Origin: Pithys albifrons albifrons
Taxonomy: Eukaryota; Chordata; Aves; Passeriformes; Thamnophilidae
Assembly: GCF_047495875.1 (NCBI RefSeq)
Contig: NC_092486.1
Span: 1,102,501 to 1,166,500, forward strand
Direction: 5' to 3'
Length of the DNA: 64,000 bases
Below, piece after piece: positions 1 through 64,000 of the stretch. The notes beneath the pieces were generated by a model that saw only the letters and a program-made list of their open reading frames with translations, searched no databases and was not told the origin of the DNA. Each line of letters opens with the position of its first letter. The stretch's first letter is position 1. A program made the translations under genes and the position numbers.

Positions 1-505
1 GGAAAATAATAACACAGAAAACCCACCCCAGGGCTCCCAAATTCAACAGTCTGGAGTTCATGAAAATCAAAATTCACACTCAGAACATGTGTCTGCAGTG
101 ACAAAAAAATCAGCTTCTGCCTCCCAAACTCTCCTCTGCTGTTTCCCCTCAGTCTTTTAATCATTTACAACCCAGATTTACCCTTTTAGTCCTTTTTCCA
201 GCCCCAATTGTATTTGTCTTTCACTGATCCATGGAGCACCCAGAGAAAGGAGGAAAACTCCAGCTGGATCCCACTAACACATTCCATTCTGGTCTCCACA
301 TCCCAACTAATTCCCTTTGACCACATAAAAAGCATCTCCAGCTCTTGTTGTCTCCACAACACTTTGGGTTTCCTCTTCCAGTCCCTTGATGTCTATGGTG
401 TTTTTGATTTATTTTTTTCATTTTTATAGATTTTAGAATCGCCCTCGTACCTGTTGGTACTTCCCATGACCAGGAGGGCGAAGCAGGAGGAGCAGGAACA
501 CCTAC

Positions 506-643
506 CTGTGACCAGGGGGTTCTGCTTGAGGTAACTGGGGAGCACCAGCCCAAAGAAGATGGAGAATCCGAGCACAAAGAGGTTCCTGGAGGAGTTCAGG
601 TCGATGAACTGGAGGTTGGACAGTCCCACGGCCGTGATCATCC
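506..643 (-). CDS. SLC23A2: SLC23A2 coding exon 13 (last in window)
   Basis: Encodes [20 protein letters not shown] then [20 protein letters not shown] and QNPLVT plus one base (residues 495-540). Acceptor GTGCCCAG, donor ACAG|GTAGGT. The remaining C-terminal exon(s) are outside the window to the left, so the gene is incomplete here and not broken. Confidence 0.96.
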
Positions 644-723
644 CTGGGCACAGACACAGGAGGGTCAGCCCTCCAGGGAACACGGGACGGCAGAGGAGAG
701 GGGGAGCGAGGGCCGAGTCTCAC

Positions 724-853
724 CAAAGAGGGTGCAGAAGAGGGCGCCGAGCACGGGGTCGGGCAGGGACGCGAACAGGGCGCTGAACTTGCCCACCATG
801 CCCAGCAGCAGCATGAAGGCAGCGCCGTACTGGATCACCCTGCGGCTGCCAAC
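724..853 (-). CDS. SLC23A2: SLC23A2 coding exon 12
   Basis: Encodes [20 protein letters not shown] then [20 protein letters not shown] and TLF plus one base (residues 452-494). The LPDPVLGA segment is conserved in SLC23 proteins. Acceptor CTCTCTCCCCAG, donor TTTG|GTGAGA. The acceptor and first exon bases resemble the unit of the ~2.9 kb minisatellite that starts at the intron edge. Confidence 0.96.
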
Positions 854-3740
854 CTGGGGAGAGAGCACAGCACCACTGGCACACATCCTGCCCAGGCTGA
901 GGAGAGAGCACAGCACCACTGGCACACATCCTGCCCAGGCTGAGGAGAGAGCACAGCACCACTGGCACACATCCTGCCCGGGCTGAGGAGAGAGCACAGC
1001 ACTACACTGGCACACATCCTGCCCAGCCTGGGCAGAGAGCACAGCACACTGGGGAATCCTGCCCAGCCTGGGCAGAGAGCACAGCACCACACTGGCACAC
1101 ATCCTGCCCAGTCTGGGTGGGCAGAGAGCACAGCACCACACTGGCACACATCCTGCCCAGCCTGGGTGGGCAGAGAGCACAGCACCACACTGGCACACAT
1201 CCTCCCCAGTCTGGGCAGAGAACACAGCACACTGGGGAATCCTGCCCAGCCTGAGGAGAGAGCACAGCACCACACTGGCACACATCCTGCCCAGCCTGGG
1301 TGAGGAGAGAGCACAGCACCACACTGGCACACATCCTGCCCAGCCTGGGTGGGCAGAGAGCACAGCACACTGGGGAATCCTGCCCAGCCTGGGGAGAGAG
1401 CACAGCAACTGGGAAACCTGCCTCTGGCAAACCCTGCCCCTGGCCCAGCCCAACCTGGGCAGAGAGCACAGCACACTGGGAAATCCTGCCCAGCATAAGG
1501 AGAGAGCACAGCACACTGGCACACATCCTGCCCAGCCTGGGCAGAGAGCACAGCACCACACTGGCACACATCCTGCCCAGCCTGGGCAGAGAGCACAGCA
1601 CACTGGGGAATCCTGCCCAGCCTGGGCAGAGAGCACAGCACCACACTGGCACACATCCTGCCCAGCCTGGGTGGGCAGAGAGCACAGCACCACACTGGCA
1701 CACATCCTGCCCAGTCTGGGTGGGCAGAGAGCACAGCACCACACTGGCACACATCCTGCCCAGCCTGGGTGGGCAGAGAGCACAGCACCACACTGGCACA
1801 CATCCTCCCCAGTCTGGGCAGAGAACACAGCACACTGGGGAATCCTGCCCAGCCTGAGGAGAGAGCACAGCACCACACTGGCACACATCCTGCCCAGCCT
1901 GGGCAGAGAGCACAGCACCACACTGGCACACATCCTGCCCAGCCTGGGTGAGGAGAGAGCACAGCACCACACTGGCACACATCCTGCCCAGCCTGGGTGA
2001 GGAGAGAGCACAGCACCACACTGGCACACATCCTGCCCAGCCTGGGTGGGCAGAGAGCACAGCACACTGGGGAATCCTGCCCAGCCTGGGGAGAGAGCAC
2101 AGCAACTGGGAAACCTGCCTCTGGCAAACCCTGCCCCTGGCCCAGCCCAACCTGGGCAGAGAGCACAGCACACTGGGAAATCCTGCCCAGCATAAGGAGA
2201 GAGCACAGCACACTGGCACACATCCTGCCCAGCCTGGGCAGAGAGCACAGCACCACACTGGCAAACATCCTGCCCAGCCTGGGCAGAGAGCACAGCACCA
2301 CACTGGCACACATCCTGCCCAATCTGGGTGGGCAGAGAGCACAGCACCACACTGGCACACATCCTGCCCAGCCTGGGTGGGCAGAGAGCACAGCACCACA
2401 CTGGCACACATCCTGCCCAGTCTGGGCAGAGAGCACAGCACACTGGGGAATCCTGCCCAGCCTGAGGCGAGAGCACAGCACACTGGCACAAATCCTGCCC
2501 AGCCTGGGTGGGCAGAGAGCACAGCACACTGGGGAATCCTGCCCAGCCTGGGTGGGCAGAGAGCACAGCACCACACTGGCACACATCCTGCCCAGCCTGG
2601 GTGGGCAGAGAGCACAGCACCACACTGGCACACATCCTGCCCAGCCTGGGCAGAGAACACAGCACACTGGGGATTCCTGCCCAGCCTGAGGAGAGAGCAC
2701 AGCACACTGGCACACATCCTGCCCAGCCTGGGCAGAGAGCACAGCACACTGGCACAAATCCTGCCCAGCCTGGGGAGAGAGCACAGCAACTGGGACAAAT
2801 CCTGCCCCTGGCACAAATCCTGCCCCTGGTCCTGCAGGACAGCGCACAGCAACTGGCACAAATCCTGCCCAACCTGGGGAGAGAGCACAGCACACTGGCA
2901 CAAATCCTGCCCAGCCTGGGTGGGCAGAGAGCACAGCACCACACTGGCACACATCCTGCCCAGCCCAACCTGGGCAGAGAGCACAGCACACTGGTACAAA
3001 TCCTGCCCAGCCTGGGTGGGCAGAGAGCACAGCACACTGGCACACATCCTGCCCAGCCCAACCTGGGCAGAGAGCACAGCACACTGGCACACATCCTGCC
3101 CAGCCCAACCTGGGCAGAGAGCACAGCACACTGGCACAAATCCTGCCCAACCTGGGGAGAGAGCACAGCACACTGGCACAAATCCTGCCCAGCGTGGGTG
3201 GGCAGAGAGCACAGCACACTGGCACACATCCTGCCCAGCCCAACCTGGGCAGAGAGCACAGCACACTGGCACCAATCCTGCCCAGCCTGGGTGGGCAGAG
3301 AGCACAGCACACTGGCACAAATCCTGCCCAGTCTGGGTGGGCAGAGAGCACAGCACACTGGCACAAATCCTGCCCAGTCTGGGTGGGCAGAGAGCACAGC
3401 ACACTGGCACAAATCCTGCCCCTGGCCCAGCCCAGCCTGGGCAGAGAGCACAGCACACTGGCACAAATCCTGCCCCTGGCCCAGCCCAGCCTGGGCAGAG
3501 AGCACAGCACACTGGCACAAATCCTGCCCAGCCTGGGCAGAGAGCACAGCACACTGGCACCAATCCTGCCCCTGGCCCAGCCCAGCCGGGGCAGAGAGCA
3601 CAGCACACTGGCACAAATCCTGCCCCTGGCCCAGCCCAGCCTGGGCAGAGAGCACAGCACACTGGCACAAATCCTGCCCAGCCTGGGCAGAGAGCACAGC
3701 ACACTGGCACAAATCCTGCCCCTGGCCCTGCCCCACCCCC
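854..3740. repeat. Minisatellite of 43-56 bp units fused to the exon 12 acceptor
   Basis: About 65 units, on the plus strand of the form GCAGAGAGCACAGCACACTG followed by GCACAAATCCTGCCCAGCCTGG. On the transcribed strand each unit ends CTGTGCTCTCTGCCCAG then GCTGGGCAG. The true exon 12 junction is CTGTGCTCTCTCCCCAG then GTTGGCAGC, so the exon acceptor is effectively the last unit. The array is free of stops in all three sense frames for about 2.7 kb. A block near 1408-1502 recurs about 698 bases later, showing higher-order duplication. Confidence 0.95.
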
Positions 3741-4816
3741 TGCAGTTCACTCTGTTCTCCTCCTTTGCAGTTGAGCTCCTTCCCAAGGTTCTCTGTGTGT
3801 GGTTTTGTTTCCAAGGGGCTCAGCTGCTCCAGCCTCAGGGAACCTCCCTGGATTTGGGGTTTGGTGACTCCAAGGCAGCTTGAAAAGCAGCTGGAAATGC
3901 TGCAGCACAAGCACAACAGCTGGTGCAGGCCCAGCTGCAGGAGAGGAAGCAAACAGGGAGAGCACACCTGGGAGAGATGGCAAATGGGGCACATAAATGC
4001 CATTTGTGCTGCCCCTGGACAGGAACAGATGGGTGGGGTGAGGCAGGAGCAGGATTTTTACACCAAGATCAGCAACTGGTTTCTACAGCCCTGGGAGAGC
4101 AGGACTGGAGTCACTGCACATGCAAACAGGGTGTGCTGACACACCAAGGGCTGCACTTCCTTCCCAGTTTTATTTTAAGCACCCAGACTTGGGGCAGTGT
4201 TGGTCTCTGTTGCAGTGGCAGATGACAAACCTGAATAATTCATGTTTTAATTCTGCTCCAGCACCATAAAAGGTGCCCCAGGGACATGAAACCCCCTTTT
4301 ACACTGTCAGGTGGTGTCTGGCCAAGGCCTTTGCATGTCTCCTCTCACAGGGTGTTAAGGTTCAAAGGAAGGAGGTATTAATGTGACTGAGCTGAATGAG
4401 TGAAGGGAGACTCAGAAAGAGCAGGTCTGGGGGGGAGGAAAGTCCTTCTCTCCCTGTTCCTGCTGAGCTCTCAGGGGGGATCACTGGGGAGCTCACTAAG
4501 ATTACAACAGAAATTAACCTGCACCTTTCTCTGCTTTATAAAGGTAATTTCCTCAGGGCCACCTTGCTCTAAAATAACCTTCCTGCACGAAATGGGCAAG
4601 TTCTGTCAAACCCACACGACAGGGACACTTATTTATGCAAGTGCTCAATCACTACAAGGCAAACAAGTGAAGCTCCTCTGGGAAGCTGCTGGAAACATCC
4701 TGGGAGCATTTAATGAGCACCTTCATTGCCAGCACACACAAACCTCATGGGAGGGCATGGAATGGCACTGGAGCCTCCATCTCCTCCAGTGTTATGGCAG
4801 GAGCTGCCCCAGTTAC
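3741..4816. other. Intron sequence, no gene seen
   Basis: Single-copy-looking intron 11 sequence (between exons 11 and 12). No splice-flanked coding segment, RNA gene or recognisable mobile element was seen. Confidence 0.6.
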
Positions 4817-4821
4817 CAGAG

Positions 4822-5447
4822 TGTCCTAGTTCAGCAGGAGGGACCAGCTAACCCTGTGTGGGGGTGATCAAAGCTGTGTATTCTACCCCCTCTATTCATT
4901 CCCCAAGGACAATGGGCCATTGGCAGCAGCTGCCCAGGGAGCCATTGGCACCTTCACACCCAGCCTGGGGGGGCGGAGCTGCCAATGGGCCATCAACGGT
5001 TCAACACCCCCTGGCTCCCAGAGTTAATCACCCATTGTGTGAGTCCCCGCCCAGGGGGAGGGACTGGGTGCTCCCTGAGGGTACATAAGTGGTGGGTAAG
5101 AAGACTTTGGTAACCTCTCGTTGGATCCAGAGCAGCAGCAGGACCTCGACAGGAGGAGATCCCCACTCTCACCCAGACCACAGCCCTCACCTGCACCAAC
5201 AGGTTTTTCTTTTCCTTTTGCTCTGGACTTGGGGGAGCCACAGGGGTCTCAGCACAAGGGCAAACAAACCCCTTTGGGTTTGTGCCCCAGGACACTGGGT
5301 TATACTGCTGGGGCTTTGTGAGTTGAAAGCAATTTCCCTTTCATGTCAGTGTTTTTAGTGTAATATTATTATTCAATTTTAGCTCTGACTTACAATCTCT
5401 CTCGTGGTGAGTTCATTTCCCTGCTGGTTCACCTTTAAACCAGCACA
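4822..5447 (+). mobile_element. Solo LTR of an endogenous retrovirus (copy 1)
   Basis: A 626-bp element beginning TGTCCTAGTTCAGCAGG and ending TTTAAACCAGCACA (TG...CA termini). It is flanked by the perfect 5-bp target duplication CAGAG (4817-4821 and 5448-5452). It is nearly identical to 46339-46965. A TATA-like TACATAAG lies at about 5091. No internal viral genes are present, so it is a recombined solo LTR. Orientation assumes the TG end is 5' and the TATA-like motif is real. Confidence 0.9.
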
Positions 5448-5452
5448 CAGAG

Positions 5453-6908
5453 TTAATTGGTGTGTTCTTCTCACCAGATGGAACTCAGAGACCCTGCAGT
5501 GTTTACATCCAGTGGAAGCCTCAAATGCAAGTTTTAAGTGGAATTACACACCAGTTTTGGGGGTAAATGCCTTTCCAGGGGGATCCCCAGGCTGATGCAG
5601 CACCAGAGTCCCCTCCCAGACAAACAGCAGAGTATCCACGAGCCAAAAAAAACCCCCCATTTGGGTAAAAACTGAGGTTGCAAAGCTTTTTAGGAGAACA
5701 AGAGGAACCCCTGGGGCAGAGGCACCCAGCTGTGCCACCCTGGGACAGGCACAGTCTCTGCTCCAGAACAGCCCAACTGTGTGCCCAGCTCTGCCCCAGC
5801 TGCCACCAAACACTCATTTTCTGCTGCTCCCACTCATTTCTGTGGGATGGCAGCAAAAAAAGGCTGCTCATTCATATCAGCTCCTATGAATAGCAGCAGA
5901 GAGGAAGCAGAACAAAATAAACCTTTCTCTGAGGGTTTTTCTAACTCAAACTTCCTCCAGGAAATTTCCATCAGCAGCTGAATGGCCACTGGTACAGACA
6001 GCAGATGGTGCTGTTACTGCTGTATTCCAGCCCAGAGCCACCAGAACCACCCTTTGTGCAGCCAAAGAAGTGGCTGGAGATGTAATAAATAAATCATTTC
6101 TGCTGGATGAGGTCAGAGGATGAGTTATTGGGGTGGAGAACATATATTTTCCATCTCATAAACATGAAGGATTTATGGCTTGCACATGAAACACACCAAC
6201 AAGATGTACCAATTTACAACATAAATGACTCCTGCTGGTATTCCTTACCAAGGAATTAAATTAACAAGGTTAAATTAACAGTATCAAGGTTAAATTAACA
6301 GTATCAAGCAAAGCTCTGCAGCCCAAGGCCTGCCAGGTCAAGGCACATCCAGTCCCACACATGAACAAGGCAATCCCTCAATACATTTGGTTGAGTAACA
6401 TCCCCCCAAAAATATGCAATCCCCTCAGCAGTGCCTTAAAAACAAACATTTAGGGGACATTTAACTCTGAAACTGCCTTGACTGTGTCAGTGCCATGTCC
6501 TGGCACAGACAAAGATAAAGCCCAAGGGCCTTGAGTTGCATTTTATTGTGCTCAAGTGAGGCATTAACAACAGTCACTTCCCTTTCAGAGCCAAGACACC
6601 CCAAAAGCACCAATTTCTCTGCAGTTTGAAGTGTTTATGCCTCACTTAAACCCCCTCAGAGCCCTGGAATGCTGCCTTGGTTTTCCAAGGGACAGCTTAT
6701 TTAGCAGCATCTCCTTCCTGGAGGATTGAACCTCCTTCTGCTCTGAATTGAAAGGTTTTGGAGGTGCTGCTGTAGAAGGAAGGACTTCCAGGAGAGCAGC
6801 TGGCACAGACAGGGAGGGCAGCTCAGAAGGGCCTCCTGCAGGAGGGTCATGCTGGGGAACAGGAACACAAGGAGAACACCTGAGGAGAGCTCAGGGTAAA
6901 GCACATAC
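5453..6908. other. Intron sequence, no gene seen
   Basis: Largely single-copy intron 11. A short local duplication of AAGGTTAAATTAACAGTATC occurs near 6268-6305. Nothing else is supported. Confidence 0.6.
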
Positions 6909-7014
6909 CTTTGTGATGCCCAAGACACCAATGTTGGGGCTGGAAGAGGTGGATCCATTCCCTGTCCCAAACACCCCATCCAGAACACAGGAGAGACCCT
7001 CAATGAAAATCCCC
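6909..7014 (-). CDS. SLC23A2: SLC23A2 coding exon 11 (NAT signature)
   Basis: Encodes [20 protein letters not shown] then [15 protein letters not shown] (residues 417-451). [10 protein letters not shown] is the nucleobase-ascorbate transporter signature, which lines the substrate pathway. Donor AAAG|GTATGT. The acceptor GTGCTTCACAG directly abuts, and is part of, the 33-bp minisatellite at 7015-7505. Phase 2 in, 0 out. Confidence 0.97.
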
Positions 7015-7505
7015 CTGTGAAGCACAGAGAGAAACCAGAGTGACATTTGTGTGAGCACAGAGAGAAACCAGAGTCACATTTGTGTGAGCACAGAGAGAAA
7101 CCAGAGTCAAGTCACATTTGTGTGAGCACAGAGAGAAACCAGAGTCCCATTTGTGTGAGCACAGAGAGAAACCAGAGTCAAGTCACATTTGTGTGAGCAC
7201 AGAGAGAAACCAGAGTCACATTTGTGTGAGCACAGAAAAACCAAGAGTCCCATTTGTGTGAGCACAGAGAGAAACCAGAGTCACATTTGTGTGAGCACAG
7301 AGAGAAACCAGAGTGATATTTGTGTGAGCACAGAAGAAACAAAGTCCCATTTGTGTGAGCACAGAGAGAAACCAGAGTCAAGTCACTTTTGTGTGAGCAC
7401 AGAAAAACCAAGAGTCCCATTTGTGTGAGCACAGAGAGAAACCAGAGTCCCATTTGTGTGAGCACAGAAAAACCAAGAGTCCCATTTGTGTGAGCACAGA
7501 GCCCT
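7015..7505. repeat. 33-bp minisatellite containing the exon 11 polypyrimidine tract
   Basis: About 15 units of period 33, GTGAGCACAGAGAGAAACCA plus GAGTCACATTTGT on the plus strand. On the transcribed strand each unit reads CTCTGGTTTCTCTCTGTGCT; the exon-proximal unit continues TTCACAG straight into exon 11. The working acceptor is therefore the first unit of the array. Confidence 0.95.
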
Positions 7506-7994
7506 CAGTGTTACAGTGGGGGCTGTCAGGGCTCTCTCCCATTGTGGGATTATTGTAATTCGTATTTCCAGCTCCAGCACACCTGGAAAACCCATCCCAG
7601 TTCTGTTTTCAGAGTCTCAGACAATCACATTCTAACTGAGGAAATTACAAGATAATTCAACTCGAAATCACAGCATAAGCCAAACTTAAGGGCTGCTCTT
7701 TCTTTCTCCAACCCCATTTCAGGTGACTCTGACAAACCAGCGCAGCTCCACACCCAGACTGGAGCTCTGTCCCTATGGAGGTTGTGCTGGAACATCCCCA
7801 GCCTCCAGCAGGAGCAGCACTGCCATCCCAGTGCTCCCCTGGCACCACAGTAACCCCACCCCACCCCTGCAGCTCATGGCTCAGCCCCTCAGCTCTGGTG
7901 TGTGACTGACCCGTGATGTTCCACCCCGGAGCACATTTCTGGGAAAAAATAAGCCCAAAAGCCCAAGGCCCAAGTGGCTGTGGTGTGGGCAGAC
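7506..7994. other. Intron 10 (between exons 10 and 11), nothing recognised
   Basis: Ordinary intron sequence between the minisatellite at 7015-7505 and the donor of exon 10. No feature is supported. Confidence 0.6.
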
Positions 7995-8142
7995 CTGTTG
8001 ATGGCGTGGATGGGCGGAGGGGGGGCGCAGGACAGGCGGGCACAGGCGTAGTAGTCGCCGATGGACTCGATGATGCTGGCGACGACGGCGCTGAGCATGC
8101 CGATCACCCCGGCGGCCGAGATGGTGGGCAAACCCCACTGGA
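7995..8142 (-). CDS. SLC23A2: SLC23A2 coding exon 10
   Basis: Encodes F(split)[19 protein letters not shown] ... [18 protein letters not shown] then IHAINR (residues 367-416), the TM8 core of the NAT fold, including the conserved E in [12 protein letters not shown]. Acceptor CTCTCCCCAG. The donor is AACAG|GTCTGC, a poor match to GTRAGT but at the position required by the protein and by the phase of exon 11. Confidence 0.95.
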
Positions 8143-8230
8143 CTGGGGAGAGAAGGGAGCTGAAACCCTCCTGCCCCAGCACACAGCACGACACACAGCA
8201 GGACACACAGCCCCTGCACTCACTCATGCA

Positions 8231-9580
8231 ACTGTCTGGCTTGGGAAGGACCTTCAAGGCCATTGAGCCCACCTGTTCATTCCCCCAGCGCTGCCAAGGC
8301 CACCACTGCCCATGTCCCCAAGTGCCACATCCACAGGGATGTTCAGTGTCCCCAGGGATGGGCACTCCACTCCTGTGCCAGCTGGGCAGCCCTTTCCATG
8401 CAAGAATTTCCCCAGGGTCCAGCCTGAACATCCCTTGGCACAGCCTGAGGCTGTTCCCTCTCTTGTCCCTGTTCCTGGGGCAGAGCCCGACCAAACTGGT
8501 GGGATGTTTCTCATGGAATCATGGAATGGTTTAGGGTGGAAAAGCCCTCTAAGGTCATGGAGTCCCCTTGTTCCCCAGCACTGCCAAGGCCACGACTGCC
8601 CATGTCCCCACAGGGATGTTCAGTGTCCCCAGGGATGGGCACTCCACTCCTGTGCCAGCTGGGCAGCCCTTTCCATTCAGGAATTTCCCCAGGGTCCAGC
8701 CTGAACATCCCTTGGCACAGCCTGAGGCCATTCCCTCTCCTCCTGTCCCTGTTCCTGGGGCAGAGCCCGACCAAACTGGTGGGATGTTTATCATGGAATG
8801 GTTTAGGTTGGAAAAGCCCTCTAAGGTCACCAAGTCCACCCATTTCTCAGCACTGCCAAGGCCACCACTGCCCATATCCCCACAGGGATGGTGAATCCCC
8901 CCAGGGATGGGCACTCACTCCTGTGCCAGCTGGGCAGCCCTTTCCATGCAGGAATTTCCCCAGGGTCCAGCCTGAACATCCCTTGGCACAGCCTGAGGCC
9001 ATTCCCTCTCCTCCTGTCCCTGTTCCTGGGGCAGAGCCCGACCAAACTGGTGGGATGTTTATCATGGAATCATGGAATGGTTTAGGGTGGAAAAGCCCTC
9101 TAAGGTCACCAAGTCCACCTGTTCTCCAGCACTGCCAAGGCCACCACTGCCCATGTCCCCAAGTGCCACATCCACAGGGATAGTGAATCCCCCCAGGGAT
9201 GGGCACTCCACTCCTGTGCCAGCTGGACAGCCCCTTCCATGCAGGAACTGTTCCCAATATTCAGCCTGAACTCTCCCTGATGCAGGTCCAGGCTGTTCCT
9301 TCTCCCCCTCCCTGTTTCCTGGAGCTGAGCTTGACCCCCTCCACACCCCCCATCTCTCCCCTTCCATCAGGGAATTGAGAGGGAAAAGTTCCCTCCTGAG
9401 CCTCCTTTTCTCCAGGATGAGCCCCCTCAGCCACTCCTGCAGCTCCAGCCCCTTCCCCAGCTCCATTCCCTTCCCTGCACACCCCCAGCCTCTCCATGTC
9501 CTTGTCCTGGGGACCCAGAGCTGCCCCCCAGGCCTGGAGGTGCCCCCAGCAGTGCCAGCACAGGGACAGGCTATTTATTC
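8231..9580 (-). mobile_element. CR1-derived sequence with a tandemly repeated ~270-280 bp unit
   Basis: Minus-oriented CR1-like sequence. A unit starting near CATGGAATGGTTTAGGGTGG and running to CCAAACTGGTGGGATGTTT repeats at about 8520, 8791 and 9071, preceded by a diverged copy from 8231. After 9250 it continues as single-copy CR1 sequence. The tandem arrangement is seen directly; CR1 identity rests on recognised family sequence. Confidence 0.75.
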
Positions 9581-10860
9581 ATCTCCACACACTATTGATT
9601 CATCTTCAGTGGGAACAACAAACTCCCCTCCCCCAAACACAGCCTGGCAAGTTCAAGTAGATGAAAGGAGCAAAGGGAAAACTGCTTTGATCTTGCTTGG
9701 AAACATCCCAGAGAGCCACCAAACCCCACCAGAAGAATTCCTCCTGTTCAGATGGCAGGAATTGGAGCTACAGCTTGTGAGAAAATAATTCTGGGCAGTG
9801 AGGCAGATGCCACTTAATTATTATTGCCCCAAAAACTCAGGCTGTGGTTACAAGTTTAGTTTATCAAAGAGGATGGGCCACAACCAGCTCTGATCCCTGC
9901 ACAAACACCTCTCTGGTCCAAACTTTTGTAGAAGGGAAAATGAGATTAATTTAAGCCCTGCAGAAAAGCTTGGCAGGTTTTCCACACCAACTGCCTTGAT
10001 GCTTTTATCTCTTTGAAAGAGATGAGCCTCCTGCAACAAAAGGGACTGGAAATCACACAGGAGTGAGTGAATTTCACAGACAGGGAAGGTCTAATCAGGG
10101 TGGAGTTTTCCTCCTCTCCTTTCCCAAAAGCTTCTATTCTTCATCTTCTGCTTTAGAAGTGTTTTCTTTTAAGGACTAATCAGAGCCAAGGCACATGGGA
10201 AGCCACAGTGAAGCTGCCTCCTGACAATGGGGAGTTATTCCTAACCATTTGTGTTATTTTATTCCCTTATTACCCTGAATTTCTGAGCAGCACAAGGGTG
10301 AAGCAGTTGTGCAACTCCACCTCTTGCCATAAAACCAGCCTTTAAACTCAGGGATGGCCAACAAGAGAACACAAGTATCCCAAGTGTTGTATAAAGTGCT
10401 TGGTGTTCCCTTGTAAAGGCTTTCACTGCCCTGTGATAAGCAGGACTGGCATCCTCTGACTTGCCCACGGGCCCAATTCCAACCCCACTCTGGCAAGTCA
10501 GGGCATTTTTATGTCATTAAGAGTTGTGCCAATTCAGGAATGGGTGTGTTTGGGGCAGGGAAGAGCAGCAAAGTGGGAAAAGGTCCACACAATAGAGATT
10601 CTTCAGACTGTGAGAGCCAATGGCTCCAGTGGCTTAACAGGACTTGGAATGACCTGATCTTGTTATGCTGTAAGTCAGATGATCAACCCTACCCTGGAAA
10701 CCCACATTTCATGGACAGGCACATGATGCTATTAGAGGTCAAGAGTGGCCCAGATAAACCCCACAAGTGCCTTCTGCTCATTCCAGTTTCAGAAGCTCAG
10801 CCTTTCCTGGGTGAGATCTCAAGGTTATCAGTTAAAGGGGGAAATTACAAAAACCACCAC
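9581..10860. other. Intron 9 sequence, no gene seen
   Basis: Moderately AT-rich intron sequence without a supported feature. Confidence 0.6.
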
Positions 10861-11345
10861 CATGGAATGGCTTGGGTTGGGAAGAATCATCCCATTCCAC
10901 GACCCAGCCCTGGGCAGGGACACCTCCCACTGTCCCAGGGGGCTCCAGCCTGGCCCTGGGCACTCCCAGGGCTGGGGCAGCCACAGCTTCTCTGGGAATC
11001 CCAGCCCAGCCCTTCCCACCCTCCCAGGGAGGAATTCCTTCCCAATATCCCACCTATCCCTGCCCTCTGGCAGTGGGAAGCCATTCCCTGTGTCCTGTCC
11101 CTCCATCCCTTATCCCCACTCCCTCTCCAGCTCTCCTGGAGCCCCTTCAGGTCCTGCCAGGGGCTCTCAGCTCTCTCAGAGCCTTCCCTTCTCCAGGTGA
11201 CCCCCCCAGCTCTCCCAGCCTGGCTCCAGAGGGGCTCCAGCCCTGGAGCAGCTCCGGGGCCTCCTCTGCACTCGCTCCAAGCCCCATCTGACCTGGCCTT
11301 GGACACTCCCAGGGACGGCCCGTCCACAAGCCCATGGGAACCCTC
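10861..11345 (-). mobile_element. CR1 LINE fragment, minus orientation
   Basis: Begins CATGGAATGGCTTGGGTTGG and continues with CR1 3'-region phrases such as GGGCAGGGACACCTCCCACT and CAGCCACAGCTTCTCTGGGA. It ends at the C-rich array associated with exon 9. Confidence 0.85.
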
Positions 11346-12287
11346 ACTGAGCTCCTGCCCCTCCCCCCAGCAGTGCCCCCCCAGCAGTGCCCCCCCAGCA
11401 GTGCCCCCCAGCAGTGCCCCCCCAGCAGTGCCCCCCCAGCAGTGCCCCCCCAGCAGTGCCCCCAGCAGCCCCACTTACAGGGGTAGGGCACCTTGAACCA
11501 GGGCGCCACCAGCAGTGCCCCCCCAGCAGTGCCCCCAGCAGTGCCCCCCCGGCAGTGCCCCCCCAGCAGTGCCCCCCCAGCAGTGCCCCCAGCAGCCCCA
11601 CTTACAGGGGTAGGGCACCTTGAACCAGGGTGCCACCAGCAGTGCCCCCCCCAGCAGTGCCACCAGCAGTGCCCCCCCAGCAGTGCCCCCAGCAGTGCCC
11701 CCCCGGCAGTGCCCCCCCGGCAGTGCCCCCAGCAGTGCCCCCAGCAGCCCCACTTACAGGGGTAGGGCACCTTGAACCAGGGTGCCACCAGCAGTGCCCC
11801 CAGCAGTGCCCCCCCAGCAGTGCCCCCCCAGCAGTGCCCTCAGCAGTGCCCCCAGCAGTGCCCCCCCAGCAGTGCCCCCAGCAGTGCCCCCCCGGCAGTG
11901 CCCCCCCGGCAGTGCCCCCCCGGCAGTGCCCCCAGCAGTGCCCCCCCAGCAGTGCCCCCAGCAGCCCCACTTACAGGGGTAGGGCACCTTGAACCAGGGT
12001 GCCACCAGCAGTGCCCCCAGCAGTGCCCTCAGCAGTGCCCCCCCAGCAGTGCCCCACTTACAGGGGTAGGGCACCTTGAACCAGGGTGCCCCCAGCAGTG
12101 GCCCCCCAGCGGTGCCCCCAGCAGTGCCCCCCCAGCAGTGCCCCCCCAGCAGTGCCACCAGCAGTGCCCCCAGCAGTGCCCCCAGCAGTGCCCCCCCAGC
12201 AGTGCCCCCCCAGCAGTGCCCTCAGCAGTGCCCCCCCAGCAGTGCCCCCCCAGCCCCCCCAGCAGTGCCCCCAGCAGCCCCACTTAC
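11346..12287. repeat. Minisatellite carrying five extra copies of the exon 9 3' end and donor
   Basis: Units of about 14 bp (CCCCCCCAGCAGTG on the plus strand) are interspersed with five ~50-bp blocks that duplicate the last 37 bases of exon 9 and its donor. The exon-like ends lie at 11479, 11606, 11758, 11975 and 12062, each followed on the minus strand by GTAAGTGGGG. The copies are almost perfect (one T-to-C change in copy 1 and one change near the far end of the fifth). On the transcribed strand the array is very G-rich. Confidence 0.95.
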
Positions 12288-12444
12288 AGGGGTAGGGCAC
12301 CTTGAACCAGGGTGCCACCAGCAGCACTCCCCGCCGCGCGTCCGTGCGCGCGTAGAACCCGTACTTGGAGCTGTCCGGGGGGAACACGTCCGTCACCGTG
12401 AAGATGAAGCACAGCAGCCACGACACCAGGATGGCCAGGATGAT
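12288..12444 (-). CDS. SLC23A2: SLC23A2 coding exon 9
   Basis: Encodes [20 protein letters not shown] through [12 protein letters not shown] to [12 protein letters not shown] plus one base (residues 315-366). Acceptor GTGCCCCCAG, donor CCCCT|GTAAGT at 12287. The last 37 bases (12288-12324, residues [12 protein letters not shown]) with the donor occur five more times in the intron that follows. Reading past the donor stays open in the exon's frame ([11 protein letters not shown]...). Confidence 0.96.
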
Positions 12445-12559
12445 CTGGGGCACAGGGACAGGGAGGGCTCAGGACCCACAGCTCACCCACAACAGGCTCC
12501 CCAGTGGGGCTGGGCACACTCGGATGTGAATGAGGGTTTAAGTGTGAACAAGCAGGAAA

Positions 12560-13325
12560 AGATCCTTTGAGGGATAACAGATCCTTTCTACCAGATCCTC
12601 TGGGGGATAACAGATCCTTTGTGCCAGATCCTTTGGTAAATAACAGATCCTTTGTACCAGATCCTTTGGGGGTAACAGATCCTTTGGGGAGTAACAGATC
12701 CTTTGTACCAAATCCTTTGGTAAAAGATCCTTTGAACCAGATCCTTTGGGGGCTAACAGATCCTTTCTAACAGATCCTCTGGGGGATAACAGATCCTTTG
12801 GGGAGTAACAGATCCTTTGTACCAAATCCTTTGGTAAAAGATCCTTTGAACCAGATCCTTTGGGGGATAACAGATCCTTTTTACCAGATCCCCTGGGTGG
12901 TAACAGATCCTTTGTACCAGATCCTCTGGGGGGTAACAGATCCTTTGGGGGTAACAGATCCTTTGTACCAGATCCTCTGGGGGATAACAGATCCTTTGGG
13001 GAGTAACAGATCCTTTGTACCAAATCCTTTGGTAAATAATAGATCCTTTGAACCAGATCCTTTGGGGGATAACAGATCCTCTAAGGAATAATAGATGCTT
13101 TGAGGGATAACAGATCCTTTGTACCAGATCCTTTGGTAAATAACAGATCCTTTGTACCAGATCCTTTGGGGGTAACAGATCCTTTGGGGAGTAACAGATC
13201 CTTTGTACCAAATCCTTTGGTAAATAACAGATCTTTTCTACCAGATCCTTTGGGGGATAACAGATCCTTTGTACCAAATCCTTTGGGGGATAACAGATCC
13301 TTTGTGCCAGATCCTTTGGGGGTCC
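12560..13325. repeat. Minisatellite, CAGATCCTTTG-type units
   Basis: Roughly 16-18 bp subunits alternating GGGGGATAACAGATCCTTTG and TACCAGATCCTTTGG, many copies. It lies in intron 8, beginning about 115 bases upstream of the exon 9 acceptor. Confidence 0.95.
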
Positions 13326-13534
13326 CTCTCTGCCTCCCCCCAAGGAAGGGGGTGTTGGAAAAGCTCTGGAATCAGAGCAAGTCTCTTCTCTCCTTAACAA
13401 ATGGGAAAGGCTCCAAGTGGGCACTTGAACAAACTGGGGAATTAGTCTCAGTTTCAGCAGAGGAATAAAAAGCAGCTTTTCATGGGGGAACTGAGAAGTG
13501 CTTTGATACAATGAGATGATATCTCAGCACCCCT

Positions 13535-13935
13535 TTGGGGAGGGCTCAGGTTGGGCTTTCCCTGATCCATCCACATCCCATCCCTCCCCTCCATAATCTC
13601 CCCTTTGGAGGGCTCAGGTTGGGCTTTCCCTGATCCATCCACATCCCATCCCTCCCCTCCATAATCTCCCTTGTGGAGGGCTCAGGTTGGGCTTTCCCTG
13701 ATCCATCCACATCCCATCCCTCCCCTCCATAATCTCCCTTGTGGAGGGCTCAGGTTGGGCTTTCCCTGATCCATCCACATCCCATCCCTCCCCTCCATAA
13801 TCTCCCTTGTGGAGGGCTCAGGTTGGGCTTTCCCTGATCCATCCACATCCCATCCCTCCCCTCCATAATCTCCCTTGTGGAGGGCTCAGGTTGGGCTTTC
13901 CCTGATCCACCCACACCCCTCCCCCCCTCCATAAT
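13535..13935. repeat. Six copies of a ~67-bp unit
   Basis: The unit starts GGAGGGCTCAGGTTGGGCTT and ends CCTCCATAATCTCCCTTGT. Copies are nearly identical, the last slightly diverged. Intron 8. Confidence 0.95.
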
Positions 13936-14150
13936 CTCCATCTCTCCAACAACCCTTCCTGACACCAGAATGGGACTGGCAGGCCCCCAGTATGAGAGTA
14001 TTTCCTGTGGCCAAAGAGCCCTTTAGTTTCCAATAAAGCCTTTATCTCACCTTTTTATCTATTGCATTATTAAGAAAAATTAAACCCAAGCAAAACCAAC
14101 CCCTGAAACACAAATGAGGGTTGGGGTTTTCTGCCAACTCAACAACTTAC

Positions 14151-14271
14151 AGGGAACATCTTGAAGAGCTGCAGCCTGTATGCTGTCCATCCCTTCTTGG
14201 ATTTGTAAATGGGTAAGGGGAATTTGACATTCCTGGCATACTGGGAGAACAGCAGCACCAGGAAAATAGTC
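14151..14271 (-). CDS. SLC23A2: SLC23A2 coding exon 8
   Basis: Encodes [20 protein letters not shown] then [20 protein letters not shown] (residues 275-314): a transmembrane segment and the following cytoplasmic loop with basic residues. Acceptor TTTCCTCAG, donor CCCT|GTAAGT. Phase 2 in (CT+G = Leu), 0 out. Confidence 0.96.
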
Positions 14272-16350
14272 CTGAGGAAAAAGGAGGAGGAGGGTGGGAC
14301 AAAAAAGAAATTTCATTAGCACCAATATATTATAAATCCCTCCCAGCACAAACCTGGCCAGGCTCTTCAGACACAAATGTACATATTCAATTCAGCACAA
14401 ATTATTATTCCACAAAGGCCAAACCCAGAACAATTTGGACTCTCAAGTGCTGCAAAACCAGCAGCAAACAGGTAAATGAAGCAGGAAAATGACTTGGGCT
14501 CAAGGGAGGTTTCCAGCTCTTGGGAAGGAGCTGCTCCTGCTTCTTGTCCTCCCAAACTCCACCTGTGGTCCAGGTTTGCTCTGACTGTGAGGCCCAAAAC
14601 TTGCTGAAACAAGGCAAACTGGAGGCCTGGATGCAACAATTATCACAGCTCAGAATTTCCATAAGACTCCAAAGCACTTGAAACATTTCTGTGAATGAAA
14701 TTCTTTCTTCTATTCTTGACAATCCCACTTTTTTTTTGGTATTTGCCTTTTACTAAACAGCTGCAAATCAAACAGAGCAGAGCCCAAACCCCCCAGGTTT
14801 GCTGCAAGTGCAGTTCAGCAGTTTCAGATGCCTCAATTATTGTGCCTTTCCCCCCTCACTGGAACTGCCAAGCTCCTCTGCACATTCCAAATGCCCCCTG
14901 ACAGCTGAAATGAGCCCCCAGTGCAACGCAAAGGAAGTTCTGAAGGAGCCAAGCCCAGTTGTGCTCCAAGGGCCTCACAAAGCCTGAGCTGTCTGAAGAG
15001 GCAAAGCTGCCCTGAAATCTGAGATTATGTTTTTATCAGCTGACTTTTGGAAAAAAGGGGATTTTCAGCCTCTCTGCCTCCTCTGCCCCAGCTCAGTTCC
15101 AGGGCCCAACAGAGCAGCTTTATTCTCCCTCAGGAGCACAAGGAGGGGCATTTCCAGCCCCCACTGCTGAGGGAAAGGCACCTTTTCCCTGCAGGAAACA
15201 TTCTGGAATCTCTCCCAAAGCCCCCCATGGAGGGAAGGGCTCCCCTCCCCAGGGACAGGTAGCTTTGCATTTTGATTTATTCAGCACAGTGTTGTAAAAA
15301 ATACAATAATATTACATTATTGCAATTAATATTGCATTGGCTCCATGGCAGAGGGGCTTGGGAATAAAATATCCCCAAATCCTTAAATCCCAAAGGAACA
15401 CTTTTATTCAGCAGATGGAAAAACCCAATCCACAAATCATTCCCCTTTTTCCAGATCACCCTGAGATGTGTTTGATGGGGCAAATTATTCCAGCTGGGCC
15501 CCTGCAGAGGGTCCAGCTCTGCCACAGGTGGTGCTGAAGGAAGGACTTTTATTTCCAGACAATCCCAAGAGCCACATCTTGTGGAGCTCCAAGTCACTTC
15601 CCAGAGGCCTCCATGGCCAGGGAGGGATTCCCAGCAAGCCCCATTTGGGCCTGGCAGAAGCCAGGAATACTTATTGACTGGGGAACATTTAAATCCTGCT
15701 CCTAAATTGATCTGGGTTTTTTCCATCTGCAAAATGTCAAGTGTAATTCCACGTTCCCATGTCCAACTCAAAGACCTGCTCCACTCATTCCATGTCAGTC
15801 CCAACTTGCAGGGAATTTGTTTTACAGGCAAATAAAACCATCCTTTGGATCAGCTGCTTAACATAATAGAATTACAAAAATATTCATGATGCTCCCATCC
15901 AAGATAAAAGAGAATTAAAGAGCCCTTTTAAACATAAGCTGCACTTACAGAATACTTTGCATGTTCAAAGAGCTGTGCAAACAGATTAGTCAGATCAGAA
16001 TCTGATCTCACCAAGGCATTTCTTCCTCCCAGAGCACAGTTGGGTGCTCAGCACTGACTCCAGCAACTGCCCCAGCCAGTTCCCTTCTCCCCACCATGTG
16101 CTTCCCAGCCCTGCTTGGCTGCTCATCCACAGCAGCTCATGGGAACCTTTTGTCTCCATCTCATTTTTCTCCCTTATTCCTTTTCATGCCACTGATCTCA
16201 GTTCTCTGATTTCCCTGGCACACACCCCAGGCCCTGAAATTCCCTCCAAAAGCCTTTTGTCCACAGAAATCTCCACACTTAGGGCTCATCCACTGGTGGT
16301 ATTTATGCAATACTCGTGCCCTCTGTCACCACACACCTTTCCCTTGGGCA
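14272..16350. other. Intron 7 sequence, no gene seen
   Basis: Largely single-copy intron between exons 7 and 8. No coding segment with splice sites, RNA gene or clear transposon was recognised. Confidence 0.6.
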
Positions 16351-16354
16351 CAGG

Positions 16355-17310
16355 TGAGCAAAGGGACCAGGGAGAGTGACAGAGGGACCAGTGAGAGGGG
16401 AAACAGTGACAGGGGAAACAGTGACAGGGGAAACAGTGAGAAGGGAAACAGTGACAGAGGGACCAGTGACAGAGGGACCAGTGAGAGGGGAAACAGTGAC
16501 AGGGGGACCAGTGAGAGTGACAGAGGGACCAGTGACAGAGGGACCAGTGACAGGGGAAACAGTGACAGGGAAACAGTGAGAAGGGAAACAGTGACAGAGG
16601 GACCAGTGACAGAGGGACCAGTGAGAGTGACAGAGGGACCAGTGACAGAGGGACCAGTGACAGGGGGAGCAGTGAGAAGGGGGAACAGTGACAGGGGGAA
16701 CAGGGAAACAGTGACAGGGGGAACAGTGACAGGGAAGCAGTGACAGGGGGACCAGTGAGAGGGGAAACAGTGACAGGGGGACCAGTGAGAGGGGAAACAG
16801 TGACAGGGAAACAGTGACAGGGGGACCAGAGAGAGGGGAAACAGTGACAGGGAAACAGTGACAGGGGGACCAGAGAGAGGGGAAACAGTGACAGGGAAAC
16901 AGTGACAGGGGGACCAGAGAGAGGGGAAATAGTGACAGGGAAACAGTGACAGGGGGACCAGTGAGAGGGGAAACAGTGACAGGGGGACCAGTGACAGGGG
17001 GAACAGTGACAGGGGGAACAGTGACAGGGGAACAGTCACAGAGGGACCAGTGACAGGGAAACAGTGACAGGGAAACAGTGACAGGGGGACCGGTGACAGG
17101 GGGAACAGTGAGAAGGGGGAACAGTGACAGGGAAACAGTGACAGGGGGAACAGTCACAGAGGACCAGTGACAGGGGGAACAGTGACAGGGAAACAGTGAG
17201 AGGGGAAACAGTGACAGGGAAACAGTGACAGGGAAACAGTGACAGGGAAACAGTGACAGGGAAACAGTAACAGAGGCACCAGTGACAGGGGGACCAGTGA
17301 CAGCGGGACA
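16355..17310. repeat. 15-bp-subunit minisatellite (GTGACAGGGGGACCA)
   Basis: About 60 subunits of GTGACAGGGGGACCA, GTGACAGGGGAAACA and GTGAGAGGGGAAACA. The transcribed strand is strongly pyrimidine-rich (TTTCCCCTGTCAC type). Intron 7. Confidence 0.95.
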
Positions 17311-17479
17311 AGTCCTCTCCATGGGATTTACCTGCTGACACCAAACCCCAAACCCACACTGCTCACTCCTCTCTCTGGGTGTTGCTTTCCCACAGCACTG
17401 ACCCTGCCCAGCCTGTGGCTCCCAGAACAATTCCTGCTTTATGGAATTCCAATCTCCCCATCTCAGTCACTGTCCTGTC

Positions 17480-17920
17480 CTGCCTTTTCATGGAACCACA
17501 GAACCCTGGAATGCTTTGGGTGTTGAGGGACCACAAAGCCCACCCAGTGCCACCCCTGCCCTGGGCAGGGACACCTCCCACTGTCCCAGGTTGCTCCAGC
17601 CTGGCCTGGGACACTCCCAGGGATGGGGCAGCCACAGCTTCTCTGGGCACCCTGTGCCAGGGCCTGCCCACCCTCACAAGACAGAATTCCTTACCAGCAT
17701 CCCATCTAACCCTGCCCTCTCGCAGTTTGAAACTGGGGAAATCATGGAATCATGGACTGGTTTGGGTTGGAAAGGATCTTAAAACCAATCCAGTGCCACC
17801 CCCTGTCATGGGCAGGGACACCTCCCACCAGCCCAGGTTGCTTCAAGACCTGTCCAACCTGGCCTGGGACACTTCCAGGGATGGAGCAGCCACAGCATCT
17901 CCAGGAAACTGAGCTGCTGC
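17480..17920 (-). mobile_element. Two CR1 fragments in minus orientation
   Basis: CR1 3'-end phrases begin at about 17490 and again at about 17745 (CATGGACTGGTTTGGGTTGG). The second is followed by CR1-like phrases GGGCAGGGACACCTCCCACC and ACTTCCAGGGATGGAGCAGC. Confidence 0.8.
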
Positions 17921-17989
17921 CATCCCCATTCCCAGAGTGCCAGCTGAGCTCACCCAGGACCCACTCCCACCCCTATTCCTGCACAGGGT

Positions 17990-18425
17990 GTTTGTCCAAG
18001 CTGGGAACACTCCAGTGCCACCTTTGGTGTTCCTTCAAGCTGGGAACAGTGGAATGGCACCTTTGGTGTTCCTTCAAGCTGGGAACTGCAGTGCCACCTT
18101 TGGGGAACACTCCAGTGCCACCCTTGGTGTCTGCCCATGCTGGGAGCACTCCAATGCCACCTTTGGTTTCTGCCCATGCTGGGAACCCTGCAGTGCCACC
18201 TTTGGTGTTCCTTCAAGCTGGGAACACTGGAATGGCACCTCTGGGGAACACTCCAGTGTCGCTTTTGGTGTTCCTCCAAGCTGGGAACACTCCAATGCCA
18301 CCTCTGGAGAACACTCCAGTGCCACCTCTGGAGAACACTGAAATGGCACCTCTGGGGAACACTGAAATGGCATCTCTGGGGAACACTGAAAAGGCATCTC
18401 TGGGGAACACTCCAGTACCACTCTG
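17990..18425. repeat. Diverged ~38-bp minisatellite
   Basis: Repeated phrases GCTGGGAACACTCCAGTGCC and ACCTTTGGTGTTCCTTCAAG, then shorter ACCTCTGGGGAACACTGAA units. Directly precedes the exon 7-derived array. Confidence 0.9.
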
Positions 18426-18499
18426 GCAGCTGAGCCCACCCCAGCTCTCCCCTGGCACTCCACGTGACAGCTCCCCCCGTGGCCCTGGCCCAGGCAGGC

Positions 18500-20429
18500 C
18501 CCCAGCAGTACTCACAGCATGGCAATGCCCCAGTGCTTGCCAGCCCTCTCCCCTGTGCCCCCAGCAGTACTCACAGCATGGCAATGCCCCTGTGTCCCCC
18601 TGTGCCCCCAGCAGTACTCACAGCATGGCAATGCCCCAGTGCTTGCCAGCCCTCTCCCCTGTGTCCTCCTATGCCCCCAGCAGTACTCACAGCATGGCAA
18701 TGCCCCTGTGTCTCCCTGTGCCCCCAGCAGTACTCACAGCATGGCAATGCCCCAGTGCTTGCCAGCCCTCTCCCTGTGCCCCCTCCCAGCAGTACTCACA
18801 GCATGGCAATGCCCCAGTGCTTGCCAGCCCTCTCCCTGTGCCCCCTCCCAGCAGTACTCACAGCATGGCAATGCCCCAGTGCTTGCCAGCCCTCTCCCTG
18901 TGCCCCCAGCAGTACCCCCCAGCAGTACTCACAGCATGGCAATGCCCCAGTGCTTGCCAGCCCTCTCCCCTGTGCCCCCTCCCAGCAGTACTCACAGCAT
19001 GGCAATGCCCCTGTGTCCCCCTGTGCCCCCTCCCAGCAGTACTCACAGCATGGCAATGCCCCAGTGCTTGCCAGCCCTCTCCCCTGTGCCCTCAGCAGTA
19101 CTCACAGCATGGCAATGCCCCAGTGCTTGCCAGCCCTCTCCCCTGTGCCCCCTCCCAGCAGTACTCACAGCATGGCAATGCCCCAGTGCTTGCCAGCCCT
19201 CTCCCCTGTGTCCTCCTGTGCCCCCAGCAGTACTCACAGCATGGCAATGCCCCAGTGCTTGCCAGCCCTCTCCCCTGTGCCCCCTCCCAGCAGTACTCAC
19301 AGCATGGCAATGCCCCAGTGCTTGCCAGCCCTCTCCCTGTGCCCCCAGCAGTACTCACAGCATGGCAATGCCCCAGTGCTTGCCAGCCCTCTCCCCTGTG
19401 CCCCCTCCCAGCAGTACTCACAGCATGGCAATGCCCCAGTGCTTGCCAGCCCTCTCCCCTGTGTCCTCCTGTGCCCCCAGCAGTACTCACAGCATGGCAA
19501 TGCCCCAGTGCTTGCCACCCCTCTCCCTGTGCCCCCAGCAGTACCCCCCAGCAGTACTCACAGCATGGCAATCAATGCCCCAGTGCTTGCCAGCCCTCTC
19601 CCCTGTGCCCCCTCCCAGCAGTACTCACAGCATGGCAATCAATGCCCCAGTGCTTGCCAGCCCTCTCCCTGTGCCCCCTCCCAGCAGTACTCACAGCATG
19701 GCAATGCCCCAGTGCTTGCCAGCCCTCTCCCCTGTGCCCCCAGCAGTACTCACAGCATGGCAATGCCCCAGTGCTTGCCACCCCTCTCCCTGTGCCCCCA
19801 GCAGTACCCCCCAGCAGTACTCACAGCATGGCAATCAATGCCCCAGTGCTTGCCAGCCCTCTCCCCTGTGCCCCCTCCCAGCAGTACTCACAGCATGGCA
19901 ATGCCCCAGTGCTTGCCAGCCCTCTCCCTGTGCCCCCTCCCAGCAGTACTCACAGCATGGCAATGCCCCAGTGCTTGCCAGCCCTCTCCCCTGTGCCCCC
20001 TCCCAGCAGTACTCACAGCATGGCAATGCCCCAGTGCTTGCCAGCCCTCTCCCCTGTGCCCCCTCCCAGCAGTACTCACAGCATGGCAATGCCCCAGTGC
20101 TTGCCAGCCCTCTCCCTGTGCCCCCAGCAGTACCCCCCAGCAGTACTCACAGCATGGCAATGCCCCAGTGCTTGCCAGCCCTCTCCCCTGTGCCCCCAGC
20201 AGTACTCACAGCATGGCAATGCCCCAGTGCTTGCCAGCCCTCTCCCCTGTGCCCCCAGCAGTACTCACAGCATGGCAATGCCCCTGTGTCCCCCTGTGCC
20301 CCCAGCAGTACTCACAGCATGGCAATGCCCCAGTGCTTGCCAGCCCTCTCCCCTGTGCCCCCTCCCAGCAGTACTCACAGCATGGCAATGCCCCTGTGTC
20401 CCCCTGTGCCCCCTCCCAGCAGTACTCAC
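18500..20429. repeat. Array of about 31 copies of the exon 7 3' end plus donor
   Basis: Units of about 50-70 bp. On the minus strand the core is GAGAGGGCTGGCAAGCACTG then GGGCATTGCCATGCT|GTGAGTACTGCTGGG, that is the exon 7 codons for [10 protein letters not shown](L) followed by an intact GT donor. Some units are shortened and keep only GGGCATTGCCATGCT|GTGAGT. The unit nearest the gene is the real exon 7 end at 20430. Sense reading meets TGA after each donor. Confidence 0.96.
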
Positions 20430-20611
20430 AGCATGGCAATGCCCCAGTGCTTGCCAGCCCTCTCTCCAGCTGCCTGGAAGCCCGAGAGGCCGATGAGGGC
20501 CACGGTGGGGGTGATGGTCAGGGGCCCGATGTAGCGCAGCAGAGCCCCGGGCAGCCCCAGCAGGCCGATGGCCACCTCGATGAGCGACGACATGATGATG
20601 GCACCTTGGAT
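20430..20611 (-). CDS. SLC23A2: SLC23A2 coding exon 7
   Basis: Encodes 60 codons plus [22 protein letters not shown] ... [20 protein letters not shown] then [11 protein letters not shown], residues 214-274, covering two transmembrane segments including the highly conserved [17 protein letters not shown] stretch. Acceptor GTGTGTTCAG. Donor ATGCT|GTGAGT at 20429. The last 35 bases of the exon and this donor are the seed of the tandem array at 18500-20429. Reading through the donor gives an immediate in-frame stop (CTG TGA). Confidence 0.96.
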
Positions 20612-21663
20612 CTGAACACACAACAAGGGCAGAGAGCCACCTCAGTCCCCTCTGGCAGGCAAAGCCAAAGCTTTTTCTGCTCTGGATTACAAACTGCACT
20701 TAAAAAGAATTCAGTGACACAGAAGAACTCAGCAAATTTTTTTGCCATAAAACAGCTCATTATGTTTAAGTGACTTATTGCTTAAGCATAACACTTATGG
20801 TTGGGGTTTTTTTTTTTCTTTTTTTTCTCCACAAAACCATTACAAAACAGACCAGTGGGCCAGTCTGGAAGCTGTGTGGAAAGCACATCACACTGTCAGA
20901 CAGTGGGGTCCAGGCTAACCTTTAAGCTCTCAGATCGAACGGCAAGGGTTGGTGCGCCACGAGGTGATGCTCCTAAAGCTCCTAGGGGCAGAGTGTGTCT
21001 GCTTTGGTCACAAGTGCTCCTTAGAAGCTGGATTAGAGCAGCGTTGTGGTCTCAGGAGACTGTCAGCCCTCTTGGCTGCAGGGCTCTTGGCAGGATGTAG
21101 CTATGGTTTGAACATGGGGAAGAGAGAGGGGTGGTTTTTAATTAAGAAAAAGTCGGCAGCCCAAAGCAACGGGATGGGAGGGGAATTCCATGAGACACGC
21201 CCTGGTTTGGACCTGGCTATGTGGCACTGCCTCCTGGGCCCTGCGGGCACGGCGCCGGGCACGCCGCGGGGCTGCGGCTGCACTGGGCTGGGTGAGCTCT
21301 GCGAGAACCAACAGCCTGGCAGAGTCTCCAGCTCAGAGACACCTGGGGAGGACCCTCCAGGGGCCAGCAGGGAGGGCTGGCAGCAGCTCAGCTGCTGCCT
21401 GGGAGCACAGAGCAAAGGCACAACACTTTTCCTCTCACTGAGTTTCACTGCTCGTATCGACTGACTCCTGGCATTGGCTGTCCAGCAATGAACAGGTTGG
21501 AAAGATGGAAGACTTCCATGAGATGAGGAAAGGGATATATTCAAATGGAAATCGCAGTGAGAGAAGAAATTACCAACTCAAAGACAAGAACACAGAGATG
21601 TGTGGGTGAGGAACTGAAGAGGAGTGCACAGAGGGCGGGCAGCAGCAGTGCCACCTCACCTAC
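20612..21663. other. Intron 6, no gene seen
   Basis: Contains a T-rich tract at about 20806-20828 on the plus strand and otherwise unremarkable sequence. No feature is supported. Confidence 0.55.
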
Positions 21664-21734
21664 CTCTCGGATCCGCGGGTACCAGATGTGCTCCGTGTGC
21701 AGCAGCTCTGCTGTCCCGTTTGGCACGGCCACGT
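21664..21734 (-). CDS. SLC23A2: SLC23A2 coding exon 6
   Basis: Encodes D (split codon) VAVPNGTAELLHTEHIWYPR then IRE, residues 190-213. NGT is a second glycosylation sequon in the large extracellular loop, as in mammalian SVCT2. Donor CGAGAG|GTAGGT is good. The acceptor is TGTCCCTGTGAG, weaker because it ends GAG instead of CAG. Phase fits exon 5. Confidence 0.94.
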
Positions 21735-22910
21735 CTCACAGGGACACAAGAGAAAACAGCACTTATTACCACTGCCCCAAACCAGCCCCTGCTCAGCTGG
21801 GCCCACGTGGACAGGGAGCTGTGCAGTGCCACGGGAGGCCACAACAGGCTCACAGTGCCCAGGAACCAGCCCCTCTGTGCCCCCACTGCACCAGAGAGGG
21901 AACACATCCCCACTGTCAGGAAGGGAGAGCACTCAGGGATCCCCTTCCCACTCCAATAAACACATGAATGGGGAATCACTCAAGTGCACATGGAATCCCC
22001 ACCACCACCACCAACTGAGGTCACTCCCTGCATGAACTGACCCCCAACTGGCTCCTTCTGAAGGTGGAAAGGTCCAGGAGGAAGGTGCAGCAAAGCTCTT
22101 TTGGACAGGCTGGAGCAGTGGGAAACTGGCTTTGCCCTCCAAGGTTATCACACAGCATTTTCTTTCAAATAAGGTGTGTATTCAGCACATTTTGAATGTC
22201 AATCAGCAGAGATGGATAAACATATAAATAATATAAACTGAATTACCAGAGAATCCAAAGGAGGCCTGGGAAGAACTTTAGGTAGGAAGAAGCAGCCTGA
22301 TGTCTGTGCTGCTGCCTCCCAGTGCCCACAGCCCTGGCACTGAACCACCACACCCCACCAGAAAGAAAACTGCCAGAGGAGTTTCCACTTCAGTCTCTAC
22401 CCTGATTTCCAGCAAACCCTCCATCCCAACCAGCTTCACTGCACATGTCCCCTCTAAAGGCAAAGCCTTTCAGGACAATGACATCAGCAAGGCAGAGCTC
22501 AAATGAACAGCCAGATCCTGTCAAAACCTGTCAGGTATGACTTAAACAGGGAAAAATCCTGGTCTTGAGGTGCTGCTGAACATCAAACCTCCTCCTGCTC
22601 AACTTCAAAGGATTCCACTGAATGTGCTACTTCCAAATAACTGGGAAGGAACATTTATGGAAGGTGAATATAACAGAAGAATTACCTTATGGCAGTGCTA
22701 AGATTTCTTCTGTAAACACTTTTTGTATTAAAAACTCCCCAGAAACAGAACTCCACCAAGACATTTTTAGGAGTATTTTTTAAGGTACAATATTTTAAAA
22801 GGAGAGACTCCACACTCCCTCCTCATCACTTCCAGTTCCCCATCAGCAGGTCTGGCTGTGATCTGGGCCATTTTTCCCTTCACCCTGGACAAGCACAAAT
22901 GACAAATTAC
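21735..22910. other. Intron 5, no gene seen
   Basis: Single-copy sequence between exons 5 and 6. No further feature is supported. Confidence 0.6.
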
Positions 22911-22999
22911 CTGTGTTATTACATTTCCACTTCTCCAGAGAGAGGATTGCTCTGGCAGGTGCTAAGAATGCAAAAGCACTGGCTTGGAACAGGGGCAAC
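22911..22999 (-). CDS. SLC23A2: SLC23A2 coding exon 5
   Basis: A short 89-bp exon with no long ORF of its own, found by searching for the protein segment expected between exons 4 and 6. It encodes [19 protein letters not shown] then [10 protein letters not shown] (about residues 161-189), the conserved TM3 region and start of the extracellular loop. NNT is an N-glycosylation sequon. Acceptor CTTCCCCCAG, donor ACACAG|GTAATT. Phase 2 in and phase 1 out, fitting both neighbours exactly. Confidence 0.95.
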
Positions 23000-24475
23000 C
23001 TGGGGGAAGGGAGAGGAGACACAGTGACATTGGGCAGTGTCCTGGCTGCAGCTGGGGGGTCACTGAGCCTCCAGCCAGTCAGAGAAGTGTGAGATGGGAC
23101 AATTCCTCATCCAACAACCCCAGGGAAACACCCAATGCCCCAGCCAGGAGCCACCCCCACCTGACATTCTGTGCCAGCCCATGCCAGGTCACTGCAGTGC
23201 CAGGCTGGCTGTGACACACAGCACAGGGACACACTCCATGTCCTGATGCCAACACCCCCAGCCTGCTGCACACGCAGCTTTCCCCAGCCCAGCCCAGACA
23301 AAAAGCCCTGGGAGGGGCCCAAATCCCCCCCTCTGCCTGCAGGACTCCAAGCACAGGCACCTGAAGGGCACGTGGGGGTGGTAAGAGCAGATTAGATGTT
23401 CCAGGTGGCTGCCACCAGTAAACACAAACACTGCAAGAATTTCAAGATGACATTCCTGGCATTGGTGTTTGTACTTCCCCAAAGACTTAAGATCTAAAGA
23501 GCATCTACCAGCACCAGCTACGCAATTACTGACCCCACAGCAGGTTGTGTAATGTGAACATCCAGATGTTTCTTAACAAAGTTATGAACTATTCTATAAA
23601 TATGGATTTATTAAATGATGGATTCCCTTTCACAGCAGGTCCCAAAGTGGAACACATGGTGATTCCTCCTGGGCTGCTCCATGGGCTCCCACAGGCACAG
23701 TGGAGCTCCTGCATGGATGGCAAACAGCAGCACAGGAGACAGAACTGCAGCAGCTTCACAGAGAGGCTCAAGGGAGGCAAAAATCACCCCAGGGCTTGGG
23801 AAGGGCACAGGCACCACTGGGAAGCACTCTGGGCCATGGGCAACCAAAACCCCACCCCAACCTGCATTAGAAACTGCTGCCCCATCACACACAGGAGCCA
23901 CCTGAGCAGGGTGCAATTCCCAGGCCCAGATCCCAGTTTTCTCCCTGGGAAGACACAGCTGGCACTGCAGGGAATGACTCACCTCACTCTGCAGGGGCAT
24001 TAAGCACACTGAGCTGGCTGGTGCCCCTGGCAAGAGCTGCACCACCTGAGACAAGCTGGTACTGCTCCATCCCACCCACACAGCCCTCTGTGCCCCCCGG
24101 GGCTGGGGAGGGCTCTGCAAACACATTCTCTGCTGGTGACCTCAGCTGGACCAAAACCTGGGGGCACATTGTTCTGTACCACACTAAATATCCTGAATAA
24201 TCCCATCCTGCCCAACCTTCCCACAGCACAGTCCACTGGGATGGCCACCCAAAGGACCAGCAGGCTCAAAATTGGGGAAAAAATGTATTTAATTTAATTT
24301 TTTTACACTTATTACTCAAAATCAGCCAAGATTTTTGGGAAGAGACACTTGCAGTCTGGAATGTGACTTGGGGATGCTGAGCCAGGCACTCAGTGCCAGG
24401 CAGCTGAGGCACCAGGAGCCCAAAGTGCTGAGGCTCAGCAGTGGGACAGCCCTGGAATTCCAGGAGGGAATTCTC
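23000..24475. other. Intron 4 (exon 5-proximal part), no gene seen
   Basis: Single-copy intron sequence without recognised elements. Confidence 0.6.
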
Positions 24476-24477
24476 AG

Positions 24478-24585
24478 TTTGAATTCCCTGAGTGAATTCT
24501 CAGTTTGAATTCCCTGAGTGAATTCCCAGTTTGAATTCCCTGAGTGAATTCCCAGTTTGAATTCCCTGAGTGAATTCTCAGGTGC
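24478..24585. repeat. 26-bp tandem repeat
   Basis: Four to five units of GAATTCCCTGAGTGAATTCT plus CAGTTT, with small variations. Confidence 0.95.
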
Positions 24586-25069
24586 TCAGTTCTGGCAGGT
24601 GAGACAGGGGGGTCTGTGCAGTTGAAGTCACCTGGAAGTGTCTCCAGAGCCCAGGGAAGCTCAGGCAGTGCTGGGCTGGGCAGCACCCCTGGAATGGGAG
24701 GCAAATTAGAGCTGCCCTTGATTGGCTCCCTCACTAATTACCCCAAGCCCTGCCAGGGCTCCTGCTCAGCCCAACCAGAGGAATTGCTGGAATTCCTGAC
24801 ACTCTCTGGGTACCAAACTGAGCCCAGCTCACAGCTGAGCCAAATCCATCCTGAAGGGCCTTCCAGCCATGGAATGTGACCTTTGGAAAGCTTTATTTGC
24901 TCGACACTTGGAGCTCCCAGACCTGCCAAGGAATGCTCTGAAATCTCATTGAAAGGCCTTTGCTGCTGCATCCCATCCCAGCCCCAGTCACATGGAGAAG
25001 GGTTATAAAACAGCCAAGGGTGCAGATCTGCTCCTTAAACATGAGTATTTTAAAGCCCAAACACAACTG

Positions 25070-26715
25070 ACTTCAAGGATATTAAAAAAAATTGACTTCA
25101 AGTGTATAAAAAAATTGACTTCAAGTATAAAAAAATTGACTTCAAGTATAAAAAAAATTGACTTCAAGTATATAAAAAAATTGACTTCAAGTATATAAAA
25201 AAATTGACTTCAAGTATAAAAAAAATTGACTTGAAGTATATAAAAAATTGACTTCAAGTATATAAAAAAATTGACTTCAAGTATATAAAAAAATCGACTT
25301 CAAGTATATAAAAAAATTGACTTCAAGTATATTAAGAAATCGACTTCAAGTATATAAAAAAATTGACTTCAAGTATAAAAAAAAATTGACTTCAAGTATA
25401 AAAAAATTGACTTCAAGTATATAAAAAAAATTGACTTCAAGTATAAAAAAAATTGACTTCAAGTATATAAAAAAATTGACTTCGAGAATATAAAAAAAAT
25501 TGACTTCAAGTATATAAAAAAAAATTGACTTCAAGTATATAAAAAAAAATTGACTTCAAGTATATAAAAAAATTGACTTCAAGTATATTAAGAAATCGAC
25601 TTCAAGTATATAAAAAAATTGACTTCAAGTATATAAAAAAAAATTGACTTCAAGTATATAAAAAAAAATTGACTTCAAGTATAAAAAAAATTGACTTCAA
25701 GTACATAAAAAAATTGACTTCAAGTATATAAAAAAATTGACTTCAAGTATAAAAAAAAATTGACTTCAAGTATAAAAAAATTGACTTCAAGTATATAAAA
25801 AAAATTGACTTCAAGTATAAAAAAAATTGACTTCAAGTACATAAAAAAATTGACTTCAAGTATATAAAAAAATTGACTTCAAGTATAAAAAAATTGACTT
25901 CAAGTATATAAAAAAAATTGACTTCAAGTATAAAAAAAATTGACTTCAAGTACATAAAAAAATTGACTTCAAGTATATAAAAAAAAATTGACTTCAAGTA
26001 TATAAAAAAATTGACTTCAAGTACATAAAAAAATTGACTTCAAGTATAAAAAAAATTGACTTGAAGTATATAAAAAATTGACTTCAAGTATATAAAAAAA
26101 TTGACTTCAAGTATAAAAAAATTGACTTCAAGTATATAAAAAATTGACTTCAAGTATATAAAAAAATTGACTTCAAGTATATTAAGAAATCGACTTCAAG
26201 TATATAAAAAAATTGACTTCAAGTATAAAAAAAAATTGACTTCAAGTATGTAAAAAAATTGACTTCAAGTATAGAAAAAATTGACTTCAAGTATAAAAAA
26301 AATTGACTTCAAGTATATAAAAAAATTGACTTCGAGAATATAAAAAAAATTGACTTCAAGTATATAAAAAAAAATTGACTTCAAGTATATAAAAAAAAAT
26401 TGACTTCAAGTATATAAAAAAATTGACTTCAAGTATATAAAAAAATCGACTTCAAGTATATAAAAAAATTGACTTCAAGTATATAAAAAAAAAATTGACT
26501 ACAAGTATAAAAAAAAATTGACTTCAAGTATATAAAAAAACTGACTTCAAGTATATAAAAAAATCGACTTCAAGTATATAAAAAAACTGACTTCAAGTAT
26601 AAAAAAATTGACTTCAAGTATAAAAAAATTGACTTCAAGTATAAAAAAATTGACTTCAAGTATATAAAAAAATTGACTTCAAGTATAAAAAAACTGACTT
26701 CAAGTATATAAAAAA
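25070..26715. repeat. AT-rich ~22-bp minisatellite (TTGACTTCAAGTATATAAAAAA)
   Basis: About 75 units. The A-run length varies from 5 to 9, and the ATATA part is sometimes shortened to ATA. Rare CG variants (ATCGACTTCAAG, TTCGAGAATAT) recur in the same order, which implies block duplications inside the array. Intron 4. Confidence 0.97.
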
Positions 26716-27365
26716 TGTAAGTCCAGTGCAAGTGGGAGCCACTGAAAAGGAGAAAATCCCCCCAGGCTGGAGGGCAGGGGTGGGATCAGACACAGGAACT
26801 GAGGATTCCCACACCATCATTTTGGTCCCTTTTCTCTCTGAAAAAGCCCAAAAATGACTCAGGAAGCCCTAAAGAAATTTAAAAAATAATTAATTTTTAA
26901 AATAAAGAAAAATATTTTTAAAATAGAACTAAAATAATAATAAGTAATGAAGAGCCAAGATTAGTCAGGGGGGAAAAAATCCTGAAATCTGATAAATTAG
27001 AGGGGGATAAAGCCTCAGGAAATGTGAAAATTAAGGTTTGCTGATAAACCTGAGGCAGAAAAAGGAGTTGGTGGGGGGAGAGGAAAATGAAACTCCCCTC
27101 TGAGCTGATCCCCATCCCCAACCTGCAATTCCAACAAAGATTTAAACTCCAAGGAATCCAAGGAGGAGACACCCAAAGCTGAGCAGCAAAACTGAAAGAG
27201 CAACCAAAGGTTACAGAAAACCTGAAATATTGGGCAGATTTTTAGAGGAAAAGTTCATCTGCCACAGGTTTGGCTTCTCACCCACTGAGACACCTCTGCC
27301 CCCAGAAATCCTGTTCTGGGGTAAATCTGGGGAAAATTGGCCATTTTCTGCTGGAAAAGAGAAAG
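26716..27365. other. Intron spacer between two AT-rich arrays
   Basis: About 650 bases of non-repetitive sequence with no gene or mobile element recognised. Confidence 0.6.
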
Positions 27366-29460
27366 GGAACTGAAAAAATAGATAAAATACCCAAAATATC
27401 ATTCAGGAAACTACTAAAATTGGATAAAAATACCCAAAATATCATTCAAAAAACTACTAAAATTGGATAAAAATAACCAAAATATCATTCAAGAAACTAC
27501 TAAAAAATGGATAAAAATACCCCAAACATCATTCAAGAAACTACTAAAAAATAAATAAAAATACCCCAAAATCATTCAAAAAATTAATAACTAAATAAAA
27601 ATACCCAAAATATCATTCAGGAAACTACTAAAAAAATACTCAAAATATCATTCAAGAAAGTACTAAAAAATGGATAAAAATACTCAAAATATCATTCAGG
27701 AAACTACTAAAAATGGATAAAAATAACCAAAATATCATTCAAGAAAGTATTAAAAAATGGATAAAAATACCCAAAATATGATTCAGGAAACTACTAAAAA
27801 AAATACTCAAAATATCATTCAAGAAAGTACTAAAAAAAAGGTAAAAATACCCCAAATATCATTCAGGAAACTACTAAAAACTAAACAAAAATACCCAAAA
27901 TATCATTTAAGAAACTACTAAAAATGGATAAAAATACCCAAAATATCATTCAAGAAACTACTAAAAAATGGATAAAAATACCCCAAACAACATTCAAGAA
28001 ACTACTAATAAATAAATAAAAATACCCAAAAATCATTCAAAAAATTAATAACTAAATAAAAATACCCAAAATATCATTTAAGAAACTACTAAAATTGGAT
28101 AAAAATACCCAAAATATCATTCAAGAAACTATTAAAAAATGGATAAAAATACCCAAAATATCATTCAGGAAACTACTAAAATTGGATAAAAATACCCAAA
28201 ATATCATTCAAGAAACTATTAAAAAATGGATAAAAATACCCAAAATATCATTCAGGAAACTACTAAAAAAAAGATAAAAATATCCCAAATATCATTCAGG
28301 AAACTACTAAAAAAAATACTCAAAATATCATTCAAGAAACTACTAAAAAAATAGGTAAAAATACCCCAAATATCATTCAGGAAACTACTAAAAACTAAAT
28401 AAAAATACCCAAAAATCATTCAAAACATTAATAACTAAATAAAAATACCCAAAATATCATTTAAGAAACTACTAAAATTGGATAAAAATACCCAAAATAT
28501 CATTCAGGAAACTACTAAAAAATACCCAAAATATCATTCAGGAAACTACTAAAATTGGACAAAAATACCAAAAATATCATTCAAGAAACTACTAAAAAAA
28601 TAGGTAAAAATACCCCAAATATCATTCAGGAAACTACTAAAAAAATACCCAAAATATCATTCAAGAAAGTACTAAAAAATGGATAAAAATACCCAAAATA
28701 TCATTCAGGAAACTACTAAAATTGGATAAAAATACCCAAAATATCATTCAGGAAACTACTAAAAAATGGATAAAAATACCCAAAATATCATTCAAGAAAG
28801 TATTAAAAAATGGATAAAAATACCCAAAATATCATTCAAGAAACTACTAAAAAAATACTCAAAATATCATTCAAGAAAGTACTAAAAAAATAGGTAAAAA
28901 TACCCCAAATATCATTCAGGAAACTACTAAAAACTAAATAAAAATACCCAAAATGTCATTCAAGAAACTACTAATAAATAAATAAAAATACCCCAAAATC
29001 ATTCAAAAAATTAATAACTAAATAAAAATACCCAAAATATCATTTAAGAAACTACTAAAAGAAACCAGTAAAAAATAAATAAAAATACTCAAAGTATCAT
29101 TCAAAAAACTACTGAAAACTAAATAATACCCAAAATATCATTCAAGAAACTACTAAAAAATGGATAAAAATACCCAAAATATCATTCAAGAAAGTATTAA
29201 AAAATGGGTAAAAATATCCAAAATGCCATTCATCAAACTACTAAAACCTAAATGAAATAACCTAAAACATCATTCAAGAAACTACTAAAAATAAATACCC
29301 CAAATATCATTCAATAAACTACTAAAAACTAAAAATACTCAATATACCATTCAAAAAAACTATTAATAATAAAAATACCCAAAATATCACTCAAGAAAAC
29401 ACTAAAAATAAATAAAAATGCCCCAAATATTATTTGAGAAACTACTAAGAAGTGAATAAA
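27366..29460. repeat. AT-rich ~43-bp minisatellite
   Basis: Units such as GGATAAAAATACCCAAAATA followed by TCATTCAGGAAACTACTAAAA, about 50 copies with many point and length variants. A few long runs (for example near 28095-28270) preserve several units exactly. Intron 4. Confidence 0.96.
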
Positions 29461-29639
29461 ACCACCCCAACTTTGCCCTGGTTATGAATTTTCCCTCTTC
29501 CCACCCTCTCTGTTCCCAGGAGCTCCCCTCCTGCTCCTCCTCCTCTTCCTCCTCCCCTGTCCCTGCTGTATTTTCTTGCCCTGGGAATGCCTTTTGTTCT
29601 TTCACACCCACCTTCTTTTGGGAGCAGCTTCCCAAAGCT

Positions 29640-32600
29640 GGTCCTGTGTCCCACCTACCTCATGTTCATCCTGTAAAAACACTCCCCTCCCTCCCTCTTG
29701 GACACTGGACACCCCAACCTGAGCCTGGTCCTGCCATGACCTACCTCGTGTTCATCCTTTGGAAACACAGCCCCTCCCTCCTGGATCTTGGAAACCCCCC
29801 ATGAGCCTGATCTGCCTCGTGTTCATCCTTTAAAAACACTCCCCTCCCTCTTGGATCTTGGACATCCCACAGTGAACCTGGTCCTGCCATGATCTACCTC
29901 ATGTTCATCCTTTGAAAACACATCTCCTCCCTCCTGGATCTTGGAAACCCCAACCTGAGTCTGGTCTTGCCATGATCGACCTCGTGTTCACCCTTTAAAA
30001 ACACTCCCCTCCCTCTTGGACACTGGACACCCCAACCTGAGCCTGGTCCTGCCATGACCTACCTCGTGTTCATCCTTTGGAAACACAACCCCTCCCTCCT
30101 GGATCTTGGACATCCCACAGTGAACCTGCTCTTGCCATGACCTACTTCATGTTCACCCTTTGAAAACACATTTCCTCCCTCCTGGATCTTGGAAACCCCC
30201 ACTTGAGTCTGGTCTTGTCCCCATCTATCTCATGTTCACCCTTTAAAAACACTCCCCTCCCTCTTGGATCTTGGACATCCCAACCTGAGCCTGGTCCTGC
30301 CCCAACCTACCTCATGTTCACCCTTTAAAAACACTCCCCTCCCTCTTGGACCTTGGATACCCCACCATGAGCCTGATCCTGCCACGATCTACCTCATGTT
30401 CACCCTTTAAAAACACATCCCCTCCCTCCTGGATCTTGGAAACCCCAACCCAAGTCTGGTCTTGTCCCCGTCTATCTCATGTTCACCCTTTTTAAACACA
30501 CACTCTTCTTCTTGGACCTTGGAAACCCCACTGTGAGCCTGGTCGTGCCATGACCTATTTCATGTTCATCCTTTAAAAACACTCCCCTCCCTGCTGGATC
30601 TTGGAGATCCCACAATGAACCTGCTCTTGCCATGACCTACATCATCTTCACCCTTTAAAAACACATCCCCTCCCTTCTGGATCTTGGAAACCCCAACCCG
30701 AGTCTGGTCTTATCCCCATCTATCTCATGTTCACCCTTTAAAAACACACACTCTCCTTCTTGGACCTTGGGAACCCCACCATGAGCCTGGTCCTGCCATG
30801 ACCTACTTCATGTTCACCCTTTAAAAACACATTTCCTCCCTCCTGGATCTTGGAAACCCCCACTTGAGTCTGGTCTTGTCCCCATCTATCTCAGTGTTCA
30901 CCCTTGAAAAACACTCCCCTCCCTCTTGGATCTTGGACATCCCAACCTGAGCCTGGTCCTGCCCCAACCTACCTCATGTTCATCCTTTGAAAACACTCCC
31001 CTCCCTCTTGGAACCCCAAACCCAAACCTGCTCTTGTCATGACCTATGTCATGTTCACCCTTTAAAAACACTCCCCTCCCTCTTGGACCTTGGATACCCC
31101 ACCATGAGCCTGGTCTTGCCATGATCTACCTCGTGTTCATCTTGTAAAAACACTCCCCTCCCTCCTGGACTGTGGACACCCCAACCTGAGCCTGGCATGA
31201 TGTACCTCGTGTTCATCCTTGAAAACACATCCCCTCCCTCCTGGATCTTGGAAATCAAACCCCAACCAGAGTCTGGTCTTGTCACCACCTATCTCATGTT
31301 CACCCTTTAAAAACACTGCCCTCCCTCTTGGGCCTTGGAAATCCCACAGTGAGCCTGGTCTTGGTATGACCTATTTCATATTCATCCTTTAAAAACACTT
31401 CCCTCCCTGTTGGACACCCCAACCTGAGCCTGGTCCTACCATGATCTACCTCATGTTCATCCCTTAAAACCACTCCCCCTCCTTCCTAGATCTTGGACAT
31501 CCAACAATGAGCCTGGTCCTGCCATGACCTACTTCATGTTCACCCTTTGAAAACACATCTCCTCCCTCCTGAATCTTGGAAACCCCACCATGAGTCTGTT
31601 CTTGTCACCACCTATCTCAGTGTTCACCCTTTAAAAACAGACACCCTCCCTCTTGGGCTTTGGTAACCCCACTATGAGCCTGGTCGTGCCATGACCTACC
31701 TTGTGTTCATCCTGTAAAAACACTCCCCTCCCTCCTGGATCTTGGACACCCCAACCTGAGCCTGGTATGATGTACCTCGTGTTCATCCTTTGAAAACACA
31801 TCCCCTCCCTCTTGGATCTTGGAGATCCCACAATGAACCTGGTCCTGCCATGACCTACTTCATCTTCACCCTTTAAAAACACATCTCCTCCCTCCTGGAT
31901 CTTGGAAACCCCAACCCGAGTCTGGTCTTGTCACCATCTATCTCATGTTCACCCTTTAAAAACACACACTCTTCTTCTTGGACCTTGGAAACACCACTAT
32001 GAGCCTGGTCATGCCATGACCTATTTCATGTTCATCCTTTAAAAACACTTCCCTCCCTGCTGGATCTTGGAGATCCCACAATGAACCTGCTCTTGCCATG
32101 ACCTACTTCATGGTCACCCTTTAAAAACACTTCCCTCCCTGCTGGACACCCCAACCTGAGCCTGGTATGATCTACCTCATGTTCATCCTTGAAAACACTC
32201 CCCTCCCTCTTGGACCTTGGATACCCCACCATGAGCCTGGTCTTGCCATGATCTACCTCATGTTCATCCTTGAAAACACTCCCCTCCCTCCTGGATCTTG
32301 GAGATCCCACAATGAACCTGCTCTTGCCATGACCTACTTCATCTTCACCCTTTAAAAACACATCTCCTCCCTCCTGGATCTTGGAAACCCCAACCCGAGT
32401 CTGGTCTTGTCACCATCTATCTCATGTTTAAAAACACACACCCTCCCTCTTGGACCTTGGAAACCCCACTATGGGCCTGGTCCTGCCATGATCTACCTCG
32501 TGTTCATCCTTTAAAAACACTCCCCTCCCTCCTGGATCTTGGACACCCCAACCTGAGCCTGGTATGATGTACCTCGTGTTCATCCTTTGAAAACACTCCC

Positions 32601-32870
32601 CTCCCTCCTGGATCTTGGACATCCCACCATGAGCCAGCTCTTGCCATGACCTATCCCATGTTTACCCTTTAAAAACACACACTCTCCTTCTTGGATCTTG
32701 GACATCCCACCATGAGCCTGTGCTCTTGCCATGACCTACTTCATGTTCCTCCTTTAAAAACACATCCCCTCCCTCCTGGACACCCCAACCCAAGCCTGCT
32801 CTTGCCACCACCTATCTCAGTGTTCACCCTTTAAAACCCACCCTCTCCCCCCTTGGATCTCGGACCCCCT
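29640..32870. repeat. 82-bp-unit minisatellite next to exon 4 donor
   Basis: About 40 units: CATGTTCACCCTTTAAAAAC, ACTCCCCTCCCTCTTGGA, CTTGGACATCCCAACC, TGAGCCTGGTCCTGCC. Period measured as 82 between 30231 and 30313. On the transcribed strand many units contain CATGAG|GTAGGT, resembling a splice donor. The array ends about 40 bases from exon 4's real donor. Confidence 0.95.
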
Positions 32871-32907
32871 CCATGAGCTGGCGCTGCCAGCCCTGGGCTG
32901 AGCTCAC

Positions 32908-33065
32908 CTGCAGCCAAAGGTGGTCTGTAAGAGGGTGGTGATGCCCACGCAGAAGAAGATGGTCCCGATGAGCTGGCTGGTGGCCCACTGGTCGAAGCCC
33001 ACGCACATGGCATCGGCCAGCAGGAAGGGCACGGCGATGGTGCCGCTGAAACACGTCAGGTAGTG
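32908..33065 (-). CDS. SLC23A2: SLC23A2 coding exon 4 (TM1-TM2)
   Basis: Encodes H of the QH motif followed by [19 protein letters not shown] and ...[12 protein letters not shown] plus two bases of R (residues 108-160). The [17 protein letters not shown] stretch is SVCT2-type and separates it from SVCT1. Acceptor CCCCCTGGCAG, donor TGCAG|GTGAGC. An 82-bp-unit minisatellite begins only a few tens of bases past the donor. Confidence 0.97.
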
Positions 33066-33469
33066 CTGCCAGGGGGAAACACAGTCAGTGCTGTCCCAAA
33101 ATGCAGTTAGTTACCACCATCTCTCACCTGCAGTGTGCCCAGGGGTGCCCAGAGGTGCCCAGGAGAGCCCAGGTATGTTCAGGTGTGCCCAGGTGGCCAA
33201 GAAGGCCAGTGGCACCCTGGCCTGGCTCAGGGGCAGTGTGGCAGCAGCACCAGGGCAGTGCCCCTGTCCCTGTGCCCAGCCCTGGTGAGGCCACATTTGG
33301 CCTCAGCCCCACGATCCTGAGCCTTTCCCCTGCCCTGCTCCCACCAGCACTGTCGCTGCAGTCCAGCAAAAGATTTTCTAATTTCTGTCTGATTCTGATT
33401 TCTGTCTAATAAAAGAGTTTTTACGGTTGCTGTTTTGGTGGCATTAAGCCTGACCCAAGGCCTGCTTCA
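33066..33469. other. Intron 3, no gene seen
   Basis: Contains the short GGTGCCCAGG/GGTGTGCCCAGG repeat near 33140-33195. No other feature is supported. Confidence 0.5.
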
Positions 33470-33860
33470 CCATGGAATGAATCATGGAATGCTTTGGGCT
33501 GGAAGGGACCTCAAAGCCCACCCAGTGCCACCCCTGCCCTGGGCAGGGACACCTCCCACTGTCCCAGGGGGCTCCAGCCTGGCCTTGGGCACTCCCAGGG
33601 CTGGGGCAGCCACAGCTTCTCTGGGAATTCCAGCCCAGCCCATCCCCACTCTCCCAGCCAGCAATTCCTTCCCAATATCCATCTAAATCACTTTTCCAGT
33701 AGGAGCCATTTCCCCCAGTCCTGCCCCTCCATCCCTTGTCCCCAGTCCCTCTCCAGCTCTTGGAGCCCCTTTAGGCCCTGGAAGGGGCTCTCAGGTCTTC
33801 TCTGGGAATCCCATCCCCATCTTCACAGCCAACAATTCCTTTCCCAATATCCCACCAGTT
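33470..33860 (-). mobile_element. CR1 fragment, minus orientation
   Basis: Starts ATGGAATGCTTTGGGCTGGA and runs through GGGCAGGGACACCTCCCACT and the CR1 phrases that follow. Confidence 0.85.
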
Positions 33861-34350
33861 CTGGGCCCCTCAGGTTGGGAAGGACATTGAGGGGCTGCAG
33901 CAATTCCAGAGAAGAGCAACGAGGCTGGAGAAGGGCCTGGAGCCCCAGCCCTGTGGGGAGAGGCTGAGGGAGCTGGGGGGGTTCAGCCTGGACAAGAGGA
34001 GGCTCAGGGGGCACCTCAGCACTGTCTGGAACTGCCTGACAGGAGGTTGGACCCAGGGGGGGTTGGGCTCTTCTCCCACACAACCAGCAATGGCACAAGA
34101 GGGCACGGCCTTAAGCTGTGCCAGGGCAGGTTTGGGTTGGATCTTGGGAGGGAATTCTTTGCAGAGAGGGTGGTCAGGCCTTGGAATGGGCTGCCCAGAG
34201 AGGGGGTGGATTCTCCATCCCTGGAGGTGTTTAAGGTGAGACTGGATGTGGCACTCTGTGCCCTGGGCTGGTGATCCCAGTGGGGATGGATCAAGGGTTG
34301 GGCTGGATGATCTCAGAGGTCTCTTCCAACCCAACTCATTCTATGATTTT
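33861..34350 (+). mobile_element. CR1 fragment with 3' end, plus orientation
   Basis: Contains AGAAGAGCAACGAGGCTGGA, GGCTGAGGGAGCTGGGG, and the 3' end GGTCTCTTCCAACCCAACTC followed by ATTCTATGATTTTATG. It lies tail to tail with the preceding minus-oriented copy's far end. Confidence 0.88.
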
Positions 34351-35536
34351 ATGTTCTTTTCCTCTGCACTGCAGATTTTTCATTTTCTCCCAAGGGTTCT
34401 TGCTGGTTCTAAGCTGTGCTTGGAATGTTCTCCTCCTTGCTGCCCCTGCTCCCTGTTTTTGCAGGATGAACAGGCTGTTCAACAGCTGCAGCTGCTGCTC
34501 CTGCCCAGGAGGTGTCCAGGTAACTGCTGCAAACAGCCCCCAGCTCAGGGACAGGCACAGCAATAACTCCAGTCACTGGCACCCATGGGAGACACCTGGA
34601 GCACCCACACCAGGAAGCAAAGGAGCTCCCAGGGACCATGAGCTGGGCACTCATTCGTTCCTTCCCCACCCAAACACATGAAGCAAAACAAACAAACGAA
34701 CTCAGCCTGTTGAGCAAAGCAAGTAAAAATAGAACTGCCTGTCCTTGAGGAAAGGCAGAAATAAAAAGGATGCTTTGGAATGTGTTTGTTTGGAGAGCTC
34801 AACGTGCCCTGACCAAATTCTCAGCATTCCTGTGGGACAGACATTATTACCACTGGAGAAGGGAAGGAGATGGAACTGGAGCTGCTCCGCTTCCCACAGG
34901 AGAGGGGCTGAGCTGGCAGGAGGGCCCAGCTCTGCACCACAGCCCCACTCCCTGCAGGAAGCACATGCTCCTATTCCAAGGGCTCTCCAAGGAGCACAGG
35001 GGTTTCCTGCCCTGCTCCCAGCAAGCCAGGCCCAGGATGGAGCTCTCAGGGTTCAAATGACTGCAGGGGCAGCTTTAAGATTCAAAATTTCAGGACTAAA
35101 CCACCATTTCTCTCCAGCTTTAATTGCAGAGATGCAAAGTGCCCCCTTGGGAAGGTCTCCCCTGAAGTAACTGCTGAGAACTGAAGTAACCACAGCAGCA
35201 GCTTTAACAGTCAAGACTTCAGGACTAAACCATTGTCTCTCTGCATCTTTAATTCCAGATGTGCCAAATGAAGGCCACCACTGAGCATTTGCTCACTTAT
35301 TTACTAAGAGCAGCATAAAACACTAAATCCTGAAGTGAATCTGACAAATGCAGGAGCAGAAAACTCAAGCAGAGCATTATCAGCACAGTGACCTCAGAGG
35401 AACCCTCTGAACATTCTCCCAACACCTGGGAGTGGGCAAGAACCAAATTATCACACACACAAACTGGACAGAAAATCCTAAACAGGCTCTAGAAGTTCCA
35501 GAGGAGCATTTCCACGTGGTGTGGAACACAACATAC
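34351..35536. other. Intron 3, no gene seen
   Basis: Single-copy intron sequence up to the donor of exon 3. A diverged local duplication (TTCAGGACTAAACCA at about 35089 and 35219) is present. Confidence 0.55.
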
Positions 35537-35653
35537 CTGTAGGCCCAAAAATATGCAGAGGTACCAGGGAGGAACATCTTCAATGGTGTAAATCATGTCA
35601 GTCCTCTGGGCATCCAAACTGCCACTGCTGTCCAGGGTCTCTGCCAGGGAGCT
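35537..35653 (-). CDS. SLC23A2: SLC23A2 coding exon 3 (start of TM1)
   Basis: Encodes 39 codons, [19 protein letters not shown]... to ...[10 protein letters not shown] (residues 69-107), ending inside TM1. The final Q is the first half of the family's QH motif, completed by the first codon of exon 4. Acceptor CTCCCCCCAG, donor CTACAG|GTATGT, phase 0 at both ends. The surrounding intron is mostly single-copy. Confidence 0.96.
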
Positions 35654-36589
35654 CTGGGGGGAGAACACACAAGGCAGTTGCTGCTGGGCATGAAGGAAGT
35701 CAGTGTGAGCTGCCAGGTACTCCCAGGCTGGCACAACACTCCCAGAAAATGCTGATATGGGATATTTTTAAAGCCTTTTATCTCTGACGAGCTCAGCTCT
35801 GGGTCCTGAATCTGCACTGAACATGTTCCCTTCTGTCAGCCACTCCCTGCTTATTGATTGATTGATAATTGATAATTTATGACAGAACTGATCTGGCACA
35901 GCCAAAAGGTGCCTAAAAATTGGATAATTGTGACCAGGCTATTAAAAAACCTCCAACAAACCAAAACTGCAAAACCAAACAAAAAAAGAAATTAGGCAAG
36001 AATTGGAATAAGAATTTGAATAAGTAGAAGAGCCAACAGTGGCTGTTCCTAAAGCAGAAGGGCTGCCCTTGCATAAGAGACCAAGATTACAGGGAGAAGA
36101 ATTCCTCATTATGGTAATTGCTTCCCCACTTTATTCTTAGTCAGTTCCATCTTGGTTAACCTTTTTTAGCCCAAGGATTTATTACTTTTGCTTCCACCCC
36201 ACATTTGAGCAGTCAAGAAAAATGCTAATTAGTACAACCAAATACATCCCTGGACAATTTGTGTCAGGCTTCCCACAGGAATTTGAATTCAAGTGGGACC
36301 TCACTCTGCCCCACCACGTCTCCCCAGACCACTGACCACACTTATTCACACATCAGCATCCCCGTGGAGCTCCCACTAAACCCAGATCCAGCTCCACCTT
36401 CACAACCAGAGTTTCCTTCCAACTCTCCTGTTTGGAAATTCCTGAGCACAAAACCACTCACTGCTCCAAAGCCCCAGCACCACCACAAAAGCAGGAGGAA
36501 GTATCAGGTTTTATCATTCCAGATCAAGTAACCAGAAATCTCCTTTCATAAGCTCTGTGGTGCCCTGACCCACAGCAGGACACCAGGAG
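35654..36589. other. Intron 2, no gene seen
   Basis: AT-rich single-copy sequence with no supported feature. Confidence 0.6.
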
Positions 36590-37045
36590 CCCACGTGAAG
36601 GTGCCTCACCCAAGGACTGGGAGCTCTGCCAGCCCCAGGACTGCCCCACATGGTCTCCCCTTCTCCAAACATCCCAACATGGTGCACTGACCCACAGCAG
36701 GACACCAGGAGCCCACGTGAAGGTGCTTCACCCAAGGACTGGGAGCTCTGCCAGCTCCAGGACTGCCCCACATGGTCTCCCCTTCTCCAAACATCCCAAC
36801 ATGGTGCCCTGACCCACAGCAGGACACCAGGAGCCCACATGAAGGTGCTTCACCCAAGGACTGGGAGCTCTGCCAGCCCCGGGACTGCCCCACATGGTCT
36901 CCCCTTCTCCAAACATCCCAACATGGTGCCCTGACCCACAGCAGGACACCAGGAGCCCACGTGAAGGTGCCTCACCCAAGGACTGGGAGCTCTGCCAGCC
37001 CTGGGACTGCCCCACATGGTCTCCCCTTCTCCAAACATCCCAACA
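36590..37045. repeat. Tandem repeat with exact 122-bp period
   Basis: CATGGTCTCCCCTTCTCC recurs at 36649, 36771, 36893 and 37015, spaced exactly 122 bases, with only a few substitutions between units. This indicates recent expansion without length change. Intron 2. Confidence 0.97.
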
Positions 37046-37097
37046 TACCCACAGCTCATACTGGGTAATCCCCACTGGGTATCACCCACTGGGCCAG

Positions 37098-37483
37098 TGT
37101 CCTGGTTCAGCAGGTGGGCCCAGTTTGTCCCAGTGTGGGGGTGACCAAAGCTGGGCATTCCAAACCCTCTGGGCCATTGCCCAGCAACTGTTCCCAAGGG
37201 CCCATTGGCAGCAGCTGCCCAGGGCACAGCTGAGCCCTCAGGCTGGGAGCTGGCTGGGAAAGAAGCCTGGCAGAGGAGCTGGGAGAACTGCCCTGCAGGG
37301 ACTCCTTGGCACCTCCACACCCACCTGAGGGCTCAGCTCTGCTCAGGGGCCAGCAACGAGTCCAAAACCCCCCTGAGTGCCAGAGTCAGATCCCCCAGTT
37401 ATAGAAGGTCATGGATCTTCTAACAGGAGAATTTCCAACTCCAAGGTCATGGCAATGTCTGTCCTACTGAACCAACCAGGACA
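37098..37483 (+). mobile_element. Diverged relative of the solo LTR family
   Basis: The first ~70 bases (TGTCCTGGTTCAGCAGGTGG and GTGTGGGGGTGACCAAAGCT) match the start of the LTRs at 4822 and 46339. It ends CTGAACCAACCAGGACA, making an imperfect terminal inverted repeat with the start. No clear target duplication was seen. An old LTR is most likely; a DNA transposon with inverted ends is the alternative. Confidence 0.5.
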
Positions 37484-38384
37484 CTCCTCATTCCTTCCAA
37501 GGCCACACTTGGATGTCTTTGGAAGAGGCAACTCTCACCTTGGCTAACCCTTGAGCAGCCCAAGGCTGAACAAGGAGGGATTGGGAGCTCAGTTTTGGCC
37601 ACCCCAGAACTCCCTGGGGAGTCACTGGCCCTTTGGTATCTCCAGCTTGTGCCTGCTGGTCTAACCCTGACTCAGAGCTGGTGCTGCCAAGTGTGCCAAG
37701 GGCACTGCTGGGAATGGGCTGCAGCTCCCTGGACAAGATACTGATCACAGAGTAATTCCACCTTTAATTATTTTTAACTGACCAAAGGTGGAACACGCTG
37801 TGCTTTTTTATTTCCTCATGTTTCTGGGAAGTATAAACAGAGAGAATGAGACAGAGAGGTGGAGAAAATGCTGGAGGGAAAGAAGAAACCTGACAACAAA
37901 GCCACTACAAAATTCCAAAAAACAAACTCCAGCAGTGCAAGGCAAAGGATCTGATGTCAAGGATTTGTGGAAAAGACCAAAAGAAAAGGGATGAACTGTG
38001 GGGAGCCTTTAGAGAAATACCTGAAATGAAGAATCCCCAGCTGAGGAACCTGGGCCAGTGGGAGGTGTGGAACTGGATGGGGTTTAAGGTCCCATCCACC
38101 CCAAACCATTCCAGGATTTTATTAAGCACCAACCAACCCCACAGGGATTGTTTTCCAGGGATGCACCAACAGTGAGTTCTGCTCTGGGCTCCCAGTTTGT
38201 TGTCTCAGCCAACAGTCACTGAGGGCCAATGTGAGCACTGGGCAGGGATTAAGGACATTTCAGGCCTCTTTCTAAAAGCTTTTTATAACATACAGATGTA
38301 CCAAAGGCCTTTGAAAAGGTTTCTTGTTGGCTCTTTGGGTGAATGGTCTCTCAAGAGCAATGGGAAGGCAAGAACAAACAGAGA
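37484..38384. other. Intron 2, no gene seen
   Basis: No repeat or coding segment recognised. Confidence 0.55.
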
Positions 38385-38570
38385 ATCATGGAATGGTTTG
38401 GGATGGAGGGACCTCAAAGCCCATCCAGTGCCATCCCTGCCCTGGGCAGGGACATCTCCTACTGTCCCAGGGTGCTCCAGCCTGGCCTTGGACACTCCCA
38501 GAGATGGAGCAGCCACAGCTTCTCTGGGCACCCTGTGCCAGGAACTCCCCACCCTGCTCATTCCCTGTGA
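38385..38570 (-). mobile_element. CR1 3' fragment, minus orientation
   Basis: ATCATGGAATGGTTTGGGAT at the start, then GGGCAGGGACATCTCCTACT and CAGCCACAGCTTCTCTGGGC. Confidence 0.85.
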
Positions 38571-39966
38571 GCCACAGCAAAGCTTTAACTCGGGTACATT
38601 TGGTTGTTCAGAAGCTCATGGTCTCCTCAGGGTGAATTATTCTCCATCACCTGCAGTTCTGACCACATGGATCAACTGGAAGGAAGAAAAAACACACATG
38701 TGGCAAACCCAGGCCATGCAGACATGGCTCAGTGTCTGGAGATCCCTTATCTTGGTTGCACAACCCCAACCCAACACCTTTGGCTCAAGGTTTTATCAGA
38801 TTGTGTCTCTCCACTCTAGTCCAGGCACGCTCAGCCATCACACCCAGGCAGGGCAGCAGTGGCCAGAACTGTCCATCACACACCAGCATGACCAGGGTGG
38901 ATGTCTGGGACACACCAAGGCACATCCTGCCACTCACAACATTCCTCTGAAATGCAGCCCCCTCAAGACCTCTGGCACAACCATCTGTTCTGGGGGCATT
39001 TTAAATCTGAAATTCAGAAGTGACTTTTGGTGTCTGAGCTGGAAAAGCTCAACTGCAGCCCCTGGCACTGGCAGTGCCCCAGGAGAAGCTCCAGCCTCAC
39101 ACACATGAGCACTGTGGGGCTCTTGCCTGGCACCAGGAGAGCTCTGCTCTTCTTTCAAGGGGCGCACTTGGAAAATCTGGTCAAGTTGAGGCTTCTCAGA
39201 GAGAGACAAAGCTCCAGCACAAACCCAGTCTGATTAAACATTTCAGAAGGTGCTGTTTAAATTCACCATAATCCTTGTCCTTATTTTAAACAAAAGCTGA
39301 GACTCAAACCATCTCAGCTGGCAGGATTATTACTGAACAGGCTTAGGGAATGATGGAATGGAGTAAAAAGCTGGAAAAATCACAACCAAAGTGGAGTCCT
39401 TTGAGGCCTCAACTGGTCTTCCTGAACAGATAAAAGAGTCACAGGAAAAATGTTTTAAGGTTTTTATGACTTGAAGTTCATCCATAAAGCTGCCACTCAA
39501 TAAGCAGTTCCTAGGTAGAAAAATGACTAGAAAAATTAATCTTCTGAGGTTGGAGCTTGGAAGAAGTTGGGAAGGAGGGTGGGAAAGATCCCCCTCTGGA
39601 GGTGCTCACACCCCCAGTGTCCCTGGCTGAATGCAGAGCTGGCTGTGGAGACCAGTGGCTGTTCCAAGGAGACCCTGCAAAAGGCAGTGGGAATGAGGGA
39701 ACCAACACCTTGCATCTTGTGAGTTCTGGTGCCAGGGCAGAGGGCACCAAGTGCTGCTGACACTGCCTGAGTCATGCCCTGTGTTCTGCAAGCCCAGTGT
39801 GTGCCCAGGGCAGTCACGAGGCAGTGCTGCCCCGAGCCCAGCTGAGCCTCTGAGTCAGCCCTGTCTGCTGAGACAGGAAACCACAGCCTGTGGCACTGGG
39901 GTGGGCAGGGATGGGCTCCAGGAGCAGGAATGAGCCCTCACCTGCAGGGGAGGCACCACCACCCAC
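38571..39966. other. Intron 2, no gene seen
   Basis: Single-copy sequence leading to exon 2's donor. Nothing else is supported. Confidence 0.6.
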
Positions 39967-40065
39967 CTTCTCTGCTATGCCATTCTCTGTGGTGTAGATG
40001 GCCATCAACTCCGTGTCCTCGGTGTCCTGGTCACCACTGGACGTCGCTCCACCGTTTATCACAAC
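39967..40065 (-). CDS. SLC23A2: SLC23A2 coding exon 2
   Basis: Encodes 33 codons, [20 protein letters not shown]... to ...GIAEK, the acidic cytoplasmic segment before TM1 (residues 36-68). Acceptor is TTTTTCAG and donor GAAG|GTGGGT. Phase 0 at both ends. The sequence aligns without gaps to the vertebrate SVCT2 N-terminal region. A 20-bp minisatellite begins about 180 bases upstream of its acceptor. Confidence 0.95.
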
Positions 40066-40244
40066 CTGAAAAACACAACAACAAACTCACACAAGGCCTA
40101 AAAATGAGCATCTTCTCTGCAAGCACAGCTCCTGCAACTCAGCTTTCCCCTGGGCACCTGACACCTGCCTGGGACACTCTGTCAGAACACAGGATGAGCA
40201 CAGCAAGGCATCATTTCTGTAACAGCAGGTCTGGGGATGGAGAC

Positions 40245-41520
40245 AGGAGTGAAAGACACCACATGGAGCTCTGAGACATCACACAGAGCTCCTCAGAGAC
40301 ATCACACAGAGCTCCTCATGGTATCACAGAGCTCCTCAAGGTATCACAGAGCTCCTCATGGTATCACAGAGCTCCTCATGGTATCACAGAGCTCCTCATG
40401 GTATCACAGAGCTCCTCAAAGGTATCACAGAGCTCCTCAAAGGTATCACAGAGCTCCTCATGGTATCACAGAGCTCCTCAAAGGTATCACAGAGCTCCTC
40501 AGAGACATCACACAGAGCTCCTCAAGGTATCACAGAGCTCCTCATGGTATCACAGAGCTCCTCAAGGTATCATAGAGCTCCTCAAAGGTATCACAGAGCT
40601 CCTCATGGTATCACAGAGCTCCTCAAGGTATCATAGAGCTCCTCAGAGACATCACACAGAGCTCCTCATGGTATCACAGAGCTCCTCATGGTATCACAGA
40701 GCTCCTCATGGTATCACAGAGCTCCTCATGGTATCACAGAGCTCCTCATGGTATCACAGAGCTCCTCAAGGTATCACAGAGCTCCTCAAAGGTATCACAG
40801 AGCTCCTCATGGTATCACAGAGCTCCTCAAAGGTATCACAGAGCTCCTCATGGTATCACAGAGCTCCTCATGGTATCACAGAGCTCCTCATGGTATCACA
40901 GAGCTCCTCATGGTATCACAGAGCTCCTCAAGGTATCACAGAGCTCCTCATGGTATCACAGAGCTCCTCAAAGGTATCACAGAGCTCCTCAAAGGTATCA
41001 CAGAGCTCAGGGTATCACAGAGCTCCTCAGAGACATCACACAGAGCTCCTCAAGGTATCACAGAGCTCCTCAAGGTATCACAGAGCTCCTCAAAGGTATC
41101 ACAGAGCTCCTCATGGTATCACAGAGCTCCTCAAAGGCATCACAGAGCTCCTCAGAGACATCACACAGAGCTCCTCATGGTATCACAGAGCTCCTCAAGG
41201 TATCACAGAGCTCCTCAAAGGTATCACAGAGCTCCTCATGGTATCACAGAGCTCCTCAAAGGTATCACAGAGCTCCTCATGGTATCACAGAGCTCCTCAT
41301 GGTATCACAGAGCTCCTCATGGTATCACAGAGCTCCTCATGGTATCACAGAGCTCCTCAAGGTATCACAGAGCTCCTCATGGTATCACAGAGCTCCTCAA
41401 AGGTATCACAGAGCTCCTCATGGTATCACAGAGCTCCTCAAAGGCATCACAGAGCTCCTCAAAGGCATCACAGAGCTCCTCAAAGGTACCACAGAGCTCC
41501 TCAAAGACATCACACAAGGC
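40245..41520. repeat. 20-bp minisatellite (GGTATCACAGAGCTCCTCAT)
   Basis: About 60 units of GGTATCACAGAGCTCCTCAT or ...CTCAA, with a minor GACATCACACAGAGCTCCTC variant that marks repeated sub-blocks. Blocks near 40690-41040 and 41170-41420 repeat the same order of variants, so the array grew by multi-unit duplication. It is stop-free in all three plus frames, explaining the long SSS/HRAP reading frames there. Intron 1. Confidence 0.97.
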
Positions 41521-41714
41521 TCCTGAAAGCCTGGGCAGTGCCAGCTGGGGTGGCAGGACCCAGCAGCAGACCAGTTGGAAGAGTTCTCAGGAGGTGACAT
41601 GTACAACGAAAGGATCCAACAGAAAATCTGAGTAAGCAGAAGACAAAGAAATAATTCTTTGTTGTTGTGTTTTACTCCAAGTGGAGCAACTCAGGACATG
41701 CTGGTTGGCAGGGG

Positions 41715-42850
41715 CTGAATGTCAGTCCAGGTGTGCCCAGGTAGGGCAGTGCCTGTCCCTGTGCTGGCACTGCTGAGGCCTCACCTCAAGTCCTGGGTCG
41801 AGTTTTGGGCTCCTCATGGCAAGAGAAACACGGAGGGGCTGGATGTCCAGGGCAGGGAACGGAGGTGGGAAGGGGCTGGAGCAGCAGGAGGGGCTGAGGG
41901 AGCTGGGGGGCTCAGCTGGAGAAAAGGAGGCTCAGGGGGAACCTCCTCCCTCTTCCCAACCCCCTGCCAGGAGGGATGAGCTGGGGAGGGTCAGGCTCTG
42001 CTCCAGGAACAGGGACAGGATGAGAGGGAACAGCCTCAGGCTGGGCCAGGGCAGGGGCAGGGGGATATTGGGATCATCTCTTCACTGGCACAGTGGTTAA
42101 CTCTGGCACTGTGGTTAACTCTGGCACTGTGGGTTAACTCTGGCACAGTGGGTTAACTCTGGCACAGTGGTTAACTCTGGCACTGTGGGTTAACTCTGGC
42201 ACTGTGGTTAACTCTGGCACTGTGGGTTAACTCTGGCACTGTGGGTTAACTCTGGCACTGTGGTTAACTCTGGCACTGTGGGTTAACTCTGGCACTGTGG
42301 GTTAACTCTGGCACAGTGGGTTAACTCTGGCACTGTGGGTTAACTCTGGCACTGTGGGTTAACTCTGGCACTGTGGTTAACTCTGGCACTGTGGGTTAAC
42401 TCTGGCACTGTAGGTTAACTCTGGCACTGTGGTTAACTGGCACTGTGGTTAAACTCTGGCACTGTGGGTTAACTCTGGCACAGTGGGTTAACTCTGGCAC
42501 AGTGGGTTAACCCTGGCACTGTGGGTTAACCCTGGCACTGTGGGTTAACTCTGGCACTGTGGGTTAACTCTGGCACTGTGGGTTAACTCTGGCACTGGAG
42601 TTAACTCTGGCACTGTGGGTTAACTCTGGCACTGTGGTTAACTGGCACTGTGGTTAACTCTGGCACAGGCTGCCCATGGAGATGGTGGAGTCCCCATCCC
42701 TGGGAGGGTTCAAAAACCCAGCAGACTTTCTGTCGTGGCTTAGTGGACATGGTGGGATTTTAGTGGACATGGTGGGTCAAATGTTGGGCTTCATCACCTT
42801 GGGATTCTTTTCCAACCTTAGTGACTCCCTGATTGCACAGCAGGGGTTGG
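41715..42850 (+). mobile_element. CR1 element split by an internal minisatellite
   Basis: Plus-oriented CR1 phrases run from about 41715 to 42075 (GGCTGAGGGAGCTGGGGGGC and AGGCTCAGGGGGAACCTCCT). They resume at 42666 with GGCTGCCCATGGAGATGGTG and CCCATCCCTGGGAGGGTTCA, ending near TTCCAACCTTAGTGACTCCC. The gap is filled by the 42085-42665 array. Confidence 0.8.
42085..42665. repeat. 19-20 bp minisatellite inside CR1
   Basis: About 30 units of GGGTTAACTCTGGCACTGT with GT/AG and one-base length variants. It expands within the CR1 copy, just before the sequence CACAGGCTGCCCATGG. Confidence 0.97.
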
Positions 42851-42999
42851 TGCTCTAATTGCTCTGCCCTGCAGGGCCTGGGGTGATGCCCATCCTGGGC
42901 TCAGCAGGGCTTGAACAACCACACCCCTCGTGTTTACACACAAAACACCACTGGTGGCTGAAGAGGTTTGTTACCAAGTGCTTGTGGAAACACAGGGGT

Positions 43000-43925
43000 T
43001 GTACAACAGGGTGAGAACATCACTGAGGTTCACACCAGCCTGACCCTGCAGGGCTGGGGTTGTACAACAGGGTGAGAACATCACTGATGGTTCACACCAG
43101 CCTGACCCTGCAGGGCTGGGGTTGTACAACACCATGAGAACATCACTGATGGTTCACACCATCTTGACCCTGCAGGGCTGGGGTTGTAGAACATGGTGAG
43201 AACATCACTGATGGTTCATACTTTGTACAACACCATGAGAACACCACTGATGGTTCACACCAGCCTGACCCTGCAGGGCTGGGGTTGTACAACACCATGA
43301 GAACATCACTGATGGTTCATACTTTGTACAACACCATGAGAACACCACTGATGGTTCATACTTTGTACAACACCATGAGAACACCACTGATGGTTCACAC
43401 CAGCCTGACCATGCAGGGCTGGGGTTGTACAACACCATGAGAACATCGCTGAGGTTCACACCAGTCTGACCCTGCAGGTTGTACAACACCATGAGAACAT
43501 CACTGATGGTTCACACCATCTTGACCCTGCAGGGCTGGGGTTGTACAACCCCATGAGAACATCACTGATGGTTCACACCAGCCTGGCTGTGCAGAGCTGG
43601 GGTTGTACAACACCATGACAACAACACTGAGGTTCACACCATCCTGACCCTGCAGGGCTGGGGTTGTACAACAGGGTGAGAACATCACTGAGGTTCACAC
43701 CTTGTACAACACCATGAGAACATCACTGAGGTTCACACCATCCTGACCCTGCATGTTGTACACCATGAGAACATCACTGAGGTTCACACCATCCTGACCC
43801 TGCATGTTGTACACCATGAGAACATCACTGAGGTTCACACCATCCTGACCCTGCAGGGCTGGGGTTGTACAAGACCATGAGAACATCACGGATGGTTCAC
43901 CCCAGCCTGGCCCTGCAGGGTGCCA
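43000..43925. repeat. ~60-bp minisatellite abutting exon 1
   Basis: Units GTACAACACCATGAGAACAT, CACTGATGGTTCACACCAGC and CTGACCCTGCAGGGCTGGGG, with shortened forms. It ends about 17 bases from the exon 1 donor. The donor itself is not part of the unit. Confidence 0.95.
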
Positions 43926-43937
43926 TGTGGTACTTAC

Positions 43938-44042
43938 AGGCAGGGTGAAGAAGGTGGGATGTTTGGATTCCTCCTCGTACTTGCCCTCTGCAGCACCTCC
44001 TGCCTCCACCGACTTCGAGGTGGTGTTCTTGCCAATCCCCAT
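43938..44042 (-). CDS. SLC23A2: SLC23A2 coding exon 1 (N-terminus)
   Basis: Encodes residues 1-35, [16 protein letters not shown]... to ...FFTLP, the cytoplasmic N-terminal tail. The ATG at 44042-44040 has A at -3 and G at +4 and matches the start of known SVCT2. A further in-frame ATG lies 27 bases upstream (44069) and would add MQVLDILET. The exon's acceptor is unclear; an AG near 44094 is possible. The donor CCT|GTAAGT at 43937 is strong. A 60-bp-unit minisatellite begins about 17 bases into the following intron. Confidence 0.93.
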
Positions 44043-44679
44043 CGTTTCCAGAATGTCCAGGACTTGCATTCAGCACCCCCAGGGATGCTCCTGGGATGAC
44101 AGGCCAGGGACTGAGGGCAGTTCCTTATTTAAACAGCAGCAGCTCCAGGAATCCTCGAGTTCTCAGTAATCCAGCTGGGACATCAGGGCACCGCTGGCAT
44201 CAGTGGATCCTGGGATTGAAGGCAGACATGGAGAGTTTTATTCCCTAAAATCTGGGCACATCCACAGCCTGGGCTCCCTTTCATGCCTGTGACTCACCAG
44301 CTCTCATCAATCCTCCCAGATAATTAACAGATTATCATTTAAAGGTAAGGCTGAAGGTCCTTTAAGTTCTTTCAGAGTGGCAATACTGTGATTTTTCTCT
44401 CATTCTCCTCTTCAATCATTACTGATTGAAACCCTGATTTTATTTCTATTTCACAGCTGTTTCCACTGAACTTTTTGGGACCCAAGTACTGCAGGTATGG
44501 AGAGGTGTGGGACAGCTCAACATCCACGGCAAAAAGGGCTTCTTTAGGGAGCACAAATTTGCAGTTCCCTCTCTATAACTGACTCCTTTCTCTGAAAACA
44601 ACTTATTTTTAAATAAAAAGCATCCAGAAAGCTCAGACCAGATGGACGGGGAAGGACCTGCCTTTCAGTGAGTCTGGCT
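44043..44679. other. 5' flank of coding exon 1 (UTR/intron boundary unresolved)
   Basis: Includes the upstream part of the first coding exon; a CCCAG near 44094-44098 (minus strand) is a possible acceptor. The rest is intron-like sequence without a recognised element. Confidence 0.45.
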
Positions 44680-45375
44680 CAGACAGAACCAGCTCTTTCT
44701 GAACACCCTTATCCAAAACCATCCCTTTCTGCTGAAAACCTTTACCCCAAATCATCCTTTTCTGAACACCCTTACCCAAAATCATCCCTTCCTGAACACC
44801 TTTACCCCAAATGGTCCCTTTCTGAACACCCTTACCCAAAATTATCCCTTTCTGTTGAACACCTATACCCAAAATCATCCCTTTCTGAACACCTTTACCC
44901 AAAATCATCCCTTTCTGAACACCTTTACCCCAAATCATCCTTTTCTGCTCAACACCCTTACCCAAAATCATCCTTTTCTGCTGAACACCTTTACCCCAAA
45001 TCATCCTTTTCTGCTCAACACCCTTACCCAAAATCATCCTTTTCTGCTGAACACCTTTACCCAAAATCATCCCTTTCTGTTGAACACCCTTACCCAAATC
45101 ATCCCTTTCTGAACACCCTTACCAAAATTATCCCTTTCTGTTGAACATCCTTACCCCAAATCACCCCTTTCTGAACATCCTTACCCCAAACCATCCCTTC
45201 CTGAACACCTTTACCCCAAATCACCCCTTTCTCAACACCCTTACCCCAAATCACCCCTTTCTCAACACCCTTACCCCAAATCACCCCTTTCTCAACACCC
45301 TTACCCCAAATAATCCCTTTCTGAACTCCCTTACCCCAAATCCTCCCTTCCTGCTGAACACTCACCCCAAAGCAC
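44680..45375. repeat. ~29-bp minisatellite (CTTACCCCAAATCATCCCTT type)
   Basis: About 24 units of CCTTTCTGAACACCCTTACC plus CCAAATCAT, with an insertion variant CTGCTGAACACC. Runs from 44680 to about 45375, upstream of coding exon 1. Confidence 0.95.
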
Positions 45376-46333
45376 CGCAGCTGTTGCAGGTCATCTCTGC
45401 CTGATGGTGTTGGAGCAACAGCTCCAGGACAAACCGGGGCACGTTAATTGGTTTCACTACTCTTTTGGCACAGACCAGGGAGGATCTCACAGCCCACGAG
45501 TTCTCTGTTGTTTCCCCAGCTGGGTCACTCCAGGCCAGTTCTGGCTCCTTGAATTAGCTCTGCCTGCCCATTATCACCCCCACATTTGCCATTTCCAGCA
45601 CTGAAGGACAGGAATGAACAGATTAAACATAAACTTCCTGCAGGACAGCACAGAAAATTCTGCAGCAAACCAAGTTTTGCAGCCTGTGGTTCCTGAGCCT
45701 CGAACAGCAAACACACCTGCAAACCCCTGCAGAGGGAACCAGCTCAGAGACAGGGGAAAGAACAGGACAGAGGCTGGAAAACGGCCTGTAAAAATCACAG
45801 AAAGGGGAATTTTCTGCAGCCAGAAACACCCTGAAGCAGCAAAGCCACTGCACACAGGGGTGACCTCCAGAGCAAGGGAACAGTGAGGTGTTCAAGGGGA
45901 TCCACAGAGGTGGAAATGCAGCTGAAGGACACCCAAAACCACACAAAGAAATCAGGAGGGTTTGGGTTTGCTTCTTAAACTTCCCTTGCAATGCTGCTCA
46001 GGGAATGGCAGCAGCTCCTGCCCATGGAATTGCAACGATAACTGAACCTGACAAAGCCCCTCCTGCTGGGGACAATTCAGGACAGGACTAATGTCCAACA
46101 CCAGTATTTTAGAGCCTCTTAATTGCTGTTAATTGCCCATTTGCCAGAAATTTCTGGTTACTTGGGGTGAAAGAGAGATTAACCTTTCACAGCAAAGTAA
46201 CTTCTCCAGTGAGAAGATACACCCAGATAGGACAGGCTGTTTGGGCAGCCCTGAAGGCTTAAATAAATCAAGATGGGGTGAAAGGCAGAGCCTGCAGAAA
46301 AGGGTTCACACTTGTTGATTAGTCAGTGTTAAG
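45376..46333. other. Probable 5' intron, no gene seen
   Basis: Single-copy sequence with no supported feature. Confidence 0.55.
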
Positions 46334-46338
46334 GTAAC

Positions 46339-46965
46339 TGTCCTAGTTCAGCAGGAGGGACCAGCTAACCCTGTGTGGGGGTGATCAAAGCTGTGTATTC
46401 CACCCCCTCTATTCATTCCCCAAGGACAATGGGCCATTAGCAGCAGCTGCCCAGGGAGCCATTGGCACCTTCACACTCAGCCTGAGGGGGCGGAGCTGCC
46501 AATGGGCCATCAACAGTTCAACACCCCCTGGCTCCCAGAGTTAATCACCCACTGTGTGAGTCCCCGCCCAGGGGGAGGGACTGGGTGCTCCCTGAGAGTA
46601 CATAAGGGGTGGGTAAGAAGACCTCGGGAACTTCTCGTTGGATCCAGAGCAGCAGCAGGACCTCGACAGGAGGAGATCCCCGCTCTCACCCAGACCACAG
46701 CCCTCGCCTGCACCAACAGGTTTTTCTTTTCCTTTTGCTCCGGACTTGGGGGAACCACAGGGGTCTCAGCACAAGGGCAAACAAACCCCCTTGGGTTTGT
46801 GCCCCAGGACACTGGGTTATACTGCTGGGGTTTTGTGAGTTGAAAGCAATTTCCCTTGTGTGTCAGTGTTGTTATTGTAATATTATTATTAAATTTTAGG
46901 TCTGACTTATAATCTCTCTCGTGGTGAGTTCATTGCCCCTGCTGGTTCACCTTTAAACCAGCACA
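46339..46965 (+). mobile_element. Solo LTR of an endogenous retrovirus (copy 2)
   Basis: A 627-bp element nearly identical to 4822-5447, with the same termini (TGTCCTAGTTCAGC and AACCAGCACA). It is flanked by the perfect 5-bp target duplication GTAAC (46334-46338 and 46966-46970). Different flanks from copy 1 show two independent insertions of one young LTR family. Confidence 0.92.
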
Positions 46966-46970
46966 GTAAC

Positions 46971-47654
46971 AATTATTTCTCACTTGGACTTAAGACTGGT
47001 TGATACTCACTGCCCTGTTATTCTGGAAAAACAGCCATTCCCATTTTTCCAATGATCTCCTCCTCCAAGTGCAGCTCAGGGTGCAGAGGAGACAGGTCCT
47101 GCTGAAGGTCTGGGGGGGACTGGGCTGGATTTTTGGAGGGGTTTGTTTGCTTTTCTGTGCAGCCACCAGGGATTTTTCTTTTCCAAGCAAACGAGAACAA
47201 AAGAATTTGCCTTTTTCTGTCAAGGTCAACGTATTTTATTCTCCAAGAAAATCAGTGCTGGAGACAGGCAGGTTTAGTCTGGCAGCTTTATGGGGTGGGA
47301 CTGGGAGGGGAAAGGGGAGAGGCAGCAGGACCCCTCCCTGAGCAAGGCCCAGGCCAAGAAACCCTGGGGTGGGAACACCTGCCAGGCACGAGCTGTGGAT
47401 TCAGGTCCTCTGGCCCCATAAGCTGCTTAGTTGGCATTAACTGGAGCATCTGCCCTGATCAAAGGGAAAAGACCCTCTAATCCTGATTTTCCTGGGCACT
47501 GCAAACAGCAGCAGCGTCTTCTCCAGGATGGGATCACCCCTCGGGGATGGTCCCTGAGCATTCCACCAGAACACAAAGTGTATGAAGTGCTGAGACCTGA
47601 CACACAACAGCTAAAACAGGGTTTGGAGGAGGATCCCCAAACAAGCAACTCCAA
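46971..47654. other. Probable 5' intron, no gene seen
   Basis: No repeat or gene recognised. Confidence 0.55.
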
Positions 47655-48775
47655 ATTCATAGAATCATAGAATGGATTGGGTTGGAAAAGCCCTCTGAGA
47701 TCATCAAGTCCAACCCTTGGTCCAACTCCAGTCCCTTTACCAGATCATGGCACTCAGTGCCACGGCCAAGCTCAGGTTCAAACCCTCCAGGGATGGGGAG
47801 TCCACCCCCTCTCTGGGCAGCCCATTCCAATCCCTGAGCACTCTCTCTGCAAAGAATTTCTTTCTGCTCTCCAACTTCAATTTCCCCTGGCAGAGCTTGA
47901 GCCCATCGTGCCCCCTTGTCCTATTGCTGAGTGCCTGGGAGAAGAGACCAACCCCCACCTGGCCACAACTTCCCTTCAGGCAGTTCCAGACAGTGCTGAG
48001 GTCACCTCTGAGCCTCCTCTTCTCCAGGCTGAACACCCCCAGCTCCCTCAGCCTCTCCCCACAGCACTTGTGCTCCAGTCCCTTCTCCAGCCTCGTTGCT
48101 CTTCTCACTTGGGTTGGAAGAGACCTCTGAGATCATCAAGCCCAACCCTTGATCCAACCCCACTGTGATCACTCTGGCACTCTGTGCCCTGGGCTGGTGA
48201 TCCCAGTGGGGTTGGATCAAGACATGGTGGATTCTCTGTCCCTGGAGGTGTTTCAGAGGACACTCAGTGCCACATCCAGTCCCTTCTCCAGCCTCGTTGC
48301 TCTTCTCTGGCCCCGCTCCAGCCCCTCAATCTCTTTCCCCAACTGAGGGGCCCAGAACTGAACACAACACTCAAGGTGTGGCCTCCCCAAGGCAGAGTCC
48401 AGGGGAAGGGTCACTGCCCTGGGCCTGCTGGCCACGCTAGTTTGGATCCAGGCCAGGATCCCCTTGGCCTTCTTGGCCACCTGGGCACACTGGTGGCTCC
48501 TGTTGAGCTTCCTGTCCCTCAGTCCCCCCAGGTCCCTCTGCCTGGCTGCTCTCCAGCCACTCTGTGCCCAGCCTGGAGCGCTGCAGGGCTTGGGGTGGCC
48601 AAAGGGCAGGACCTGCACTTGGCCTTGTTGAACTTCATCCCATTGCAATCAGCCCATCCCTCAGGTCTCTCCAGAACCCTCTGCAGAGCCCTCCTGCCTT
48701 CCAGCAGCTCGACACTCCCTCCCAGCTTGGTGTCAGCAGCAAATTTGCTGCTGATGGACTCAATCGAGAGGAGTC
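47655..48775 (-). mobile_element. Mosaic of young CR1 copies
   Basis: Begins ATAGAATCATAGAATGGATT (minus-oriented CR1 3' end) and runs through a block nearly identical to 51106-51576. At about 48150-48215 the orientation flips inside a foldback (GATCCAACCCCACTG ... CAGTGGGGTTGGATC). It then returns to minus-oriented CR1 sequence (CTCGTTGCTCTTCTCTGGCC; CAGTCCCCCCAGGTCCCTCT). Confidence 0.85.
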
Positions 48776-49369
48776 TCACCTACCACCTCCTGTGTGTTTG
48801 TGCACGTGTGTGTGTCAGGGGGTGCTCCAAGCAAAACCAGGAGACCAAATTTCCCAGCTCTTGCTTCTGCTCAGCAATTAAACTTGCAGTGAATGGCCCA
48901 GATGGTAAGGAGAGGTTTGGGAACACTCACTCTGCAGTCTGAGTGTCCAAGGGACGCAGGAAGCTGGAGGTTATCTGAGCTGCCCTTCCTCACCAGCCCT
49001 CCTGTCCCACCAGCCCAGCCCAGCCCAGCCCAGCCACACGTGACTCAGACACTTTTATGGCCCTCACAGCAAATCCAACTTATCAGGGGGGGAAGTCCCA
49101 GCAAAAGATAAACCTCATCCGTGCCAGGCAGGTGCAGAGTGACCTCTGTGCAGCCAGAGCAAAGGGAAGGCTGCAGGTCACACCAGGGCAGGGATTAAGG
49201 GTCACCTGTGCCCCAAACGATGCCAGGGGGACTGCCCGGCAGGGCAGGGACTGGCAGGGGCTGCAGATAAGCTGGGACTGACCAGAGAGCAGGGCCAGCC
49301 CAGGGGCAGGGGCAGAGGAAAACCCTCCCGGGCACTTGGAGCACTTTCCTCCAGCACAAACCTCCTCCC
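48776..49369. other. Probable 5' intron, no gene seen
   Basis: Contains a short TGTGTTTGTGCACGTGTGTG stretch and a CCAGCCCAGC tandem run near 49008-49034. No other feature is supported. Confidence 0.5.
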
Positions 49370-50265
49370 AGGTCATGGGGTAGATTTCGGGTTGGATTTT
49401 GGGGTGGTTTGGGGGTTTCTGGGGCACATTTTTGGGTGATTTGGAGGCCGAGTTTTGGGGTGGATTTGGGTATTTTAGGGGAAGATTTTGGGGTGATTTG
49501 GGGTGATTTGGGCATTTTTGAAGTGGATTTTGGGGCATATTTTGGAGGGATTTTGGGGCATATTCTGGGGTGATTGGGGGATTTTGGGTCAGATTTTAGG
49601 ATGCTTTGGGGTGTTTGGGGGGCAGATTTTGGGGTGATTTGGGGGTTTTGGGGTAGATTTTTGAAGGAATTTTGGTTGGATTTGGGGTAGATTTTTGGGG
49701 TGATTTGGGGGCAGATTTTGGGGGATTTGGGGCAGATCTTGGAGTGGGTTTTCAGGGATTTTGGGGTACACATTGGGGCAGATTTTGGGTTGTATTTTGG
49801 GATAGTTTGGGGGTTTCTGGGGCACATTTTTGGGTGATTTGAAGGCCAAGTTTTGGGGTGGATTTGGGTATTTTTGGGGAAGATTCTGGGGAGATTTGGG
49901 CATTTTTGAAGTGAATTTTGGGGCAGAGTTTGGGGTGATTTGGGGGCATATTCTGGGGTGATTGGGGGATTTTGGGTCAGATTTTAGGATGCTTTGGGGT
50001 GTTTGGGGGGGCAGATTTTGGGGTGATTTGGGAGCAAATTTTGGGGTGATTTGGGAGCAAATTTTGGGGTGATTTGGGGGCAAATTTTGGGGTGATTTGG
50101 GGGCAAATTTTGGGGTAGATTTTTGAAGGAATTTTGGTTGGATTTGGGGTAGATTTTTGGGGTGATTTGGGGGGAACACTTTGGGGGATTTGGGGCAGAT
50201 CTTGGAGTGGGTTTTCAGGGATTTTGGGGTACACTCAGGGGCAGATTTTGGGTGTTTTTTGGGAC
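49370..50265. repeat. G/T-rich diverged minisatellite
   Basis: Phrases such as ATTTTGGGGTGATTTGGGGG repeat with variable length for about 900 bases. Two long sub-blocks (from about 49560 and from about 49960) share the same order of variants, pointing to internal duplication. G-runs are on the plus strand, opposite the SLC23A2 transcript. Confidence 0.93.
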
Positions 50266-50934
50266 ACCAGGGGGTGGCACTGCCTGGATGGCACAGCACC
50301 ATCCTCTGCACACCCCCACGGCCCTGCTGACACAGCTCTCCCTCTCACCTCCTATTGAAACAAGTCAGAATCCATTTTGAAGTCCATGGAAAGAAACAGA
50401 GATGATGGAGATGCACAAGACTGGGATTAAATGACTTTTCCTTCCTCCACCCTCTGCTACAGTAACAGCACCCACTGGAGAAAAAAACAAAAAGCTTCTA
50501 AATCACATTTCTCTTGGTATTAAAATAGCAAAGTGCAGGTGAGTCTGTGGAAAAAAACCACCTGAAAACTCATCTCTTTGTAGATTCAAGGGTTAATTTG
50601 GGCAGGGCAGAAGGGAGAGATGGAAATAAAGGGTTTATTACCACGGAAAGGAGGAGAGCTGGACATGACCCCACCAAAGGATCAGACAACTGGAACACAG
50701 ACACCTTCTCCCTGGGTGCACTGTTTTCTCTAAAAGCACAGAGCATTTCAGACAGTTTTGGGCTGAATCACACTAAAAAAATTCCCAAAATCAGATTTGC
50801 TGTGATGGCAGTTCATCCCCACACTGTGTGAGGATCTTTAACATAAATATCTGAACCCAGAGCTTGGCAAGGCAAAGATTGGGAAAAACCAACCTGATCT
50901 CCAGGGTGGGACATTCCTGGGGCAGTAACAGGGT

Positions 50935-51870
50935 TTTACAGAATCCTAGAATGGACTGGGTTGGAAAAGACCCCCGAGATCATCAAGTCCAACCCTTGAT
51001 CCAACCCCACTGTGATCACCAGCCCAGGGCACAGAGTGCCCTGGGCTGGTGATCCCAGTGGGGTTGGATCAAGACATGGTGGATTCTCCCTCAGTGCCAC
51101 ATCCACAGAATCCTAGAATGGATTGGGTTGGAAAAGCCCTCTGAGATCCTCAAGTCCAACCCTTGGTCCAACTCCAGTCCCTTTACCAGATCATGGCACT
51201 CAGTGCCACGGCCAAGCTCAGGTTCAAACCCTCCAGGGATGGGGAGTCCACCCCCTCTCTGGGCAGCCCATTCCAATCCCTGAGCACTCTCTCTGCAAAG
51301 AATTTCTTTCTGCTCTCCAACTTCAATTTCCCCTGGCAGAGCTTGAGCCCATCGTGCCCCCTTGTCCTATTGCTGAGTGCCTGGGAGAAGAGACCAACCC
51401 CCACCTGGCCACAACTTCCCTTCAGGCAGTTCCAGACAGTGCTGAGGTCACCTCTGAGCCTCCTCTTCTCCAGGCTGAACACCCCCAGCTCCCTCAGCCT
51501 CTCCCCACAGCACCTGTGCTCCAGTCCCTTCTCCAGCCTCGTTGCTCTTCTCACTTGGGTTGGAAGAGACCTCTGAGATCACCAAGTCCAACCCTTGATC
51601 CAACCCCACTGGGATCACTCTGGCACTCTGTGCCCTGGGCTGGTGATCACAGTGGGGTTGGATCAAGATGTGGTGGATTCTCACTCAGAGCCACGTCCAG
51701 TCTCATCTTAAACACCTCCAGGGATGGGAAATCCACCCCCTCTCTGGGCAGCCCATTCCAATCCCTGAGCACTCTCTCTGCAAACAATTTCTTTCTGCTC
51801 TCCAACTTCAATTTCCCCTGGCAGAGCTTGAGCCCATCGTGCCCCCTTGTCCTATTGCTGAGTGCCTGGG
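50935..51870 (-). mobile_element. Young CR1 copies with foldback junctions
   Basis: Minus CR1 3' ends start at about 50938 and 51110 (AGAATCCTAGAATGGA). The block 51106-51576 is nearly identical to 47658-48130. Palindromic junctions occur at about 50995-51070 and 51597-51666. A further partial copy follows to 51870. Confidence 0.85.
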
Positions 51871-52594
51871 AGTTTTGGGGCTTTTCTCTTTGTTTGGGTT
51901 GGTTTGGGGTTTCTTCAGACATCCTTTGAAGGGCCAACACCTCTGCAGGTGGCAGCACCAGGACTGGGAGGCAGAGCTGGGCTCAGCACATGCAATAAGC
52001 ACACCCAGAGATGAACCCTTTGGAGGAGGCTCAGTCTGGAGCTCAGGCTCCCCCAGACCTCCCAACCCTGACAATCCCTGCTTTTCCAAGGTGTAAGGAT
52101 GATGCAGGTGTTTTTCCCCAGAAAGCATTTCCTCATTTGCCAAACTCAAACCAAAAACCTCCTAAACCCACGAGGGCCTTTGCAATTCCAGGTGGATCCA
52201 GGCCCACCACAGAGTGTTCACCAAACCAGACTCCCAGATGGGGCTGTGCAGGTGGAGGTGCTGGCTCAGCCAAACTGGGCAGGTGAGGATGGACAAGGGG
52301 CAGGGAGTTTGAGCACAACTTCAGCAGCCTTACTGAGAGCTTTGTCTGCAGCATCCCAGAGCTGGGACAGGCCCCCTGAAGCCACAAGAGCAGAGAGGAG
52401 CCACAAATGTCTGCACAGGAGTGGAAATCTGGTACCTCGTGGCTGTGGGGGTTGTTCTTCCCCTCAAACAGGCCTCAGTCAGGAGTAACAGGTGATGAAA
52501 AAGGTAAAAGGAAGTCCCCAGGTACTCTGAAAGGTGAATGTGTTCCCTCCTTCTCCTCACAACCCAAGAGTCAAACAGGAGGCATCAGTTAGTC
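51871..52594. other. Probable 5' intron, no gene seen
   Basis: No supported feature. Confidence 0.55.
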
Positions 52595-53070
52595 ACAGAA
52601 CCTTTAACTCTGAAAAGCCCCCCAAGATCAAGTCCAACCTGTGAGTGATTCCCACCATCCCACCCAGACCAGAGCACTGAGTGCTGTGAACACCTCCAGG
52701 GGTGGGGACTCCAAACCTCCCTGGGCAGCCTGTTCCAACGTTTAACAACCCATTCCAGGGAGAAATTCCTGCTGCTGTGCCCCCTGCCCTTCCCCTGGCT
52801 GTTCCATCTACTCCTGTCCCTGCTGGAGCAGAGCCCGACCCCCCCCCGGCTCACCCCTCCTGGCAGGGAGTTGGAAAGAGGGAAGAGGTTCCTCCTGAGC
52901 CTCCTTTTCTCCAGCTGAGCCCCCCCAGCTCCCTCTACTGCTCCAGCCCCTTCCCAGCTCCATTCCCTGCCCTGGACATCCAGTCCCTCCATGTCATTCC
53001 TGGGCTGAGGGGCCAGACCTGGACTCGACCCTGGGCTGTGGCCTCTGCAGTGCCAGCACAGGGGGACAGT
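52595..53070 (-). mobile_element. Older CR1 fragment, minus orientation
   Basis: Diverged CR1 phrases: CCTCCCTGGGCAGCCTGTTC, GAGCCTCCTTTTCTCCAGCT, CATTCCCTGCCCTGGACATC. Confidence 0.8.
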
Positions 53071-54780
53071 CCCCTCCCTGGGGGCCTCTCCCTCCACTCC
53101 AACCATGGAAAACCAGCAACTGTCCTGCACTGGGTGGCCCTTCCCAGCTGCACCAGGGCAGAGCCAGCCCAGGAAGCACAAGGAGTGTGGTGGTTACAAA
53201 CCAGTCGGTGAAGCCACAGCCCATCCCATGGAATGCCCTGCTGGAGGCACTGCCAGGAGCACCACGGGGGAATGTCCAGAAGGAGGGATGGCCCTCCCTG
53301 GCTGTCACAGGCGGCTGCAGAGCCAGGACAGCTCTGGCTGCTGCACACCCTGAGGAGATTAGAATCAAATTAAGGTCACTGCCTAATTCCAATCTTCGAT
53401 TTATTATTTTAATTAGCTGTCAGACTCATGTGAACAGCAGTGACTTTCTCCTGCAGCAGAGGTGATGATGCCCAGCCAGGGGCTGTCACTCTGGAGGTGA
53501 CCTGACCTGCAGGGCTGTCTCTGGAATTCCACCAATTTCCATGGCACTTCCAGGAGTCTGGCACCTCCTACCCAGGGCACACACAAACCAAGGCATCCTC
53601 TAGGTCTGAGACTGTGTTCTTGGCAACAGACAACACAGATGTTCAAAGGGATTTGGACTGTGCCCATCAGGTATTTTGTTGTTAAATGTACCAAGCCTGA
53701 GCAAAGATAAAACCAGCTTTAAACTCCACTTTACCAGCTCAGGCCCAACGCTGGGAGCTCCTTCTGGAAAGGACACGCTGGAAACTGCAACCAAGAGCAA
53801 ACTCTCAGTTCCTGCAGTGTCACAGCTGTGAAGAATTTAAGCCAGTAACAAATGCACCAGAATTACTTTGTTTGGTTTAAAAACTGAGTGTTTAGACCAA
53901 GCAGCTCATCCAGGACAAACTATGGAGAACTCCCAGGCTGTGGACACAGCTGGGGACAGACAGCCTGGATTCCCCCAGGGACACGCAGGGCTGGGGGTAC
54001 CCAGGGAGCTGGATCTGGCTCAGGGGGTGGCAGGAGGGATGCCAAGAGCTCAGGGAAGCTCTGACAGAACTTCCATCACCGACACACTGCACCGAAGTGA
54101 TCAGGGAAACAGGAGAGTTCCAACGCAGCCAATTAAGGAATGTTGTGAGGCTCCAATTAGCCGAAGTTTGCTTACAGGGTACAGCTATCCCTGCCCAGCC
54201 ACACAACTCCACCAAACGCAAGGCAATTCCCAGCTAATTATGGGATGGCAGCTTTCTCCAGATTGCCACTGGCTGTAGTTACCCCATCACCCAAACCTTC
54301 TGCGCTGATTTGGTGCCATTAAGGTATTAAAACCAACAGGCTCTCCTTTGTTGTGGGCCACACTCTGCTGTGCACCAGCTGCAGGCACTGATTTATCTCA
54401 TCCTCCCTTTTGGGTTATTTTTAACACCAGAAGAACCTTGAACAGGCTCCCCCTGTCCCTGTTCACAGCTGTTCACACCTCCCACCTCACAGCACAGATA
54501 AAAAGCACTCAATCTGTCTGAGAAACTTGGTTTTGATAAACTTTGAGACGTTAAACAATACATTATCAAAGGGGTTTAAAATTAATGACCAAATCACAAG
54601 CCACCCAAACGGTACCGACTTTACTACCCAAAATGCTGCTGGATGTTTTCCTGAGGAGGAAAAAGGTTCTCCCCGGTTCAAAAAATTCCACCAGTATCTC
54701 ATCATCGAGGCTACTGAAGCCCAACAAGCACCTCGGTGATGCCATCAGAGCAGAACCACAACCCAGTTGTTTCCCAGTTC
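53071..54780. other. Probable 5' intron, no gene seen
   Basis: Mostly single-copy sequence without a recognised gene, RNA or transposon. Confidence 0.55.
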
Positions 54781-54784
54781 CATC

Positions 54785-55100
54785 CCACCCTGTGCCCCGG
54801 ACACGCACCTGGAAGGTCCCACCCTGTGCCCTGGACACGCACGTGGGAGGTCCCACCCTGTGCCCCGGACACGCACCTGGGAGGTCCCACCCTGTGCCCC
54901 GGACACGCACCTGGGAGGTCCCACCCTGTGCCGCGGACACGCACCTGGGAGGTCCCACCCTGTGCCCCGGACACGCACCTGGGAGGTCCCACCCTGTGCC
55001 CCGGACACCCACCTGGGAGGTCCCACCCTGTGCCCCGGACACGCACCTGGGAGGTCCCACCCTGTGCCCCGGACACCCACCTGGGAGGTCCCACCCCCCT
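54785..55100. repeat. ~34-bp minisatellite (GGACACGCACCTGGGAGGTC)
   Basis: Nine units of GGACACGCACCTGGGAGGTC plus CCACCCTGTGCCCC, almost identical. On the minus strand each contains CTCCCAG|GTGCGTG, which resembles a splice donor. It is open in several frames, explaining the DLPGACPGHRVGPP-type reading frames. Confidence 0.97.
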
Positions 55101-56160
55101 CCAGGGACACAGGAGTGTCCAAAGGGTGGATTTTGTACCTTCCTGGGGATTTTCGCCGTCTTAAAGACGTGAAAAAAGGTGCCCAGAACCCACACTTCGG
55201 TCTTCTGTTGCTGCATGTAAAAACCATCGTCCTGCTTTAGTCTCAAACCGAGTTTTCCCTCAGGCTGTTGGAAACGGAGCCTCTTTGGTGCCGGAATTAC
55301 ACGGGATTTGTCTCTACCTCCTGCACCCACAGCTCCTTCCCACGACCTGAAGCTGCACCGAAACGCCAGCACTGCCTTCAGAGCTCGGAGATTTCCCTCC
55401 TCCAGGAACCTTTAAAAAGGAGACTTCAAATTTAATGCGACACTACCCAAAAAGGCATCACTTCACCTGCAGCAAAGGCAGACAAAGCACCGCTAAACAC
55501 ACCCAACCTCCCTAATATTTAAGTTCTAAAAAGCTAAATTTCAGTTTCCAGAAGAGTTGTCGGGCACTTTAAGGAGTTTCAGTCCCGGGTTGGTTTCTCA
55601 CTCCACTTCAAAGCACAAACATATTCTTTCTTTGTAGGCACTAATGAATTTTTAAGTAGTTGGTATTTTGACTGCCATCCAGAACGGTGTCTTAATAACT
55701 GACCAACATTATTAGGGCAAGTCTGCACAAAGACACGCAGCAAAGTTATGCCGAGCTCAAACCCTGCGCTGATTCAAAGCACATTAATTAGTTAAAGCTC
55801 ATTAACTTCCTGGGCGAACGAGCTCCTTGAGACGGCGACTTAAATCCAGCTGAATGACATGTTTAACAAAGGATCTCACAGCTTTCAAAAACTACAAGTT
55901 TGGGTAGTCAAACTATTAAAAACATCTTATTTAGGCTGTGATTGTAAAGTAAAATAGCTGAAATAGGGTTTTTCCAGCACCGGTCACCCTGAAGGTGAGT
56001 GTGGTCAAAGCACCGTTGGCCAAGCTGTTCCTCGTCCGCCTTTCATCCCATTATTCCCATTTTATTGTTCCAAAAGGCAACAGTTTTGCCCAGTTTCTGT
56101 GCAGGGTTTGCCACCCTCCCCAGGAGATCCCCGGCAAGAAGGTTTGGCCACGAAGTTGGA
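55101..56160. other. Upstream intron; one possible untranslated exon
   Basis: No coding gene is recognised. On the minus strand AACAG at about 55264 followed by a donor-like AGGAAG|GTACAA at about 55133 could frame a ~130-base untranslated exon, but nothing confirms it. Confidence 0.3.
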
Positions 56161-56164
56161 CACA

Positions 56165-56600
56165 GGTCTGTGTGTGTGTGTGGCTCAGCTTCGCTGAACG
56201 CAGATTTGGGCAGGGCTGTCCCCACGGGCCCTTCCAGCCTGCGCAGATTTGGGCAGGGCTGTCCCCACGTGGGGGCCCTTCCAGCCTGCGCAGATTTGGG
56301 CAGGGCTGTCCCCACGGGCCCTTCCAGCCTGCGCAGATTTGGGCAGGGCTGTCCCCACGGGCCCTTCCAGCCTGCGCAGATTTGGGCAGGGCTGTCCCCA
56401 CGGGCCCTTCCAGCCTGCGCAGATTTGGGCAGGGCTGTCCCCACGTGGGTGCCCTCCCAGACTGCGCAGATTTGGGCAGGGCTGTCCCCACGGGCCCTTC
56501 CAGCCTGCGCAGATTTGGGCAGGGCTGTCCCCACGTGGGTGCCCTCCCAGACTGCGCAGATTTGGGCAGGGCTGTCCCCACGGGCCCTTCCAGCCTGCAC
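56165..56600. repeat. 42-bp minisatellite within a 5S-headed element
   Basis: Nine to ten units of GCGCAGATTTGGGCAGGGCT plus GTCCCCACGGGCCCTTCCAGCC, some with an inserted GTGGG. The same single unit occurs once in the sister element (about 56976-57018), so the array expanded within one copy. Confidence 0.95.
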
Positions 56601-56830
56601 AGTGGATTTCAGGTGAGGCTCAGCGTGCACAGAACTGGCCCCACCGTTTCAGTCCTGAGGTTCATCTGCCACGGCCGAGCGAGCCTGGACGGTGCCAGTG
56701 AAGTCCTCAGGACTAGAACCTACAGCCCCCGGCATTGCCCAGGAGGTCTCCCATCCAAGTGCTAATCCGGGGCTGACCCTGCTGAGCTTCCGAGACCTGA
56801 CGGGATCGGATGCCAGGGAGGCATTAACTG
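56599..56830 (-). pseudogene. 5S rRNA-derived element, copy 1
   Basis: On the minus strand, 56815 to 56719 matches vertebrate 5S rRNA. It includes GGTCTCGGAAGCTCAGCAGG (box A region) and CACTTGGATGGGAGACC (box C), and ends CCGGGGGCTGTAGG, close to the 5S 3' end. The first bases of 5S are altered or missing. A 5S-unrelated body follows, shared with copy 2 at exactly 420 bases' offset. Not a functional 5S gene; probably a SINE-like or processed derivative. Confidence 0.8.
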
Positions 56831-56905
56831 CCTTGCTTTTAACTGCCTTAAATGAAAGCACCCCACATTTGTTCAAATTATCTTTCCTTTCTTAACTGTG
56901 TTAAC

Positions 56906-56914
56906 TGTGTGTGC

Positions 56915-56954
<40 letters not shown>
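56906..56954. repeat. (GT)n microsatellite
   Basis: About 24 GT dinucleotides with one GCGC interruption near its start. On the minus strand it is a (CA)n tail following the second 5S-headed element. Confidence 0.95.
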
Positions 56955-56956
<2 letters not shown>

Positions 56957-57009
56957 CTCGCCTTCACGAACGAGGATTTGGGCAGGGCTGTCCCCACGTG
57001 GGGGCCCTT

Positions 57010-57245
57010 CCAGCCTGTGCAGTGGATTTCAGGTGAGGCTCAGCGTGCGCAGAACTGGCCCCACCGTTTCAGTCCTGAGGTTCATCTGCCACGGCCGAGC
57101 GAGCCTGGACGGTGCCAGTGAAGTCCTCAGGACTAGAACCTACAGCCCCCGGCATTGCCCAGGAGGTCTCCCATCCAAGTGCTCATCCAGGGCTGACCCT
57201 GCTGAGCTTCCGAGACCTGACGGGATCGGATGTCAGGGAGGTGAA
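57010..57245 (-). pseudogene. 5S rRNA-derived element, copy 2
   Basis: Same structure as copy 1: 5S-like head at 57235-57139 (minus strand) followed by the shared body. The body is followed by one GGACAGCCCTGCCCAAATC unit and the (CA)n run. The two copies differ by only a few bases over about 230 positions. Confidence 0.8.
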
Positions 57246-57387
57246 GCCACAAGATAAACCCCAGAGAAGTGCCAGGACAATCTCGGAGATAACGATTTTA
57301 CAGCTCGTTATCTGTGACTGCTCCGAGCCGGCACCCGCAGAGCTCCCTCGATGGCAACAACACTGAATAAACTGATAAAAAGAATAA

Positions 57388-57470
57388 CAGAATCATAGAA
57401 TGGATTGGGTTGGAAAAGACCTCCGAGATCATCAAGTCCAAACCCTGGTCCAACTCCAGTCCGTGGTGAA
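57388..57470 (-). mobile_element. Short CR1 3' end fragment
   Basis: AGAATCATAGAATGGATTGG followed by GTTGGAAAAGACCTCCGAGA and CATCAAGTCCAAACCCTGG; minus orientation. Confidence 0.85.
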
Positions 57471-58275
57471 CTCCACTGGTGAATAAACCCGACCCCCCCA
57501 TCGCTGCTCCTCCCAGGACTCTGCAGCCCCCCCCGGGGCCAGCACTGAGCTTGGCACACAATAATCTGATTTACAATGGTATGGAGTCCTTCCAGCCTTC
57601 CCGGGAGGATTAATAACCTGAGCATTCCGGCACCTCCACGTTATTATGGATATTAATAATGCACAGCTCGTTAAGCTCCTGCTCGGCCTCAAAGCAACCT
57701 GAGCACACACTGGGGCCCTTCTCAGCTGGCTTTGTACCCGCACTTGGCACTTCCATGAAAGCTCCTTCTTCCCAAGGCTTTAATCACATTAAAACAAAGG
57801 TGAAGGTAGAGGCTCATCTAGCAAAAATTCCACTTATTGAGCAAATTCCACTTATTGTGCCAACTTTTTCAACCCTGGGGATGGAGCTCCTTCCCCAGGG
57901 CTGATCCCTGGGGTGACTTTGGAACCAGATCCTCGCTCCTGAAAGGGAACCGAGTGCAGGAGCAACACGGACCCAGCAGCTGGTCACGCACCCCCAAAGT
58001 TTCACACTGACTTATCTGTTAGGCTGGTCCAGAATTAAGTGTTTCACTTCCATTTAAAGTCAGTAAGATTTACAATCCAATAAACTTCCAACAACTCATC
58101 AAGAGGCTGCACTTCTGTGCTCGAGCTTTCTTCAAATCTCCTTTTTGCCACATAAACCTCATACCAATTTTCCCCACTTTAAAAGAGGAAAGAGAAGTTT
58201 ACAGGGGAACAGGACAGAGGGGAAATGCTCTTGGCTCTGTGTTTACAGCCATAAATGTTTCAAAATGAGACAGCG
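57471..58275. other. Probable 5' intron, no gene seen
   Basis: No supported feature; includes a short AATTCCACTTATTGAGCA duplication near 57825. Confidence 0.55.
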
Positions 58276-58277
58276 AT

Positions 58278-58915
58278 AAACACTTCAAAACGAAAAATTA
58301 AGTCCTCAAATCTTAAAAGGAAAAGTTCTCAAATCTTAAAACGAAAAATTAAGTCCTCAAATCTCAAAACAAAAAGTCCTCAAATCTTAAAGCAAAAGAG
58401 TCCTCAAGTCTTAAAGCAAAAAGTCCTCAAATCTTAAAAAGTCGTCAAATCTTCAAACAAAAAGTGCTCAAATCTCAAAAAGTCCTCAAATCTTAAAACA
58501 AAAAGTCCTCAAATCTTCAAACAAAAAGTCCTCAAATCTTAAAACAAGAAGTCAAATCTTAAAAAGTCCTCAAACCTTAAAGCAAAAAGTCGTCAAACCT
58601 TTAAACAAAAAGTCCTCAAACCTCAAAACAAAAAGTCCTCAAACCTCAAAAAGTCCTCAAATATTAAAACAAAAAGTCCTCAAATCTTAAAACAAAAAGT
58701 CGTCAAACCTTAAAGCAAAAAGTCGTCAAACCTTTAAACAAAAAGTCCTCAAACCTCAAAACAAAAAGTCCTCAAACCTCAAAAAGTCCTCAAATATTAA
58801 AACAAAAAGTCCTCAAATCTTAAAACAAAAAGTCGTCAAACCTCAAAGCAAAAAGTCCTCAAACCTTTAAACAAAAAGTCCTCAAACCTCAAAACAAAAA
58901 GTCCTCAAACGTTTT
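58278..58915. repeat. ~22-bp A-rich minisatellite (AAAAAGTCCTCAAATCTTAA)
   Basis: About 28 units of ACAAAAAGTCCTCAAACCTT and variants. A block at 58560-58680 is repeated at 58700-58820 with the same variant order. Confidence 0.95.
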
Positions 58916-59028
58916 AAATATCGTCATTTAAGTAATTAGAACTGGGTTTAAGTTCCTGGCAGCGCTGAGGCTAAAGCTGATGAACTTTTGCAATTATCCC
59001 CGTTCCCAAGGGAGTTCCAGGGTCTTAC

Positions 59029-59073
59029 CTGCGAGCCCAGCAGGAGGTTCCCAGCGCCGGGAGCGGGGCCGGG
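59029..59073 (-). other. SLC23A2: Candidate non-coding exon 1 (5' UTR) of SLC23A2
   Basis: A GC-rich stretch lies just downstream (minus strand) of a TATA box and ends in a consensus donor, GCAG|GTAAGA, at 59028. No long reading frame is present, as expected for a 5' UTR exon; mammalian SLC23A2 also has untranslated first exons. The upper boundary is set only by the usual TATA-to-start distance of about 30 bases. Assignment to SLC23A2 is inferred from strand and position. Confidence 0.55.
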
Positions 59074-59400
59074 CAGGACGGAGCATCCCCCGGGAGCGCC
59101 TTTATAGCCGAGCCGGGTGTCCCCGGTTGTGTAACCCCCGCCGTGCCCAATCGCAGCGCTCTCCCCGCTCGGACCCGCGGGGTTATTGCGATCACACGCC
59201 GGTCCCTCCGCCGGGTTACGCAAAACCAACGGGCACAGTCCCGGCACCGAGCGGAGGAGGCTCCATCGCTCCATCCACCCTCTGACATCAGCGGGAGGAA
59301 TCCCAGCCCCCGAAACTCCACACGCGTAAATATTTACATGCCTCGCTGCGCCCGCTGTAAGCAGGATGGGGATCTCTCCGAGCAGGGAAATAGTTTTATT
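59074..59400 (-). promoter_or_regulatory. CpG-rich promoter with TATA box
   Basis: The block 59030-59400 is markedly richer in CpG than its surroundings. On the minus strand it contains GGCTATAAAGGCGC (TATA at 59101-59106), 28-33 bases before the inferred start. This is the best candidate for the SLC23A2 promoter. A young CR1 copy begins at about 59405, so the island is bounded by a repeat upstream. Confidence 0.6.
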
Positions 59401-59404
59401 AGCG

Positions 59405-59775
59405 ACTGGAGAGGTGGCAGGTCGCAAAGCTCTTCAGCACTGTCTGGAACTCCCTGAAGGGAAGTTGTGGCCAGGTGGGGGTTGGTCTCTTCTCCCAGGC
59501 ACTCAGCAATAGGACAAGGGGGCACGATGGGCTCAAGCTCTGCCAGGGGAAATTGAAGTTGGAGAGCAGAAAAAATTCTTTGCAGAGAGAGTGCTCAGGG
59601 ATTGGAATGGGCTGCCCAGAGAGGGGGTGGATTCCCCATCCCTGGAGGGTTTGAACCTGAGCTTGGCCGTGGCACTGAGTGCCATGATCTGGTAAAGGGA
59701 CTGGAGTTGGACCAAGGGTTGGACTTGATGATCTCGGAGGGCTTTTCCAACCCAATCGGTTCTATGAGTCTATGA
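59405..59775 (+). mobile_element. Young CR1 3' end, plus orientation
   Basis: Reverse complement of the block shared by 47658-48010 and 51106-51460, ending AGGGCTTTTCCAACCCAATC then GGTTCTATGAGTCTATGAT. It sits just upstream of the candidate promoter. Confidence 0.9.
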
Positions 59776-59939
59776 TAAGGCAAAGGTTAGGGATGCACAA
59801 CCTCACTGAAGGCACAGGACAAGGCTGTGCTGGGCTCCTGCACCTCCCCGGCTCAATGCTAAGGGTGCAGGGCAGAGGGAGCTGCAAAGAGACTCTGAAG
59901 GAGAACCGACAGACTGGAAACAACAACAAGAGCAACAAA

Positions 59940-60125
59940 AAGTAAATCAAGGGTTGTCAAGCACCGGAACACCCACAGAGAAGTGGCTGAGTCACCATCC
60001 CTGTTTTGAAAGACATATAAATGTGGCACTCGGGGCCATGGGTCAGTGGTGGCCTCGGCAGTGCTGGGGGAATGGTTGGACTCGATGATCATTTGCAGCC
60101 TGAACAGGTCTATGATTCTGTAACT
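59940..60125 (+). mobile_element. CR1-like 3' end, plus orientation
   Basis: AGCACCGGAACACCCACAGA, GGTTGGACTCGATGATCATT and the end AGGTCTATGATTCTGTAAC resemble a different CR1 subfamily. Confidence 0.75.
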
Positions 60126-60374
60126 GATGCCCAGTCCTTTCCCATGGATATCCTCATCTCTCCCTGCTCACCCCCTTTCTGAGGGAGCACAGCCCCCTGC
60201 CTGAGGCTGCTCTTACACTTCTGCACAGCACTTTACGAGTCACCCTGGCCCCAGATCACCACGACCCCATCCCCTCACCGACTTGGCCTCTCCAAACACA
60301 CCATCCATCCCCTGCCCTCCTGGTGAGACAACACCCCACCTGTAGAGCCGACACTGAAGTGACAACCAGAGCAA

Positions 60375-60985
60375 ACCACAGCAGAGCAGCCCCAGGGAGG
60401 GAGCAGCAACAGCCCCAGGGAAGGAGCAGCAGCAGCCCCAGGGAAGGAGCAGCAGCAGCCCCAGGGAAGGAGCAGCAGCAGCCCCAGGGAAGGAACAGCA
60501 GCAGCCCCAAGGAGGGAGCAGCAGCAGCCCCAAGGAGGAGCAGCAGCAGCCTCAGGGAAAGAGCAGCAGCAGCCTCAGGGAAAGAGCAGCAGCAGCCCCA
60601 GGGAGGGAGCAGCAGCAGCAGCCCCAGGGAAGGAGGAGCAGCAGCCCCAAGGAGGAGCAGCAACAGACCCAGGGAGGGGCAGCAGCAGCCCCAGGGAAGG
60701 AGCAGCAACAGCCCCAGGGAAGGAGCAGCAGCAGCCCCAGGGAAAGAGCAGCAGCAGCCCCAGGGAAGGAGCAGCAGCAGCCCCAGGGAAGGAGCAGCAG
60801 CAGCCCCAGGGAAGGAGCAGCAGCAGCTCCAAGGAGGAGCAGCAGCAGTCCCAGGGAGGAACAGCAGCAGCCCCAGGGAAGGAGCAGCAGCAGCCCCAGG
60901 GAAGGAGCAGCAGCAGCCCCAAGGAGGAGCAGCAGCAGTCCCAGGGAGGAACAGCAGCAGCCCCAGGGAAGGAGCAGCAGCAGCT
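60375..60985. repeat. 20-bp minisatellite (AGCAGCAGCCCCAGGGAAGG)
   Basis: About 30 units. All six frames stay open over long spans, giving EQQQPQGR and LLLLPWGCC type reading frames that are not genes. It lies upstream of the candidate promoter. Confidence 0.96.
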
Positions 60986-61259
60986 CCTGCCCGAACGCCC
61001 CGGCAGCGGCTCCACCACGTGGGCACAAGCACAGCCCAGAGCCGGCCAAGGGCGCGGCGCTGCGGGCACTGCGATGAGCTCACTCACTGCTGCCCAAAGG
61101 CACCTTCTGCCCCGAAATTCGGGGTGCCACCCAGCCGCTCTGGCTGCCAGGGCCCCGGTACAGGTCGGGATTCGCCCCACGCCGCCAGACGCTGCGGCTG
61201 CTCCGGGCGCAGGATGAGGATGGGCCGTGCTGGTGCCTGCACAGGGCACGCTGTGAGCT

Positions 61260-61855
61260 CGGCCCGCAAAGCTCCTGCTCATCGCCGCAAGGCTCCTGCT
61301 CAGCCCCGCAAGGCTCCTGCTCAGCCCGCAAAGCTCCTGCTCAGCCCGCAAAGCTCCTGCTCAGCCCCACAAAGCCCCTGCTCAGCCCCACAAAGCCCCT
61401 GCTCAGCCCGCAAAGCTCCTGCTCAGCCTTCACCCCCTGCTCAGCTCCAAAGCTCCTGCTCAGCCCGCAAAGCTCCTGCTCAGCCCCACAAAGCTCCTGC
61501 TCAGCCCTCGCTGCCCGCTCAGCCTTCGCTCTCCTGCTCAGCCCCACAAAGCTCCTGCTCAGCCCTCCCTCCCCGCTCAGCCCTCGCCCCCCGCTCAGCC
61601 CCACAAAGCCCCTGCTCAGCCCTCGCCCCCGCTCAGCCTTCGCTCTCCTGCTCAGCCCCACAAAGCCCCTGCTCAGCCCTCGCCCCCCGCTCAGCCCTCG
61701 CCCCCCGCTCAGCCCCACAAAGCCCCTGCTCAGCCCTCGCCCCCCGCTCAGCCCTCCCTCCCCGCTCAGCCCTCGTCCCCCGCTCAGCCCTCCCTTCCCG
61801 CTCAGCCCTCGCCCCCCGCTCAGCCCTCGCCCCCCGCTCAGCCCTCCCTCGGATC
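61260..61855. repeat. ~21-bp minisatellite (GCTCAGCCCCACAAAGCCCC)
   Basis: About 30 units of CTGCTCAGCCCGCAAAGCTC and CGCTCAGCCCTCGCCCCC. Stop-free in several frames. Confidence 0.95.
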
Positions 61856-63279
61856 CCTGCAAGGTCCAGCCATCCCCACAGGCTGCTCCGTGCCGTGTGT
61901 GCACGGCCGACACACGGGATGTTCCAGCGTTTAATCCGCACTGCAAAGGGATGGGGGAAGTTTCCTCCTCCCTTTGCTGCTTTTCCAATGATCAGATTCT
62001 TTGCTCTTTCATCCCGAATTCCACGTGTTTGCACAATCACAAACATCAGATTTCGACATGCAGAGCTCTGGCAGCCCTTACCACAAAGCTCACCAAAACT
62101 TCAGCTCTGAGAGCCCCAAACACAAACTGCTGGACCACAGGTCCCCTCTCTGCCTGAGCATCACTGAGCCACGACATTTCTGAGGAATATGCTGGCAATT
62201 ACTTTATATTCAAGGCATTTGACGTGTTTACAGGGAGCCACAGGACTAATGATCAATGGCAAAAGAAAAACTTCGGGTTTTGAAGGGAAAAAGACTTGTG
62301 GTTTTTTATTCCAGCATGCAAAATTTTTTTAATAGTTGGATTAAACAGTGCCAGGCACTCGAGTGCTTCTTGCCCTGAATACCACAGTTCAAAGTATGAC
62401 TGAGTTCAATGCAATTAACATTACTTAAGCATCCAATTAAAGAAGACTTGTCTATTTACCTTGCAATTAAAACTAATCGCTCCAAAATTCATCACCAGTG
62501 AGTGGCGAATTTCATCATTCAAACGATTTATTTCTGATTACTTAGCACTTACACTGAGTAATTGAAGTCAAATAAACCACCTCCTAATCTGGGTATCTGC
62601 AGTTCAGTCCCAGCTTCCAGGGGTGACATTGGGACGGATCTAATCGTGGGTTTTTGGGTTAAAATTCCTCGAAGTGGGTCATGGCCACAACTCGAGGTGA
62701 ATGTTAAAGACAGAACTGCACTGGAATATTTTACAGGGCAACTTCAAATCCCAAAATGCTGGGCCAGGCAGGTGGGAACAAACAGCTGAGAGCTCTGTGG
62801 ATTCACTGATGGCAGGGGAATCACAGCAGACAATTTATCTCCCCTATTTCAGCACAGGGAGCTGATCACACACAGCCACTCGTCATTTTTATCATCTGTT
62901 TAATATCAGAGATGCAAACTGGAGGGAGCATTTCTCCTGCTTGGAAATGTTACTTCTAGGAGGAGTTCAGTTTGATTATTAGAAGAAGATCCAATTTTTT
63001 GCCTTGTTCTCAGACACCCAGTGTTCAGTCTGGGGATGAACCAACGTTTCCAAGTGCCCAGCTAAATTATGTTTGCTGTCAGACACACACTGGTGAAGCA
63101 CTGACAATGCTCTGAGCTGCAATATTATTTTCAGGATATTTTCCCTCATTTTGCAGAGCTCAGGCTGGACAAAATCCTGCTCTTAAGTCCCCTGTTCCCC
63201 CTGCACTGACAGCACAGTGCACAGGTGGCACAGAATGGTCACCTCCCACCAGCAGAACTGGTGATGATGTGACCCAGTG
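61856..63279. other. Intergenic-looking sequence, no gene seen
   Basis: Single-copy sequence, AT-rich after 62170. No splice-flanked coding segment or RNA gene was recognised. Confidence 0.55.
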
Positions 63280-64000
63280 TCTGCAAAGCCCTGGAAACCA
63301 AACCCCTGGAAAGCCCTGGAGACCAAACCCCTGGAGACCAAACCCCTGGACACCAAAGCCCTGGACACCAAAGCCCAGGAAACCCCTGGACACCAAACCC
63401 CTGCAAACCAAACCCCTGCAAACCAAACCCCTGGAAAGCCCTGGAGACCAAACCCCTGGACACCAAACCCTTGGACACCAAACCCCTGGACACCAAAGCC
63501 CTGGACACCAAAGCCCGGGAAACCCCTGGACACCAAACCCCTGCAAACCAAACCCCTGGACACCCCTGGACACCAAAACCCTGGACACCAAAGCCCGGGA
63601 AACCCCTGGACACCAAAGCCCTGGACACCAAAGCCCTGCAGACCAAACAAACCCCTGGAAAGCCCTGGAGACCAAACCCCTGGACACCAATGCCCAGAAA
63701 GCCAAACCCCTGGACACCAAACCCCTGGAAACCAAACTCCTGCAAACCAAACCCCTGGACACCAAAGCCCAGAAAACCAAACCCCTGGAAACCAAACCCC
63801 TGGAAACCCCTGGACACCAAACCCCTGGAAACCAAACCCCTGGAGACCAAACCCCTGGAGACCAAACCCCTGGAGACCAAACCCCTGCAAACCAAACCCC
63901 TGCAAACCCCCGGACACCAAACCCCTGGAGACCAAACCCCTGGAGACCCCTGGACACCAAACCCCTGGACACCAAACCCCTGGACACCAAACTCCTGGAC
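63280..64000. repeat. 15-bp-subunit minisatellite running off the window end
   Basis: ACCAAACCCCTGGAC / ACCAAACCCCTGCAA / ACCAAAGCCCTGGAC subunits, about 45 copies, continuing past 64000. Higher-order blocks of AAGCCCAGGAAACCCCTGGA recur. Confidence 0.95.

Follow-up and report, generated by a model that had tools for sequence, protein, structure and literature searches.

The window, by which we mean the whole stretch of 64,000 nucleotides analysed here, carries coding exons of SLC23A2 on its minus strand. When the 13 exons that lie in the window are spliced together they yield 540 codons free of stops, which leaves these coding exons intact. At the protein level the best matches among those listed are to SLC23A2, with 98% to a cluster named for duck and 97% to turtle, and the predicted translation fits birds; the closest solved structures among those listed are of SLC23A1. 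The matches on C29 are SLC23A2 itself, while those on C3, C15 and C8 are paralogues that are 28-78% identical, the counts there being lower bounds. Nearby lie a PRNP-like open reading frame and a RASSF2-like gene, which fit the human gene order, PRNP-RASSF2-SLC23A2. Pfam was used for gene placement only, on 20 of 30 selected open reading frames drawn from 910 outside the window, and it placed PRNP-like, RASSF-like, prominin-like and TGF-beta-like genes there.

The contig is 6,075,814 bp long and repeat-dense around SLC23A2. Arrays of period 7 or more (TRF) cover 48% of the 12 SLC23A2 introns, whose GC content ranges from 40 to 69%, and 37% of a 264-kb stretch that includes the window. One such array, upstream of the first coding exon at 54783-55096, consists of a 34-bp unit present 9.2 times with 96% match. 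On the minus strand this unit contains a donor-like CCCAG/GTGCGT; no exon was recognised at this place. Close by, the minus strand has two 5S rRNA-like matches over the full length (56717-56835 and 57137-57254; 47 and 53 bits, Rfam), which are possibly diverged copies or 5S-derived repeats.

The tandem array at the end of exon 7

20430..20611, minus strand: SLC23A2 coding exon 7 (c7), 182 bp, with acceptor TTCAG/ATCC and donor CATGCT/GTGAGT
18498..20464, minus strand: array of the exon-stuttering kind in intron 7 (TRF), with 31 complete units of 47-71 bp (commonest 63)

Coding exon 7 ends, on the minus strand, in CATGCT/GTGAGTACTG with 20430 as its real last base, and the units of the intron 7 array contain CATGCT/GTGAGTACTGCT. 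Each unit has CATGCT/GTGAGT, and in the longer ones as much as 35 bp corresponds to exon 7. A search of the entire minus strand of the window for CTGTGAGT gives 32 matches, all of them within 18517-20431. The gene-proximal match marks the true end of the exon, whose final 35 bp are the gene-proximal unit of the array, and the remaining 31 are extra donors. An exact 30-mer, CAAGCACTGGGGCATTGCCATGCTGTGAGT, is present at 24 of the 32 donor sites. By a screen modelled on the published one (blastn-short, matches of 20 bp or more that score 42.1 bits or more, on the exon strand only), the end of c7 has 26 matches in intron 7. The best of these (69.9 bits) spans 35 bp, exon positions 148-182 of 182, and the weakest (56.0 bits) spans 28 bp, positions 148-175, and stops short of the exon border. 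The screen falls five short of the 31 donors since the short units of types D, E and M, five in all, are missing most of the copied exon sequence.

Much of this had been anticipated in a preliminary description of the locus. Its reading of the unit as up to 35 bp of the exon 7 end followed by an intact donor is borne out by the BLASTn alignment and the 32 donor matches. That the real exon end is simply the gene-proximal unit agrees with the position of the last exon base and with the intact 13-exon model, and its estimate of about 31 further donors within 2 kb proves to be exactly 31 in 1,914 bp of intron 7. That exon 7 is coding where it stands is upheld by the stop-free 540-codon model and the paralogous nature of the matches on C3, C15 and C8. 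The end given in that description, 20611, is the acceptor side of the exon; the array ends at 20464.

The 31 complete units fall into 14 types that are mixed along the array. Only 34 of the 1,914 bases in the alignment depart from the most frequent base, and the alignment itself forces some of these departures; the units vary mostly in the length of G-runs and in the presence or absence of short blocks. With so few base changes, the array is recent or homogenised. An edit distance of at most 20% separates 28 of the 31 units from the commonest one, and the three that exceed it are short. The bases flanking the donor show zero substitutions across the 31 units, and the changes fall in the G-rich part. 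TRF offers an alternative fit with a period of 263 bp (7.4 copies, 87% matches), but no run of three or more identical unit types recurs along the array, and duplication of whole blocks within it is therefore possible, not established. A 14-mer of the unit has at least 105 matches in the assembly and is therefore not specific.

Other multiplied junctions and their surroundings

Exon 7 is not the only exon with a multiplied edge. Three of the 24 junctions tested in SLC23A2 are multiplied, namely the exon 7 donor (32 sites in all), the exon 9 donor (6) and the exon 12 acceptor, and a further array runs up to exon 11:

12288..12444, minus strand: SLC23A2 coding exon 9 (c9), with donor TACCCCT/GTAAGT
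11363..12287, minus strand: second donor array, in intron 9, a GGGGGCACTGCT-type minisatellite with five further copies of the exon 9 end and donor
724..853, minus strand: SLC23A2 coding exon 12 (c12), with acceptor CTCTCCCCAG/GTTGGC
about 849/854..3733, minus strand: acceptor-side array adjoining exon 12, in intron 11, with about 60 units that repeat a pyrimidine tract and CAG
7016..7501, minus strand: array up to the acceptor of coding exon 11, with units that resemble its pyrimidine tract
about -29742 to -30105 in window coordinates, to the left of the window: copies in the RASSF2-like gene, whose exon starts at about -30105

The copies in intron 9 have their last exon-like bases at 12062, 11975, 11758, 11606 and 11479. 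By the screen, the end of c9 has 5 matches in this intron of 65.9-73.8 bits, with 37 bp in both the best and the weakest, and the best matches of both exons end exactly at the exon border (c7 at 148-182 of 182, c9 at 121-157 of 157). In 20 runs of a shuffled control the best match of at least 20 bp reached 20.3 bits, compared with 56.0-73.8 bits observed. No other pairing of the 13 exons with the 12 introns passes the BLASTn thresholds. This includes the exon 12 acceptor, where too little of the exon is copied for the published screen to detect the array. Here the 24-base junction has 29 matches with up to 3 mismatches and the last 20 intron bases have 61 with up to 4 mismatches, the real site being counted in both cases. 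At exon 11 the AG junction itself is not copied within 7016-7501, where its one match is the real site. The arrays of introns 9 and 7 (11363-12287 and 18498-20464) share an exact 14-mer, ACTGCTGGGGGCAC, which may reflect cross-talk or coincidence. A common origin of the two was considered but set aside, a shared 14-mer ranking only joint second among 276 pairs of arrays.

The neighbouring gene is affected as well. In the RASSF2-like gene one acceptor and the start of its exon are present in five extra copies with a unit of about 72 bp (the exon edge and copies were set by eye). Five of the seven RASSF2-like exon pieces are without extra copies. A further piece gave 31 extra matches that were not counted because the alignment ran into an intronic array. 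The paralogues present a different picture: all 14 exon pieces, nine on C15 and five on C3, are without extra copies, and TRF arrays cover 1.7% of the matched span on C15 and 0.2% of that on C3. The span of the SLC23A1-like paralogue on C15 has 68% GC and yet almost no arrays, and GC alone is therefore not the cause. With clean paralogues and an affected neighbour, the stuttering seems to depend on the location and not on the gene family.

Origin of the arrays

The preliminary description knew of no named class for a minisatellite built from the splice donor of a live gene. Such a class does exist. In the main text of Hron et al. (2026, Genome Biol Evol, PMC12954441), exon or sequence stuttering is described in chicken, mainly on dot chromosomes. 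The chicken screen gave 236 introns (190 on dot chromosomes, 10 on other microchromosomes and 36 on macrochromosomes), in which the exon part measures 20-187 bp (median 36), the copies number 1-44 (median 4) and the span is 112-23,555 bp (median 1,751). Local expansions in other birds are also mentioned there, and length variation between individuals is a main feature of the class. The array in intron 7 is a clear example of this published kind, not a new kind of system. As in the chicken class, the edge of a coding exon with its donor or acceptor recurs across the neighbouring intron as imperfect direct tandem copies while the exon stays intact, and the copied part sits at the exon border (PMC12954441). 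The exon parts of 35 and 37 bp in the best matches, the copies (in intron 7, 26 by the screen or 31 counted as donors; in intron 9, 5) and the spans of about 1.95 kb and 0.85 kb all fall within the published ranges. The difference lies in the material, since the screen was of chicken whereas the present case is another bird, known from one assembly.

In the literature searched, the terms 'exon stuttering' and 'sequence stuttering' were found in Hron et al. (PMC12954441) alone, whose main text, as distinct from its supplementary gene list, does not mention SLC23A2. No other report of minisatellites derived from a live donor was recognised among the matches listed, and the best 8 matches listed for SLC23A2 held nothing on that gene. 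What the present locus contributes is exon stuttering at donors and acceptors alike, in SLC23A2 and in its RASSF2-like neighbour, with two unaffected paralogues as built-in controls. It is useful more as a test case than as a surprise, on account of its donor number, its acceptor arrays, the neighbour that is affected too and the paralogues that are clean.

Exon stuttering is very probably the best explanation of the intron 7 array. It would consist in the local tandem expansion of a segment straddling an exon-intron border of SLC23A2, through replication slippage or unequal meiotic repair. Slippage or repair on structured DNA and unequal meiotic exchange both fit the data. G makes up 45% of the sense strand of the array, which has 31 starts of G4 motifs against 0 on the other strand, an asymmetry that is in line with a structure-driven route. 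In a first duplication, about 35 bp of the exon 7 end and the donor would have been copied into the intron, and later expansion would have led to 31 units. The gene-proximal copy would be kept by selection because it is protein-coding, and the remaining copies would be free to vary in number. The array would be tolerated, presumably as a neutral feature, because the gene-proximal copy stays intact. Splicing would normally take place at the first donor, and the array would be no device but a side effect of a microchromosome region prone to repeats.

How such an expansion might begin is indicated by intron 9, where the copied exon part starts at CTGCTGGTGGCAC, one base off the intronic unit CTGCTGGGGGCAC. 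At this start, 12 of the 13 bases of a c9 13-mer agree with the intronic unit; c9 is the sole exon of the 13 with such agreement, the others reaching at most 11. None of 300 shuffles attained 12 of 13 in this corrected, post hoc test. An earlier version with a wrongly closed unit had given 10 of 13 for c9 and 11 of 13 for c7 and c12, with 6 of 1,000 shuffles reaching 12. That the intron 9 array started from short similarity between exon and intron is suggestive only, the test being post hoc, and the intronic unit could also have been derived from the exon. The 12-of-13 match is a concrete candidate for the seed from which arrays of this kind could arise. A start from exon-intron similarity had been proposed beforehand for intron 7; the idea gains from the seed in intron 9, but the supposedly intronic match in intron 7 lies itself inside the copied unit.

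An ordinary minisatellite might instead have overlapped the exon edge by chance, and no special class would then be needed. We consider this rather unlikely. Intronic VNTRs and minisatellites share unit size, head-to-tail copies and G-rich strand asymmetry with the intron 7 array, though the unit of the latter differs in being built from a live exon end and its donor. Enrichment of arrays at splice sites was not found: 4 of 25 splice-site flanks lie inside arrays (one of them half-inside), compared with the 48% cover of the introns. Splice sites are caught less than the average intronic sequence, which is what passive spread would give if coding constraint halted it. However, chance overlap differs from exon stuttering mainly by name, and the recurrence of arrays in the gene and its neighbour, together with the clean paralogues, points to regional instability.

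Splicing at the multiplied sites and the remaining explanations

All 31 distal donors of exon 7 would give a premature stop, a TGA being placed 1 base after the real donor, and regular use of the distal donors is therefore unlikely. At exon 9, the first distal donor would leave the frame open but shifted, and the other four would meet a stop. As distal use would harm the product, the first donor would have to be chosen mostly for the gene to work. Among the 13 donors of the gene, the real one of exon 7 is second weakest (5.55 bits by a PWM), and next to copied donors without substitutions this may allow for some donor competition.

From here it is a short step to a functional donor cluster, in which the extra donors would compete and their copy number would tune the output of SLC23A2 via nonsense-mediated decay. 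The weak real donor and the premature stop after every distal choice would suit such a role, as would the retention of the real donor's nine bases in 31 of 31 extra donors and the confinement of changes to the G-rich part. We nevertheless hold it to be improbable: base changes are too few array-wide for the invariant donor stretch to say much, and the arrays of introns 9 and 11 differ in frame and outcome, leaving no common logic. About as improbable is a splicing rheostat tunable by copy number, with 31 decoy donors in cis, each followed directly by a stop, that would compete with the weak real donor, and with an array length that would set SLC23A2 output. If true, the gene would have turned part of its own exon into an evolvable dial, the array length probably being quick to change. 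No function for the array emerges from the present data. The 31 extra donors do provide a natural test of how the spliceosome chooses among near-identical donors.

Two other effects had been suggested at the outset. U1 snRNP is abundant relative to tens of sites on one pre-mRNA, and on these general grounds its titration by 31 sites on one pre-mRNA finds no support. Nor is there support for a decoy-exon cluster, as the intron 7 units, by eye, are without a pyrimidine-tract acceptor and G-rich at that place.

Tandem arrays are where assemblers generally fail, and the copies might have arisen from misassembly of one or a few units. This is scarcely credible in view of the 14 unit types intermixed along the array and of the independent arrays, built from different sequences, that occur at further junctions and in the RASSF2-like neighbour. 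Nearly negligible is the chance that intron creation is in progress through duplicated splice sites, as passages of PMC2812944 report for tandem repeats at exon-intron boundaries that form novel introns in human segmental duplications: the units supply a donor but, with G-rich sequence before each CAG (by eye), no acceptor, and a pair of units is therefore unlikely to make an intron. Those human repeats are likewise minisatellite-like and overlap exon borders, but they can form novel introns or lengthen exons (PMC2812944), whereas here the extra copies are confined to one intron and the exon is unchanged.

On the acceptor side, the exon 12 array is crossed by an open frame of 1,130 codons that continues into the exon. 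It was rejected as coding evidence, the other two frames being largely open too. A crude pyrimidine rule picks out 36 acceptor-like sites in this array, compared with 21 in the rest of intron 11, and 10 of the 36 are in frame and open.
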